From Candidatus Saccharimonadota bacterium (GTDB taxonomy: Bacteria; Patescibacteriota; Saccharimonadia; Saccharimonadales; Saccharimonadaceae): a stretch of DNA of 64,000 nucleotides. Under the pieces are notes generated by a model, which worked only from the letters and a program-made list of their open reading frames with translations, did not search any database and was not told the DNA's origin. The stretch lies in contig OX335598.1 of assembly GCA_946893605.1 (NCBI GenBank), positions 310,001 to 374,000 on the forward strand, written 5' to 3'. Of this stretch, positions 1-64,000 are shown in pieces (the first letter of the stretch is position 1; each line of letters begins with the position of its first letter). A program made the translations under genes and the position numbers.

Positions 1-505
1 CTCTCAAATATTGCTGAAACTTAGATTTTGGAATACCATATTCCGAAAATTTTATGGAAGCAAATGTTGATGACTCAGAGAACATCTCACTTGTTATCTC
101 TCCATCGAAATGTTTCTCAAAAACTTCAATTGTCTTACTCAAAACTATAATTGTTTTATTAAGTACATCTCCAGAGATATAGTGAGTAATAATATGCTTT
201 CTCTTCTCACCATCAAATTTTGCTCCCACAATGGTATCATTAGGAACTGGATTCTCTGTTCCTACATTGAAGAAGCCGTTAATACGGTTACTTTTAGCTA
301 CAATTCGATTATAGTATACACTTATCAAAACACCATCAATAATACTGTCCTTCTCCCAATATTTTTTTACTTCTTCTAAGGAAGAATAAAGACGTTTCAA
401 ATGTTCTAGCGTAATTATCGTATCTTTTGGTACGGTAATTGGTCCTCTGCCATTATTTCTCGATTTTGGTTCATTTTTACCGCGTAATGTCAATAATGTA
501 TTCAT
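1..505 (-). CDS. Subtilisin-like (S8) peptidase partner of AAA ATPase, N-terminal part
   Basis: An open frame starts at the ATG at 505 and runs off the window without a stop; 168 residues are visible. It begins MNTLLTLRGKNEP and contains YYNRIVAKSNRI and KHIITHYISGD, a pattern I associate with the N-terminal region of S8 (subtilase) proteins encoded directly after an AAA ATPase. The Asp/His/Ser triad lies outside the window, so the peptidase call rests on N-terminal resemblance and gene order. The start is one base after the TGA of the upstream ATPase (TGA-C-ATG), so translation is probably coupled. Substrate and role cannot be read from the sequence. Confidence in the frame is high, in the family moderate. 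Confidence 0.6.
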   Translation of the reverse strand, partial: MNTLLTLRGKNEPKSRNNGRGPITVPKDTIITLEHLKRLYSSLEEVKKYWEKDSIIDGVLISVYYNRIVAKSNRINGFFNVGTENPVPNDTIVGAKFDGEKRKHIITHYISGDVLNKTIIVLSKTIEVFEKHFDGEITSEMFSESSTFASIKFSEYGIPKSKFQQYLR

Positions 506-506
506 G

Positions 507-1536
507 TCAATTCTCGCTTAATTCTCGTGAGACACTGCTTTTAGAAATACCTGTTAAAATCGCGATTTCTCGAACAGTAAAACCAAGCTTTGATAATTTA
601 GGAATAGATAAATTCCTTCCATTATGCAAGCTCCTTAATAAACGTTTTTGATAGTCATGTGGATATGTCGGATCACTAAATGCCAGTGAAGTTCTTATTA
701 AATTCCTCAAGTCGCCAGGATTCGGTATAATCTCAGAGCTATAAATAATTTTCTTAAATAACTTCAGATCTCTTGCTACATTTTTGAATTGTTTCAATAA
801 CTCCGTCAAAATAACCACAGCAACTTCAACCTTGTCATCATCAGAATAGCGATCGAAATCAATTATAGCGTCGAATCTTTAGTAACTGCTTTATCAAGAT
901 TTTCAAAAGATTCGTTGTGGCAATGAGTATAATCTCTGGAGATAATCTATCTAACTCTTTTAAAAGCAGAAGTTACTCTCCCCATTTCTCTTAAATCATT
1001 CTGATTAACCCTATCCAATACGATAGAATCAATTTCATCAAAAAGGATGATATAATTTTGCTTAAAAGGCAAATGATTGATTTCATTAAAAGAGCTGCTA
1101 AATTTTTAACTGTCTGTCCTAGTTTACTATCAACTAGGTGACTAAAATCTACCACAAGTAATTCTTTGTCAATAAGTCTAGTCACCTGCTTCACACTTTC
1201 AGTTTTTTCAGTACCTGGTGCCCCTACAAATAAGAATTTATTTATTCCAATGTGATGATTAACAGCGTTTATTATTCCTTTTAAGTCATTCATAATGGGA
1301 AGTGGCAATGGAAGAGGACTAATATCTAATTTAACAGGAGTCAAATACTCACTTATATTCTCTATTTGTGGTACTAATCTATCACTTTGAGATATCATCC
1401 CCATAATATATTGTGCTAATTGTGCATCTCCATGTTTATCAAAATTTCGAGCAATAGCTATGCTTTGATTTCTGAATTCTGTCTCTTTGCTCTCATAATG
1501 ATACTTTATTAAATCAAGAACATCTGATTTTTTCAT
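507..1536 (-). CDS. AAA-family ATPase with C-terminal helix-turn-helix, frameshifted
   Basis: About 345 residues when repaired. The start ATG at 1536 follows AAGGAGG. The Walker A segment reads GAPGTEKT (Lys-Thr kept, the usual third Gly replaced by Glu). The Walker B segment YIILFDEIDSIV appears only after a frame change near 1085-1095, and IATTN follows a second change near 957-965. Further one-base changes near 905-911 and 875-881 are needed to reach the C-terminal frame. The last 30 residues (FTVREIAILTGISKSSVSR) look like a helix-turn-helix. Gene order ATPase then subtilase is a recurring pair in bacteria. The C-terminal HTH suggests it may regulate its own promoter, which carries two identical 11-bp sites. 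Four indels in a non-essential accessory gene could mean a pseudogene, but similar indels break essential genes here. Confidence 0.65.
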
Positions 1537-1560
1537 GACTCAATCCTCCTTCTATAAAAA

Positions 1561-1604
1561 ATGATACTACGCCTTTGGGACAAAGTCAATTTTTTTGGGA
1601 CAAA
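1561..1604 (-). promoter_or_regulatory. Promoter with two identical operator-like sites for the ATPase/subtilase pair
   Basis: On the minus strand TTGACT (1584-1589), a 17-bp spacer and TATCAT (1561-1566) form a promoter. Two exact copies of TTTGTCCCAAA, at 1594-1604 and 1574-1584, lie 20 bp apart (about two helical turns); one is just upstream of the -35 and the other overlaps its edge and the spacer. That placement fits a repressor site. Confidence 0.6.
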
Positions 1605-1639
1605 TTATAAATAAAACCTAGAAAAATATTATTCTTTAA

Positions 1640-1764
1640 TCTCTCTATCCCGCCAGGAAGATCCCATAAATCACTTCTCTCTTGAACGAACAATAGCTTG
1701 CCTGAAGAATCACACACCAATCCCTTGACTACTACTCGATATGCTGATTTATGTCTTTTAGCAT
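1640..1764 (-). pseudogene. Truncated Nudix hydrolase remnant
   Basis: Reading from the ATG at 1764 with one base restored after the start codon, the frame encodes AYRVVVKGLVCD, LLFVQERS and WDLPGGIE. This is the N-terminal strand region of a Nudix hydrolase up to the first residues of the Nudix box (GG-IE). The similarity then stops abruptly near 1640, before the catalytic REx2EE part, and the ATPase promoter region begins about 40 bp further on. I infer a gene cut by the arrival of the ATPase/subtilase module. Alternatively it is an old deletion. Confidence 0.55.
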
Positions 1765-1789
1765 GTCAATCCTTGTATAATAAAAAGCT

Positions 1790-1825
1790 TACCATAAAAA
1801 TAAACGCCCTGCAATGAGGACGTTT
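1790..1825 (-). terminator. Terminator of the S10/spc operon after rpsH
   Basis: On the minus strand a 9-bp stem (1817-1825 with 1802-1810, one G-U pair) with a 6-nt loop is followed by ATTTTTATGG. It lies 19 bp after the rpsH stop, so the ribosomal operon ends here. Confidence 0.75.
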
Positions 1826-1843
1826 ATTTGATTTGCGTGAGGC

Positions 1844-2245
1844 TTAGTAAACCTTCAACAACAATTCGCCACCAAGTTTAGCCTTAGCTGCTTCAGCGCC
1901 AGTCATGACACCTTTTGATGTTGAGATGAGTACCAAACCGCGACCACTCTTTACCTTCGGAATCTCGCTAGCACCGACGTAAACGCGACGACCAGGTTTT
2001 GAGATGCGGGTAATTTCATTGATGGTGCTGTTAGTTCCTTTTTCATTGATAGTAACTACCAACACGCCACGAGGTTTAGCATCTTCCAGTTTGACATCTG
2101 CCAAGTAGCCGTTTTTGACCAATTGCTCAGCGATGACTTTCTTCATCTTGCTAGACGGAACACGAACTTCCGTTTTGCCAACCAATTTCGCATTGCGGAT
2201 GCGAGTCAGAAGGTCGGCGATTGGGTCTGTAGTTTGCATAGACAT
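1844..2245 (-). CDS. rpsH: Ribosomal protein uS8
   Basis: 133 residues beginning MSMQTTDPIADLLTRIRNA and ending with the uS8 C-terminal block GLVLISTSKGVMT then GGELLLKVY. It binds the central domain of 16S rRNA in the small subunit. The ATG at 2245 is preceded by AGGAGATTAGAAT. It is the last gene of the operon here; in most bacteria rplF, rplR and rpsE follow, but here a terminator does. Length and frame are intact. Confidence 0.97.
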   Translation of the reverse strand: MSMQTTDPIADLLTRIRNAKLVGKTEVRVPSSKMKKVIAEQLVKNGYLADVKLEDAKPRGVLVVTINEKGTNSTINEITRISKPGRRVYVGASEIPKVKSGRGLVLISTSKGVMTGAEAAKAKLGGELLLKVY

Positions 2246-2265
2246 ATTCTAATCTCCTTTCCTTC

Positions 2266-2535
2266 TTACCAACTACTCTTTGTTACGCCTGGGATTTCAC
2301 CCTTGGCTGCTTTTTCGCGGAAATTGATACGGCTCAAGCCGAACTGACGCATGTAGCCGCGTGGGCGGCCAGAGATGCTATCACGGTTCTTGTACCTGGT
2401 TGGGCTAGAATTGCGAGGCAACTTCTGCAAACCATCGAGGTCGCCAAGTTCTTTCAACTCAGCGCGCTTCGCTGCAAACTTGGCAATCATCTTCATACGC
2501 TTCTTATCACGAGCGACCATTGATTTCTTAGCCAT
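2266..2535 (-). CDS. rpsN: Ribosomal protein uS14, zinc-free form
   Basis: 89 residues with the signature [18 protein letters not shown]. There is no CxxC pair, so this is the longer zinc-independent (C-minus) form of uS14. Its ATG overlaps the last base of the rplE stop (TAATG) and is preceded by AAAGGAGG inside rplE, so the two are translationally coupled. Confidence 0.96.
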
Positions 2536-3118
2536 TACTTGACGCCTCCTTTCTTCTCGAACGGCATGCCGAATTTTTCTAGCAACGCCTTAGAAGCTTC
2601 CTTGTTGCCGTTCTTGATAACAAATGTAATCTGCAAACCGTGCAAAACCTGAGTTTCCTCAAATGTCAATTCTGGGAAAATCGACTGCTCGGTGATGCCG
2701 AGATTGTAATTGCCACCTTTATCGAACTTTAAGCCAACGCCGTGAAGTCACGAACACGAGGCAAAGCAACGTTAATCAAACGATCCATGAACTCGTACAT
2801 ACGAGCGCCGCGCAAAGTTACGCTAACACCAATTGGCGCGCCCATACCTTTACGAATGCTAAATGTCGCGATTGATTTTTTGGCTCGTCGAGCCACTGGT
2901 GCTTGACCTGTAATTTTCTCGACAGTGTTTTTGACAATTTCGAAATGACGCTTGTCATCTTTCTTTTTGCCGGTACCAACGCTCACGACGATCTTTTCCA
3001 AAGCTGGCACTTCATGCACGTTCTTTAGATTCAATTCGGCTTGTAGTTCCTTAAGGTAAGTTCCTTGATACAAGGCTTTCAAGCGAGGAGCTGGCACGAC
3101 AGTTTTCTTTTCTGCCAT
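2535..3118 (-). CDS. rplE: Ribosomal protein uL5, one-base frameshift
   Basis: The N-terminal 128 residues ([40 protein letters not shown]) are read to 2729, where the frame hits a stop. The C-terminal part ([20 protein letters not shown] through [13 protein letters not shown]) continues in another frame to 2535. The locus is 584 nt, one short of 195 codons, so a single base is missing near 2740-2748 in the segment for RVRDF-x-GVGL. uL5 binds 5S rRNA and is essential, so a sequence error is the likely explanation. Start ATG 3118 overlaps the rplX stop. Confidence 0.93.
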
Positions 3119-3438
3119 TATTTAATCTCCTTATTTTTTGCTTGACGAGCAACACGAGTTTTGCCGCCGTCAGCATTCTTTACTAAACCAACCCGACTGG
3201 TTTTGCCTGATTTCTCATCAACAACCAGAGCGACTTTACTGATATCCATTGGTACGTGAATATCTTTTTTGCCGCCTTTTGGATTGTACTGGCTTGGCTT
3301 AACGTGGCGATGTCCAACGCCGACACCTTCGACCAAAACAGTTTGGTCTTTTGTGTTAACTTTTAGAACTTTACCAGTTGTGCCTTTATTTTTACCAGCA
3401 ATAATTTTTACGGTATCGCCTTTATGAATTCGAGCCAT
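3118..3438 (-). CDS. rplX: Ribosomal protein uL24
   Basis: 106 residues with the KOW motif near the start (IHKGDTVKIIAGKNKGTTGKV) and the conserved VEGVGVGHRHVKPSQ segment. It is an assembly initiator of the large subunit. It overlaps rplN upstream and rplE downstream by single bases. The lysine-rich tail is typical. Confidence 0.96.
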   Translation of the reverse strand: MARIHKGDTVKIIAGKNKGTTGKVLKVNTKDQTVLVEGVGVGHRHVKPSQYNPKGGKKDIHVPMDISKVALVVDEKSGKTSRVGLVKNADGGKTRVARQAKNKEIK

Positions 3439-3806
3439 TAGAGTACCTCCGGAGCTAAGCTGACGATCTTCATGTAGCCCATATCGCGAAGTTCGCGTGG
3501 AACTGGACCGAAGACACGAGTAGCTTTTGGCTGCTTGTCATCGTTGATAATCACTACGGCATTGTCGTCAAAACAGATTGTTGAGCCGTCTTTGCGATGA
3601 ATTTGATCGCGAGTACGGACAACTACAGCCTTAACAACAGATTTTTTCTTAACGTTACCGGTTGGGCTAGCGTCTTTTACCGAGCAGACGATTACGTCGC
3701 CAACGCGAGCGTAACGGCGTCGTGTACCGCCAAGAACGCGAATACACAAAACTTCCCTAGCGCCTGAGTTGTCGGCTACCTTAAGGCGAGATTCTTGTTG
3801 GATCAT
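3438..3806 (-). CDS. rplN: Ribosomal protein uL14
   Basis: 122 residues, full length. It starts [19 protein letters not shown] and carries the uL14 signature region ([17 protein letters not shown]) and a GPVPRELR-type C-terminal block. Its start overlaps the rpsQ stop by 4 bp (ATGA). Confidence 0.97.
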
Positions 3807-4114
3807 TTGTCGTCCTCCTTAGCCTCTTCCTTAGTTTCGCCAGAAACTTCGTCCTTTAGTTTGATAGAACCGCGAGACTTTTCAATCACCTTAACTAGAG
3901 TGAAACTCTTAGTCTTGGAAATTGGGTGAGTCTCTTCGATCTGCACCTTGTCGCCTTCACCTGCTTCGTTGGTTTCATCGTGAGCAGTGTATTTGCGAGT
4001 CACGGTGTACTGCTTGCCGTATAGCGGATGCGTTTCGCGGCTAGTGACCGTCACAGTGATAGTCTTGTCGCGCTTGGCACTCGTTACGACGCCAATCAAT
4101 GTTCGTCGGGCCAT
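3803..4114 (-). CDS. rpsQ: Ribosomal protein uS17
   Basis: 103 residues; the first 80 match uS17 ([20 protein letters not shown], then KYTAHDE and [18 protein letters not shown]). The last 20 residues form an acidic and lysine-rich tail not found in the short E. coli protein. It binds the 5' domain of 16S rRNA. It overlaps rpmC and rplN. Confidence 0.95.
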
Positions 4115-4323
4115 TACTTGCTCTCCTTTGTGTTATTAATTTGTGTCAGCAGGCGCGCAATTTCCTTTCGGAGTGAACGCAACGCTTTTGGATTAACTAA
4201 TTCGCCAGCAGCGTGAGAACGTTTTGCCTGAAGTAAGTCGTTTCGCTTTTCAGCCAATTCCTTCTTCAAGTCGTCAATAGTCTTAACAACTGCTGCTTTA
4301 ACAGTTTTCTTCGCTTCAGCCAT
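4114..4323 (-). CDS. rpmC: Ribosomal protein uL29
   Basis: 69 residues. The uL29 helical hairpin (TIDDLKKELAEKRNDLLQA then NPKALRSLRKEIARLLTQIN) follows an Ala/Lys/Val N-terminal extension of about 14 residues. It sits near the polypeptide exit tunnel. Its position between rplP and rpsQ is the canonical S10-operon order. Confidence 0.94.
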   Translation of the reverse strand: MAEAKKTVKAAVVKTIDDLKKELAEKRNDLLQAKRSHAAGELVNPKALRSLRKEIARLLTQINNTKESK

Positions 4324-4735
4324 TTATGCGTCCTCCCGCTTGATGAACTTACATTTGACTGGCAATTTGTGGCTAGCCAGACGCATTGCTTCGCGAGCAA
4401 CTTCCTCTGAAACGCCCTGCATTTCAAACAGAACAGTACCAGCCTTTACCTTAGCAACGAAGAACTCTGGGTTACCTTTACCACCACCCATCTTCAAGCC
4501 AAGTGGCTTTCGGGTAACTGGAGTGTGAGGGAAGATTCGAATCCAAATCTTACCACCACGCTTAATGTAACGAGTCATCGCCTGACGAGCAGACTCGATT
4601 TGGCGGGAGTTGATGCGCTCATTTGATTGTGATTGCAATGCAAAGTCGCCGAACGCGATGTAATTACCACGAGTTGCTTGACCGCGGTTTTCCAACACGC
4701 ACTTTGCGGTGCTTAGTTTTCTTTGGTAACAGCAT
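4324..4735 (-). CDS. rplP: Ribosomal protein uL16, frameshifted near its start
   Basis: The true start is ATG 4735, adjacent to the rpsC stop (TAAATG), giving [17 protein letters not shown] shift in the run GGAAAACC (about 4686-4695) changes frame. The rest ([49 protein letters not shown]) is intact to 4324. The locus is 412 nt: restoring two A's in the run gives 414 nt and 137 residues, the normal uL16 length. uL16 organises the A-site and is essential, so this is most likely a sequence error. Confidence 0.93.
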
Positions 4736-5371
4736 TTAGCGACTCCTTTCTCCCTTATAAATCCACACTTTCACGCCAATGATACCAGCTGGTGTCTGAG
4801 CGCGAGCACAGTGGAAGTCAATATCAGCGCGCAAGGTATGTAGAGGCACTGAGCCTTCGATTACCTTTTCGCGACGTGCCATTTCAGCGCCGTTCAAACG
4901 ACCAGCCACCTCAATACGAATACCTTTAGCGCCAGCATTCATGGTGTTTTGTGCGGTCATTTTAGTTGCACGGCGGAAGTTAATTCGGCGCTCCAATTGG
5001 CGAGCGATATTCTCAGCTACCAATTTGGCTGCCAATTCTGGACGACGAACTTCTTCAATGTTGATACGAACTGGCTGACCAGCAATCTTCTCAACTTGCT
5101 TCTTCAATTCGTTCACGCCAGCACCGCCGCGACCGATAACAACACCAGCTTTTGCTGTGTGAATTGTAATCGTGATCAAGTTAGCGCTACGCTCAATCTC
5201 AATGCGATTGATAGTTGGGCGTGAGGCAAATTTCTTTTCAATCAACTCGCGGATTTCGTGATCCTGACGAATCGCCTCTGCAAACTCTTTTTTATTGGCC
5301 GTAAACCAACGAGAGCTCCAGTTCTTATTGACCTGTAGGCGGAAGTTGATTGGATTCACTTTTTGACCCAT
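4736..5371 (-). CDS. rpsC: Ribosomal protein uS3
   Basis: 211 residues, intact. It has the N-terminal [13 protein letters not shown], the KH-domain GxxG region ([19 protein letters not shown]) and the C-terminal block [20 protein letters not shown]. It lies at the mRNA entry site of the 30S subunit. It directly abuts rplV and rplP. Confidence 0.97.
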
Positions 5372-5830
5372 TTACTTCTCCTCCTTTTTTGCTGCCGGTT
5401 TAGCGGCTTTTTTAGCTGCAGGCTTAGCAGTTTTTGCTTCCGCCTTAGCTTCGGCCTTTTTTGCAGGCGCTTTCTTTGGCTTTTCTGTACCAGTTACTTC
5501 AACTAAAATATTTGAAGTCTTTTTCTGGAATGGCAAAGCGCGGCCCTTCGATGCAGGCTTAAAGCGGCGCAAACGTGTACCAGTAGTAACGCTCAAAGTT
5601 GTAATTACCAAACTTTTAGCGTCCAAGCCGTGGTTGTTGATAGCATTTGCCTTAGCGCTTTCGATAGCCTTCTTAACTGGGCTAGCAGCGCGCTTTGGAA
5701 CGTGCTCTAAGATAACTAGCGCATCAGCTACAGTACGACCTCGTACCAATGCAGCAACCAAGCTAACCTTGCGTGGCGCCTGGTCAACGCCTTTTGCGTA
5801 AGCGCGAACAGTATAAGTTGTATCAGCCAT
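5372..5830 (-). CDS. rplV: Ribosomal protein uL22 with Ala/Lys tail
   Basis: 152 residues. The first ~112 are uL22 (RKVSLVAALVRGRTVADAL, SAKANAINNHGLD, LRRFKPASKGRALPFQKK). The remaining ~40 residues are a low-complexity Ala/Lys/Glu/Pro tail in repeats such as KKAEAKAEAK and KPAAKK, absent from typical uL22. The globular part lines the exit tunnel; the tail is probably solvent exposed. Confidence 0.96.
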   Translation of the reverse strand: MADTTYTVRAYAKGVDQAPRKVSLVAALVRGRTVADALVILEHVPKRAASPVKKAIESAKANAINNHGLDAKSLVITTLSVTTGTRLRRFKPASKGRALPFQKKTSNILVEVTGTEKPKKAPAKKAEAKAEAKTAKPAAKKAAKPAAKKEEK

Positions 5831-5832
5831 GA

Positions 5833-6099
5833 TTACTTCTTATCCTTTCCGCCGTGCTTACGGAACTTACGAGTTGGACTAAACTCACCGAGTTTGTGAC
5901 CAACCATGTTTTCGGTAATTAGCACAGGGACGTGCACCCTACCGTTGTGAACAGCAATCGTTCGACCAACCATTTCTGGGGTGATAGTCGAAGCGCGCGC
6001 CCACGTTTTGATAACGGTTCGATCGTCAAGGCTAAGAGCAGCAATTTTCTTTGCTAGCTTTACATCGACGAATGGACCTTTCTTTAATGAACGACTCAT
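5833..6099 (-). CDS. rpsS: Ribosomal protein uS19
   Basis: 88 residues, full length: [18 protein letters not shown], then [18 protein letters not shown] and [17 protein letters not shown], the uS19 signature. It contacts the 30S head. Frame intact. Confidence 0.97.
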
Positions 6100-6105
6100 C
6101 GTGAT

Positions 6106-6945
6106 TTACCTCTTCCTCTTCGCGTCGTGACGCGTGCGTACGATTAATTTATTCGAGCCTTTACGGCGACGAGTTCGATAACCTAATGTCAATTGACCCC
6201 AAGGAGTACGTGGTGCTTTACCAGTACCGTGGCGACCACCGTCACCACCACCATGTGGGTGGTCTGCGGCGTTCATAACGACACCACGAACGGTTGGGCG
6301 AATACCCTTGCGACGCTTGCGACCAGCTGAACCGATCTTAACATTTTGGTGCTGGACATTACCAACTACACCGATAGCAGCGGTAGCTTCCAAACGAACT
6401 TTGCGAACTTCGCCAGATGGCAATTTGATAGTTGCATAGTTGCCTTCTTTTGCCATCAACTGAGCTTTAGCACCGGCAGCGCGTACCATTTGTGCACCCT
6501 TACCAGCTGTCAACTCAATAGCGTAAATCATCGTACCAACAGGAATAACTGACAATGGCAAGCGGTTTGAAGCCTCAATTGGAGCTTCTTCGCCGGTTCG
6601 GATAGTTTTACCCTTAACCATTGATGTGTCAGCTAGGATGTAGTGGTACAAATTGTACTGATCCTTAACTCGAGCAATACGAGCTGAGCGGTTTGGATCG
6701 TATTCGATTTCTTCAATCGTCAAGGTCAAGCCTGCTGGCAAATTGTGGTTCACCAAGCGGTAGTGACGACGAACGCCGCCTCCGCGATGACGAACAGTAA
6801 TTCGACCTTGGTTGTTGCGACCGGCATTTTGCTTTTTAGCTTTAATCAGACTTTTAAGAGGTTTTCTTGTTGTAATGTCTGACAAATCCTGACTCGTCAT
6901 GCCGCGACGAGCAGGAGTGGTTGGATTGTAAGCTTTCACTGGCAT
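6106..6945 (-). CDS. rplB: Ribosomal protein uL2
   Basis: 279 residues, full length. It has the RNA-binding OB/SH3 domains (GRITVRHRGGGVRRHYRL, YDPNRSARIARV) and the peptidyl-transferase-proximal motif MNAADHPHGGGDGG with TPWGQLTLGYRTRRR at the C-terminus. The start overlaps the rplW stop. Confidence 0.98.
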   Translation of the reverse strand: MPVKAYNPTTPARRGMTSQDLSDITTRKPLKSLIKAKKQNAGRNNQGRITVRHRGGGVRRHYRLVNHNLPAGLTLTIEEIEYDPNRSARIARVKDQYNLYHYILADTSMVKGKTIRTGEEAPIEASNRLPLSVIPVGTMIYAIELTAGKGAQMVRAAGAKAQLMAKEGNYATIKLPSGEVRKVRLEATAAIGVVGNVQHQNVKIGSAGRKRRKGIRPTVRGVVMNAADHPHGGGDGGRHGTGKAPRTPWGQLTLGYRTRRRKGSNKLIVRTRHDAKRKR

Positions 6946-7265
6946 TACTTGGTCTCCTCCATCTGCTGCTCTACTGCGTCAAACACATCGAGCTTATCGC
7001 CTTCTTTCAGCGTCACGTAAGCCTTCTTCCAATCCTTGCGCGTTGTTGTGCCAGGATAACGATTCTTGCCTCGTGAGAAGCGTACAGCCTTGCCGTCTTG
7101 TACTAAGGTTTTAACCTTAACTACAGTAACGCCAAATTGCGCTTCTACAGCTGATTTGATTTCGTTCTTATTCAAGTTAAGTGGAACGCGTAGCACATAT
7201 ACGCCATTAGCGCTCTGTGCGTAGGCCTTTTCACTAACGCGTGGGATAATAATCGTCTGTTTCAT
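6945..7265 (-). CDS. rplW: Ribosomal protein uL23
   Basis: 106 residues with IPRVSEKAYAQS at the start, LNLNKNEIKSAVEAQFGVTV, and the KKAYVTLKEGD C-terminal strand. uL23 is the docking point for trigger factor and SRP at the tunnel exit. Intact, in canonical order between rplD and rplB. Confidence 0.96.
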   Translation of the reverse strand: MKQTIIIPRVSEKAYAQSANGVYVLRVPLNLNKNEIKSAVEAQFGVTVVKVKTLVQDGKAVRFSRGKNRYPGTTTRKDWKKAYVTLKEGDKLDVFDAVEQQMEETK

Positions 7266-7266
7266 A

Positions 7267-7866
7267 TTACGCTTCCTCCTTACCCAACCATGCAGTAATT
7301 ACAGGTAGAGCTTTCGGTGTTATAACGATTGTATCCGCATTCAGAATGTGATAAACGCTTAGATAATTAGCGCGAACCACCAAAACGTTCTGAATATTGT
7401 TTGTAGCACACATAAGTTCTGGCGTCTTCTCATCTACAACGATCAGAACACGACGCTCGAACTTGTTGTCGGCTAAGAACGTTGCGACTTCCTTGGTCTT
7501 GCCAGTGGTCTTAACGTCTTTGATGACAATTTTCTTAGCTTCGTTAGCTACAGTCAAAGCTTGGCGAACTGCCACTTTCTTAGCAGTCTTTGACAATTTT
7601 TTAGTGTAGTTTTCGTTGCCGCGTGGGCCAAATACTACACCACCGCCGCGCCAGATTGGGTTACGGGTTGAACCGAAACGTGCTCGACCAGTTCCCTTTT
7701 GCTTCCATGGTTTTTTACCACCACCAGAAACTTCGCCGCGCTGCTTGGTTGTAGCGCTAGCTAGGCGTGCGTTTGCCAAGTAGCTGTCATATGCCAATTT
7801 CAACAATTCGTGATTTGGCACTTCCACAGCAAAAATGTCTTTAGGAAGTTTGGTTGAATCTGCCAT
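7267..7866 (-). CDS. rplD: Ribosomal protein uL4
   Basis: 199 residues. The tunnel-lining loop (GGGKKPWKQKGTGRARFGST, NPIWRGGGVVFGP) is present. In E. coli uL4 also represses its own operon by binding the leader; whether that happens here is unknown, but the operon has a leader of about 140 nt. One-base overlap with rplC. Confidence 0.96.
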   Translation of the reverse strand: MADSTKLPKDIFAVEVPNHELLKLAYDSYLANARLASATTKQRGEVSGGGKKPWKQKGTGRARFGSTRNPIWRGGGVVFGPRGNENYTKKLSKTAKKVAVRQALTVANEAKKIVIKDVKTTGKTKEVATFLADNKFERRVLIVVDEKTPELMCATNNIQNVLVVRANYLSVYHILNADTIVITPKALPVITAWLGKEEA

Positions 7867-8480
7867 TACTTGTTACCTCCTAAAATAATCAGCCCCTTTC
7901 GTGGTCCAGGAACAGCGCCCTTAACCCCGATTAGATTGGTCTCTGGATCAACATATGCCACTTCCAAGTTCTTAACAGTAACACGCTCGTGACCCATGTG
8001 GCCAGCCATCGTCTTACCCTTGAAAACTTTTTGTGGATACATCGAGCCAATTGAACCTGGCTTACGAGTATTACCTTTACCACCGTGCGTCTTACGATGA
8101 CGCTTAAAGTTGTGGCGTTTAATGGTTCCAGCGAAACCTTTACCTTTGCTGGTTCCGGTTGCATCGACAAAATCGCCGACTTCAAACGCGGAAACATTAA
8201 TTTCACTGCCAACTTTCAGATCCTCTGGAATCTGGTCGACACGGAATTCCCGAATATGTTTCGGGGTCACTTGGGCTGGCTTAACGTGTCCAGCCACGGC
8301 CTTGCTCAGGTTCTTACCCTCTCCAAAAGCTACCTGTACCGCATTGTAACCGTCGGTTTCGACAGTCTTCACCTGAGTAACGGTGACAGGGCCGGCTTGG
8401 ATCAGCGTTACCGGAATGGCTTTGCCGTCTTCAGCCAAGAGCTGGGTCATACCAAGTTTGGTACCGAGAAGTGTTTTCAC
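7866..8480 (-). CDS. rplC: Ribosomal protein uL3
   Basis: 204 residues starting at GTG 8480 behind GTGAGGAAAA: MKTLLGTKLGMTQLLAEDG. The long loop reaching the peptidyl-transferase centre (HGGKGNTRKPGSIGSMYPQK, VFKGKTMAGHMGHERVTVKN) is intact. It is the first gene of the operon transcribed from the promoter at 8628-8657. Confidence 0.97.
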   Translation of the reverse strand: MKTLLGTKLGMTQLLAEDGKAIPVTLIQAGPVTVTQVKTVETDGYNAVQVAFGEGKNLSKAVAGHVKPAQVTPKHIREFRVDQIPEDLKVGSEINVSAFEVGDFVDATGTSKGKGFAGTIKRHNFKRHRKTHGGKGNTRKPGSIGSMYPQKVFKGKTMAGHMGHERVTVKNLEVAYVDPETNLIGVKGAVPGPRKGLIILGGNK

Positions 8481-8627
8481 TTTTCCTCACTCCCACTTAA
8501 ATACTCCTGATGACGTGCGGTTTCTGGATTCTGAGAGAACGTTAAATGCAAACATCCGCTCATAACCAGACCTGCTCATTCATCAAGGAGAACAGTTGAT
8601 ATTACGCGTAATAGAAATTACTTTCTC

Positions 8628-8657
8628 ACTATAGCACGTTATGCACGTTATTGTCAA
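8628..8657 (-). promoter_or_regulatory. Promoter of the S10/spc ribosomal operon
   Basis: TTGACA (8652-8657), an 18-bp spacer and TATAGT (8628-8633) with an extended TGC element form a strong sigma-A type promoter. Transcription should start near 8621, giving a leader of about 140 nt before rplC (8481-8621), which could hold an autoregulatory structure. Confidence 0.85.
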
Positions 8658-8671
8658 CAAAGACGCATACA

Positions 8672-9004
8672 TTAAATCATCACGCCAACCGGCGTAAACG
8701 AGGTCAGAATTGCCATGAAAATTATCGTGACGTACCAAATTTTCCGGTTGAATTGATATTTCTCAATCTTTAAGACTAATAGCAGTGCAATAAATAGACC
8801 GACAGGAATGGCTTGGACAACCAAACCGCCAACTTCAATTGGATTTTTTAGACGAAGCCACAGCGCACTTAATATCACAAAAACCACCAATTTCAAGAAA
8901 AATGAGCCGTCATTATCATAAATACGTTCGCGCCCTTTGCGACTAAATAGCTCGCTAGACTTCGAGCGATTGCGAGCATAAGTACGAGTTTTTTGTTTTG
9001 TCAT
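8672..9004 (-). CDS. Small two- to three-helix membrane protein of unknown function
   Basis: 110 residues from ATG 9004 (MTKQKTRTYARNRSKSSE). The first ~35 residues are basic. Hydrophobic segments follow at about residues 37-50 (FFLKLVVFVILSAL), 58-76 (VGGLVVQAIPVGLFIALLLV) and 87-107. I do not recognise a family. An alternative upstream TTG lies inside the rpsJ terminator, and the promoter -10 ends 12 bp before the ATG, so 9004 is preferred. It separates rpsJ from the rest of the S10 operon, which is unusual, and has its own promoter. Confidence 0.7.
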   Translation of the reverse strand: MTKQKTRTYARNRSKSSELFSRKGRERIYDNDGSFFLKLVVFVILSALWLRLKNPIEVGGLVVQAIPVGLFIALLLVLKIEKYQFNRKIWYVTIIFMAILTSFTPVGVMI

Positions 9005-9016
9005 AAGCTGAATGGA

Positions 9017-9053
9017 ATTATAGCATAAAAAATCCGCCCCGTTCAAGAGGCGG
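9017..9053 (-). promoter_or_regulatory. rpsJ terminator fused with the next gene's promoter
   Basis: On the minus strand a 7-bp stem (9047-9053 with 9034-9040, one G-U pair) is followed by six T's: the rpsJ terminator. Its six-base loop, TTGAAC (9041-9046), is at the same time the -35 of a promoter with an 18-bp spacer and TGC-TATAAT (-10 at 9017-9022). Predicted transcription start is only about 5 nt before the membrane-protein ATG. Confidence 0.8.
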
Positions 9054-9073
9054 AAATTTTATATATCGTTAAA

Positions 9074-9391
9074 TTACATACGAATTTCAGCGTCAACGCC
9101 AGCTGGCAAGTTCAAGTTCTGCAAGCTGTCGATTGTCTTTGGTGTAGCGTTTGTGATGTCAATCAGACGCTTGTGAACGCGGCGCTCGTAAGATTCACCA
9201 CCAGTTTTGTAAACGTGTGGACTCTTTACGACGGTGTAAGTGCTGCGTCGAGTTGGCAAAGGCACTGGACCAGCCACGTTAGCACCTGTGCGAATTGCGG
9301 TGTCGATAATTTGTTTTGCTGATTGGTCAATGACTTTGTGGTCATAAGCCTTCAGACGAATACGGATTTTAATTCCTGTATCTTGAGCCAT
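9074..9391 (-). CDS. rpsJ: Ribosomal protein uS10
   Basis: 105 residues from ATG 9391, directly behind GAGGAGGAGCT. It carries [37 protein letters not shown] and [13 protein letters not shown]. It is normally the first gene of the S10 operon; here it has its own promoter and terminator. uS10 also serves as NusE in antitermination. Frame intact. Confidence 0.97.
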
Positions 9392-9481
9392 AGCTCCTCC
9401 TCTTATGTGCAATCTCGTAACCTCTAATTGCCCTATTTACAGTCAATCGAGTTCTCGAGATAAATTATTATTAACTATGCG

Positions 9482-9510
9482 ATTATATCAGCAATTTTTG
9501 GCTTTATCAA
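9482..9510 (-). promoter_or_regulatory. Promoter of rpsJ inside the end of ldh
   Basis: TTGATA (9505-9510), 17 bp and TGA-TATAAT (9482-9487). The -35 lies within the last codons of the lactate dehydrogenase gene, and the -10 begins right after its TGA. The leader is about 85 nt. Confidence 0.8.
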
Positions 9511-10429
9511 GATGAGAAATCATTTCCGCAATAATTCCAGCGGATTTATTCAGCGATTCCTTTTCTCGTTCGGTAAGCGGATAGCCCGCCAAAATCTTCA
9601 CGCCGTCGCTGCTGATTGTTGATGGCAATCCAAGCACAACATTATTCAAGCCATATTCGCCTTCAGCCAAAGAGCAAACGGGATAAACCGTGTGCGTCGA
9701 TTTTCGGAGCGCCGAAACAATCTTAGACACGACAAACCCAATCGCAAAATACGTCGACTTCTTCGTTTCAATCACTCGATAAGCTCGGTCGCGAACCTTC
9801 TGCTCAATTTCGTCAATCATTTCCTCTGTAAATCCAGGATATTCCTTAATTGGCACTTCACCAATTTGCGCCGTTTCAATTGTCGAAAATGACGAATCGC
9901 CGTGCTCGCCCAGAATATAAGCGTCAACCGCTTTACTGTCGACATTCAATGCGTCCGCCAAATACGACTTCATTCGCGAAGTATCAAGCGTCGTGCCCGT
10001 CCCGAATACGCGATTTTTCGGAAAGCCAGATTCCTTAAGCGCCACGTAAGTCAGAACATCAACCGGATTACTGACGATCACCAAATACGGCTTCGCGCCA
10101 TTCGCCATAATATTTTTCACAATATCACGCATAATTTTTGCATTAACGTCAATCAACTCCAACCGAGTCTGTCCAGGAAGTTGCGGCGCACCCGCGGTAA
10201 TCACAACGATATCATCGTCATTGATATCAGAATAATTTCCCGTATGAACCACGACATTTCTGTCAATTCCCATTGCGTCATTGATGTCAGCCGCCTGACC
10301 CCAAGCCAAATCCTCATTACGGTCAATCAACACAATCTCTTCAATAACACTACGCAACGCACACGCATAAGCCGCCGTTGCACCAACCATTCCACCGCCG
10401 CCAACAATTAGCAATTTCTGTTTATTCAC
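9488..10429 (-). CDS. ldh: L-lactate dehydrogenase
   Basis: 313 residues. It has the Rossmann motif GGGGMVGATAAY, the NPVDVLTYV segment and the catalytic-loop motif LGEHGDSSF with the proton-acceptor His. The specificity loop reads AGAPQLPGQTRLELI; Gln at the position that is Arg in malate dehydrogenase indicates lactate. It reduces pyruvate with NADH, consistent with fermentative metabolism. The GTG at 10429 is chosen because AAGGAG lies 6 nt upstream; an in-frame TTG one codon earlier is too close. Confidence 0.93.
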   Translation of the reverse strand: MNKQKLLIVGGGGMVGATAAYACALRSVIEEIVLIDRNEDLAWGQAADINDAMGIDRNVVVHTGNYSDINDDDIVVITAGAPQLPGQTRLELIDVNAKIMRDIVKNIMANGAKPYLVIVSNPVDVLTYVALKESGFPKNRVFGTGTTLDTSRMKSYLADALNVDSKAVDAYILGEHGDSSFSTIETAQIGEVPIKEYPGFTEEMIDEIEQKVRDRAYRVIETKKSTYFAIGFVVSKIVSALRKSTHTVYPVCSLAEGEYGLNNVVLGLPSTISSDGVKILAGYPLTEREKESLNKSAGIIAEMISHLDKAKNC

Positions 10430-10466
10430 CAAAATCTCCTTTTTCTGTTTTATATTAGATGTCTTT

Positions 10467-10496
10467 ATTCTGCCATAAACATTACCGCTTTGTCAA
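10467..10496 (-). promoter_or_regulatory. Promoter of ldh
   Basis: TTGACA (10491-10496), 18 bp and TGG-CAGAAT (10467-10472); the weak -10 is offset by a TG extension. Confidence 0.6.
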
Positions 10497-10519
10497 TTAG
10501 CCCCTTCTTGCGGCAATCA

Positions 10520-10545
10520 AAATCCCCCGAAAGTTCGGGGGATTT
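10520..10545 (-). terminator. Terminator of tuf
   Basis: A near-perfect hairpin, AAATCCCCCGAA paired with TTCGGGGGATTT around two bases, lies 22 bp after the tuf stop. Confidence 0.8.
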
Positions 10546-10567
10546 AATTAGGCTTGTGTTATCAAGA

Positions 10568-11752
10568 TTATTTGTTAATCTTTGTAACAACACCAGCACC
10601 AACTGTACGGCCACCTTCGCGGATAGCAAAGTTCAAACCTTGTTCCATAGCGATTGGTGCAAGCAACTTGACCTTGAAGGTTACAGTGTCGCCTGGCATA
10701 ACCATTTCTTTGTCAGCTGGCAATTCAACTTCACCAGTAACGTCAGTTGTGCGGAAGTAGAACTGTGGCTTGTAGCCCTTTGAGAATGGAGTGTGGCGAC
10801 CGCCTTCTTCCTTCTTCAAGATGTAAACTTCAGCTTCAAACTCAGTATGTGGAGTAATTGTGCCTGGCTTTGCCAAAACTTGACCGCGCTCAATGTCGCT
10901 GCGCTCAATACCACGCAGCAAGACACCTGCGTTGTCACCTGCTTGACCCTGGTCAAGAGATTTCTTGAAGGCTTCAATACCAGTTACAACTGACTTCTGA
11001 GTTGGCTTCAAACCAACGATTTCAACTTCGTCGTTCAATTTAACAACACCCTGCTCGATACGACCAGTTGCTACTGTACCACGACCCTTAATTGAGAAGA
11101 CGTCCTCAATTGGCATAATGAATGGTTTGTCCATGTCACGTGCTGGCTCTGGAATGTAGCTGTCCATTGCGTCAACCAATTCCATAATAGCGTCTTCATA
11201 TTTCTCTTCACCTTCAAGAGCCTTAAGAGCAGAACCCTTGATGATTGGAGCGTCTTTGTCGAAGCCGTTCTTTTCAAGAAGTTCGCGAACTTCTTCTTCG
11301 ATCAGCTCAACCATTTCTTCGTCAGCCATGTCCATCTTGTTCAAGAAGACAACGATCTTTGGCACACCAACCTGCTTTGCAAGCAAAACGTGCTCACGAG
11401 TCTGAGGCATTGGGCCGTCGGTTGCAGCGATAACCAATACCGCACCGTCAACCTGAGCAGCACCGGTGATCATGTTCTTGACGTAGTCAGCGTGTCCTGG
11501 CATGTCAACGTGTGCATAGTGACGATTCTTTGATTCATACTCTTGGTGTGAAGACGCGATAGTAATACCACGTTGCTTCTCTTCTGGTGCGTTGTCGATC
11601 TGGTCGTACGCAACAGGTTTGTTAACTGCGCTTGGTAGGCGCTTTGCCAACACTGCAGTAATCGCAGCAGTCAGCGTAGTCTTACCGTGGTCAACGTGGC
11701 CCATTGTACCAACGTTAACGTGCGGTTTGCTTCGGTCAAATGCATCTGCCAT
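10568..11752 (-). CDS. tuf: Translation elongation factor Tu
   Basis: 394 residues, intact. G1 [10 protein letters not shown]2 RGITI, G3 [10 protein letters not shown]4 NKMDM and the C-terminal [21 protein letters not shown] block are all present. It delivers aminoacyl-tRNA to the ribosome. SD AAGGAG precedes the ATG at 11752. It stands alone, away from fusA and rpsG, though all are on the same strand in this window. Confidence 0.98.
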
Positions 11753-11833
11753 TTGTAGAAGTTCTCCTTAATTTAATTATTATTTTTCACGCGGGTACAG
11801 TCCATAAAAAAGACCTCACGGCGTATGAGTTTA

Positions 11834-11862
11834 ATTATAACGATTTTCCAATCAGTTGTAAA
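11834..11862 (-). promoter_or_regulatory. Promoter of tuf
   Basis: TTTACA (11857-11862), 17 bp and TATAAT (11834-11839), located just after the tgt stop; leader about 75 nt. Confidence 0.8.
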
Positions 11863-11866
11863 TAGC

Positions 11867-15078
<3,212 letters not shown>

Positions 15079-15091
15079 TCTCCTCCTAGTA

Positions 15092-15158
15092 TTGACTTTT
15101 TTGCGCAAGTGTGGCATAAATTAATACAGACTTTTGTTGACAATCCCGTCAACGAAAG
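15092..15158 (+). promoter_or_regulatory. P1: recurrent promoter plus 5' hairpin
   Basis: TTGACT (15092-15097), a 17-bp spacer ending GCGCAAGTGTGG, and CATAAA (15115-15120). An 11-bp hairpin at the RNA 5' end follows (15131-15141 with 15148-15158, loop AATCCC). Copies of this module occur at 15675, 42205, 42764 and, on the minus strand, at 46361. Confidence 0.8.
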
Positions 15159-15191
15159 TAGTCCTTATACAACTCGAGAGAGAGTCATCTC

Positions 15192-15572
15192 ATGTTGAAA
15201 CTCAAAATCGCAACCGCATCCCTGGCGCTAGTCGGAATGATGCTACTCATTCTGGGAGATACGTATATGTCGGCGACCCTGGCTGTCGTCTGTACAGCGG
15301 TGGTTCTGCCACTGGCGGGCTATCTCACATGGAAATATCTCATTCCGGACGACCACTCCTTGGTCCCCTTCGTTCTATGGGTACCGGTAGCTGAACTACC
15401 TGCCCTATACGCGTTCAAGGATCTGGGGGTTATGAATGTCCCGCTTGGGGCTACCATCGAACCAGAGAAAATGACTACACTGGGAGGTTTTATTGCGTTT
15501 ACAAGCGCTATCGCCATCCTCCTTGCGGTCACCGTGCCAACGTCGCCTACGCGCGACGACGACGAGGACTAA
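15192..15572 (+). CDS. Small four-helix membrane protein, cassette 1
   Basis: 126 residues, ATG 15192, with a weak purine-rich GAGAGAGAG stretch upstream. Hydrophobic segments lie at roughly residues 5-22, 26-47, 60-80 and 98-116. It ends in an acidic tail, PTRDDDED. I recognise no family. The next gene has the same topology, the same tail type (PTRDNDSDDEED) and near-identical non-coding flanks but little similarity in the helices, so the two are probably diverged duplicates. Confidence 0.75.
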   Translation: MLKLKIATASLALVGMMLLILGDTYMSATLAVVCTAVVLPLAGYLTWKYLIPDDHSLVPFVLWVPVAELPALYAFKDLGVMNVPLGATIEPEKMTTLGGFIAFTSAIAILLAVTVPTSPTRDDDED

Positions 15573-15645
15573 CCCGCCCGCCTAAGAAATAGTTCGCCTT
15601 GAGGCTTAAGCCTTGAGCTAGAGCTCTCTTGGCGGGCTATTTCTT
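15573..15645 (+). other. Conserved 3' element of cassette 1 (alternative hairpins/terminator)
   Basis: AAGAAATAG (15584-15592) can pair with CTATTTCTT (15637-15645), giving a terminator-like stem followed by TTTGG. CCCGCC (15577-15582) can pair with GGCGGG (15631-15636). The two helices cross, so they exclude each other unless they form a pseudoknot. The middle contains short palindromes. An almost identical copy follows the next gene. Confidence 0.65.
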
Positions 15646-15674
15646 TTGGTTATAAAATTATTTTATATATCCTA

Positions 15675-15738
15675 TTGACTTTTTGATGTAGATGTTGTAA
15701 AATGAACACAGTCTTTGTTGACAATCCCGTCAACAAAG
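15675..15738 (+). promoter_or_regulatory. P2: recurrent promoter plus 5' hairpin
   Basis: TTGACT (15675-15680), 17 bp, TAAAAT (15698-15703), then a perfect 10-bp hairpin CTTTGTTGAC/GTCAACAAAG (15713-15722 with 15729-15738) with loop AATCCC, matching P1. The spacer differs from P1, P4 and P5. Confidence 0.8.
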
Positions 15739-15765
15739 AAGGTCCTTCAGATAGAAAGGGAAATC

Positions 15766-16194
15766 ATGGTTAATAATACCGATGCCAAATTCAGGGTTGC
15801 GTCGCTGATCTTTAGTATGAGCGCGGTATTCGTACTCGCGCTAAACGCGACTGTCGGAGCGGTAATTATCTCCATTGCACTAGCAGCGGCAGCACAGGTG
15901 ACTTCCGCCATCCTTGTTTGGATTTGTTTCAACAACAAACCCACAACAGCAGCTCTATTGATGGCTATTGTGTTGATCACCCCGGCGATGTTGATTTCAA
16001 GACTCTTTTACGTTGTCAATACATTGATTGCAAGGAACGTGCTCGTGACAGCACTGAGTGATCCCCTTGACTGGATAGAGACGACTGGAATCCTGGTATA
16101 TGTGGTGCTGCTGTGCTTATTCCCGGTGATCTTTGCCGTAACTGCACCGCGACCACCCACGCGCGACAATGATAGCGACGACGAGGAGGACTAA
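15766..16194 (+). CDS. Small four-helix membrane protein, cassette 2
   Basis: 142 residues from ATG 15766 behind AGAAAGGGAAATC. Hydrophobic segments are at about residues 8-28, 30-52, 57-78 and 108-128. The tail is acidic (PTRDNDSDDEED). Function unknown. An upstream in-frame extension exists (from about 15715) but corresponds to the conserved RNA hairpin, and in cassette 1 the same stretch is out of frame with its gene, so it is not coding. Paralogue of the preceding gene by layout and tail. Confidence 0.75.
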   Translation: MVNNTDAKFRVASLIFSMSAVFVLALNATVGAVIISIALAAAAQVTSAILVWICFNNKPTTAALLMAIVLITPAMLISRLFYVVNTLIARNVLVTALSDPLDWIETTGILVYVVLLCLFPVIFAVTAPRPPTRDNDSDDEED

Positions 16195-16263
16195 CCGCCC
16201 GTCAAGAAATAGTTCGCTTAAGGCTTAAGCCTTGAGCTAGAGCTCTCTTGGCGGGCTATTTCT
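16195..16263 (+). other. Conserved 3' element of cassette 2
   Basis: AGAAATAG (16205-16212) pairs with CTATTTCT (16256-16263), and CCGCC (16195-16199) pairs with GGCGG (16250-16254), the same crossing arrangement as after cassette 1. The final 37 nt before the last T differ from cassette 1 at no position. Confidence 0.65.
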
Positions 16264-16293
16264 ATTGGCATAAAATTTGTTACACTAGATATT

Positions 16294-17683
16294 GTGAAGA
16301 AAAAAGTACCAAAATTCATTGAACAATCATTAGCCCGAGTCGCTAATCTTTACAGCTTTGAGCCAGAGCATCATCTGGAGAAAATTGATGAAAGTTTGAC
16401 ACCGAATATGCGAGCTTTGCGCCTGGCTATGACGATTGCCGAGCAACTCCTGAGTATGGGCGTGGTGGCGCGCGATGTGGTTCGTATGGCACAAGGAATC
16501 ACGCGGACATATTGCCGCAGACCCGTTCATGTGGACGTGAGCTACACTTTGGTGACAATTTCTCAAGACCGCGGAGTTAGCCATGAACCTTTGACGATGG
16601 CGCGAGTTATCGTTCCTGACGACCCTAATTATCAATTGATTCAAGCATTGCAATTATTAGCCCTCGACATTCGCCGCAAGCAACTTTCCCTGGAAGAAGC
16701 CGAAGAGATTACAACAAATACTCAAAAAACCCACCGAACATTCCCGGCTAGTCGTTTACGCGGCGGGCGGGTTGGTGAGCGCGGGTTCCGTCATTCTATA
16801 CGGCGGCAGTTTACTCATGGCGTCAATTGCGTTTTTGCTCGGATTCCTGGCAACTGGATTACTGAGATGGCTGGGACGCGTCGGCGCGCCGTTGTTCTAT
16901 TCGCAAGCCCTCGTGGCGATTTTTGTAACATTGGTGGCGGCGGGCGCGGCTTGGTGCAGTAATTATCTGGGGTTGAGCGTTAACGCAACATTGCTGGTTA
17001 TCAGTGGCATCGTTTTATTGGTGGCAGGATTGATGTTTGTCGGCGCATTTCAGGATGCAATTGACGAATATTACATGACTGCCAACGCCAGATTATTAAA
17101 AGTCGTAATGGCGACGGGCGGCGTAATTGCTGGCGTGATGGTCGGATTATACATTGCGACAAAATTCGGTATTACTTTCCCGGCAACGCCAGATCGATTG
17201 ACATTGGCAGACGGACACACTCAATATTTGGGCGCTGGAATTATCGCGGCGGCGTTCGTTCTGAGGAATCATTCTCGATTTTTGGGAATGGTTATCTCTG
17301 GATTAATTGCAATTTTTGGCTGGTGGATTTCACGATTAGCCATGAGTTTTGGCTTTGATATCGTAACAGCGAGCGGCATCGCGGCAGCGGTAATTGGGCT
17401 GGTCGCAGTCCTGACTTCCAGATTATGGAAATTCCCTTCCCTGGCGATTATTGCGGCGGGAATCGTGCCATTAGTTCCAGGATTGTCGCTTTACAATGGA
17501 TTAATGGGCGTCGTCTTATATCCACCGAACAGCGTTAACTTCTTGCCAGCCCTGGCCATCTTAGCGCGAGCAATCCTCATCGGCGTGGCAGTAGCAATTG
17601 GCGCATCATTCGGCAACATCGTAGGCCGCCCAATTCGCCGACAATTCATCAATTTATTCCGTCGCAACACACAAGTATCATGA
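16294..17683 (+). CDS. ThrE-like threonine/serine exporter family protein, frameshifted
   Basis: About 463 residues when joined. The N-terminal ThrE_N-type soluble domain (MRALRLAMTIAEQLLSMGV, YTLVTIS) runs to about 16715. After a one-base change near 16715-16725 it continues as LKKPTEHSRLVVYAAGG and then about ten hydrophobic segments, ending with a ThrE_2-like region. It is a predicted inner-membrane amino-acid exporter. The GTG start at 16294 lies 7 bp after a TACACT -10, so it is probably leaderless. Its stop overlaps the next ATG (ATGA), so it is co-expressed with the HD protein. Confidence 0.75.
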
Positions 17684-18156
17684 AAAATAGCCCAAAATTC
17701 ATTGGATTGTCAGACTCGCGACTATTTCATATGCGCGGAGTGGCGTACAAATCTTACAATCTGGCTCGCGAAGTGTTCAATATGAAAGAAGATGTGGCGC
17801 GCAGCTTATTTGTGATGGGATTAACACATGACTTTGCCTACGCTTTTGTTGAAAATCAGACGGATCACGAACATGAAGGCGGCAGGATATTAGAGCTATC
17901 TGGCTTCAATTGGTCCGATTCTGTATTTAATCACGGAGATCCTGACGTGGACGATTGGACGGACGAATTGCTTATCTTAAACTTGGCGGACATGACGACT
18001 AGCCCAGACGGCAAACCGATAACTATAGACCAACGACTGGAAGATATTAAAAACAGATATGGCACAGATAGTGTTCAGGTGACAAAAGCACGCAAATTGA
18101 CCAAACGAATCAAAGAAGAACTCTCTGAACGAAACCTAACAATTCCAAACTTATAA
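17680..18156 (+). CDS. HD-domain phosphohydrolase
   Basis: 158 residues. The metal-ligand pattern of the HD superfamily is visible: an early His (FHMRG), the HD pair in LTHDFAY, a His in EHEGGRI, and the distal Asp in ILNLADMTT. Substrate unknown (nucleotides or cyclic nucleotides are common). Translationally coupled to the ThrE-like gene by a 4-bp overlap. Confidence 0.75.
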   Translation: MKNSPKFIGLSDSRLFHMRGVAYKSYNLAREVFNMKEDVARSLFVMGLTHDFAYAFVENQTDHEHEGGRILELSGFNWSDSVFNHGDPDVDDWTDELLILNLADMTTSPDGKPITIDQRLEDIKNRYGTDSVQVTKARKLTKRIKEELSERNLTIPNL

Positions 18157-18176
18157 GCCCGAAATTTAGCCAAATA

Positions 18177-18207
18177 AAAATCCCCGGATTCGCTCCGAGG
18201 ATTTTTT
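18177..18207. terminator. Bidirectional terminator between HD gene and fusA
   Basis: A 10-bp stem with one mismatch (18179-18188 with 18194-18203), with T6 on the plus side and A-rich (T-rich on minus) sequence on the other side; it serves two converging genes. Confidence 0.8.
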
Positions 18208-18219
18208 ATGAGGTAGAGA

Positions 18220-20310
18220 TTATTTATTTCGCTTTTCGATAATCTCTTGCGCAACGTTTGGTGGAACTTCCTCGTATTGAGCCAATTCCATCGTTGAAGC
18301 GGCGCGGCCCTGAGACATTGAGCGAATGTCCGATGTGTAGCCGAACATATTTGCTAATGGCACAAATGCCTTAATCAACTTAGCGCCACCCATCAAGTCT
18401 TCCATGGCGTCGATACGTCCGCGACGTGAGTTAAGGTCGCCAATAATGTCGCCCATGAAGTCCTCTGGTGTAGTAACTTCAACCTTCATAACTGGCTCAA
18501 GCAAGATTGGGTTAGCTTGCTTAATACCTTCACGAGCAGCTATCGAACCTGCCAATGAGAATGCCAATTCTGAGGAGTCGACATCGTGGTACGAACCATC
18601 GTAAAGTGTAGCCTTAACGTCAACAACTGGATAGCCAGCAATAACACCGCCTTCCAATGTTTCGCGAATACCCTTCATTACGGCTGGGCGATATTCCTGA
18701 GGAACCACACCACCCTTAATTTCATCAACGAATTCAAAGCCCTTACCAGTCTCATTTGGCTCAAAGCGAACCCAAACGTCACCATATTGACCGCGACCAC
18801 CAGACTGCTTAGCGTGCTTACCTTGAACTTCAGAGCGACCCTTGATGCTTTCGCGGAAGGCAACCTGAGGTTCACCAATATTGGCTTCAACCTTAAATTC
18901 GCGCTTCATACGGTCAATAAGAATGTCTAGGTGCAACTCGCCCATTCCTGACATAATTGTCTGACCTGTTTCTTCGTCAGTATGAATTCGGAAAGTTGGG
19001 TCTTCTTCAGCCAAGCGCTGCAATGCCAACGCCATTTTTTCCTGGTCAGCCTTTGACTTTGGCTCAACCGCGATTGATACAGGTGGCTCTGGGAATTCAA
19101 TTGACTCAAGAGCAATTGGGTGTGCTACGTCAGACAACGTGTTACCAGTTGCGGTAGATTTCAGACCAACCACAGCGGCAATGTCGCCAGCTTCAACCTT
19201 GCTAATTTCTTCACGCTTGTCAGCAAACATACGAACAATTCGTCCGATTCGTTCTTTCTCACCAGTTGTCGTATTAAGTACGTAGCTTCCTGAGTTCAAA
19301 ACGCCAGAATAGACACGAACGAAGATCAACTTACCAACAAATGGGTCGGCAGCAATCTTAAACGCCAAAGCAGACAAAGGCTCTTTATCTGATGGCTTGC
19401 GGCTAACTTCGTCGCCAGTCTTTGGATTCTTGCCCCAAATTTCATCAACGTCTAGTGGGCTTGGCAAGAAGTCAACCATCAAGTCAAGTAACTTCTCAAC
19501 GATCACACCGCGACCGTCGCCACCAGTAACTAGGTAAAAGTCACCAGCCAAAACGCGCTTGCGTAGAGCCATCTTTAGCTCGTCAACGGTAATAGCTTCT
19601 TCACCCTGCTCCAAGAACTTCATAGTAAGTTCGTCATCAGCCTCAACGGCGTTTTCAACCAACAGAGAACGTGCGTTCTTAGCTTTTTCGAGCATATCAG
19701 CTGGAATTTCACCAACCTTAAGCTCGTGGTCTGTATAGTCGTCGTAGGTGTAGGCCTTCATGTCAATCAAGTCGACAACACCGTGGATAGTCTTTTCAAA
19801 GCCAATTGGCAAGTGAACTGGGAAAGCCTGCTTGCTCAAGCGGTTGTGAATTGACTCTAGAGACTTGTAGAAGTCACCACCGGTCTGGTTGATCTTGTTA
19901 ACGAAACAAATACGTGGCACGCCGTACTTATTGGCTTGGCGCCAAACAGTTTCAGACTGAGCTTCAACACCCATCTTACCGTCAAAGACCGTAACTGCAC
20001 CGTCAAGCACGCGCAAACTACGCTCAACCTCAGCGGTAAAGTCGATATGCCCTGGGGTGTCGATAATGTTAATTTTGTGATCTTTCCAGAAACAAGTCAC
20101 AGCAGCTGACGTAATAGTAATACCACGCTCTTTCTCCTGTGCCATCCAGTCGGTGGTAGCACCGTCACCTTCACCACGAACCACACCGATCTTATGCGTC
20201 AAGCCAGTGCGGTACAAAATACCCTCAGTTGTCGTCGTTTTACCGGCGTCAATATGGGCAATAATACCAATATTTCTAAAATTCTTTAGCGGAACATGCG
20301 TCTCTGCCAT
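18220..20310 (-). CDS. fusA: Translation elongation factor G
   Basis: 696 residues, intact. It has [31 protein letters not shown] and NKINQ (the family usually has NKMD), then domain IV with [16 protein letters not shown] and a C-terminal SMSQGRA-T-M block. It drives ribosomal translocation. SD AAAGGA precedes the ATG. It ends the rpsL-rpsG-yajQ-protease-fusA stretch on the minus strand. Confidence 0.97.
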
Positions 20311-20355
20311 AAATTTTCCTTTATATTACGTTAATTTGCCGAGATTTTTGGTCAA

Positions 20356-20373
20356 TTTTTTGGCACCAAAAAA
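20356..20373. promoter_or_regulatory. Perfect 8+8 inverted repeat in the fusA leader
   Basis: TTTTTTGGCACCAAAAAA is an uninterrupted inverted repeat with a 2-bp centre, about 20 bp downstream of a TGA-TATAAT -10 at 20392-20397 (minus). It could be an operator or an early hairpin in the fusA mRNA. Confidence 0.45.
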
Positions 20374-20414
20374 CTACTCTTGCGTTTTATTATATCAGTT
20401 ATCTATGTTTTTGA

Positions 20415-22890
20415 CTAGCTCTGAGCCGGAGGATTTTTAGACTCGTTGTCGTTCTGAGCTGACGCCGCAGGCGGATAGTTAGCTGGAGGCTGCTGTATAG
20501 GCGGCTGCGCATATGTTGGTGGATATTGACCAGGCTGCTGCGGATAGTAGTTTTGTTGCGGGTATTGTTGTTGTGGCGAAACTGACTGCTGATACGGCTG
20601 TTGCAGATACTGAGGTTGTTGCGGAATTGCCCAGCGACAGGATATGGATAAGCATTCATTTTGCGGCGATTGCTGACAGAAACGGCAATTGCGATAATTG
20701 ACACTGTCAAGAATAATGCTCCCGTTGAAAGAATCACCACAACCACGATTATAACTGTAGTGTTATTTTCTGATTCGCTCGCTCCAGCTTCTGCACTAGA
20801 CACCTCGCTTTCCGTAGAGTCATCTGGAGTATTAGACGAAACTTCGATCATCTTCGCCACCAAATAATTGTCGGGATATTTTTTATCCAATTGCTCAAAT
20901 TTAGCTTTGCCTGAGAATATTTACCTTGAGAAAAACTCTCCAAACCATCTTTCCAGAGCTTAGTCAATTCGCCGTTCGCCGATAACGCAACATTATTTTT
21001 CTTCGCCATAGTTTTCAGATCGGCAATATCGCGGAATATCCCCTCTCCAAAGCAAGAATTGTTGCGCTCGCTCCTATCCGCACAAGATGAGCCGCCGTAA
21101 GTGTTCAATCCAATCTGCTTGCCATCCTCATCGAACGCTGGACCACCACTGTTGCCTGCTGCAATTTGCGCACTCATTGAAAACAGCTTATGACCACCCG
21201 CGTCACTGCCCGAGCCAGAAACATCTCCCTGAGTAACAGTTGGGACAGTCTTACTCTTCTTCGTATTTACGCCGTCATCGACAATCGCTGGATAACCAAT
21301 CGCCGTCACCCGATCGCCTCTAGAAATCTTAGAGCTATCACCTAACTCTACCGCTGGAAATCGCCCTTCAACCTTCAGAATCGCCACATCACTTTTGTCG
21401 CTATTCAAATCCATACCATGACCCTTCAAATCAACTTCCGCGTCAATTTTCTTGGCTGGAATATTAGTCTTCGTCTTTTTCCACTTAAGATTGCCCGAAC
21501 CGTCATCTTCGCGCGCAATAGGTTCGCTTGAGGTCTGGATAACGTAATCATATCGATCGTTTTGCGAACGTATATTATCGGCAGGAACCTGATTGATAAG
21601 ACCGAGAATTGCCGCTTGCGCACTCTGATCGCCGCCATCAGCCTTATTTGCCAAATCCCGAAGCGTCTCCCGAGTCACATAGCCCGCATCTACCACAAAC
21701 TTTATATATTTATTCATGTTCTCTTGCGTGTTGAGACCCATGATCATACTCTGATTAGAAACTTCAGTCACATGCCCGTTTGTAGCAATATAGCCGTCAT
21801 CAGAAACAATCGATCCACTACCAATTCCACCCGTACACAAACCATTCAGCTGCATACTCGCGCCGTTTTGCGCCGTATAAATCATATCAGCACAACGATA
21901 TGTTCCCACGCGGACCGTAGCAATTTGATTCCTTGCCACCACCTTAATAACAGAATCTTCGTCTAGCTCTTCCAGGGTGTTCGTGGTATCTTTATCTTCT
22001 GAGAAATTTTCCGCCTTAGTTTCGGTCTTAGCTATCGTAGCGGAAGCTACTTGCGCCTCATTATTGCCATCAGCCCTGACCAAGTAGCTACTGTCTGGAT
22101 TCTGGAAAGTAACCTTAGCAACCAGCGCCTCCAGCTGGTCAATATACGGCTGCGTGTACGAATTCTTGCTCAATGCAAAAATCGTCATCCAGTACGGCCT
22201 GCCGTTCTGAATCGTCAAGTAAGTTATTTTTTCACCAGTTTTCTGCCACTTGCCGTCAATAGTGCTTCCGTAATCAACGACCATCTTCTTAAACTTACGC
22301 CCAGAAATCGTCGCGTCGCTAGTGTGATATTTTAAGTTAGGATTGTCCTTTTTCTGCTTGTTGATATCGCCCTGAAGCATCAAATCCAAATCTGAATATT
22401 TCTTCGTGTCCTTGTATTCCTCGGGCATCGTTGAGCGATCAAAATAAGCTTTTTTGCGCGAAGTTACGATTGAGAAGTCTGGCATAATCTTCCTAAACGA
22501 GAACTTCTCTTCTTCCTCCTTCGGCTTTTCTGAACCTTTTCTGAAATGTAATCGCAAAATCGCATAAGCGCGACTCTCTTTCAGCTCATCATCAGCATAC
22601 GTGGTGGCGCTATACTGTTTCTCATTAGAATCTTTATTTAAGACGTGACCTTCGCCAGTAAAAATACTCTTGTCGTATCGAATTGAATAGCCATATTTGG
22701 AAACGACTTTTTGCAAGCTCTTAGCATCTTCTTCGGCAAAAATCTTCTGAATCTTCTTTTTTGCGGTTTTACTAACTCCGGAAGAGCGGTTATTATTAAC
22801 GACAATCAGCCCAATTATAACGGAGATCAAGAAAACCACACCCAGAACGATGGCTGCAATTTTCAATTTCTTCATTGACTTCTGATTCAT
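20415..22890 (-). CDS. Membrane-anchored trypsin-like serine protease with Pro/Gln-rich tail, frameshifted
   Basis: About 825 residues. An N-terminal helix (IAAIVLGVVFLISVIIGLIV) is followed by ~300 residues of unknown fold and then a chymotrypsin-fold domain with His in SDDGYIATNGHV, Asp in DKSDVAILKV and Ser in AAGNSGGPAFD. Near 20880 the frame shifts, leading to a second helix (VIIVVVVILSTGALFLTVSI). Near 20640 it shifts again into a Gln/Pro/Tyr-rich tail (QQPYQQSV, NYYPQQPGQYPP) ending at TAG 20415. I infer an extracytoplasmic protease anchored at both ends. SD GGAG is 4 bp before the ATG. Confidence 0.8.
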
Positions 22891-22902
22891 ACCGCTCCAG
22901 TC

Positions 22903-23397
22903 CTAACGATAATTTACAAACTGCAAAGGCGTGTCATAATCACTTTCTCGTAATAAACTAATCACTTTTTGCAGTTCATCCTTCGACGCAGAAGTAACAC
23001 GAACGAGGTCGCCCTGAATTTGCGGCTTAGCTTTCGGCGCATTAGCGCGAATATCAGCAGCAATTTGCTTCGCCGTCGGCTGATCAAGACCTTGCTTGAA
23101 CGGAATTTCCCAAGTCGTCTTTAAGTTTGAAACAACTTTCTCTTTTGATAAATCCAGAACTTTGCTTGATTGACTACGCCCCGCCAACTTCTTACGCACG
23201 ATGTCTAGCACGGCGTCAACTTGCCAATCGCTGTCGCCTATAATCTTCAAACCTTTCTTATCGTCCAGCCAATCAATCGCCGCGCTCGTCCCCTTAAAAT
23301 CATAACGCCCTTGGATTTCTTTTTCGGCCTGCATAAAAACATTATTCATCTCAGCCTTGTCAATTTCTGACACAATATCAAACGAAAAGCTCGCCAT
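22903..23397 (-). CDS. YajQ-family nucleotide-binding protein
   Basis: 164 residues: SFSFDIVSEIDKAEMNNVF, YDFKGT, IIGDSDWQVDAVLDIVRKKL, and a C-terminal LRESDYDTPLQFVNYR block typical of YajQ. The family binds nucleotides (cyclic di-GMP in some bacteria). SD TTAGGAGGGAAG is directly upstream. It lies between rpsG and the protease, 12 bp before the protease ATG. Confidence 0.92.
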   Translation of the reverse strand: MASFSFDIVSEIDKAEMNNVFMQAEKEIQGRYDFKGTSAAIDWLDDKKGLKIIGDSDWQVDAVLDIVRKKLAGRSQSSKVLDLSKEKVVSNLKTTWEIPFKQGLDQPTAKQIAADIRANAPKAKPQIQGDLVRVTSASKDELQKVISLLRESDYDTPLQFVNYR

Positions 23398-23417
23398 CTT
23401 CCCTCCTAATTTTTTCT

Positions 23418-23453
23418 ATTATACCAAAAAATCGCCCCGTTTAGAGCGATTTT
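23418..23453 (-). terminator. rpsG terminator overlapping the yajQ promoter
   Basis: The AAAATCGC/GCGATTTT stem (23446-23453 with 23428-23435) ends in a T-run that merges into TGG-TATAAT (-10 at 23418-23423) of the next gene. No good -35 is visible. Confidence 0.75.
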
Positions 23454-23476
23454 CTGATTTTGCTTTCAGGCAATAA

Positions 23477-23956
23477 TTAGCCGCGAGCAAAGTGCGCAAA
23501 GGCACGGTTAGCTTCAGCCATCTTATGCGTGTCTTCCTTCTTCTTGAAGGCAGCACCAGCTTCATTATAAGCGTCAACGATTTCCAACGCCAAACGCTGT
23601 GAATATGGCATTCCACTACGAGCGCGAGCTGCTTGAACTAGCCAGCTAAACGCATAGTGCAATTGTCGATGTCCCTGAACTGGGAATGGAATCTGGTAGT
23701 TAGCACCACCAACGCGGCGAGATTTAACCTCAAAGCTTGGGCTAACGTTCTTCAATGCTTTCTCAAACACTGCCAATGGATCTTCAGAATCTAATTTCTT
23801 AGCAGCAGTTTCTAGGGCTGTGTAAACAGCGCGCTCAGCCGCCAATTTCTTACCGTCTAGCATTGACTTGTTGATCAAACGCTGAACTAGTACACTTTGG
23901 TATCGGCGATCAGGCTTAAGTTCGCGCTGCAATTTCTTGGTAACTTTACGAGGCAT
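23477..23956 (-). CDS. rpsG: Ribosomal protein uS7
   Basis: 159 residues: KPDRRYQSVLVQRLINKSML, VSPSFEVKSRRVGGANYQIP and a C-terminal KMAEANRAFAHFA helix. It nucleates assembly of the 30S head. Two bases separate it from rpsL. Frame intact. Confidence 0.97.
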   Translation of the reverse strand: MPRKVTKKLQRELKPDRRYQSVLVQRLINKSMLDGKKLAAERAVYTALETAAKKLDSEDPLAVFEKALKNVSPSFEVKSRRVGGANYQIPFPVQGHRQLHYAFSWLVQAARARSGMPYSQRLALEIVDAYNEAGAAFKKKEDTHKMAEANRAFAHFARG

Positions 23957-23958
23957 GA

Positions 23959-24372
23959 TTATTTATCCCCTTTCTTTGTACCGTACTTAGAGCGACCCTT
24001 CTTACGGTTGTTGACGCCTTGAAGGTCAAGCGCACCGCGTACGATGTGATAACGCACACCTGGAAGGTCAGGCACACGACCACCGCGGATCAAGACCACA
24101 GCGTGCTCCTGCAAGTTGTGACCTTCACCACCGATGTACGCCCAAACTTCATAGCCGTTATTCAACTTAACACGAGCAACTTTACGCAAAGCTGAGTTTG
24201 GTTTCTTTGGCGTCTTAGTCGTCACACGCACACAAACACCACGCTTAAGCGGTGCATTCTGATCGTAATAACGTGTTTTTAGGGCGTTATGAATACGACC
24301 TAGTGCTGGCGACTTGGACTTTTTCTTAGCCGTTTGGCGCGGTTTGCGCACCAATTGGTTGATTGTTGGCAT
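23959..24372 (-). CDS. rpsL: Ribosomal protein uS12
   Basis: 137 residues with [30 protein letters not shown] (the region of streptomycin-resistance mutations) and [18 protein letters not shown] decoding-centre protein. SD AAGGAG is 6 nt upstream. Confidence 0.98.
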
Positions 24373-24532
24373 CCAATTTCTCCTTGGTTGATTAACTAAT
24401 TATGGCAATTCGCCTTACGGTTTGGATTCAGCAACTCCTCTCCGTGTCTATACCTTTTCCGCCGAGATTGCAGTCTGTACACATTCAAACCACCGCGCAC
24501 TCCGAAAAGAGGAAACTCTGGAAAGAATTATA
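24373..24532 (-). promoter_or_regulatory. Promoter and ~150-nt leader of rpsL
   Basis: An extended -10, TGT-TATAAT (24527-24532), has a poor -35. The leader down to 24373 is long and contains complementary segments, but I see no family I can name. Confidence 0.55.
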
Positions 24533-24595
24533 ACACACTTGACGTCAAATATCTACCCAGAATATAAGGATTTTGTCTACAAAAACACAGGATAA

Positions 24596-25573
24596 CTACA
24601 CAGCTTCAGACTCAGAATATCGCTCCACCTCTGTCCACCATCCGATATTATCCTGCGACGCATGCACGCCACCTTCAGATTCCAGTCTGACAACTCGAAG
24701 TCCGCTCTCCGCCAATCGCAACGCTAAACGATCGTTAAATACGCTTGGACTGACTTTGCTTTCTGTGCCGTTTAAGACAGTTAAAACAGTATCTCCGTCA
24801 ATTGCTGGGTTTTTTCTATTCTTAGCCTCGATAATCGTATTTCCGATATCATGACGATTAATAGCCCACGGATAATAAAACAGTCCAGCCGTTCGATGAA
24901 TCGCAATCTTAGCCAACTCCTTTGCGCCATTAATTTTTCTTAAATAAGCAACCCATTCGGGATTATTTTCCAATATATCCGCGTACCCGTCACCGCCGTG
25001 CATCATAAAATTGGCAGCAAACTGTAAAAAATTATTCTCTTTATCAAGTCCAGCCGTCTCCCACAAGTCCATCCGTTCTAGATGAACTTCTTCCGGTGCG
25101 GTACGCACAATAGCCGACGCAACGTGAGCTCCAAGCGACGCCCCCAGAACGCGACTAACTGAATCAAAATCCAGACCAACATAGTCCAACCCTTGAGCAA
25201 TAGCGTCCCACTGTTTTATGGCGCCAGGCTTGAAATCCCCCGACAGAAGTGCTTGCTTAATATACCCAGGCATCTTCGAAAGATCAATTTCGACACCCGG
25301 GTTATCTACATATAACACCACACCGCCTTCTATAGCTGCGGTGGCTTTTGCCCGCTCCTGAGACAATGGATTATGAAGCGTGCCATCAGACCACTGAGGC
25401 AAGATGATCGTAGCTTTCCCATTAACATCTTCTTGACGAGCATCAGCTACATAAACACCCAAATTGTTATCTGTTATGATTCGCCCGCAAGCGACATTGT
25501 CCCAGCCATTTGACTTCGACACTTGACTCCAATCCTTTTCAGACATAGTCTTGGTTATAAATAATTCGCTCAC
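24596..25573 (-). CDS. Alpha/beta-hydrolase-like protein
   Basis: 325 residues from GTG 25573, chosen because GGAG lies 8 nt upstream. A nucleophile-elbow-like GASLGAHVAS occurs near residue 145, after a strand (GGVVLYVDNPG). A C-terminal segment (RLALRLAESGLRVVRLESEGGVH-ASQDN) could carry the catalytic His. I do not recognise a specific family or substrate. It is monocistronic with its own promoter overlapping the rpoC terminator. Confidence 0.55.
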   Translation of the reverse strand: MSELFITKTMSEKDWSQVSKSNGWDNVACGRIITDNNLGVYVADARQEDVNGKATIILPQWSDGTLHNPLSQERAKATAAIEGGVVLYVDNPGVEIDLSKMPGYIKQALLSGDFKPGAIKQWDAIAQGLDYVGLDFDSVSRVLGASLGAHVASAIVRTAPEEVHLERMDLWETAGLDKENNFLQFAANFMMHGGDGYADILENNPEWVAYLRKINGAKELAKIAIHRTAGLFYYPWAINRHDIGNTIIEAKNRKNPAIDGDTVLTVLNGTESKVSPSVFNDRLALRLAESGLRVVRLESEGGVHASQDNIGWWTEVERYSESEAV

Positions 25574-25634
25574 AATCGAATCTCCATTTCTTAACAATCA
25601 AGCTGAACATTTCACCTTCATTTAGTGTACGCGT

Positions 25635-25692
25635 ATTATACAACCTTTCTTGTAAATAATCAATAGAAAACCGCCCCGGAATTGAGGCGGTT
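25635..25692 (-). promoter_or_regulatory. rpoC terminator followed at once by the hydrolase promoter
   Basis: The terminator stem (25684-25692 with 25669-25677) precedes TTTTC, then TTGATT (25658-25663), 17 bp and TATAAT (25635-25640). The -35 begins 5 bp after the stem. Confidence 0.8.
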
Positions 25693-25715
25693 CCTGTAGT
25701 TACGAAGCCTACTTA

Positions 25716-28700
25716 TTAAGCAGCGACTTCTTCTTCGACGAATTCGTCCTCGCTCGGTGTTTCGAATTCTTCATCTTCTTCGACAGCACCAGTTCCTACT
25801 GGAATCTTGCGGCCGATGATGACGTTTTCCTTCAAGCCGTGCAAGTGGTCGGCTCGACCAGATACAGCAGCGTTAATCAGCACGCGAGTAGTGTCTTGGA
25901 AGGACGCAGCCGATAGCCATGAGTCGCTCCAGATTGACACCTTCGTGATACCGAGTAGCAATTGTGTGTAGCTAATCAAGTTCTTACCTTCAGTAGCCAA
26001 TTGCTTATTTGCATTGACCACAGCGGCCTTAGAAACGATGTCGCCAGTCACGAATTCGCTATCACCAGCATCTTCAATTTGCACGCGGCTAAACATTTGG
26101 CGAACAATAATCTCCAAGTGCTTGTCAGCCACGTCCTGACCCTGAGCGGCGTAAATTCGCAGAACTTCGTTGATGATGTAGCGCTGAGTTGCCTCAACAC
26201 CCTTAAGTCGCATCAAATCGTGCAAGTTCAACGATCCAGCTGTCAATCGATCACCAGCTTCAACAACATCGTTTGCCTTAACGACCAACTGCATATTGCC
26301 TGGGATTTCATAACGAGTTGGCGAAGCAGCCTCTGCCGCGATCACCAAAGTATCCTCAGCCGACTCAATCACACCGTCAAATGGCGCGATCAAAGGTCGA
26401 GTGTCGCTCTCGCCAGTTGCCAAGACATCGCCAGCCTTAACGCTTGAGCCAGCCTTAACCACAACGGTTCGACCCTCTAATGGCAATCGCTCAACCTTGC
26501 CAGATTCTGGCGTAATTTGAACTATGTACTTCTTGCCATCTTCCCAAACGTCAACCAAACCAGCAACTTCCGTAATGAACGCCTGACCCTTTGGCGTGCG
26601 CGCTTCAAACAATTCTTCAACACGAGGAAGACCTTGGGTAATGTCACCACCAGCAACACCAGAGTTGTGGAAGGTACGAAGCGTCAACTGAGTACCCGGC
26701 TCACCAACTGACTGAGCGGCGATAACACCGACTGGCTGATGATTGCCAACCAATTTACCAGTCGACATATCAATACCGTAACTTCGCTGCGGAATACCAT
26801 TAAGGTTGTTCGTTGATAATACAGACTGAATCTTAACGCTTTCAATGCTTTCGTCGTCGTCAATTGAATCTGCGATTTCACGCGTGATCAATTCGTTCTT
26901 ATTGACGTGACCTGGGATTGTTTCAGCAGCATAACGACCAGCCAAACGGTTTGAGAAGTCAATCATCGTCTCTTCAGTTTCTGATCGGTAAATTGCGTAA
27001 CCTTCATCGTCACCATCAGTATCTTCAACAGTAAAGACATCTTGTGCAACGTCTACCAAACGACGAGTCAAGTAACCCGAGTCGGCAGTCTTAAGAGCCG
27101 TGTCAATAAGACCCTTACGTGCACCACGAGTTGCAATAAAGGCTTCAAGGCTAGACAAACCGCCGGTATAAGAGCTGCGGATTGGAAGCTCAATCTCATG
27201 GTTGGTTGCGTCCATCTGAACACCAATCATCGCGCTCGCCAACTTCACGTTGGAAATATCACCACGAGCACCAGAGTTGACCATCATAGAAATACTGGTG
27301 TCCATGTGCGCCAATTGGTCTTTCAGAAATGCCGTAATCTTATTGTCGACGTTTCGCCATGCGCTAACCGTCAAGTTGTATCGCTCTTCCTCAGTAATCA
27401 AACCTTGGTCGAATTGCTCAGAAATCAAAGCCGCCTTAGCATCACCTTCAGCCACAAATTGAGGGATTTCCTCGAAATGAACGTAGTCGGTCATGCCAGT
27501 TGATACAGCCGCAACCGTAGCAAAGCGGAAAGCTTGACCCTTCATGCGATCTGCAATCTTGGCGGTTTCTTCGGCGCCGTACTTATTGAAGATTTGCGCC
27601 AACACCTTCTTAAGCTGCTTCTTGGTCTGAACGTTATTATCGTATGGGAAATCTTCAGGTAGAATCTCATTAAAGAAGACGCGACCCAAAGTTGTTTCAC
27701 GCATTTTACCTTTCGCAAAGATACGAATTGGGGTTTGTAAGTGAATTACGCCATTGTCGTAAGCCATTTCTGCTTCGTAAACAGAGCTGTAAGTTTTAAC
27801 CTTGTCGGTCTGAGCTTGTGGCTTGTCGTAAGTCAAGTAATAGTTACCAAGCACAATGTCCTGAGAAATATGCAACACTGGCGCACCATCGGCAGGCTTC
27901 AACAAGTTGGCAGTTGCGCTCATCAATTCGCGAGCTTCAGCCTGAGCCTCTTTTGATAGCGGCAAGTGAACAGCCATCTGGTCACCGTCGAAGTCGGCGT
28001 TAAATCCGGCACAAACTAGCGGGTGCAATTGAATAGCTTTTCCCTCAACCAAAACTGGTTGGAAGGCTTGAATTGACAAACGGTGCAAACTTGGTGCGCG
28101 GTTAAGTAGCACGTACTTGCCTTCAATTGCTGAATCCAACGCGTCCCAAACTACCGCTTCGCCAGCTTCAATTAGACGTGAAGCTGAGCGAATATTGTGC
28201 GCAAATTCATTCTTAATCAACCAGCTAATCACAAATGGCTTGAACAATTCCAGCGCCATTTGCTTTGGCAAACCACATTGGTTAATCTTCAATTTTGGAC
28301 CAACCACGATAACCGAGCGACCAGAATAGTCAACGCGCTTACCAAGAAGGTTCTGGCGGAAGCGACCTTGCTTACCCTTTAGCATATCACTCAAGCTCTT
28401 CAAACTGCGGCGACCACCAGTCGAGCTGACTGCGCGACCGCGTGATGCTGAATTGTCAATCAAAGCGTCAACAGCTTCCTGAAGCATGCGCTTTTCATTG
28501 CGCTGAATAACTTCTGGCGCGTTAAGCTCTATCAACTTCTTCAAGCGATTGTTTCGGTTGATAATTCGGCGGTACAAATCATTCAAGTCAGATGTCGCAA
28601 ATCGGCCACCAGACAACGCCACCATTGGGCGAAGATCCGGAGGAATAACTGGCAGAACGGTCATGCATAGGCTTGACGGCTTAATACCAGCAGATTCCAT

Positions 28701-29548
28701 ACTTTCAAGCATCTTCAAGCGCTTCAGCAACTTCTTCTGTCGTTGACCTTTTGCAGTTTCAGCTTCCTCTGTCAATTCGGCGATAAGCTTTGGCAGGTCG
28801 ATGTTATCCAAGAGTTCCTTGACCGCGCTGGCGCCCATGCTAACTTCGATCAATTCGTCATATTCTTCTGGCAAGTTGCGATATTCGCTCTCTGAAATCA
28901 AAGCGCCCCTGTTTAAGCCCTCTAATTGAGATTTCTTACCAACGTAAGATTCTTCCAATTCCTCGACTTCACGGCTCTGCTCTTTCGCCAATTGTTTAAC
29001 ATCAGCGCCGTCTTCTTCAGCCATTTTTTCGTAGCGGATTTTAATAGCCTTACGAGCCAAATCAGTTTCCGCTTCCAAATCTGCCAAATATTGATCACGA
29101 GTTGCTTCGTCAACGTTTAAGATGACGTAAGTTGCAAAGTAAACGATTTTCTCAATATTACGAACCGTCATACCAAGCAGCTGGCTCATGGCGCTTGAGT
29201 GCCGCGCATAAACCAAATGTGCGCTACAGGCACTGCCAATTGAATGTGTCCCATTCGCTCACGACGAACGATTGACTTAGTGACCAATTCACCGTTCTTA
29301 TCGACAGCAGCTTCGCGTGAACGTACACCCTTAAGCTTTGAGTCGTGTGGATTGATGTCCTTAACTGGACCAAAGATTCGCTCACAGAACAATCCGTCGC
29401 GTTCTGGCTTTTGTGTGCGATAGTTAATTGTTTCTGGCTTCAAAACTTCGCCGTAGCTCCATTTCAGAATATCTTCTGGGCTAGCTACCGCCAAACGAAC
29501 CGCGTCAAAATCGCTGATGCCCGTTGCGTTAAATGCAGAGTTTGCCAT
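25716..29548 (-). CDS. rpoC: RNA polymerase beta-prime subunit, one-base frameshift, zinc motifs missing
   Basis: About 1277 residues. The first ~118 residues ([39 protein letters not shown]) run into a frame change near 29203-29206, where one C is missing in RGTP-S. The remainder has [13 protein letters not shown], the catalytic [14 protein letters not shown], and [20 protein letters not shown]. The two cysteine clusters normal in bacterial beta-prime are absent: the N-terminal region reads [20 protein letters not shown] and the later one [15 protein letters not shown]. The C-terminus is an acidic tail. It follows rpoB by 1 bp. Confidence 0.96.
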
Positions 29549-29549
29549 C

Positions 29550-32894
<3,345 letters not shown>

Positions 32895-33026
32895 CAGGCG
32901 TAAACACTCCTCGCTTTAATTAGTGGTTAATAGACGGCTGTGAAGATCTCTAATTCATAGCCCAAAATCACGATTTGCCACTCGCAATTTTCACCCGCCA
33001 TGAATACACTACTTCTATAACTACTC

Positions 33027-33055
33027 ATTATGACGAAAAGTGTCAATAAAATCAA
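33027..33055 (-). promoter_or_regulatory. Promoter of rpoBC
   Basis: TTGATT (33050-33055), 17 bp and CATAAT (33027-33032); a TTGACA lies within the spacer but has no matching -10 at a good distance. Leader about 125 nt. Confidence 0.55.
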
Positions 33056-33064
33056 GGGGTTTTA

Positions 33065-33713
33065 CTAGTGTTTTTCAATATTATCAATCAACATATCATG
33101 AACTTCGTCAATTGTCCCATCCGCTGAAACTACCGGAATTCCGTACGCCTCGGCAATCTCCAAATATCCATCGTCGACTTTTTTCTGAAAATCTTGCCCA
33201 CGCGACTCAAAAGTATCGGGATTTTTCAGCTCGCCGCGCATAGAAATTCGCTCTTCCCGCTTATCGCGACTCAAGCTTAAAATAACCATAACGTCCGGCT
33301 TCAGATATTTTTCATCGGTGAATAATTCCGTCAATCGCAAAATCTCTGACTCGTCATAACCTTCGCCTTACTCGCCCTGATAAACCAGCGTTGAAATATA
33401 ATTTCTCGCGCTCAAAACTATTTCCCCACACTCCAACACCAGGCTGAATTTTTTCCCGCCACAATTCACGCCGAGCTGCAGAAAATAGCGCCACATTCAC
33501 CGCCGCAGAGCGCGCCAGATCACCATTTTTAATCACTTTTCGAAGTTCATTTGCTATTGGAGTTGATTTTTCCGGATCGTCACTTCCCGGCTCTTCAATC
33601 ACGCAAACCGTTCGCCCGATTGACCGAAAATATTCCGCCAATTTCGCGACTTGCGTTGACTTCCCTGTCCCGTCATTGCCCTCGATAACTATATATTTTC
33701 CCGCGTCGCTCAT
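33065..33713 (-). CDS. tmk: Thymidylate kinase, frameshifted
   Basis: About 215 residues. P-loop VIEGNDGTGKSTQ at the start, then EEPGSDD. A frame change near 33430-33445 leads to LECGEIVLSARNYISTLVYQ, with the DR/SxxxY-type region of the family. An in-frame TAA near 33366 separates it from LRLTELFTDEKYLKPDVMV and the LID-like REERISMRGE. It phosphorylates dTMP. ATG 33713 has GAGG 5 nt upstream and overlaps the HIT gene region, so dcd, HIT and tmk form one operon. Confidence 0.88.
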
Positions 33714-33715
33714 CA

Positions 33716-34159
33716 TCACCTCGTAATCACAGTATGCGGCTTATTCAGATAAAGCATCATCTTTTTCGCCTTGCCGTCAACTTTTATAAAATGCGTATGT
33801 TGATGTGCCATCGACCTGGTTTTACTTCCTTGAGCTCGGGCGTAAATCGAATAGCCACTAGATTCAAACCTAGCAACCTGATTAATATAGTCAATCTTTT
33901 CCTCGTCGCTCAAATTCGCCAGCGAGTCCACGTGCCGTTTCGGTATCACCATCAAATGGTCATCCACACCGCAGCCATCCCAAAAATTATAGCCAAACCT
34001 ATTCTTAATAATCAGACAATGCGCCGTTTCACCAACGACCTGATCTGTGTGATGTTTTACCAATTGACAAAAATCGCAGCCGTCAGATTTATGCTTTTTC
34101 CTGTGATCGATATATTCTTTTTCTTTCGTCCGCGAGCGAAACATTGAACCTGCCATCAT
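33716..34159 (-). CDS. HIT-family nucleotide-binding protein
   Basis: 147 residues from ATG 34159, whose A is shared with the dcd stop (TAATG); ATGs at 34156 and 34144 are possible. The histidine triad reads MAHQHTHFIKVD near residue 117, and CDFCQLV may bind metal. HIT proteins hydrolyse or transfer nucleotide monophosphates. Its TGA overlaps the tmk start region. It sits in a deoxypyrimidine operon. Confidence 0.88.
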   Translation of the reverse strand: MMAGSMFRSRTKEKEYIDHRKKHKSDGCDFCQLVKHHTDQVVGETAHCLIIKNRFGYNFWDGCGVDDHLMVIPKRHVDSLANLSDEEKIDYINQVARFESSGYSIYARAQGSKTRSMAHQHTHFIKVDGKAKKMMLYLNKPHTVITR

Positions 34160-34878
34160 TACAAAATCCCCTCGCCAAGTCCCGCAATTTCCATCGGTTT
34201 ATGCCGACGATCCTTAAACGCCCGCGGCAACATCATTTCTGGACGCCAAGTTTTTATCAATTCATCCAAATCGTCAGTGTGCTGATATTTGCCGCTCATT
34301 CCGCCGCGTCCACTAGCATATCCGCCGTCAACCTGACCGGTGTGATGAAAAATCAATTGCCCAATTCTCTCACCGACAGGCAAAACCACACTTTCATGCT
34401 TATTCAAATTGTAAATCTCAAGCGTAATCCGATTGATATATCCCGGATCAACCCAGCCAGCATCAAAACACACCGCCACGCCGTTTCGTCCCCAAGAGCT
34501 ACGACTTTTCACCTCAGCCGCGCCGCCATGCGTCCGAATCCCAACAAATTCGTGCGTATGCGCCAAAATTCGCTCACCAGGTTTCAAAACAATAATCGGA
34601 TGATCTGGCGGAATATTCTTAAATTCCCGAAAACCGTGCCGCTCGCACCATTCGGCGTGCGGAATCGCCTTAAGCGGACCCTTGAAGTATCGATTGACAT
34701 CAGACTCGTCAAACGGATTATAAACTCGCGAAATATCGTCATATTCCTGCTTATAAAAATTAAAGCCTAGCGTAAAATCTAAGCTGGCTTCTGATACGTT
34801 TTTTGGGTTGAACGGCGTACAGACAATTGTTCCGTCTTCAATCGCCGCTAATATATCTTTATTTGAATACACGCTCAC
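34159..34878 (-). CDS. dcd: dCTP deaminase family protein, long form
   Basis: 239 residues from GTG 34878, chosen because GGGAGG lies upstream. It has SRSSWGRNGVAVCFDAG and VDPGYINRITLEIYN, matching the dCTP deaminase/dUTPase trimer motifs, with the catalytic Glu in TLEIYN. Typical dcd is about 190 residues; an insertion after residue 40 and a basic C-terminus account for the extra length. It makes dUTP (or dUMP if bifunctional) for thyA. First gene of the dcd-HIT-tmk operon, divergent from dfrA. Confidence 0.85.
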   Translation of the reverse strand: MSVYSNKDILAAIEDGTIVCTPFNPKNVSEASLDFTLGFNFYKQEYDDISRVYNPFDESDVNRYFKGPLKAIPHAEWCERHGFREFKNIPPDHPIIVLKPGERILAHTHEFVGIRTHGGAAEVKSRSSWGRNGVAVCFDAGWVDPGYINRITLEIYNLNKHESVVLPVGERIGQLIFHHTGQVDGGYASGRGGMSGKYQHTDDLDELIKTWRPEMMLPRAFKDRRHKPMEIAGLGEGIL

Positions 34879-34916
34879 TAAACACCTCCCATTGCGTGAT
34901 TTTTCTACCAAATCTT

Positions 34917-34976
34917 ATTATGGCAAGTTTATGCATTCCTATCAAGCTTTTAGTAAATTTTACAGCATGTTAAACT
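34917..34976. promoter_or_regulatory. Divergent promoters of dcd and dfrA
   Basis: Minus: CATAAT (34917-34922) with a ~30-nt leader holding the SD. Plus: TGT-TAAACT (34971-34976), 6 bp before the dfrA ATG, leaderless. No clear -35 is visible for either. Confidence 0.5.
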
Positions 34977-34982
34977 GAAATT

Positions 34983-35477
34983 ATGGAAAAGGCCATTATT
35001 GTAGCTTACGATAAAAACCGCGCCATTGGACAAAATGGCGATATGCCGTGGGGGCGAAGTTTACCGGCCGACTTGGTGAATTTTAAGCGTTTGACGAGAA
35101 ATAGCAATGTCATTATGGGCAGAAAAACGTTTGAGTCAATTGGCTCACGACCGCTTCCAGACAGAGAAAATATTGTCATTTCGTCCAAGCCGACTGGCGT
35201 CAAAAAAGTTCTTACGGCTATGAATTTACGAAGCGCCCTGGCTTTGTCGCGATATCCGACTTTTATTATTGGCGGCTCACAAGTTTATAAAGACGCGCTA
35301 GATATTCAAGAAATTGACACTATTTACGCCACAGAGATTGACGCCGAATTCCCCGACGCTGACACTTTTTTCCCAGAAATAGATATGAACGCGTGGGAGG
35401 AAGTAAGTCGCACACATCACCCAGCAGACGCTGAAAATAATTACGATTTTGATTTTGTGACGTATAAAAGAAAATAG
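34983..35477 (+). CDS. folA: Dihydrofolate reductase
   Basis: 164 residues: IIVAYDKNRAIGQNGDMPWG, VIMGRKTFESIGSRPLPDRENIV-type middle, and FIIGGSQVYKDAL. It regenerates tetrahydrofolate used by thymidylate synthase, which is encoded 300 bp away on the opposite strand. Predicted leaderless start. Confidence 0.96.
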   Translation: MEKAIIVAYDKNRAIGQNGDMPWGRSLPADLVNFKRLTRNSNVIMGRKTFESIGSRPLPDRENIVISSKPTGVKKVLTAMNLRSALALSRYPTFIIGGSQVYKDALDIQEIDTIYATEIDAEFPDADTFFPEIDMNAWEEVSRTHHPADAENNYDFDFVTYKRK

Positions 35478-35487
35478 CCTTCTTAAA

Positions 35488-35523
35488 TTGACAGTATTTG
35501 GTATTTGTGATATTATATAACAC
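35488..35523 (+). promoter_or_regulatory. Strong leaderless promoter of the 84-residue gene
   Basis: TTGACA (35488-35493), 17 bp, TGA-TATTAT (35511-35516), then 7 bp to the ATG at 35524. The transcription start should coincide with the start codon. Confidence 0.8.
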
Positions 35524-35778
35524 ATGAATAACGAAGCGCGTATACAAATGTTAAACCCTGAAGACAACTCAGAATACACTACGGACGCAATACTCAGAGG
35601 TGCACAATACCCTGACAGAGCTACCGGACTGCTCAAAGAGGATGTCATGCTGTTCAGTAAAGCGCCCAGCGATGATGAACAAGTGAAGTATATAGCAGGA
35701 AAGATTGCTACCTTATTGTATGACCCGGAAGTTGACAAGTATATACTTCCGTCAAAGAAAAATTCCTGCAAAAAGTAA
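35524..35778 (+). CDS. Small protein of unknown function
   Basis: 84 residues, hydrophilic, rich in Asp and Glu; no helix long enough for a membrane, no motif I recognise. The near-consensus promoter immediately before the ATG makes it a real gene. It converges on thyA with 33 bp between. Confidence 0.65.
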   Translation: MNNEARIQMLNPEDNSEYTTDAILRGAQYPDRATGLLKEDVMLFSKAPSDDEQVKYIAGKIATLLYDPEVDKYILPSKKNSCKK

Positions 35779-35811
35779 ATCATAGCCATTTCGGTCGGCA
35801 GACACAATCGC

Positions 35812-36750
35812 TTATACCGCAATCGGCGCTTTTATCGGCGGATGATATTCATAATTCTCCAGACGGATATCATCAATCGTGAAATCGTCAATATTCTTGA
35901 CGTCTGGATTTAGCCACAGTTTCGACAGCGGCAGCGGACGGCGCGATAATTGCTCGTCAACTTGCGCGCGATGATTGTTATAAATATGTGCACTATTTAA
36001 GGTATGGATAAACTCGCCGGGTTGCTTGTCGGTAACTTGAGCGACAATAGATAGAAGCAGCGCGTAACTGGCAATATTAAACGGCACCCCAAGGAACATA
36101 TCCGCCGATCGCTGGGTCAGCGCCAAATCCAGTTTGTCCTTCTCGCCGTTTTTACCAGGTCTTACGTTAAATTGAAACATCGTATGACACGGAGGAAGCC
36201 CGCCAGCTTGGACAATGTCATCAATTTCCGCCACATTCCACGCACTCACGATATTCCGACGCGATTCTGGATTCGTCTTTATCATGTCAATGGCGTTCTG
36301 AATCTGGTCAATAGTTCCGCCATTCCCGTCCGGCCATTTTCGCCATTGAACACCATAAACAGGACCCAAATTTCCCCATTCTTCAGCAAACGCGTGATTA
36401 TTCGCAATCTTATCAATAAATTCCTTCATTCCAGCGCGCCACTCGTCGCCGTTAATTTCCGGTATTTTCTGACCAGTTTTTTCTAAGTAATTTTTATATG
36501 GCCACTCATCCCAAATATGAACGCCGTTTTGCGCCAAATATTCAATATTGCCCGTGCCCTTAAGAAACCATAAAAGCTCATGAGCGACGCTTTTGAAATA
36601 CAACTTCTTCGTGGTCATAGCCGGGAATCCGTCCGCCAAATTATATCGCGTCTGAATACCAAAAATTTCCGTCGTTCCCGTTACCGTACGATCGCCTTTT
36701 TGCACACCGTTATCACGAACGTATTTCAATGCATCTAAATATTGCCTCAT
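35812..36750 (-). CDS. thyA: Thymidylate synthase
   Basis: 312 residues: [31 protein letters not shown], the catalytic Cys in [34 protein letters not shown] and NSAHIYNNH. It converts dUMP to dTMP with methylene-tetrahydrofolate. SD AAGGAGGG precedes the ATG. With dcd, tmk and folA nearby it completes the route to dTDP. Confidence 0.97.
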
Positions 36751-36841
36751 AAACCCTCCTTGCCTAACTCAAATTATGACAATATCCTCCAAAAACCACA
36801 AGCAGAATCACTAGTAGTTTTAACAACAAACACGCAATTTT

Positions 36842-37434
36842 TTACGACAATTTAGTCAAGACTTTGTCGATTAGACCGTACTTTACAGCTTCATCCGGCG
36901 TCATCCAATAATCACGCTCCATGTCGGACTTGACCTTAGTCAACTTCTGACCGGTGTTTTTCGCCATAATCTTCGCTAGCATCTCCTTAACTTCCAAAGT
37001 TTCCTTCATGTCAATTTCCATGTCGGTCACTTTTCCGTGCGTTCCAGAAGACGGCTGATGAATCATCACCTTAGCGTGCGGCAAAGCAAAACCTCTTGCC
37101 CTTAGCGCCAGAGCTGAGCAAAAACGCTCCCATGCTTGCCTGCAAACCAATTCCATACGTCGCCACATCGGGCTTAATAAAATTCATCGTGTCATAAATT
37201 GCCATTCCATCATAAACGCTGCCGCCTGGACTATTGATATATAGCGATATATCAGCTTGCGGATCAACATATGCCAAATGCAATAATTGCGCCACTACAC
37301 TGTTAGCGGTATGCTCGTTAACGTCTTCGCCAAGGAAAATAATTCTCTCATTCAACAATCTCGAATAGATATCAAAGCACGCTCGCCGTCGGCCAGCTTT
37401 CAACGACAGTTGGAATGAGATATGATTTTGGCAT
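36842..37434 (-). CDS. clpP: ATP-dependent Clp protease proteolytic subunit, frameshifted
   Basis: About 197 residues when repaired (593 nt, one short of 198 codons). It starts [12 protein letters not shown] at ATG 37434. The frame is disturbed near 37385-37405, then reads [39 protein letters not shown] (catalytic Ser) and, after a change near 37090, [15 protein letters not shown] (catalytic His) to the end. It forms the barrel of ClpXP/ClpAP. The start is 7 bp after the tig stop, so the two are co-transcribed. Confidence 0.92.
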
Positions 37435-37441
37435 ATTTACC

Positions 37442-38731
37442 CTATTTCTTCGTGTTTAGTTCAACCAATTTAGCGACAGTTTTATCTGTAATTATTCGAT
37501 TGGCGATGTCGCGGTGAACGTTTGGGTTATCGAATTGTTCCAACATTTTCTTATCCTTGCCGTATTGCTGCTTAAAGAAATTAATCTGCTCTTGAATCTC
37601 GTCACGAGAAGCGTCAATCTTCAATTCCTTCGACAATTCCGCCAATACCAGACCAGCCTTAACGCGCTTTTCCGCAGCTGGACGAGCCTCTTTTTTAGTC
37701 CACTCTTCCTTGTCCTTGAAGCCCTGAGTCTTCAAATAGCTGTCCAAACTTAGCCCGCTATACATCAAATTCTGAGTTAAATCACGCTCGATTGATCGCA
37801 ATTGGTCCTCAACCAAAAGTTCTGGCAGCGCGGCTTTACTTTTTTCCGTCAACTCACCAACCAACGCGCCCTTAAACTTCTCGTCAGCTTCACGCTCTTT
37901 TTGCGCAGTAAGTTCACGCTTGATATCCTCTTTTACTTCTTTTATCTCTGTAAATGGACCGCATTTTGCAGCAAATTCATCGTTTAGTTCTGGCAATTTC
38001 AATTCATTAACCTTGTGAAGTTTCACGGTAAACACAACGCCTTGACCTGCCAAATTCTCAGCGTGATAATCCTCTGGGAATTTCAATTTCAAATCGAACT
38101 CTTCACCAGCCTTATGACCAATCACTCCTTCTTCAAATCCAGGAATGAATTGACCTTCGCCAAGCTTCAAGCCATATTCCTTAGCCGAACCGCCGTCAAA
38201 CGCCACGCCATCTTTCTTTCCCGTAAAGTCAATCACAGCCTCGTCGCCGAGCTTAGCGGCACGCTTGACCTCTGATTTTTCAGAATAGTTTTTACGGATT
38301 CGCTCAATAACCTCGTCGACATCTTTATCTTCGACCTTGGCTACTTCCTTTTTCGCTGTCAATTTTTTATAATCGCCCAATTTTACTGGCGGAATAACTT
38401 CAACTTCAGCCGTAAATTCCAACTCAGAACCAGGTACAAACTTCTTCACCTCAACACTTGGTCGATCCAAAGCTTGCAATTTTTCCTGCAAAAACGCCTC
38501 AGCTACTGCCTTTGACAAAGCATTCTCTAAAATCTGCTCCTGAAGCACATTCGGATCAATGTGCTTAGCGGCTATGCTTGCGGGAACTTTTCCTTTGCGA
38601 AAACCTGGAACTTTGATGTCGCGCGCCAACTTTGTCAAGGAAACCTGCTCTGCGTCAGCCAATTCGCTAGCGCCCAAAGAAATCGTCAATTGAACTTTAG
38701 TATCTGATAGTTTTTTTACAGTAGTCTTCAT
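37442..38731 (-). CDS. tig: Trigger factor
   Basis: 429 residues. The ribosome-binding signature is VPGFRKGKVPASIAAKH; the PPIase region starts GDEAVIDFTGKKDGVAFDGG; a helical C-terminal chaperone domain follows. It binds uL23 at the tunnel exit. The -10 TATAAT (38740-38745) is 8 bp before the ATG, with TTGAGA 17 bp further up inside the end of hisS, so the mRNA is nearly leaderless. Confidence 0.95.
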   Translation of the reverse strand: MKTTVKKLSDTKVQLTISLGASELADAEQVSLTKLARDIKVPGFRKGKVPASIAAKHIDPNVLQEQILENALSKAVAEAFLQEKLQALDRPSVEVKKFVPGSELEFTAEVEVIPPVKLGDYKKLTAKKEVAKVEDKDVDEVIERIRKNYSEKSEVKRAAKLGDEAVIDFTGKKDGVAFDGGSAKEYGLKLGEGQFIPGFEEGVIGHKAGEEFDLKLKFPEDYHAENLAGQGVVFTVKLHKVNELKLPELNDEFAAKCGPFTEIKEVKEDIKRELTAQKEREADEKFKGALVGELTEKSKAALPELLVEDQLRSIERDLTQNLMYSGLSLDSYLKTQGFKDKEEWTKKEARPAAEKRVKAGLVLAELSKELKIDASRDEIQEQINFFKQQYGKDKKMLEQFDNPNVHRDIANRIITDKTVAKLVELNTKK

Positions 38732-38739
38732 AAAGACTA

Positions 38740-38768
38740 ATTATAACAGATATCAGACTATATCTCAA
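38740..38768 (-). promoter_or_regulatory. Promoter of tig-clpP overlapping the hisS stop
   Basis: TTGAGA (38763-38768), 17 bp and TATAAT (38740-38745). Confidence 0.75.
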
Positions 38769-40092
38769 ACAGAGCGTCCTCATCGCCATCATATCGACGA
38801 TCTTTGACAATTGTCACAATTCGTTCAGCGCCAACCTTTTGTTCATCAGACTCCACCAAGTTTCGAACCGTGTATGCGCCGCTAGCAATTTCATCCTCAC
38901 CCACGAACACCGCAAACGGAATTTGCTTTTTTAGTGCCGCTTTTATTTGCTTGTCAATCTTTCTACCAGTGATATCCAGCTCTGCTCGCACGCCTTCACT
39001 GCGCAATTTTCGCGCCAAATCGTCCGCGCCAGCCATAGATTCTTTTGACACTGGAATTATATACACATCTGTTTTAGACGCCAATTTTGGCAACAGGCCG
39101 TGCACTTCCAAAAATTGTTCCATCGTTGTTGCACCCATGCCAACGCCGACCGTAGCAATCGGTTCAACACCAAATAGCCCAACCAATCCGTCATATCGTC
39201 CGCCACCAAACAATGCTCGGTTATTCTCTGGCGAATTGTCAAACAGCTCAAAAACCATGCCCGTGTAATAGTCCAGTCCGCGCATCAAAGTAACGTCAAA
39301 CACCGCATTCGTAATGCCTTTTTGGCTAAGCAATTTCATCACTTCGCGAAGCTGCTTGACGCTTTCATCTTCCATCAATTCGCTCGGTAAATCACCAACA
39401 GACTTCATGCTGATCATTTTTGCTAGCTTTGGCAAACCCTCTGACGCTTGATTGCCAAAAATCTCAATCGCCTGACGCTTAAATTCTTCGGCAGGAATCT
39501 TATTTTTCCTATCCAGCAGCTTCATCATCATCGTCGAACCAACAATATCGAGCTTCAAAAATTGGCTCATCAGACGATTTATCAATTGGCGATTATTAAC
39601 CCTAACCGTAAACATTTCTTGCTTGGCGCCAAAATTCATCACGCTAGCGTGGCTCAGCTCAATAATCTCCGCGTCCGCCGCCGCGCCGTCCACGCCAAAC
39701 AAATCCGCGTTCAATTGCCAAAACTCACGCTCACGCCCACGTTGCGGCCGTTCATAGCGCATAAAATTAGCAATTGAATACAGCCGCGCAGGCATAGCCA
39801 ATTCCTGACGCTTAGCCGCCACCATTCGAGAAATCGACGGCGTCATCTCAGGACGGATTGCCACCATTCGACCTCCACGATCTTCAAAAGCGTATGTTTG
39901 CTCGCCCGCCAACTCCTGACCCGACTTCGCCAGATAAATATCTAGCGGCTCCAATAGCGGCGCGCCATATTCTTCATAGCCAAAACTCTCAACCGTCTTG
40001 TGCCAAACATTAAAAATATAATTCTGCAGACGCTTTTCCTCTGGAAAATAGTCTCGCGAACCTTTGTAACTTTGTGTAGATAAACTGCTCAT
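38758..40092 (-). CDS. hisS: Histidyl-tRNA synthetase
   Basis: 444 residues. Class II motif 2 (RPEMTPSISRMVAAKR, ANFMRYERPQRGREREFWQLN), the His-A region (RGLDYYTGMVFELF), motif 3 (GGRYDGLVGLFG, VGVGMGATTMEQFL) and an anticodon-binding domain (VYIIPVSKESMAGADDLARK). SD GGAG is 6 nt upstream. Frame intact. Confidence 0.96.
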   Translation of the reverse strand: MSSLSTQSYKGSRDYFPEEKRLQNYIFNVWHKTVESFGYEEYGAPLLEPLDIYLAKSGQELAGEQTYAFEDRGGRMVAIRPEMTPSISRMVAAKRQELAMPARLYSIANFMRYERPQRGREREFWQLNADLFGVDGAAADAEIIELSHASVMNFGAKQEMFTVRVNNRQLINRLMSQFLKLDIVGSTMMMKLLDRKNKIPAEEFKRQAIEIFGNQASEGLPKLAKMISMKSVGDLPSELMEDESVKQLREVMKLLSQKGITNAVFDVTLMRGLDYYTGMVFELFDNSPENNRALFGGGRYDGLVGLFGVEPIATVGVGMGATTMEQFLEVHGLLPKLASKTDVYIIPVSKESMAGADDLARKLRSEGVRAELDITGRKIDKQIKAALKKQIPFAVFVGEDEIASGAYTVRNLVESDEQKVGAERIVTIVKDRRYDGDEDALFEI

Positions 40093-40132
40093 GTTAGCTC
40101 CATTATGTCATTATTTCTTATTTATAGCAATC

Positions 40133-40259
40133 AAAAACGCCGAGGCAGAACTCGGCGCGTACAATCAAAAATCAGAGTCCTACCTCGGCAACACGTGTGA
40201 ATGATGGAATTTAGGCAAAATCATACGTCTATTGTAGTAAATTTCATGATTTTTGTAAA
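40133..40259 (-). ncRNA. Candidate ~90-nt small RNA or leader upstream of hisS
   Basis: A promoter, TTTACA (40254-40259), 17 bp, TACAAT (40231-40236), starts RNA near 40224. A terminator (stem 40151-40157 with 40138-40144, then TTTTT) ends it near 40133. An upstream segment (40175-40189) can pair over 15 bp, with two G-U pairs, to 40139-40153, which covers the terminator loop and 3' arm, so two folds compete. hisS has its own extended -10, TGC-TATAAA (40121-40126), right after the terminator. I do not recognise a T-box. Confidence 0.5.
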
Positions 40260-40265
40260 TACCTG

Positions 40266-40406
40266 TTGACAGCGAGATCAATAATTGATATATATATCAG
40301 CTTTTGCAATCGCAGGGGCTGGCGTTTCGCCCAAAGCCATTGGGCTTGAGACGCTCCACTTCGCGGAGAATAACCTCTCTGCTCAACACTGAAGAGGTGT
40401 TAAACC
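40266..40406 (+). promoter_or_regulatory. Promoter and structured ~105-nt leader
   Basis: TTGACA (40266-40271), 17 bp, TATATA (40289-40294). The leader can form GGCGTTTC/GAGACGCT enclosing GCCCAA/TTGGGC, a CTCC/GGAG hairpin, and a helix in which AACCTCT pairs with AGAGGTG of the Shine-Dalgarno site, so the site can be masked. It may be a riboswitch-like element; no known class fits by eye. Confidence 0.5.
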
Positions 40407-40625
40407 ATGGCACGTAGCAGCAACTGCTCGACGTACGGACTTTCCAAGAGTATTTGTCCGTGCTTCAAGTGCACGACGAAGCGTAATAACGCACACTTGC
40501 GTAGCGGAGACAACCGGGGCAAGCGAAAGAGTACGAACCCGCACAACGACGGGATCAAGAGCAATCGCAATCCTGCTGTTTCGTCGCCGACAGCTAGCTA
40601 TCAAAGACCTGAGTCGTGTCTATAA
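40407..40625 (+). CDS. Small basic Cys-containing protein of unknown function
   Basis: 72 residues, with AGAGGTG 7 nt before the ATG. It is strongly basic and rich in Ser and Asn; cysteines cluster as CPCFKC near residue 17, plus one at 7 and one near the end. No signal peptide is visible. Its stop codon lies inside its own terminator hairpin. Because the transcript is only ~340 nt and highly structured, a non-coding RNA with a chance frame remains possible. Confidence 0.45.
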   Translation: MARSSNCSTYGLSKSICPCFKCTTKRNNAHLRSGDNRGKRKSTNPHNDGIKSNRNPAVSSPTASYQRPESCL

Positions 40626-40638
40626 ACCGACTCTTTTT
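40611..40638 (+). terminator. Terminator of the small basic gene
   Basis: GAGTCG (40611-40616) pairs with CGACTC (40628-40633), followed by T5. The next gene's TGC-TAAACT (-10 at 40644-40649) begins a few bases later. Confidence 0.8.
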
Positions 40639-40655
40639 CTTGCTAAACTGTTCAT

Positions 40656-41611
40656 ATGAAATATTTTACAATAGTTAAATATCACCCCTGCGTTCAGCTA
40701 GCTCACGCCTATGAGCATTTATTTGTATCTACGGTTACAGAATATCTTTACCAACACAATAGATATAAGCTATTAGACTACTCATTAAACGGCGAAACCT
40801 ACGAATCAGGCGTAATAGTCATTAACGGTGAATGTGTTATAATAATGAATCTGAAAAATTATTAAATAATATAGCAACCATGAAAGCCGACTTAGAGTCG
40901 GAGAAATCTGGATATCTGCCGGTCGCGCAAGCGATATCCCAAATAGGCGCCGAAGAACCAAATATGCTTTATATCAGCAATCCAGAAGGAGTAATTAAAG
41001 AGCTGAAAAAACTCAACACAAAATCCTGGAAAAATATAGACTCAGTTAGCCTACTGCCAGATACAAAGGCTGCAAATGAAGATATTGTCGATTTAATATA
41101 CCCGACAAATCAACTATCAAATATTAATTCGCCTTTAGAATTAAACATCGAGATCAAAGACCAGCCTCTACAAATCTGCGCATTATGGTGCGAGCTAGCT
41201 AGATTTATAGGACTATCAGTTGGGCAGAGAATTTGTCATAATTTCAGTACATATTTTAGTAGTGAACATATAAACAACGACGACACAGCCATGACCTATA
41301 CTGCCACTTTTTCTGTCAATAGACATTCTCAATCAGAAATAAATTTAGAAGAAGTTGCTTTATCATCCAGAAAAACCATAAATGAGATTATCACGCCGGA
41401 TGTATTAATGAGGTTTTCTGCGTATTTGTCTTCCGCGTCATATTCTCATAATCCACACTTTGCACCAGATATATCTTATACAGCCCAGAATCTTGGAGTT
41501 CTAATAGGTTCACAAGGATGGAAAAACATTGCTACTTCAGATAACATGAAAAAAATATTACAAGCAGTATCATGCAGCCTACACCACGGAAATAGCTCAC
41601 TTGATCTATAA
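40656..41611 (+). CDS. M16-like metallopeptidase-type protein, frameshifted
   Basis: About 318 residues when joined; the locus is 956 nt, one short of a whole number of codons. Near the start is AHAYEHLFVS, an HxxEH motif in the context seen in M16 (inverzincin) proteins. A change of frame near 40835-40850 connects it to NNESEKLLNNIATMKADL and on to 41611. It is about half of a two-domain M16 protein, and the distal Glu ligand is not certain, so activity is doubtful. Leaderless: the -10 is 6 bp before the ATG. It overlaps the converging SpoU gene by 6 bp. Confidence 0.5.
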
Positions 41612-42151
41612 ATCACCCCTCGACAACGCCAGCACATTCTGCTGCAACCAACAATACATCGCCACAGTCGCTGCCGCACCGACGTTTATAGAACGAGTCG
41701 AGCCGAATTGCTCAATCGCCACAATCTGATCCGCAGCGCCAGCCAGCTCCGCAGAAATCCCCGGCCCTTCTTGCCCAAATACCAAAACCGCACGCTTTGG
41801 CAGCGACGTTTGCGACATATTAACGCTTCCTGGGATATTATCAATCGCAATAATTTCCCTGCCTTCATCACGCATCTTCTCAACAAACTCTTCCGTCGTC
41901 GCCAAATACGTAATGTGAAGATATTTATACGTCATCATGGCGCCGCGCTTGTTCCACTGCCTGCGCCCAATTACATAAATATGCCGCACACCAAACGCAT
42001 TAGCACTCCTGACAATTGTCCCCATATTAAAATCTCGCTCGGTATTTTCCAGCGCAATCACCAAACCGTGATCTTCAGAATCCAACTCATTTATAATTTC
42101 CGATTCGCTCCGACCTTTAAACTTATCAATAACGTTTCTTTTATCTTCCAT
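41606..42151 (-). CDS. SpoU-family RNA 2'-O-methyltransferase
   Basis: 181 residues from ATG 42151. The three SpoU motifs are present: ERDFNMGTIVRSANAFGV, AVLVFGQEGPGIS and SINVGAAATVAMY. The deep-trefoil-knot fold uses SAM to methylate rRNA or tRNA; the target cannot be told. The start is fixed by TGC-TAAAAT (42159-42164) 7 bp upstream with TTGTTA 18 bp above it, so it is leaderless; an upstream in-frame ATG exists but lies ahead of the promoter. Confidence 0.85.
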   Translation of the reverse strand: MEDKRNVIDKFKGRSESEIINELDSEDHGLVIALENTERDFNMGTIVRSANAFGVRHIYVIGRRQWNKRGAMMTYKYLHITYLATTEEFVEKMRDEGREIIAIDNIPGSVNMSQTSLPKRAVLVFGQEGPGISAELAGAADQIVAIEQFGSTRSINVGAAATVAMYCWLQQNVLALSRGDL

Positions 42152-42204
42152 CTCTGTTATTTTAGCAAAATTCCTGAATAAATAACAAAATTGAGAGTCT
42201 TCTA

Positions 42205-42420
42205 TTGACTTAATCACCATAGAATGGTATAAGTAATATTGGTTTTCGTTAATGAGTTGAGATTGCTCCTCACCCGAAAACGTTCATTGACAAGTAGCCG
42301 AAACACAAGGCGAGTTTTTATTTCTTCTAAGAACTTTAAAGAGATAAATCTCGTCTTGTGCATAAAGAATGCACATATATCACAGCGAGGGCGAGAAAAC
42401 ACCAGAGAGGCAAAGATATC
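42205..42420 (+). promoter_or_regulatory. P3: recurrent promoter with structured leader RNA
   Basis: TTGACT (42205-42210), 17 bp, TATAAG (42228-42233). The ~185-nt leader folds into three hairpins: GTTTTCG/CGAAAAC (42242-42248 with 42275-42281) with inner TGAG/CTCA; AAGGCGAG/CTCGTCTT (42307-42314 with 42350-42357); GTGCAT/ATGCAC (42358-42363 with 42369-42374) with loop AAAGA. The same three are found in P4 with changed bases that keep the pairing. Confidence 0.7.
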
Positions 42421-42647
42421 ATGAGTGAGATATCGTCAAATCGAGCCTGGAAGCGTACCTAGAACGCGCAATCGCGTCTGAGGAAGGAAGGCTTCTTGCC
42501 CTTAGTTACGCATTCGAAGATCTACAAACAATCAGTATGGTGATCGATCCCGATGTCAGAGAACAGTTATCTCAGCTAGGCAAGAACGCCAACAAGCTGA
42601 CACAGCTGATCGAAGATGTTTTAAAATATACAGAAGGAGACGACTGA
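42421..42647 (+). CDS. Small acidic helical protein behind P3, one-base frameshift
   Basis: 75 residues when one A is restored in the AAA run near 42438-42440 (227 nt, one short of 76 codons). It begins MSEISS, continues SLEAYLERAIASEEGRLLAL and VREQLSQLGKNANKLTQLIE, and ends TEGDD. It is predicted to be alpha-helical and soluble. No family recognised. AGAGAGGCAAAGATATC precedes the ATG, similar to the spacing in P4. The conserved leader and the hairpin right after the stop support a real gene. Confidence 0.6.
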
Positions 42648-42659
42648 CGGTGCAGGATC

Positions 42660-42713
42660 GGGATATATGATGAGTGTAATTCATTCTCTTTATGGCTGCT
42701 TGTCATATATCCC
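42660..42713 (+). terminator. Long hairpin after the P3 gene
   Basis: GGGATATATGA (42660-42670) pairs perfectly with TCATATATCCC (42703-42713) around a 32-nt loop, 13 bp after the stop. The T-run is poor (CATTTTGG further on), so it may protect the 3' end rather than terminate. Confidence 0.6.
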
Positions 42714-42763
42714 CTGAAATCATTTTGGAATAGTCTCATTCGAGGCTATTTTTATGTATTCTA

Positions 42764-42979
42764 TTGACTTTTTTACGCAAGTGTGGTATAAATGAAGGTA
42801 GCTTTCATTGATGAGTTGAGTAAATCCTCGTCCGAAAGTGAACTTTGACAGGCAATCGAACACAAGATGAGTTTTTATTTCTTTCTTAAGAATCATTGAG
42901 AGAAATGAAATCTCATCTTGTATTGTAAAGAACACAATACGTTGCACCCACGCAGATGAGAGAACAGAAAGATAGCACA
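42764..42979 (+). promoter_or_regulatory. P4: recurrent promoter with structured leader RNA
   Basis: TTGACT (42764-42769), 17 bp ending ACGCAAGTGTGG, TATAAA (42787-42792). Leader hairpins: CTTTC/GAAAG enclosing GATGAG/CTCGTC (42810-42815 with 42827-42832); AAGATGAG/CTCATCTT (42864-42871 with 42912-42919); GTATTGT/ACAATAC (42920-42926 with 42934-42940) with loop AAAGAAC. Confidence 0.7.
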
Positions 42980-43414
42980 ATGTTTATCGATGTCTCTGAC
43001 GATCTTTCCGCTACGACGAAAGACCTGAGTTCGAAATGGCACACCGCCATGGAGATTATCTGCAAGGACGAGTATATCCCCGTCCTTCAAGTAAGGCGAT
43101 TCGTCCAAATGATTCGCGACACGTGTCAACGAGTGCAAGACCTCCAGGTCTATGCGAACATGTGTCTCGCGCAAGCCCCAGCCATCGTTGTAGGCGTCAA
43201 CATCTACAACGATGCTGTACGCGTCTCTTCAGCCCTAGAGGAGCTGAAAATCTTCGTTGACAAGCACGTCGCCACCATGACGGACGAAGACCAGTTCAAG
43301 AGTATCTTGAGCGAGATTGACGATACTCTTCTGTGCTTGATGTACGCAGGTGAATCCATGCAGCGAGAATACAGCCGCGACGAGGCTGTACTCAGCGATC
43401 CCTGGATTGACTGA
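42980..43414 (+). CDS. Soluble helical protein of unknown function behind P4
   Basis: 144 residues from ATG 42980 (MFIDVSDDLSATTKDLSSKW). An in-frame ATG at 42956 exists, but the distance from the purine-rich stretch to ATG in the P3 gene favours 42980. It is acidic and mostly helical (LQVRRFVQMIRDTCQRVQDL, SALEELKIFVDKHVATMTDE) with no motif I recognise. It ends DPWID. A 14-bp hairpin follows the stop. Confidence 0.65.
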   Translation: MFIDVSDDLSATTKDLSSKWHTAMEIICKDEYIPVLQVRRFVQMIRDTCQRVQDLQVYANMCLAQAPAIVVGVNIYNDAVRVSSALEELKIFVDKHVATMTDEDQFKSILSEIDDTLLCLMYAGESMQREYSRDEAVLSDPWID

Positions 43415-43422
43415 CAGTATAT

Positions 43423-43472
43423 AGTCTACACGACAGGTGATTGTTCTTTTACGATTGCCTGTCATGTAGACT
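43423..43472 (+). terminator. Long hairpin after the P4 gene
   Basis: AGTCTACA-C-GACAGG (43423-43437) pairs with CCTGTC-A-TGTAGACT (43458-43472), 14 pairs with one mismatch, 8 bp after the stop; the same position as the hairpin after the P3 gene. Confidence 0.65.
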
Positions 43473-43484
43473 CTGAATTTATAA

Positions 43485-43516
43485 CATTAAAAATCACCCT
43501 AACTACGGGTGATTTT
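43485..43516. terminator. Terminator of tRNA-Leu(CAG)
   Basis: AAAATCACCC/GGGTGATTTT hairpin with a 7-nt loop, T5 on the minus side. The sequence from here to the tRNA end repeats, inverted, the 3' flank of the tRNA-Leu at 45364. Confidence 0.8.
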
Positions 43517-43540
43517 CTTATGGTGAAAAATTTCAATTCT

Positions 43541-43627
43541 TGGTGCGGATGAAAGGACTTGAACCTTCACGTACTTGCGTACACTAGCACCTGAAGCTAG
43601 CGCGTCTACCAATTCCGCCACATCCGC
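43541..43627 (-). tRNA. tRNA-Leu (anticodon CAG)
   Basis: 87 nt including encoded CCA. Acceptor GCGGATG/CATCCGC is perfect. The anticodon arm CTAGC-TTCAGGT-GCTAG gives CAG. A long variable arm is as expected for Leu, and the T-loop is TTCAAGT. Promoter TTGATA-17-TATAAT lies directly upstream. Confidence 0.95.
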
Positions 43628-43694
43628 ATGGGCTACGCGTCAATTATAGCCCAATTCTCACCCAGTATCAAGCTTGGATTACGAAGCTTACACC

Positions 43695-45282
43695 TCACGC
43701 GTTTAATTCCGCCGCCAATTCCTTTGGTTGAGCCTCCGTTTTAATTCCTGGATTAAAAATTCCAGCTGGATCAAAGATTTGCTTCACCTTTGCATATAAT
43801 TGCTTTTCATCATCTGGCAGATTTTTATAGATAAAGTTAGCCTTCAATCTTCCGTCACCACCAAATCCTGCAAACGAGCCTTCGTACTTATTAACAATCT
43901 GAGAAATTTCCGCCAACAACTGAAGAATCTTCTGACGTTCACTCACCTTTTTACTGTCAAACGTCGGATGCAGAGAAATATAATCGCTTGAAAAATCAAC
44001 AAAAACTGGCAAATCCACGCCATACTTAGATTCCAGCGACTTCAACTCGCTAAGAAAACTATCAATCTTTTCTGGCGCCATTAAAATCCCAGAGAAAACA
44101 CGCGGCGTAATCATATGCGGCTCGCTCGGAGTTTCCGCCAAAGCCAAAACAGAGTGTAAACTAAACAAATCCTGCTCTTCCAAATGCAGAGTTTTTATGT
44201 CAATCGCTTCTGATGATTCCAATTTTCTAGTCAATTTCTTCGCGGCTTTATTGCGCGCTCTGTCAGAAAAGTCATCAAAGATAGCCAAAACCACCGCACC
44301 CTTAAAGCATTCTTTCGGCGCCCACTCAACCATTTTACCGACGACCGCAGCCTGACGGAAGAATCGCCCGTCGATTATTTCCACCGCCGACGCCTTATTT
44401 TTCATCGCTAATTCCACGGCTGATTGCGCGTCTGACAACTTTTTATATGATGCGGCAACAACTGAATATTCAGGATGAATAAATTGCGCCTTCATAATAA
44501 CTTCGCAAATCACACCCAGACTTCCCTGACTGCCAATAAACAGCGGCGTCAAGTCAAATGACCCGTCTTTGTTTCACCCGAGAAATCCCACTGTATCCAA
44601 CCGTATCCGGCAAAGCTGGATCCATTTGCGAAATCAGCTCGGCGTTATCTGAGATTAAATTGTCAATCTCTCGATAAATCTCGCCCTCAAACGTCGATAA
44701 GCCTTTTTTCTTACTCAATTCGCGTCGAGATATGCGCCCAGTCTGAATCACGTCGCCATTACTTAGGACAATTTCAAGCTGCTGAACGGCGTCAGCAAAA
44801 CGGCCATGTGCACCAGATAGTATTCCAGACGGAGCTGTGTTAATTGCGCCACCAATCGTGCCTTCTTCCGCCACATATGAAGTTCGCGGCAGACCCAAGC
44901 CTTTATGAGTAGACAAAGTTGCGTTGATTGCCGAAAGAGAAATTCCCGCTTGAGCATGAATCAGTTGCTGGCGAGGATCAATACCAATCACACGATTCAT
45001 ATACGTTTTTTCGTCAATTGCAATACCTTTATTCGTCGCTGCGCCAGTTTCATCATTGCCACAACCACGAACAAACACAGGTAAAACATGACCTTTCTCT
45101 GCCAATTGAGAACAAAATCGCATCACTTTCCTGATGTCGTTCATATTAGCCGCACGAACAATCATTTCTGGTCGGCGCGCCAAAAGTCCGTTATCAACTT
45201 CAACTTGACTCAATGCAAAATCCTGCGACGCGACTTCGCCGCTAAGATGCTCATTCAAATATTTCGCAACTTTATTCATCAA
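43695..45282 (-). CDS. FAD-binding oxidase (GlcD/D-lactate dehydrogenase type), frameshifted
   Basis: 528 residues after removing one A in the run near 44567-44571. The PCMH-type FAD domain has VFVRGCGNDETGAATNKG, HAQAGISLSAINATL and VAEEGTIGGAINTAPSG. The C-terminal domain ends with the usual IFDPAGIFNPGIK. Substrate is likely a 2-hydroxyacid such as D-lactate. An iron-sulphur partner is not seen. It lies alone between the two inverted tRNA-Leu genes. Confidence 0.82.
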
Positions 45283-45363
45283 TCCTCCTTAGCATGTTAC
45301 TTCAATTTTAACATAAGCGCGGACAGTTGATAAGTAGAATTTGTTTTGATATAATCAGGTTAT

Positions 45364-45446
45364 GCGGATGTGGTGGAATTGGTAGACACGCATGCCTTAG
45401 GAGTACAGCTCACGGCGTGAAGGTTCAAGTCCTTTCATCCGCACCA
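45364..45446 (+). tRNA. tRNA-Leu (anticodon TAG)
   Basis: 83 nt including CCA. Acceptor GCGGATG/CATCCGC and the T-arm are as in the CAG isoacceptor, and the loop CTTAGGA gives TAG. The anticodon stem as written (CATGC opposite GTACA) forms only three of five pairs, so either the sequence has an error or the gene is degenerate. Promoter TTGATA-17-TATAAT is upstream. Confidence 0.85.
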
Positions 45447-45471
45447 ATATTTGACAATTTTTCACCATAAG

Positions 45472-45499
45472 AAAATCACCCGTAGTTAGGGTGATTTTT
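45472..45499. terminator. Terminator shared by tRNA-Leu(TAG) and the converging Ham1-like gene
   Basis: AAAATCACCC/GGGTGATTTT with T5 on the plus side; identical to the terminator at 43490-43516 in inverse orientation. Confidence 0.8.
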
Positions 45500-45542
45500 A
45501 ATTAATCTTTTATGGCGTTGATCATTTTCGCCTCTACTGAAC

Positions 45543-46091
45543 TTATTTTTGCTGCAACCACTGCGCTAACTCCTTCCATACTACAGCTATCATGTCGGTC
45601 TTTTCATCGTCACTCATCTCAGCTATCGTCTTGTTTGCGCCATCAACTTTGAAATATTTATCGTAGTCACGACCATTCTCGCCGCGTGGTTCGCTGAGTA
45701 ATTCACCATGCACTTTGTACGTAAACGTCTTGATTTCTAGTCCATCTATATACGTAACCGTACGCTGAGTGTATGCCCCTCTGTCATCTCTAAGCAATTT
45801 TACTATGTTTTCTATGCCGATAGTATCAAGTGCGTACTTCGTGTAAACACCTGGAAAACCTTTGAGGCTTTTGATGAACAGTCCAGAATCCATATAGCTT
45901 AGTGGGCTATTTAGTAGTTCATCGTGTTTTGAGCTTTATCAATGGATACTTCTTCTTGGCTATCTGATTGAATTTCCGGTACATCAGAGTAACTCCCTGT
46001 CGGGAGCTGTGAGTGTTAGACCCGCCCTCAATAATGCCTGGTTTGCTCCAGCTAATTTATATTTGTTGGTTGTGGCGTAGGTTATATTCAT
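45543..46091 (-). CDS. Ham1/RdgB-like nucleoside triphosphate pyrophosphatase, frameshifted
   Basis: About 183 residues. ATG 46091 has AAGGAGG upstream: MNITYATTNKYKLAGANQAL, then a shift near 45990 to DVPEIQSDSQEEVSIDKAQ, another near 45925, and then SYMDSGLFIKSLKGFPGVYT to 45543. The N-terminal TxNxxK, the central EIQ and DSGLF with GFPG match the ITPase/Ham1 family that removes non-canonical purine NTPs. It is the second gene after promoter P5, 20 bp behind the Cys-containing peptide gene. Two indels could be sequence errors or decay. Confidence 0.7.
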
Positions 46092-46111
46092 AAAGCCCCT
46101 CCTTTATTGAA

Positions 46112-46282
46112 TTATTCTTTTTCTTTGCCATGCAGCTCTTGCATAAAAAAACATTCTTCATTACCACTAGTACAGGAATTAGTATTGGAACAGACCATGA
46201 TCGTATCAGCAACGAGGGACAATAGACTCATATCTGGATATTCCGACCCCTCAGGAAGCACCTTTTCTGCGCCTATTATCAC
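46112..46282 (-). CDS. Small Cys-containing peptide gene behind P5
   Basis: 56 residues from GTG 46282: MIIGAEKVLPEGSEYPD, a short hydrophobic stretch (SLLSLVADTIMV), then three cysteines in CSNTNSCTSGNEEC and a charged end. AAGGAG lies 12 nt upstream, rather far. It resembles no family I know; the acidic leader-like N-terminus and Cys-rich C-terminal half recall peptide precursors, but no modifying enzyme or double-Gly site is seen. First cistron after P5. Confidence 0.45.
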   Translation of the reverse strand: MIIGAEKVLPEGSEYPDMSLLSLVADTIMVCSNTNSCTSGNEECFFMQELHGKEKE

Positions 46283-46309
46283 CGTTCGTATAGTCTCCTT
46301 GTTTACTCA

Positions 46310-46361
46310 GCTCGTCAACGAAAGCTACTTTCATTTATACCATACTCGCGTAAAAAGTCAA
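46310..46361 (-). promoter_or_regulatory. P5: recurrent promoter, minus strand
   Basis: TTGACT (46356-46361), 16 bp ending ACGCGAGTATGG, TATAAA (46334-46339), then GCTTTCGTTGACGAG at the RNA 5' end, matching P4 base for base at most positions. Unlike P3 and P4, the leader is short and reaches an SD (AAGGAG) directly. Confidence 0.8.
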
Positions 46362-46456
46362 TTAGAATATACTCGGCATAACTTGTCAGGACTTGAAACC
46401 TGAACTATAATTAGCTCACATCACGAGTTCGTTAAATAAAACGACAGATGTAATTA

Positions 46457-46534
46457 TGGGAAATTAGCTCAGTTGGCTAGAGCGCACGATTCACATTCGT
46501 GAGGTCACAGGTTCGAGCCCTGTATTTCCCACCA
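46457..46534 (+). tRNA. tRNA-Val (anticodon CAC)
   Basis: 78 nt including CCA. Acceptor GGGAAAT/ATTTCCC, anticodon arm CACGA-TTCACAT-TCGTG, T-arm ACAGG-TTCGAGC-CCTGT. Confidence 0.93.
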
Positions 46535-46553
46535 TTTCACGTTAGGTATAAAT

Positions 46554-47075
46554 ATGGAATCTTTTTACGTTACGTCAACTCATCTTGATATAGATATGGC
46601 GACTGAACCTCATCCTTCTGGATTGGTTATATTCTCGCGAGAATTATCTACAAACGGGAAGCCGACTGGGCACATAATAGTATCTCCCGAGAACCATCAT
46701 ACAGATGTATATTACGATTATCTTACAAGGAATGAAGCTTTAGTAGCAGAACGTGAACATTGGGGAGTAAAAAATCATCAAGGCAAGATTGTAAATTACT
46801 TCGCCCGAACAGAACCTGTTTATGGAATATACATACCTCAACTAGACGATATGCCGGACTATCCCGAACTACTAATAGCTTGTACGAAGAATAAAAAAGC
46901 GAAGAGATTAGCCCATCAAGAATTAAGAGTAGGCTCGACGCAAGTTAAATTGGCGACTCAAGCTCTCGGTATAGTAATGGCTGATCTAGATATTTTACAT
47001 AGAGCTGATGGCAAAACTCGGCTGATAAATTTTCCAAAAGACCAACTTGACGAACAGCAAATTACAGTATGTTAA
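46554..47075 (+). CDS. Protein of unknown function after tRNA-Val
   Basis: 173 residues, soluble, mixed charge; contains SGLVIFSRELSTNGKPTGHI and EPVYGIYIPQLDDMPDYPEL. No motif I recognise. It starts 19 bp after the tRNA, and a TATAAAT abuts the ATG, too close to act as its -10, so it may be read through from the tRNA promoter. Codon use resembles its neighbours. Confidence 0.6.
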   Translation: MESFYVTSTHLDIDMATEPHPSGLVIFSRELSTNGKPTGHIIVSPENHHTDVYYDYLTRNEALVAEREHWGVKNHQGKIVNYFARTEPVYGIYIPQLDDMPDYPELLIACTKNKKAKRLAHQELRVGSTQVKLATQALGIVMADLDILHRADGKTRLINFPKDQLDEQQITVC

Positions 47076-47148
47076 AGCATTAAACACAACTTTCACTCTT
47101 TTTATTTCCCCCTTATCGTGGTAAAATTTTATATTAAGAGGAAGGTCT

Positions 47149-48996
47149 GTGCTAATATCAGACCATATTTTTATGAAGGACGCTAGCAAGATTCGAAACA
47201 TTGCCATTATTGCCCACGTCGACCACGGCAAGACAACCATGGTTGACGGGCTATTAAAGCAGTCGCGAACATTCCGCGACAACCAAGCCGAGATGAGCCA
47301 GGAATTGATTATGGATTCCGGCGATCAAGAGCACGAGCGCGGTATCACCATCACCGCCAAACAAACGTCAATTTTTTACGGCGACTACAAAATAAACATC
47401 ATCGATACGCCAGGACACGCCGATTTCTCTGGCGAAGTTGAGCGAACCTTGAATATGGCCGATGGCGTTCTGCTAATCGTGGACGCACAGGAAGGTCCGA
47501 TGCCTCAGACCAAATTCGTATTAGCGAAGGCGCTTGAGCTGGGGCTGAAGCCTGTTGTGATTATCAATAAGATTGACAAGCCAGCCAGGCGAATTGCCGA
47601 GGTTGAAGATGAGTTGAGCGATCTGTTTTTGGAGCTAGCGACCGACGATTCTCAATTGCAATATCCAATTTATTACGCAATCGGACGCGACGGAAAATCA
47701 TGGAAAGAAATTCCTGCAAACACAGACGAAGATGCGGATTTGACGCCAATTTTTGACGCGATTATCAACGATATTCCAGCGCCAGACGTGACGGAAGATG
47801 GCGCATTTCAATTGCTTGTTACCAGCTTACAATACGACACATTCCAGGGGAAATACGCGATTGGGCGAATTGCTCGCGGATCCGTTAAGCGTGGCTTGCA
47901 AGTCAGTTTGATGAAAAATGGTGAAGTCGCGGGCTCAGCACGAATTGAGAAAGTTTTTGGCTATCGCGGCTTGAATCGCGAAGAACTTGACGAAGCTTTT
48001 GCTGGCGACATTGTGGCGCTGGTTGGCGTGGCTGACGCGCATATTGGCGATACAATTGCCGACAAAGAACAGCCTGAAGCGCTACCGACAATTGACATCG
48101 AGGCTCCAACTCTGAGCATGTATCTCGGACCAAACACCAGTCCAATGAAAGGTCGCGAGGGCGAGTTTACGACATCCAGGCAAATTGGCGACCGATTGAA
48201 GCGAGAGCTTGAAACCAACGTGGCTCTACGAGTCGAGGAAAACGGAATTGGCTTTACAATTTCTGGACGCGGTGAGTTGCACTTGAGTGTTTTGATTGAA
48301 ACCATGCGACGTGAAGGATTTGAGTTTGAAGTTGGACGACCACAAGTCGTTACAATTACCGAGGACGGCGTCGAAAAGGAACCGATTGAAGAATTGCAAA
48401 TTGAAGTCGGAAGCGAATTTATCGGCGCGATCAGCCAAGAGCTTGGCGCGCGACACGCCGAAATGAAATCTCAGGAAACGACCACCGCTGGCGCTGCTCG
48501 TTTAACTTACATTTTGCCAACGAGAGCTCTGATTGGTCTGCGCAACATTTTATTGACCGCCACTAGAGGTACGGTGATTATGAATTCCCTGCCTCATGGA
48601 TATCAACCGCTTGGCGGAAAATTGCCAAAAACCCGCAATGGAGTTTTGATCGCATTTGAAGCTGGCACGACAACACCTTACGCTTTGCAAGCAGCTGAGG
48701 CGCGCGGTGAATTATTGGTCGGACCAGGAACAGAAGTTTACGCCGGAATGATTGTCGGGATTTACAATCGCCAAGAAGATATCGAAATCAACGTTTGTAA
48801 AGCCAAGCATTTAACTAACATGCGCTCCAAATCATCGGACGGAACTGTGCAATTGACGCCATTTACGCAATTTAGCTTGGAGCAATGTATCGACTTTATC
48901 GAAGATGACGAGCTTTTGGAAGTTACGCCAAAATCATTACGACTTCGCAAGCGATATCTGGACGCAAACGAACGAAAACGCGCCGCGAAACAATAA
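47149..48996 (+). CDS. typA: Ribosome-associated GTPase TypA/BipA
   Basis: About 615 residues: [55 protein letters not shown], and a C-terminal domain with [18 protein letters not shown] and [15 protein letters not shown]. The GTG at 47149 follows GAGGAAGG closely; the ATG at 47173 matches family lengths better but lacks an SD. Promoter TGG-TAAAAT lies about 20 bp before the SD. Confidence 0.95.
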
Positions 48997-49015
48997 TTGC
49001 GTCAAGCACAAAAAT

Positions 49016-49046
49016 AACCACCCCGTAATGAGGCGGTTTATTTTTA
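49016..49046 (+). terminator. Terminator of typA
   Basis: AACCACC/GGCGGTT stem with one mismatch and a T-rich tail (TTTATTTTT). Confidence 0.7.
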
Positions 49047-49060
49047 TACACAGAGAGGAA

Positions 49061-49630
49061 TTAGTTGATAAGAGTTTCTTTGACTCGGCGAGAAGCAAAG
49101 AAGTACAAGATTACCAATCCTTCTACTATTAGCATTGTAACGATTCCGGTAATAAATGCCGGAACCTCTACACCTGACTTTCCAGATGCATATATAACTA
49201 CCGCATTTGCAACATTGCCCAATCCAGCCGTGGCGATCGTAGCAACAGCTAGCCACTTACCAAGACGCTTCTGCATTACTATAAACACAACTGCACAAAT
49301 AGCCAAGACTACCAGTATAGGTGAAAATATCAAAGAAATGACGTTCTCTGGCTGGCTAAGATTCATTATCGCCTGGAAAAACATTGCTGTATTAACAAGG
49401 CTACCGATAACGAAACAAACCACAAAGAACATTAACCAACCCTTAACACCCTTCAGGGATTCCGCCATCACGACATATTGCACTGGCGCTGCTTGAGGTT
49501 GTGCAAAATATTGCTGGCTGACCGGTTGCTGCTCATACGGCGTATTCTGCGGTTGTGGTGCGGGACCGTATTGTGCGCTTGGATCAGGCTGTGGCGCATA
49601 TTGCGACTGCTGAGGTTCTTGTTTTGGCAT
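49061..49630 (-). CDS. Four-helix membrane protein with Pro/Gln-rich N-terminus
   Basis: 189 residues from ATG 49630, with AAGGAG 8 nt upstream. The first ~60 residues are Gln/Pro/Tyr-rich and cytosolic-like. Four hydrophobic segments follow, starting GWLMFFVVCFVIGSLVNTA. The GWL-type start of the membrane part resembles DUF2569 proteins, but I am not sure. The P/Q/Y-rich style recalls the tail of the protease at 20415. Promoter TGG-TATAAT (49666-49671) lies at the very end of rarA. Confidence 0.6.
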   Translation of the reverse strand: MPKQEPQQSQYAPQPDPSAQYGPAPQPQNTPYEQQPVSQQYFAQPQAAPVQYVVMAESLKGVKGWLMFFVVCFVIGSLVNTAMFFQAIMNLSQPENVISLIFSPILVVLAICAVVFIVMQKRLGKWLAVATIATAGLGNVANAVVIYASGKSGVEVPAFITGIVTMLIVEGLVILYFFASRRVKETLIN

Positions 49631-49666
49631 ATTAACTTCTCCTTTTAAGAATATTGGTAATGCCAA

Positions 49667-50839
49667 TTATACCACATCCTTAATTTCCTCTGGTAAAAAT
49701 CCTTTGTCATGCTTAAAGCCGGCTTGCCACTTATAATCCTTGTTATAGCCCAAATCTTTCATCAATTTGGTCGGAGCGTTTCTGAGATGTAACGGCACAG
49801 GAGAATTCGGATATTTACGCGCCAGCTCAAAAGCGCCGTGCATTAAATCGGTAATTTCACGCGATTTCTGACTGCGAGCCAACGCAATAGCGCAATGGAA
49901 TAAATTATACTTCGCCTCTGGAAGACCGACGCGCTCGACAGCCTCAAACGTTGCAATTGCCAAGCTCAGCGCACCGTTACCCGCCAGCCCAATATCTTCC
50001 GATGCGAAAATCACCATTCGCCGAGCGATAAACTTTGGATCCTCGCCCGCGTCAATCATTCGCGCCAAATAATACGTCGCAGCCGTCACGTCACTGCCTC
50101 TTAACGACTTAATAAAAGCGGAAATCACGTCGTAATGCGAATCGCCTTTTTTATCATAGCCCGGAAGTCGCTTCTGAGCCGCCGCCTTAACCACTTCCGG
50201 CGTTACTTTTTCGTTAAAACTCAGCGCCAATTCCAAATTGCCCAGCGCCACCCTTGCATCGCCATCCGATAATTCCGCCAAATAGTCCAGGGCTTTGGGC
50301 GAAACTTGCTTGGACTTTTTCAGAACTTTCAGCGCCCTTTTTAATACGGATATGATTTCGTCTTTTGTCAATCGCTGGAGAACCAAAACCCGTGAACGCG
50401 ACAGTAGCGGCGTAATGACTTCAAAGCTCGGATTCTCGGTCGTTGCACCGATTAACGTAATCAGCCCACTCTCAACGTGCGGCAAAAACGCGTCTTGTTG
50501 AGCCTTATTGAAACGATGAATTTCGTCAACGAATAGAATTGTCCTAAGTCCTAAATTCCAATTTTGACGGGCGTGTTCAATTACCTGTTCAACGTCCTTT
50601 TTTCCGCTTGTAACTGCTGACAGCTCAATAAACTCCGCCTTCACCTCGCGCGCAATAATCCGCGCCAACGTCGTTTTTCCAGTTCCCGGCGGACCCCACA
50701 ATATCAAACTGACCGGCTCGCCATTCTTAACGATTCGCCTCAATAACTCGCCCTCACCAAGCAAATGACTCTGCCCTATCACCTCGTCCAGCGTCTGCGG
50801 CCTCATCCGTTCAGCCAGTGGCTGCCTACTATCACTCAT
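49667..50839 (-). CDS. rarA: Replication-associated recombination protein RarA (MgsA)
   Basis: 390 residues from ATG 50839. RPQTLDEVIGQSHLLG, Walker A GPPGTGKTTLA, FVDEIHRFNKAQQDAFLPHV, IGATTENPSFEV and the C-terminal HCAIALARSQKSRE-type block. A clamp-loader-like AAA protein at stalled forks. TATAAT (50846-50851) is 6 bp before the ATG, with GGGAG between, so the mRNA is likely leaderless. Confidence 0.94.
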   Translation of the reverse strand: MSDSRQPLAERMRPQTLDEVIGQSHLLGEGELLRRIVKNGEPVSLILWGPPGTGKTTLARIIAREVKAEFIELSAVTSGKKDVEQVIEHARQNWNLGLRTILFVDEIHRFNKAQQDAFLPHVESGLITLIGATTENPSFEVITPLLSRSRVLVLQRLTKDEIISVLKRALKVLKKSKQVSPKALDYLAELSDGDARVALGNLELALSFNEKVTPEVVKAAAQKRLPGYDKKGDSHYDVISAFIKSLRGSDVTAATYYLARMIDAGEDPKFIARRMVIFASEDIGLAGNGALSLAIATFEAVERVGLPEAKYNLFHCAIALARSQKSREITDLMHGAFELARKYPNSPVPLHLRNAPTKLMKDLGYNKDYKWQAGFKHDKGFLPEEIKDVV

Positions 50840-50940
50840 ACTCCCATTATATCGCGAAATCCATAAAGCCAAAAAGTCTCCGCCGTTTACACTTTCCTCG
50901 CACAAAATGCTACAATAGATCTATATAAATAGGAGGAAAA

Positions 50941-51687
50941 ATGGGAGCATTTGTAGTAATAATCTTAGTATCTATCGGGCTTTATGTGCTTGGTGGCATT
51001 AAAATTGTCAATCAATATCAGCGCGGCGTGGTTTTAACACTTGGCCGATTCACCGGCGTTCGTGAACCAGGATTAAGAGTCGTCATTCCAGGATTGCAAA
51101 CAATGATGTTGGTCGATATTCGCTCGACTCCAATTGACGTTCCAAAACAAGAAGTTATCACCAAAGACAACGTCACGGTCGGCGTTGATGCGGTGGTTTA
51201 TTTCCGAGTTATCAACGCGCCAAAAGCCGTATTGGAAACCACGAACTATATTTACGCGACTAGCCAATTTGCCCAAGCGGCACTGCGCGACGTCACCGGC
51301 AATGTTGATATGGACGATTTGCTCGCCAAGCGCGAAGAGATTTCTCAGCAAATCAAGGAAATTGTTGACGCCGAAACTGACAAATGGGGTATCGATGTCG
51401 AGAACGTTAAAATTCAGAATATCGAACTTCCTAGTGATATGAAACGTGCCATGGCCAAACAAGCCGAAGCAGAGCGCGAGCGCCGCGCCAACATCATCAA
51501 CGCTGACGGCGAAAAAGCTGCGGCTGAAACATTAGCCCAGGCTGCAGAAATCCTAGCAAAAACTCAAGGCGCCATCAATCTGCGAACATTGAACACTTTG
51601 GAGCGAATCTCCACGGAGCCAAGCCAAAAGACGATGATGTTATTCCCTATCGAACTCATCGACGCGATTCGTGGCGGTAAAAAATAA
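50941..51687 (+). CDS. SPFH/stomatin-family membrane protein
   Basis: 248 residues: one N-terminal helix (VVIILVSIGLYVLGG), then NQYQRGVVLTLGRFTGVREPG, VDIRSTPIDVPKQEVITKDN and coiled-coil KRAMAKQAEAERERRANIIN. A slipin-like scaffold of the inner membrane. No NfeD partner is adjacent. SD AGGAGGAAAA and TGC-TACAAT are upstream. Confidence 0.9.
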   Translation: MGAFVVIILVSIGLYVLGGIKIVNQYQRGVVLTLGRFTGVREPGLRVVIPGLQTMMLVDIRSTPIDVPKQEVITKDNVTVGVDAVVYFRVINAPKAVLETTNYIYATSQFAQAALRDVTGNVDMDDLLAKREEISQQIKEIVDAETDKWGIDVENVKIQNIELPSDMKRAMAKQAEAERERRANIINADGEKAAAETLAQAAEILAKTQGAINLRTLNTLERISTEPSQKTMMLFPIELIDAIRGGKK

Positions 51688-51705
51688 ACCACTTATCAAT
51701 AAAAT

Positions 51706-51733
51706 AAGCACTCTGTAATTTTACGGAGTGCTT
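51706..51733 (+). terminator. Terminator of the SPFH gene
   Basis: AAGCACTC/GAGTGCTT extended by GTAA/TTAC after one mismatch, followed by TTATG. Confidence 0.75.
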
Positions 51734-51742
51734 TATGATTTC

Positions 51743-51817
51743 TGGTGCGGATGGGGAGAGTCGAACTCCCATCTCAACCTTGGGAAGGTCACATAATAGC
51801 CGCTATACGACACCCGC
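51743..51817 (-). tRNA. tRNA-Gly (anticodon CCC)
   Basis: 75 nt including CCA. Acceptor GCGGGTG/CATCCGC with one G-U pair; loop TTCCCAA gives CCC; T-arm GGGAG-TTCGACT-CTCCC. Confidence 0.92.
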
Positions 51818-51884
51818 GCTCGATAAAATTATAACACCCTTGCCAGATAGCGACAACTTTAGTACAATTAAATAGCAAGTTTGT

Positions 51885-51960
51885 GGCTCTTTAGCTCAGT
51901 TGGTAGAGCAGAGGCCTGAAGAGCCTTGTGTCCCCAGTTCAAGTCTGGGAGGAGCCACCA
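51885..51960 (+). tRNA. tRNA-Phe (anticodon GAA)
   Basis: 76 nt with CCA. Acceptor GGCTCTT/AGGAGCC, loop CTGAAGA gives GAA. Promoter TTGCCA-17-TACAAT is just upstream. Confidence 0.95.
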
Positions 51961-52009
51961 AATATTGCATTTCATTCACGACTTTGTTACAATAAATCGT
52001 GAACAACAT

Positions 52010-52085
52010 GCGGGTATAGCTCAGTTGTTAGAGCGCTTCCTTGCCATGGAAGAGGCCAGGAGTTAGAGTCTCCTTACCCGCACCA
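52010..52085 (+). tRNA. tRNA-Gly (anticodon GCC)
   Basis: 76 nt with CCA. Acceptor GCGGGTA/TACCCGC, loop TTGCCAT gives GCC. The T-loop reads TTAGAGT instead of TTC-A/G-A-N-T: the nearly universal C56 is replaced by A. Promoter TTGCAT-17-TACAAT. Confidence 0.92.
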
Positions 52086-52098
52086 ATTCGATATTTAG

Positions 52099-52120
52099 CC
52101 ATCCGGACGGGTGGTTTTTT
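52099..52120 (+). terminator. Terminator after tRNA-Gly(GCC)
   Basis: CCATCC/GGGTGG stem with T6. Confidence 0.8.
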
Positions 52121-52151
52121 CGTATGTTAATCCTTAGATAGCTAATTACAT

Positions 52152-52187
52152 TTGACATAATACCCCCAGGGGGTATATGATTATTTT
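52152..52187 (+). promoter_or_regulatory. CsoR-type promoter with palindromic operator in the spacer
   Basis: TTGACA (52152-52157), 18 bp, TATGAT (52176-52181), 6 bp to the ATG (leaderless). Between -35 and -10 lies the perfect palindrome ATACCCCCAGGGGGTAT (52160-52176), the G-tract type of site bound by CsoR/RcnR repressors. Confidence 0.85.
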
Positions 52188-52475
52188 ATGGATACAGCAG
52201 ACATCAAACGACGAGCCCTGCATCGCACAAAGATCATATTAGGACAAATGCGCGGGCTCGAGAAACAAATTACCGACGACGCGTATTGTATGGATGTTTT
52301 AACTCAAAGCCTAGCAATACAAAAGTCATTAGCGTCGCTTAATAAACTTATTCTGGAGCGACATCTCCGCACGCACATTGCTGACAAAATGACGTCCGGC
52401 GACAAAGCCCAACAGAGTAAAGCAATAGAAGAACTACTCAATCTATATGAATTAAATAATATAAGGACAAAATAA
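52188..52475 (+). CDS. csoR: CsoR/RcnR-family metal-responsive repressor
   Basis: 95 residues, all-helical DUF156 family: HRTKIILGQMRGLEKQITDD, YCMDVLTQ with Cys34, and LERHLRTHI with His59 and His63. In copper CsoR the ligands are Cys-His-Cys; here the third is His, closer to the nickel/cobalt RcnR pattern, though RcnR's N-terminal His is absent. It likely represses itself and the downstream membrane protein from the operator in its own promoter. Metal identity is uncertain. Confidence 0.88.
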   Translation: MDTADIKRRALHRTKIILGQMRGLEKQITDDAYCMDVLTQSLAIQKSLASLNKLILERHLRTHIADKMTSGDKAQQSKAIEELLNLYELNNIRTK

Positions 52476-52951
52476 TGAATCACGAATCTCATAATCATTG
52501 CAATACAAAAAACTCAACCAAACGTATGGCGCTAGCAGCAAGTTTGCACTGTCTGGCGGGATGTATGATCGGTGAGATGATCGGCGTGACCATCGGCACG
52601 CACGCTGGCTTTGCGCCACATACTACGGTCATTTTAGCATCAGTCTTAGCTTTCATTTCCGGCTACACCGCATCAATCATACCATTAGTACGCGCCAAAT
52701 TATCGCTCATAAAATCCTTAAAGTTAGTTTTCGCCGCCGACACATTATCCATACTGTCAATGACTGTCGTAGACAATATAATCATGTTAATCATTCCGGG
52801 CGCTATGGATAAGAACTTAGCTCATCCGATTTATTGGGTTAGTCGGCTAATTTGTATGTTCGCCGCGTTTGCCGTATCATATCCTGTCAATCTATATTTG
52901 TTACGTCGAGGCAAAGGTCACGCATTGACCCATCATTATCATCACATGTGA
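52475..52951 (+). CDS. DUF4396-like metal-associated membrane protein
   Basis: 158 residues starting at the last base of the csoR stop (TAATG). A His/Cys-rich N-terminus (MNHESHNHCN) precedes LHCLAGCMIGEMIGVTIG, matching my recollection of DUF4396. Four hydrophobic segments follow, and it ends in a His cluster (HALTHHYHHM). Predicted inner-membrane protein for copper or another metal; transport is an inference from csoR and the His-rich ends. Confidence 0.7.
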   Translation: MNHESHNHCNTKNSTKRMALAASLHCLAGCMIGEMIGVTIGTHAGFAPHTTVILASVLAFISGYTASIIPLVRAKLSLIKSLKLVFAADTLSILSMTVVDNIIMLIIPGAMDKNLAHPIYWVSRLICMFAAFAVSYPVNLYLLRRGKGHALTHHYHHM

Positions 52952-52996
52952 TTTGTTTGTTTTGATTTTCCCTATCATCTCGCTTATACTTAAATC

Positions 52997-54583
52997 ATGA
53001 AAACTTGGCAAGATGTCGCCTCTCTTTATCAAATTTATCCGCGCAGTTTTCTGGATACGAATGACGATGGAATTGGCGATTTGAACGGCATTACCGAGAA
53101 GCTGGATTATTTATCATGGCTGGGCGCCGATTCGATTTGGATTTCCCCATTCTTCGTGTCGCCGCTGACCGACTTTGGCTATGATATCGCAAATTATCGA
53201 GCAATTGATCCGACTTTCGGAAAAATGCACGATTTTCAGGCGCTTCTTAAAAAAGCCCATGATCTCGACATTAAAGTTATGATCGACCTCGTTCCCTGCC
53301 ACACCTCAGACCAACATCCGTGGTTTCAAGAATCCAGATCTTCGCGTGATAGCCCCAAGCGTGATTACTATGTTTGGCGCGACGGAAAAGATAATAGCAA
53401 GCCTAATAATTGGCGAAGTTTGTCTGGCGGCAGTTCATGGGAATTTGACGAGCTCACCGGGCAATTTTACCTGCATTCGTTCCTGAAAACGCAGCCAGAT
53501 CTAAATTGGGACAATCCCGCAGTGCGTGCTGAAATGAAAAACATAGTGCGATTTTGGTTTGATATGGGCGTTGATGGAATGCGCGTCGATGCAATTTGGG
53601 GAATCTCCAAAGACCCTGATCTTAAAGACGATTCTCCAAATCCTGATTTTTATGGCAATCCAAACGATTACGGAGCGTTTGTCCACGACCACTGTAAAAT
53701 GGGACCGCATTTTCAGGAATATTTGCAAGAATTGGCGTCAGTCTGCGACGAATATAATGACAAGCAAATGGTGTTTGAATTTTATCCCGACGATAAGCTG
53801 GGTGATATTTATCATCAATACAGCCAGGTCCTGACAGTTCACCCAAAAGCCTCGGCGTTTTTCATGGAATATCGCGATAACGAATGGCACGCTAAAAATA
53901 TCGAGAAAAAAATCGATAATTACCTACAATCAGCAAACTCAACCACGCCATTTTTCTGCATCGGAAATCATGACCAGCCGCGAGTTGCCTCCAGATTGGG
54001 CGAAGAACGCGCCCGCGCCCTCAGCTTCTTAAATCTCCTTACGCCAGGAATTAGCGTAGTATATTACGGCGACGAAATTGGCATGATGAATGGAGAATTG
54101 ACCGCTGATGACATTCAAGATAATTTTAGCCCAGCCAATTCTGTTGTTGATAGCCGAGACTTGGAACGCACGCCAATGCAATGGAATGATTCGCAATTTG
54201 CGGGCTTTTCAAGTGCAAAACCTTGGCTTCCTATTAATGATAATCACATGAAGATTAACGTTGATAGCGAAAAAATCACAAACAATTCCCTGCTTAATAT
54301 GCACCGAAAGCTGCTAAAATTGCGCCAAACTCTCCCGATTCTTAAAAATGGCGATTTGAACATCGTGCAAAACACTGGCAACGGATTTATTCTTGGGTTA
54401 AAAAGAGAGCTGGCTGGTCAACGTGCTTACATTTTCATCAATTTCGCAGACGAGAAACAAAGCTTTTCCATTCCAGAAAACGCCAAGATTATCACCTCGA
54501 CTCACTCTGTCAATTTAATTACCGTAGAAAATCTCCAAATGACAATTCCAGGATATTGCGGAGTTTTACTTATTGTCCAATAA
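52997..54583 (+). CDS. GH13 alpha-glucosidase/oligo-1,6-glucosidase type
   Basis: 528 residues. GH13 regions: DLVPCHTSDQHPWF, VDGMRVDAIWG (nucleophile Asp), MVFEFYPDD (acid/base Glu) and CIGNHDQPRVASRLG. The start VASLYQIYPRSFLDTNDDGIGDLNG is typical of oligo-1,6-glucosidases and related enzymes. No signal peptide, so it acts on internal or imported maltodextrin. The -10 TATACT (52985-52990) is 6 bp before the ATG, with TTGATT 17 bp above it. Confidence 0.88.
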   Translation: MKTWQDVASLYQIYPRSFLDTNDDGIGDLNGITEKLDYLSWLGADSIWISPFFVSPLTDFGYDIANYRAIDPTFGKMHDFQALLKKAHDLDIKVMIDLVPCHTSDQHPWFQESRSSRDSPKRDYYVWRDGKDNSKPNNWRSLSGGSSWEFDELTGQFYLHSFLKTQPDLNWDNPAVRAEMKNIVRFWFDMGVDGMRVDAIWGISKDPDLKDDSPNPDFYGNPNDYGAFVHDHCKMGPHFQEYLQELASVCDEYNDKQMVFEFYPDDKLGDIYHQYSQVLTVHPKASAFFMEYRDNEWHAKNIEKKIDNYLQSANSTTPFFCIGNHDQPRVASRLGEERARALSFLNLLTPGISVVYYGDEIGMMNGELTADDIQDNFSPANSVVDSRDLERTPMQWNDSQFAGFSSAKPWLPINDNHMKINVDSEKITNNSLLNMHRKLLKLRQTLPILKNGDLNIVQNTGNGFILGLKRELAGQRAYIFINFADEKQSFSIPENAKIITSTHSVNLITVENLQMTIPGYCGVLLIVQ

Positions 54584-54596
54584 TAAAAACGCTCAA

Positions 54597-54923
54597 CTAG
54601 AATAAGGTTCCAGCTTCAGTATCACACTCTTCTATGGGATAAACGCCCGCGCATCGAGCTGCCAGATCTGCCATTTTCTTTTTAGTTTTCTCATCGTCGG
54701 CAGCCTCGGTGAGGGCTTCCAAGTCTGAATAGTAATCATCAAGAACATCTGGATAGCTGTTTGGATAGCTGTTTTGGCTAGATTCTGTCGTATCGTTTTC
54801 TAACTCCTCGTCACTAACCTTGCTGACTTCCCCATAAGTGCCGAAGCCATCTAGCTTATTGTTCAATATTACTCGTTGCGAATTTGTGTTTGTTCCACTT
54901 GGCAAATAATCAATACACGGCAT
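54597..54923 (-). CDS. Small acidic protein of unknown function
   Basis: 108 residues, acidic, with Asn/Ser/Tyr-rich middle (SSQNSYPNSYPD) and four-residue repeats. Three cysteines, one near the start and two near the end. No family recognised. GAGGAGG lies upstream of the ATG and TATAAT (54963-54968) about 40 bp upstream. Confidence 0.6.
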   Translation of the reverse strand: MPCIDYLPSGTNTNSQRVILNNKLDGFGTYGEVSKVSDEELENDTTESSQNSYPNSYPDVLDDYYSDLEALTEAADDEKTKKKMADLAARCAGVYPIEECDTEAGTLF

Positions 54924-54969
54924 TTTCTACATTCCTCCTCTTTTTCACTTTATCTATAAATTATTATAC

Positions 54970-55361
54970 ACCGCCACCAGATATAGTGGTAGAGTTAACT
55001 TCACAACACTATCAAACAACAGAACCCTTCGCTCTACTCAATTAAACTATTGTTCGCTTAGCGACTGAGTTAGTGGGTGGCGGCTTTCTTAAAATTTATA
55101 GATACTCACGAGACGCACCCACCGACACAGCCGCTAATAGTTTATTGATGCCCTAATTGTTAAAGATCATTTTCTGACATATTTGCTTTGATTGTTCTAG
55201 CTAATCTCCGTCACTCCTATAATTCTCGCTATTGAGTCGGGTTGAGCTATATCTTTCAATGCAGCCAGTGTAGTTGTTCTGTCTACAAGAGGTCATCAAT
55301 TTCAGATTGCCAACCTCTTCAAACAGAAAAACCCGCTGGCTCTCTACTTCCAGCGGGTTTT
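54970..55361 (+). ncRNA. Gene-free stretch, candidate structured RNA
   Basis: No convincing reading frame in either strand. On the plus strand TTTTCA-17-TATACA could start RNA near 54970. CCGCCACC (54971-54978) can pair with GGTGGCGG near 55080, GTGGGTG with CACCCAC near 55120, and the stretch ends in a perfect 12-bp terminator (55328-55361). The ~390-nt size suits tmRNA or RNase P RNA, but I find neither the tmRNA 3' tRNA-like end nor the RNase P core, so identity is open. It could equally be decayed sequence. Confidence 0.3.
55328..55361 (+). terminator. 12-bp terminator hairpin
   Basis: AAAACCCGCTGG pairs exactly with CCAGCGGGTTTT around 10 nt. Works on both strands. Confidence 0.8.
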
Positions 55362-55370
55362 GCTACACAA

Positions 55371-55399
55371 CAAAAATCGTCCTGACAAACATCAGAACG
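55371..55399 (-). terminator. Terminator of rsmD
   Basis: CGTTCTGA/TCAGGACG on the minus strand (one G-U pair) followed by ATTTTTG, 24 bp after the stop. Confidence 0.75.
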
Positions 55400-55423
55400 A
55401 GATTACTAAGTCATAATGTATTT

Positions 55424-55966
55424 TTACAATCGTAGGAACTTGGTGAGGTGCGCCTCCCCATAACTACGACTGTCCACCACAACAGTTTTGTCTTGAACCG
55501 GCACCTCACCTATTCCTGGATGTGATAATATCATAGTTCCACCCGGTTTGAGTAGTCTCATTAGCCTAGAAACTGTGGAAAACTGTGGATTATGGTATGG
55601 CGGATCGGCAAAAATAACATCAAACTCCCCTGTTGAGCTCGCGCTTTCTAGCCAATTTACTATCGTTGTTTTTATTACAATAGATTTTTCTTCGACGCCC
55701 AAAATGCTTATGTTTTCAGCAATTACTCGCTGAGCGACTCGATCTCGCTCCACGAAAACCGCCGACTCTGCGCCGCGACTTAACGCCTCTAGCCCAACAG
55801 CACCAGATCCCGCAAAAGCATCCAAAACCCGCGCGCCACGTATTGATTCACCTAGCGAATTGAACATAGCCGAGCGTACTCGCTCGCCCATAGGATGTGT
55901 CGTTGAGCCGGGCGGAGTTTTTATGAATCGTCCGCCAAATTCGCCAGAGATAATCCTAACTCTCAC
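55424..55966 (-). CDS. rsmD: 16S rRNA m2G966 methyltransferase RsmD
   Basis: 180 residues from GTG 55966 (GAGG 8 nt upstream). RIISGEFGGRFIKTPPG, THPMGERVRSAMFNSLG, VLDAFAGSGAVGLEALSRGA and the catalytic FADPPY. It overlaps the preceding gene by 11 bp. Frame intact. Confidence 0.93.
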   Translation of the reverse strand: MRVRIISGEFGGRFIKTPPGSTTHPMGERVRSAMFNSLGESIRGARVLDAFAGSGAVGLEALSRGAESAVFVERDRVAQRVIAENISILGVEEKSIVIKTTIVNWLESASSTGEFDVIFADPPYHNPQFSTVSRLMRLLKPGGTMILSHPGIGEVPVQDKTVVVDSRSYGEAHLTKFLRL

Positions 55967-56780
55967 TTTTTTCTGCCTCAAGTTTCCAAATAGACGCCAG
56001 CCAACCCAACATCACCGACTTTATAATAATCGGCATCAGCTCGTGATTTGTCTGCCAAGCAAGATCCGTCGTCCAGCCGCTCTTGATAAAATTGTCATAC
56101 ATTTTCATCGATGCTACGGCGTGAACTTGGTCCAAATAATACTCACGATAGCCGTGATTTTTCACTTGCAATATATCATCGTCACTCGGAATTGCATCCT
56201 TAAAGCGCGGATATGCCACCACACTAGCCACGCCAGCCTCAAACGCCACGTGCGTCGTCATCATACCTTTGGCACCCCAGAATTTCCAGTTGTTCTTAAT
56301 CAACTCAATTCCATTTTCGCCCTTCATGAGATTTTTCTTCAAAATTGAGGTTCGCGTTTCCAAACCTTCGCCGCCACGAAGTTCCGCCATAGCTTGCTCC
56401 AGAGGAAAATGATGAGCTGGAGTCAAACCGTCGGTAATCGCGTGCGCCATCCACGCCGCCTCAAACGCCGCTCGCTCGGAATTATTTGTTCGTAGAGCCT
56501 CGACTAAATTGCCAATATGTCCGTCAATCATCTCCAAAAGTGCAGTGTCATTCGGATCGTCCGGATTTATAAAATGCCAAGGTTCGTCCACGGCTGGACT
56601 TTTTCGCTTGACGCCATCAGGACCATTCTTTCCCTCAAAATGAAGAATGTTTTTAATATCAGGAAAATCACACCAATCCGGAAGAATTGGTTTTATATTT
56701 CTCCTCGCGACTCGATCTATTTTTTGGTGGACGCCAATAAATCGACCAGAGCCATCCCTAATTGTTGTTCCTGCATACAT
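55956..56780 (-). CDS. Zinc-dependent phospholipase C/P1-nuclease-like protein
   Basis: 274 residues. His/Asp-rich motifs spaced as in the phospholipase C/S1-P1 family: HFEGKNGPD, DEPWHFINPDD and AAWMAHAITDGLTPAHH. No signal peptide is visible, so if it is an enzyme it may be cytosolic, which is unusual. Function is a guess from these motifs. It overlaps rsmD. Confidence 0.5.
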   Translation of the reverse strand: MYAGTTIRDGSGRFIGVHQKIDRVARRNIKPILPDWCDFPDIKNILHFEGKNGPDGVKRKSPAVDEPWHFINPDDPNDTALLEMIDGHIGNLVEALRTNNSERAAFEAAWMAHAITDGLTPAHHFPLEQAMAELRGGEGLETRTSILKKNLMKGENGIELIKNNWKFWGAKGMMTTHVAFEAGVASVVAYPRFKDAIPSDDDILQVKNHGYREYYLDQVHAVASMKMYDNFIKSGWTTDLAWQTNHELMPIIIKSVMLGWLASIWKLEAEKSES

Positions 56781-56833
56781 ATTATTCTAAACAAAGTTAA
56801 CGCTGATAGCGACCGACGGCGTGCGCCATTGGA

Positions 56834-58825
56834 TTAATAGCTGTAGCAAATCTGCCCCTCTTTGACAAAGCGTTCAGCTTCGACTTGAGCGCGAGCAATT
56901 AGCGCCGTATCCGCCAGCGAGGCAATTTTCAGGTTCAAATCCCCGTGTTGCATTTTACCGTAAATCTCGCCAGGTCCACGCAACTTCAAATCAACCTCCG
57001 CCAAATAAAACCCATCCTGCGATTTCTCAATTTCCCGAAGTCGTTGACTCGGCTTGTCGTGGCCACTCATCATCAAATGGCAAAAACTCTGATGTTTCCC
57101 GCGTCCAACTCGTCCGCGCAATTGATGCAATTGACTCAACCCAAAATTGTCCGCATTCTCAATCAGCATCACTGTCGCATTCGGCACATTCACACCAACC
57201 TCCACCACAGTCGTACTGACTAGCATATCCAGCTCGCCGTCCGCAAATTTCTGCATCACTTCAGCTTTTTCTTCGACAGGAAGCTTTCCGTGCAACAACC
57301 CAACTCGACGATGGCTGAAAATAGTCTTAGACAATTTATTATATTCCGCCTCCACCGATTTTTTATCATTATCTGGATTATCATCAATCAACGGACAAAT
57401 AACGTAAGCTTGACGACCTTTGGCTAGCTCATTTTCAATCGATTCATAAAGCTTCGGAGCTGATGCCGGCGACCAAATCTTAGTCTGAATCGGCTGACGA
57501 CCAGAAGGCAACTCATCCAGAATGGAAATGTCCAATTCTCCGTACAATGTCAGCGCCAGGCTGCGCGGAATTGGCGTGGCGGTCATGCTTAAAAGATGCG
57601 GCATAAAATCAGACTTTTCCAACAAAGCTTGTCGTTGCTTCACGCCGAATCGGTGCTGTTCGTCAATCACCGCAAACCCCAATCTGTGATACGCAACTTT
57701 CTCCTGAATTAGCGCGTGCGTGCCGACCACAACGTCAATATTGCCGCTAGCCAAATTGTCCAATAATTGATTGCGCGCCACACCTTTCACGTGACCCGTC
57801 AGAAGCGCAACAGACACACCAAATGGCGACAATAACTCGTCAAGCGTTTTTGCGTGTTGCTGCGCCAAAATCTCCGTCGGCGCCATAATTGCCGTTTGAA
57901 AACCAGCCTTCGCCACTTCCGCAGCCACCAATCCCGCAACGACAGTTTTTCCCGAGCCAACATCTCCTTGCAACAACCGATTCATCGGATGATCAGACTC
58001 CAGATCTTGCAGAATTTGCCACGCAGCTCGACGCTGAGCATTCGTCAAAGGAAACGGCAATTGATCAACAAAACTCTTCACGACCGATTTATTAAACGGA
58101 ATTTTCCAGCCCGTTAATCTGGTTTGTTCTTGCTTATTAAATTGTGCCGCCAATATCATTTCGAACAACTCCTCAAATGCCAGGCGCTCACGACCGCGGG
58201 AAATTTCCTCGTGAGTTTTTGGCGCGTGAAGAAATTTAACCGCCTCAGAACGACTGACTATTTTTTGGCGCTGAATAATGTTTTCCGGCAAAGTCTCGGG
58301 CAAAAAATCCATAATTGGACGAATATTTTTCATCAAATCTTGCACGGTTTTTGGGCGGAGATTTTTAATCGACTTATAAACTGGGTGAATTCCTGAATTA
58401 TTTTCCGCAGCAGTTTTGGCAACTTCTTTTGCTAACTCGACGGACGGATTGTTGATTTGATAGCGATTATATTGCATACCAAATTGACCAGAAAAAATAA
58501 ATTCTGCATCAGATTTTAATTGCGTTTCGCGGTAAGGCTGATTGAACCAAACTGCCTTAACCTTGCCCGATTTATCCGCCAAAACCGCGGTCGTGATTCT
58601 AAGCCCACGCCGAACAATACGCGTCGAAACCGACTCGCAGCGCGCCTTAACCGTAACTTTTCCCGGCTGAAGATCTGCGATATTAACCGCGGTTGAATAG
58701 TCGTCATATGCTCGCGGCAAAAAATTCAGGGCATCAGAAACCGTCGTAAGACCAGCCGCCGCTAGAACCTGAGTAGTTTTCGGTCCGACGCCCTTAATTT
58801 GCTCAAGAGGAGTTGTTAGTTTCAT
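56834..58825 (-). CDS. recG: ATP-dependent DNA helicase RecG
   Basis: 663 residues. An N-terminal wedge/OB domain begins IKGVGPKTTQVLAAAGL; helicase motifs: LLQGDVGSGKTVVAGLVA, MAPTEILAQQH, FAVIDEQHRFGVKQR, SMTATPIPRSLALTLYG and QLRGRVGRGKHQSFC. It remodels stalled forks. ATG directly follows the TAG of the HAD gene (TAGATG). Confidence 0.96.
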   Translation of the reverse strand: MKLTTPLEQIKGVGPKTTQVLAAAGLTTVSDALNFLPRAYDDYSTAVNIADLQPGKVTVKARCESVSTRIVRRGLRITTAVLADKSGKVKAVWFNQPYRETQLKSDAEFIFSGQFGMQYNRYQINNPSVELAKEVAKTAAENNSGIHPVYKSIKNLRPKTVQDLMKNIRPIMDFLPETLPENIIQRQKIVSRSEAVKFLHAPKTHEEISRGRERLAFEELFEMILAAQFNKQEQTRLTGWKIPFNKSVVKSFVDQLPFPLTNAQRRAAWQILQDLESDHPMNRLLQGDVGSGKTVVAGLVAAEVAKAGFQTAIMAPTEILAQQHAKTLDELLSPFGVSVALLTGHVKGVARNQLLDNLASGNIDVVVGTHALIQEKVAYHRLGFAVIDEQHRFGVKQRQALLEKSDFMPHLLSMTATPIPRSLALTLYGELDISILDELPSGRQPIQTKIWSPASAPKLYESIENELAKGRQAYVICPLIDDNPDNDKKSVEAEYNKLSKTIFSHRRVGLLHGKLPVEEKAEVMQKFADGELDMLVSTTVVEVGVNVPNATVMLIENADNFGLSQLHQLRGRVGRGKHQSFCHLMMSGHDKPSQRLREIEKSQDGFYLAEVDLKLRGPGEIYGKMQHGDLNLKIASLADTALIARAQVEAERFVKEGQICYSY

Positions 58826-59581
58826 CTACGAAACGGCGTTGATGCCTTCCAGAGCGTATGCCGTATCTTCCCAACCCCTCACACCGATTGAATCTACACC
58901 CATTTGCTTCACTGGAAAATCATTGCCACCTTCTTCAATTTTGTCACCAAAGAACAGCGCTTCTTCTTTCGACCAGCCGTTCAATTCGAGCAACCTGCCA
59001 ATTCCATAAGCTTTATCAATTCCCGGAAGTGTGATGTCGGTGCTGGTCGTTCCACCAATTCGCACCTCAAGCCCAGGCAATTTCTCCGCCACCTTGTCGC
59101 GATATATCGGACGGACATCCTTATATTTTTCAGCCCACGCATATTTATCTTCAGGTGTAGCCTGTTGACCCAAAGCCGACATAGTAATCTGACTATGTCG
59201 ATCTTCAATTATTTCACCCGCAGGATTTTCGCACCAAATGCCCATTTCCTTCGCAACTTCTTCCAATGCCGCAGTTATCTGAGTTTTTTGCTCATCAGAT
59301 AAATCGTTCGCATACTGAATTTTCCATTCATCATCAGCGGCGTCAAATCGATAATATCGAGTACCGCAAGTCGGCATCGCGTGGAACTTCTGAAGCAACT
59401 CTGGAGTAACGTTCAGCCTATCAATCACCTGCTTCTTTATCTGTTGAAACGTGCCGCCAGTAATCACGCAAACGTCATAGTTCTCAAGCAATCGGCTAAG
59501 AATTCCAGCCATACGGTCGCTAATTGGCGACTTTGTAATTGCTAATGTATCATCCAAATCAAAACCGATAATTTTCTTCAT
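58826..59581 (-). CDS. HAD-IIB phosphatase/phosphomannomutase-like protein
   Basis: 251 residues: GFDLDDTLAITKSPIS, CVITGGTFQQIKK, GGTTSTDITLPGIDKAYGI and FFGDKIEEGGNDFPV. The layout is that of eukaryotic-type phosphomannomutase (HAD-IIB). Substrate not certain. Its ATG overlaps the tyrS stop (TAATG). Confidence 0.8.
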   Translation of the reverse strand: MKKIIGFDLDDTLAITKSPISDRMAGILSRLLENYDVCVITGGTFQQIKKQVIDRLNVTPELLQKFHAMPTCGTRYYRFDAADDEWKIQYANDLSDEQKTQITAALEEVAKEMGIWCENPAGEIIEDRHSQITMSALGQQATPEDKYAWAEKYKDVRPIYRDKVAEKLPGLEVRIGGTTSTDITLPGIDKAYGIGRLLELNGWSKEEALFFGDKIEEGGNDFPVKQMGVDSIGVRGWEDTAYALEGINAVS

Positions 59582-60804
59582 TATTCGTTCTCCCCCATAA
59601 TTAATACGAACGTGTTTTTGCCCTTCTTTAATAGCGACGTGTCATTGACGACTTTATTTTCGGCAAGTTTTTCGCCGTTTAGGCTAATGGCGCCAGATTT
59701 TAACAATCGCTTTGCTTCACCGTTAGAGCCAACCGCCCCAGATTCTACCAACGCTCCAATCACATCAATTCCAGCATCAGCACAAGGAATTTCTTCAGCC
59801 AAAGCGCTCAAATCATCATCCGACAATTTCTTAAAATCGCCACCACCGAACAAAACCTCATTCACGCGCTCCACTGATTCGCGCCGATTAGCGCCATGGA
59901 CAATATCAGTAACTTCACGAGCCAAAACCTTCTGCGCCGAACGCGCACCAGGATTTACGGCATGATTTTCAGCAATAGCTTCAATGGTATCGCGATCTAG
60001 CGTAGTGTACATCTTCATGTAGTCGATTACACCGTCATCATCAACATTTAGCCAGAATTGATAAAACTTATATACGCTGGTTTTATTTTCATCAAGCCAA
60101 ATTGCACCGCCCTCAGACTTGCCAAACTTACGGCCAGTTGCTTTATTGATGACCAACGGCACTGAGTAAACGTGCGCTTCGCTGCCCTCTAGCTTGCGGA
60201 TAAGGCTAACGCCAGTCGTCGAGTTTCCCCATTGATCAGCGCCGCACACCTGTAGCGTAACACCGTGCTCTCGGAATAAGTGCAAGAAGTCATAGCCTTG
60301 CATTAATGAGTAGCTAAACTCAGCATAACTAATACCGCTGCCGCCCTCGCCGATGCGCGATTGGACAAACTCGCGATCAAGCAGCTGTGTCATTGACATA
60401 TATTTACCAACTTTATATAAGAAATCAATGTAGTTTATGTTACGAAACCAATCAGCGTTATTAACAAGATGAAAGTCACGCCCCTCAAAAACGCGCCTGT
60501 ACTGCGCCGAGATGCACTCCACATTATGCGCCACCGTATCAGCATTGCGAATTTCACGCTCGTCTTTCCTGCCATCCGGATCACCAATCATACCAGTAGC
60601 CCCGCCTACTAGCAGATAAGCTTCGTGACCGTATTCCATAAATAGCCGCACCATCATTGCTGCTGCTAAATTACCAATCTGCATGCTATCAGCGCTTGGG
60701 TCAACGCCAAAATAGAACTTGCGCGGCGTATCAACTTTGCTAATATCGTCGAATGTCATTTGATTGACAAATCCACGCCATTGTAATTCTTCTGATAATT
60801 TCAT
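59581..60804 (-). CDS. tyrS: Tyrosyl-tRNA synthetase with altered HIGH motif
   Basis: 407 residues. Class I fold: FGVDPSADSMQIGNLAAAMM, GGATGMIGDPDGRKDE, SYSLMQGYDFLHLF, VCGADQWGNSTTGV and KFGKSEGGAIWL (KMSKS loop). A C-terminal S4 domain (AKRLLKSGAISLNGEKL) follows. The HIGH site is QIGN, both histidines replaced. SD AAAAGGAG precedes the ATG. First gene of tyrS-HAD-recG. Confidence 0.95.
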   Translation of the reverse strand: MKLSEELQWRGFVNQMTFDDISKVDTPRKFYFGVDPSADSMQIGNLAAAMMVRLFMEYGHEAYLLVGGATGMIGDPDGRKDEREIRNADTVAHNVECISAQYRRVFEGRDFHLVNNADWFRNINYIDFLYKVGKYMSMTQLLDREFVQSRIGEGGSGISYAEFSYSLMQGYDFLHLFREHGVTLQVCGADQWGNSTTGVSLIRKLEGSEAHVYSVPLVINKATGRKFGKSEGGAIWLDENKTSVYKFYQFWLNVDDDGVIDYMKMYTTLDRDTIEAIAENHAVNPGARSAQKVLAREVTDIVHGANRRESVERVNEVLFGGGDFKKLSDDDLSALAEEIPCADAGIDVIGALVESGAVGSNGEAKRLLKSGAISLNGEKLAENKVVNDTSLLKKGKNTFVLIMGENE

Positions 60805-60844
60805 ATCACTCCTTTTCTATATAATTAGTATAGCAATTTTACAA

Positions 60845-60878
60845 TTGAAGCGAAACATATGCGTGATATAATAGAATT
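60845..60878 (+). promoter_or_regulatory. Leaderless promoter of the PBP gene
   Basis: TTGAAG (60845-60850), 16 bp, TGA-TATAAT (60867-60872), 6 bp to GTG 60879. Confidence 0.75.
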
Positions 60879-63537
60879 GTGAAGAAAAAGACTACGATAA
60901 GCACCGCCGGACACGGCTCAAGCGATAAGAAATCTCCGTCGAAACGGATGAACTTATATGCCAATTTGGCGCAGAAACATAAGACTAAAAAAGATAAGGA
61001 CGCGCGCGAACGAGCGGAATATTTGGCAACTTTGCCGAAACATCCCGTAAAGCGATTCTTTTATCGATTGCATCCGAAGCGACTAGCGAAATATTGGTTC
61101 TCCAAGCGCGGCGGACTGATGGCTCTGAAAATTCTTGGCGTCAGTATCTTGTTGATGTTACTACTTATCGGCGGAATGTTCGCTTACTTCCGTAAAGACC
61201 TCGATAAAATTCGCCCTGGCGAGCTTGCTAAGCGCGTTCAAACGACCGTCACTAAATATTACGACCGCAATGACAATTTGCTTTGGGAAGATAAAGGCAC
61301 GGGCAATTATCAATTGGTTGTCGAGTCCGACCAGATTAGCGACTATTTGAAAAAAGCCACTGTCGCAATTGAGGACCGAAACTTCTATAATCACCACGGC
61401 ATCAGTATTAGCGGTATGTTGCGCGCAATGCTCTCGACTGCTTCACGACGCCAAGTCCAGGGTGGATCGACTCTGACGCAGCAGCTAGTCAAGCAAGTCT
61501 TCTTCGCAGATGAGGCTGGCGACCGATCAATTAGCGGTATTCCTCGAAAGATCAAGGAAATCATCCTCGCAATCGAAGTTGAGCGCATGTATAGCAAAGA
61601 CCAAATTCTGTCATTATATCTGAATGAGTCTCCATACGGCGGTCGTCGTAACGGCGCAGAATCTGCAGCTCAGACATACTTTGGCAAGCACGCCAAGGAT
61701 CTGACGCTGGCGGAAGCGGCGCTAATTGCTGGTATTCCACAGAATCCAACTTACTATAATCCGTATAACACTGCTGGAAATAAGGCTTTGATTGCCCGAC
61801 AACATACAGTTCTGGATTACATGGCCGAGCAAGGCGTTATTACCAAGGACGAGGCCGAAAAAGCTAAAAAGATTGATATTTTAAGCACGCTTAAGCCGCA
61901 AACCGAACACTTGGAGAATATTAAGGCTCCTCACTTCCTACTAATGGTTCGCAATCAGTTGAGCAAAGAGCTTGGCGAATCAGTCGTTGGACGCGGTGGA
62001 TTGACGATTAAAACCACCCTCGATTGGCGAATTCAGGAGAAACTTGAAAATGAAATGAAATCGTTCTTTGCAACGGGTCGACCAGATTCTGTGCGAATTA
62101 GTAACGGCGCCGCAACAGTCGAAGACGTTCAGACTGGACAAATCGTAGCACTTGTTGGTAGCCGTGACTTTAACTACACCGGCTTTGGTCAGGACAACGC
62201 CGCAGTTTCCTATATCCAGCCAGGTTCCACGATTAAGTCACTTGTCTTTGCTCAATTATTCGACAAACACGACAGCAAGCAAGCATACGGTAGTGGCACA
62301 GTCTTAGCTGATGAGAACATTGATAAACTGTACGGCGCAGCTCTGGCTTCGGGACAATAAGTTTATGGGCGCCATCAATATTCGAAGAGCGCTAGCCCTA
62401 TCCCGAAACGTCCCGGCTATTAAAGCCGCTTACATTGTTGGTGACGGATCCGCTAAGCCTGTCGTCGAGGGAATCCGCAGGATGGGCGATCCTAACTATT
62501 GCCGTCAGGAAGAAAATGCCGGTGGTTACGGACTCGGTGCAGCAATTGGCGCATGTGGAACCAAGCAGACAGAATTGGTGAACGCTTACTCAACATTGGC
62601 GCGAATGGGAGTCCAAAAAGATATTTCAAGTGTTATCGAGGTAAAGAACAGCCAAGGTGAAACTCTGAAAAAATGGAAAGACGAAGGCAAGCAAGTTATC
62701 GACTCGCAATCAGCGTACATTGTGAACGACATCTTGTCCGACCGAACCCCTGGACTTCACGGCTGGATGGGCGTCAATGGCGTTCGAACCTCTGCAAAGA
62801 CTGGTACATCCGACAAGGGTTCACAGCCAAAAGATCTCTGGATTATCAACTACAGTCCAGCTCTGGTTATGGGAATGTGGCTCGGAAACTCCGACACCAG
62901 CGTAATTGGTACATCAGCTTCTAACTACGGAATGCCAGTGATTAGAAAGGTTATGGAGTTCGCCCACACCCAGGTTTACGCCAAAGAAGGCAAATGGAAG
63001 TCAGGTCAATGGTATGAGCGACCAAGCGGAATCCAAACTGTCAACGGCGAACTCTACCCGTCATGGTGGAATAAGAGGCAAAGTCAATCTACAGAAAAAA
63101 TCACCTTTGATAAAGTCTCTAAGAAAAAGGCGACAAACTGTACTCCGGATGGCGCAAAGGAAGAGATTGAGGTAACAAAGATTATCGATCCTTTGACTAA
63201 GAAAGAATCAATTACCGTCCCTTCAGGCTACGACGCAAACGCAGAAGATGACGTTCACAAGTGCGACGACACTAAACCGCAAATTGGAGCAATATCATAC
63301 ACCAACAGTGGTAAGAAATATACGATAAATGTCGACGTTACAGCAGGAACTTGGGGCTTATCGGCAATCGAAATTACCGTGGATGGAAAGAGTATTAAGA
63401 GCTCAGAAGTTACTTCAAGCGGCAAGCAGACCGCCACAGTAGAGCTTGATACGACAGGAGCGCACACAGTTTCTGTAACCGTAAGAGACTCGGCATATTA
63501 CACCGCCACTTCAACTGGCAGCATCCAAGTTAACTAA
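60879..63537 (+). CDS. Class A penicillin-binding protein, frameshifted
   Basis: About 885 residues. A basic cytosolic N-terminus and one helix (LKILGVSILLMLLLIGGMFA) are followed by the GT51 domain with ATVAIEDRNFYNHHG and QGGSTLTQQLVKQ. The transpeptidase has SxxK in QPGSTIKSLVF, SxN in ALSRNVPAIK and KTG in SAKTGTSDKG. A frame change near 62345 separates the first two motifs. A C-terminal Ig-like domain (about 63290-63530) ends the protein. It polymerises and cross-links peptidoglycan. Confidence 0.93.
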
Positions 63538-63542
63538 ATAAA

Positions 63543-64000
63543 CTATTGTTTATTCACCAAATTAATCAGCTCAGCCTCGTGTTGAGCTGATGTTTTTGAG
63601 CGACCATTTGTGCGTTTCTTAGGAACGCTAGTCTTCTGCTTTACAGGTTTTTGCTGTTCAACCACAAGCTTCGCAAACATCATTTTTCCAGCGTCGGTCT
63701 GCAAGCTTCGGATGATCTCAATCTTCTTCGTTTGCCCAATGTAGCGCTTGGCGTTCTCAACAACCACCATCGTTCCATCTTTCAAATAGCCAACTGCCTG
63801 ATGAGAATCTTGTCCCTTCTGCGACAGTTCCAAATCCAGCTCGTCACCAGGCAAATAACTCATCCTCAAACTTTTCGCCAGCTCATTGATATTCAAAACC
63901 TTAACGCCGTCAACTTGCGCCACCTTATTCAAATTGTAATCAAGCGTCAATACCGCCGCGTCCATCTCCTTCGCCAATTTCAACAAGCGAGAATCCACGC
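63543..64000 (-). CDS. YacL-like PIN/TRAM-domain protein, C-terminal part
   Basis: The gene runs off the window at 64000. Visible: DSRLLKLAKEMDAAVLTLDY, the end of a PIN domain, then VLNINELAKSLRMSYLPGDE and a TRAM domain (QAVGYLKDGTMVVVENAKRY-type). The basic C-terminus is KPVKQKTSVPKKRTNGRSK. The family is a membrane-anchored putative RNase; the membrane helices lie outside the window. It converges on the PBP gene with 5 bp between. Confidence 0.8.
   Translation of the reverse strand, partial: VDSRLLKLAKEMDAAVLTLDYNLNKVAQVDGVKVLNINELAKSLRMSYLPGDELDLELSQKGQDSHQAVGYLKDGTMVVVENAKRYIGQTKKIEIIRSLQTDAGKMMFAKLVVEQQKPVKQKTSVPKKRTNGRSKTSAQHEAELINLVNKQ

What the first reader, a model, noticed from the sequence alone, without database searches (positions are those of the whole stretch)
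42205..42979. Covarying structured leader RNA in P3 and P4
Both leaders fold into the same three hairpins. In the middle stem AAGGCGAG/CTCGTCTT (P3) corresponds to AAGATGAG/CTCATCTT (P4): a C-G pair becomes U-A and a G-U becomes A-U. The third stem has different bases on both sides in the two copies (GTGCAT/ATGCAC versus GTATTGT/ACAATAC) but the same AAAGA-type loop. Such compensation implies selection on RNA shape. A leader of about 185 nt before tiny proteins suggests a riboswitch, thermosensor or protein-binding element.
Basis: seen in the sequence. Interest (0 to 1): 0.78.

Follow-up and report, generated by a model that had tools for sequence, protein, structure and literature searches.

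The report
Saccharibacterial mRNAs with pairing ends
The two folded leaders are real and belong to a widespread RNA family in tiny parasitic bacteria (Saccharibacteria), in which the start of each messenger RNA is built to pair with its own end, often next to a self-cutting ribozyme, around unrelated accessory genes; this may keep such messages stable and under control.

Summary
P3 and P4 fold alike with true compensatory changes, and relatives extend this: in 27 leaders, 36 of 38 base pairs change on both sides. A covariance model finds the leader in 48 of 393 Saccharimonadia genomes, 36 genera, up to 7 copies each.

The leader is only half of the object. The conserved linker between hairpins 1 and 2 (UUGACAAGCAGAC) is complementary to a site in the 3' UTR about 0.4-1 kb downstream, and the two sites covary (0 of 20000 permutations reach the observed energy; repeated on 15 new loci). 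Roughly half of the homologous loci, but not P3 or P4, have an intact type III hammerhead ribozyme core just after that site. The ORFs between are mostly unrelated orphans with raised GC3 (70% against 50% for neighbours, 36 of 37 loci), unlike ribosomal protein genes. One carries the anti-Thoeris domain Tad4; another is a phage protein.

Best reading: end-paired, end-protected mRNAs of accessory genes, working like hok or aapA toxin mRNAs. Riboswitch or thermosensor is not supported. Three relatives match the orphan Rfam motif RAGATH-10 over the leader's 3' half; P3 and P4 do not. Function is inferred, not shown.

The parts
42205..42233 (+). P3 promoter, TTGACT-17-TATAAG
   Evidence: read directly; conserved with the P4 promoter and across related loci
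42238..42420 (+). P3 structured 5' leader (start of transcription inferred from the -10 box)
   Evidence: CM R2 match 42238-42376, 93.5 bits, E 1e-20 (P3 is in the training set); compensatory changes
42242..42281 (+). P3 hairpin 1
   Evidence: alignment A1/A2; two mismatches in P3
42287..42299 (+). P3 conserved linker TTGACAAGTAGCC, 5' half of the end-to-end helix
   Evidence: pairs with 42694-42705, rank 1 of 37 own versus other 3' UTRs
42305..42359 (+). P3 hairpin 2 (long)
42358..42374 (+). P3 hairpin 3 (GTGCAT/ATGCAC)
   Evidence: overlaps the foot of hairpin 2 by 2 nt
42421..42462 (+). P3 start codon and short open frame (13 aa); the frame homologous to the 76-aa G133 protein continues out of frame to 42647, so the gene looks frameshifted
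42660..42713 (+). P3 3' UTR hairpin; its 3' arm holds the linker-complementary site 42694-42705
42728..42753 (+). P3 intrinsic-terminator-like hairpin with T run
42764..42792 (+). P4 promoter, TTGACT-17-TATAAA
42797..42979 (+). P4 structured 5' leader
   Evidence: CM R2 match 42797-42942, 109.2 bits, E 2e-24 (P4 is in the training set); fold z -3.65
42801..42839 (+). P4 hairpin 1
42845..42858 (+). P4 conserved linker TTGACAGGCAATCG, 5' half of the end-to-end helix
   Evidence: perfect complement at 43452-43464, rank 1 of 37
42862..42921 (+). P4 hairpin 2 (long)
42920..42940 (+). P4 hairpin 3 (GTATTGT/ACAATAC)
42955..42960 (+). GATGAG beside the ribosome-binding site, able to pair with the 3' arm of hairpin 2 (CTCATC); P3 equivalent GGCGAG 42390-42395 with CTCGTC 42350-42355
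   Evidence: same pairing as in RAGATH-10; own pairing better than permuted, 22 of 20000
42980..43414 (+). P4 ORF, 144 aa, orphan, low-confidence all-helical model, GC3 65%
43424..43471 (+). P4 3' UTR hairpin; its 3' arm holds the linker-complementary site 43452-43464
43490..43516 (+). P4 terminator-like hairpin (no hammerhead ribozyme here)

Best explanation
P3 and P4 are two copies of a Saccharibacterial expression cassette whose mRNA is structured at both ends. SHOWN by comparative sequence analysis: a sigma70-type promoter; a 5' leader with covarying hairpins; a conserved linker complementary to, and covarying with, a site in the 3' UTR; in about half of the homologous loci a hammerhead ribozyme core right behind that site. 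INFERRED: the transcript closes on itself through the 5'-3' helix, and the ribozyme (or, in P3 and P4, a terminator) sets a defined 3' end inside a hairpin. The result is a long-lived, end-protected mRNA whose translation is gated by the alternative use of the 3' arm of hairpin 2 (pairing with its own 5' arm, or with the segment beside the ribosome-binding site) and by whether the 3' site pairs locally or with the leader. This resembles hok and aapA mRNAs in logic. The cargo is accessory, partly phage-related genes, at least one of them counter-defence (Tad4), probably acting on or in the host bacterium rather than in core metabolism.
For: Leader covariation: 36 of 38 pairs with double changes, 95.9% paired versus 40-52% when slid; hairpins 1-3 in the two-genome set. 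Wide distribution: 36 of 152 genera of the class. 5'-3' pairing: 37 loci, own duplex energy -788.6 against permuted -592.4 (sd 15.9), 0 of 20000; 15 further loci found with the model, -256.4 against -202.7 (sd 9.8), 0 of 20000; compensatory changes at several positions and G-U pairs among the deviations. Whole-transcript folding puts the closing helix in the minimum-energy structure with probability about 0.97-0.99 in 7 of 10 tested, P3 included. Hammerhead: RF00008 matches down to E 1e-5, all below gathering; strict core-and-stems search over 1.34 Mb finds it on the leader strand 3' of cassettes, plus two extra sites. RBS-proximal pairing: RAGATH-10 above gathering in L069, L072, L074, permutation 22 of 20000. 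Cargo: Tad4 domain E 5e-23, phage family phrog_26039 E 8e-36 and 61% identity to a Variovorax phage protein. End-pairing mRNAs that wait for 3' processing are established for hok and aapA (PMC6733600, PMC4147584).
Against: No transcript, probing or expression data. P4's closing helix is not in its minimum-energy fold: enforcing it costs 4.7 kcal/mol because the local 3' hairpin wins; L080 and L090 behave likewise. P3, P4 and most cassettes of this genus lack the ribozyme. Unlike hok and aapA, the linker is not the ribosome-binding site, so end pairing would act indirectly. The RBS pairing is weak or absent in many relatives. No toxin-like cargo or antisense RNA was identified. The loci share ancestry, so permutation counts are not independent events.
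Confidence: 0.55

Rival explanations
1. Pure stability element: the hairpins and the 5'-3' helix only shield the mRNA from nucleases and raise expression constitutively, with no switching.
For: Similar promoter and 5' hairpin at loci with a short leader (window 15090, 15673, 46302); very stable long hairpin 2; hammerhead cleavage leaves a blocked 3' end by known chemistry; unrelated cargo shares the element.
Against: A constitutive shield does not need a conserved linker sequence, a 3' site with two alternative partners, or pairing beside the ribosome-binding site.
Confidence: 0.25
2. Cis-regulatory sensor (riboswitch, thermosensor) or protein-binding leader.
For: Several hairpins joined by a conserved single-stranded linker; alternative pairing at the ribosome-binding site.
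Against: Unrelated ORFs without a metabolic theme; the conserved linker is accounted for by 3' UTR pairing; no match to known riboswitch families. A bound protein cannot be excluded.
Confidence: 0.08
3. The complementary 5' and 3' sites are DNA inverted repeats that bound a mobile gene cassette, and RNA pairing is incidental.
For: Different ORFs in a conserved frame; several cassettes lie just behind tRNA genes, a common integration site; mosaic copies between G000 and G133.
Against: Promoter and hairpin 1 lie outside the repeats on one side and the hammerhead on the other, yet are conserved with them; hairpin covariation is at RNA level; deviations include G-U pairs; no recombinase was noticed, though none was specifically searched for.
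Confidence: 0.08
4. Host-directed expression: the cassettes are expressed inside the bacterial host, with mRNA (or DNA) delivered by the epibiont, and the codon usage fits the host.
For: Cassette ORFs have GC3 70.2 against 50.4 for neighbours, higher in 36 of 37, Wilcoxon p 1.6e-8, while ribosomal proteins of the same genomes stay near 40-58, so high-expression codon bias does not explain it. Cultivated Saccharibacteria live on Actinobacteria (PMC10633639) and have an essential T4SS of unknown role that resembles conjugation machinery; Patescibacterial T4SS clusters mostly lack a relaxase (PMC12102498, PMC11665869). A full cassette sits in a contig binned as Actinobacteria.
Against: No RNA export known; recent transfer from high-GC phages or hosts explains GC3 as well; some cassettes are not GC-rich (L140 25%, L132 39%, L130 47%); L099 is one MAG contig.
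Confidence: 0.1

Closest known systems
RAGATH-10 RNA (Rfam RF03147, function unknown)
   Same: Three leader homologues (L069, L072, L074) exceed its gathering score over the stretch from the 3' arm of hairpin 2 to the ribosome-binding site.
   Different: P3 and P4 do not match. The Rfam model covers only the 3' half of the leader and does not include hairpin 1, the linker, the 5' arm of hairpin 2 or the 3' UTR partner.
hok/sok and aapA/IsoA type I toxin mRNAs
   Same: Long-distance 5'-3' pairing, a stable full-length mRNA, alternative local hairpins, a role for 3' processing (PMC6733600, PMC4147584).
   Different: Larger, diverse cargo; no antisense RNA found; the pairing linker is not the ribosome-binding site; 3' end predicted to be made by a ribozyme or terminator instead of trimming.
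Type III hammerhead ribozyme (Rfam RF00008)
   Same: Catalytic core and three stems in about half of the homologous cassettes and one cassette of this genome (L055, one mismatch in stem III).
   Different: Scores below Rfam gathering; absent from P3 and P4; sits at the 3' end of protein-coding transcripts.
Obelisks and other viroid-like RNAs
   Same: About 1 kb RNA with one ORF, extensive internal pairing and often a type III hammerhead (PMC13096302).
   Different: Chromosomally encoded with a promoter, hammerhead on the coding strand, no Oblin noticed, no evidence of replication or circles.

Membership tests
RAGATH-10 (RF03147) | score at or above Rfam gathering (41.2 bits) | tested here: not met
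   no match for P3 or P4 at gathering or E<1; met by homologues L069, L072, L074
RAGATH-10 (RF03147) | pairing of CCUCAUC with GAUGAGG beside the ribosome-binding site | tested here: inconclusive
   P4 CTCATC/GATGAG and P3 CTCGTC/GGCGAG fit; whole set 22 of 20000 permutations, weak in many
Hammerhead ribozyme type III (RF00008), related cassettes | conserved core CUGANGA...GAAA, UH cleavage site, three stems | tested here: met
   strict pattern met in about half of the cassettes; Rfam scores 27-40.5, below gathering 48.5
Hammerhead ribozyme type III (RF00008), P3 and P4 | core present downstream | tested here: not met
   no match in the window
hok/aapA-like type I toxin mRNA | 5'-3' long-distance pairing | tested here: met
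   (by comparative sequence and folding, not by experiment)
hok/aapA-like type I toxin mRNA | small membrane toxin as product | tested here: not met
   P4 is a 144-aa orphan with a low-confidence all-helical model, cargo diverse
hok/aapA-like type I toxin mRNA | antisense RNA antitoxin | not tested
   no transcript data
Riboswitch | match to a known aptamer or a common metabolic theme downstream | tested here: not met
Obelisk or viroid-like RNA | circular replicating RNA without DNA copy | tested here: not met
   sequence is chromosomal with promoters; circularity not testable

The most novel reading that the evidence does not exclude
The cassettes are RNA effectors: Saccharibacteria make end-paired, ribozyme-trimmed, translationally quiet mRNAs that are passed into the bacterial host, perhaps through the relaxase-less T4SS, and translated there with host-like codons to disarm defence and remodel the host.
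Probability: 0.1. Interest if true: 0.97.

Novelty: new variant of a known kind. Interest (0 to 1): 0.8.

Why it matters
If right, it gives an orphan RNA motif (RAGATH-10) a context and a testable function, shows a protein-coding mRNA family with covarying end-to-end pairing and ribozyme-made 3' ends in bacteria with minimal genomes, and offers a sequence tag that marks accessory, partly counter-defence genes of Saccharibacteria, whose way of controlling hosts is an open question.

Tried and rejected
Hairpin 1 as a hammerhead ribozyme (GATGAG...CGAAA looks like one in P4): rejected, the core is not conserved in the other leaders. Phage or plasmid origin of the P4 protein: no match in phages, plasmids or viral contigs; HbpS-like family not found in phages or viral contigs. 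RAGATH-10 over the phylum: 1 weak match in 380 genomes, none over the cut-off. A first promoter pattern in the own genome used a wrong spacer and was uninformative. Empty-site comparison at the P3 locus in the genus: too diverged to read. Searching the relatives of the Actinobacteria contig was not possible. An energy run that forbade the end pairing gave inconsistent numbers and was replaced. The paper that defined the RAGATH motifs is not held.

Full report
SETTING. The window is bases 310001-374000 of a 702-kb single-contig genome. The named organisms that carry confirmed relatives of the leader are mostly Candidatus Saccharibacteria MAGs, so the host is taken as a Saccharibacterium; its name is not known to me. 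The GC content of the window is about 45%.

CHECK OF THE OBSERVATION. P3 (leader about 42238-42420) and P4 (about 42797-42979) follow TTGACT-17-TATAAG and TTGACT-17-TATAAA promoters. Seven full leaders from this genome and a sister genome (G133) give a structure with 96.3% standard pairs against 42-54% for slid controls and nine pairs with changes on both sides. A covariance model from these (R1) found the leader in 28 of 394 genomes of the family. A second model from 27 leaders (R2) found it in 48 of 393 genomes of the class, 36 of 152 genera, up to 7 copies per genome. On the 27 leaders, 36 of 38 pairs have changes on both sides, with a covariation score of 0.61 against 0.11-0.17 for slid controls. 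The alignment is fitted to the model and the loci share ancestry, but the size of the difference leaves little doubt.

THE 3' HALF. Downstream of the ORFs lies a second conserved structure. Its 3' arm, typically TGTCTGCTTGTCA, is the reverse complement of the leader linker TGACAAGCAGACA. In most loci the 3' site fits the linker of the same locus: P4 GACAGGCAATCG with CGATTGCCTGTC, L056 GACAAACAGCTAC with GTAGCTGTTTGTC, L072 GACAAGCAGGAGAAT with ATTCTCCTGCTTGTC. Over 37 loci the summed duplex energy of true pairs is -788.6 against -592.4 (sd 15.9) for permuted pairs, 0 of 20000. Fifteen loci found later by R2 repeat the result: -256.4 against -202.7, sd 9.8, 0 of 20000; 4 of the 15 lack a good site. 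Among 24 distinct duplexes, 243 Watson-Crick pairs, 10 G-U pairs and 11 mismatches were counted over 11 positions, with double changes at several positions. Whole-transcript folding places the closing helix in the minimum-energy structure with probability about 0.97-0.99 for P3, L056, L067, L071, L072, L081 and L083, but prefers the local 3' hairpin for P4, L080 and L090 by 1.5-6.4 kcal/mol. So two nearly balanced states are predicted.

THE RIBOZYME. In about half of the cassettes outside this genus, and in one cassette of this genome (G000:202092, locus L055, with one mismatch in stem III), the 3' hairpin is followed by a type III hammerhead: for example TTCGC-UC^CACAAAT...ATTTGTG-CUGAUGA-GUCC...GGAC-GAAA-GCGAA. 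Rfam scores (27-40.5 bits) are below gathering (48.5), but the core is complete. A strict search for core and stems over 1.34 Mb on both strands found it 3' of cassettes on the leader strand, with two extra sites (L038, L120) and none in the window. P3, P4 and the cassette upstream of cysS have terminator-like hairpins instead.

THE RIBOSOME-BINDING SITE. Rfam's RAGATH-10 matches three homologues above gathering over the 3' half of the leader. In that model the 3' arm of hairpin 2 pairs with GAUGAGG beside the ribosome-binding site. P3 and P4 can do the same (CTCGTC/GGCGAG, CTCATC/GATGAG), though they do not reach the Rfam score. Over 35 loci the own pairing beats permutations at 22 of 20000, with many weak cases. 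Hairpin 2 and a ribosome-binding-site helix are therefore plausible alternatives.

THE CARGO. ORFs are mostly orphans. Exceptions: L081 with a Tad4 Thoeris-inhibitor domain (PF25186, E 5e-23), L074 with phrog_26039 and 61% identity to a Variovorax phage protein, a recurrent HbpS-like family (L083, L084, L089, L090, L099; alignment, model and Foldseek), and a weak CPBP-protease-like match (L055, below cut-off). Cassette ORFs have GC3 70.2% against 50.4% for neighbouring ORFs, higher in 36 of 37 (p 1.6e-8). Ribosomal proteins of the same genomes stay near 40-58%, so codon bias of highly expressed genes is not the cause. In the window the contrast is smaller (P4 65% against a mean of 45%). Recent transfer from high-GC phages or hosts, or selection for translation in a high-GC host, remain open; a few cassettes are not GC-rich.

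MECHANISM. The best-supported reading is an mRNA closed by its own ends and protected at the 3' end by a ribozyme-made or terminator-made hairpin, with two balanced folding states that could gate translation. That is the logic of hok and aapA mRNAs, without their toxin, antisense RNA or direct masking of the ribosome-binding site. It is not a member of those families. A sensor for metabolite or temperature has no positive support. The steps shown are the two-ended covarying architecture and the ribozyme core; protection, gating and site of action are inferred.

NOVELTY. A full-text search for hammerhead ribozymes together with Saccharibacteria gave no paper. A search for RAGATH gave 30 papers, of which only one was inspected, and it does not mention RAGATH-10; the library is partial. 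The pieces are known kinds; their combination in this lineage appears undescribed.

Noticed in passing
window 15090-15190 and 15673-15766: Two tandem genes for small membrane proteins (126 and 142 aa, similar acidic C-termini) share the P3/P4-type promoter and a short 5' hairpin like hairpin 1, without linker or hairpin 2.
   Followed up: partly
window 46292-46369 (-): A third promoter with a truncated hairpin 1 precedes a HAM1/RdgB-like gene (named from memory) that is broken here; in G133 the gene is intact and followed by a truncated folE-like stretch.
   Followed up: partly
window 42421-42647: The P3 protein frame is shifted relative to an intact homologue in G133.
   Followed up: partly
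L099:6789-7501 (-): A complete cassette with hammerhead (core CTGAAGA) lies in a 56.8-kb contig binned as Actinobacteria, near an OLD-family nuclease, arginine decarboxylase and spermidine synthase genes.
   Followed up: partly
L081:614-1543 (-): A cassette ORF in a Saccharibacterial genome carries a Tad4 anti-Thoeris domain with GC3 93%.
   Followed up: partly
L067, L080, L083, L090: Cassette promoters begin immediately behind the 3' end of a tRNA gene; eight of 48 loci have a same-strand tRNA within about 250 nt upstream.
   Followed up: partly
L011 and L045 cassettes: Orthologous cassette proteins in G000 and G133 are mosaics: near-identical C-terminal halves and strongly diverged N-terminal parts, suggesting recombination.
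   Followed up: no
L075 / L123 (G131): The leader is followed by a short ORF and then what looks like an acyl-CoA dehydrogenase gene (named from memory), unusual for Saccharibacteria.
   Followed up: no
L107, L134 and L120: Two hammerheads on one contig stretch, so further cassettes probably lie nearby that the leader model missed.
   Followed up: no
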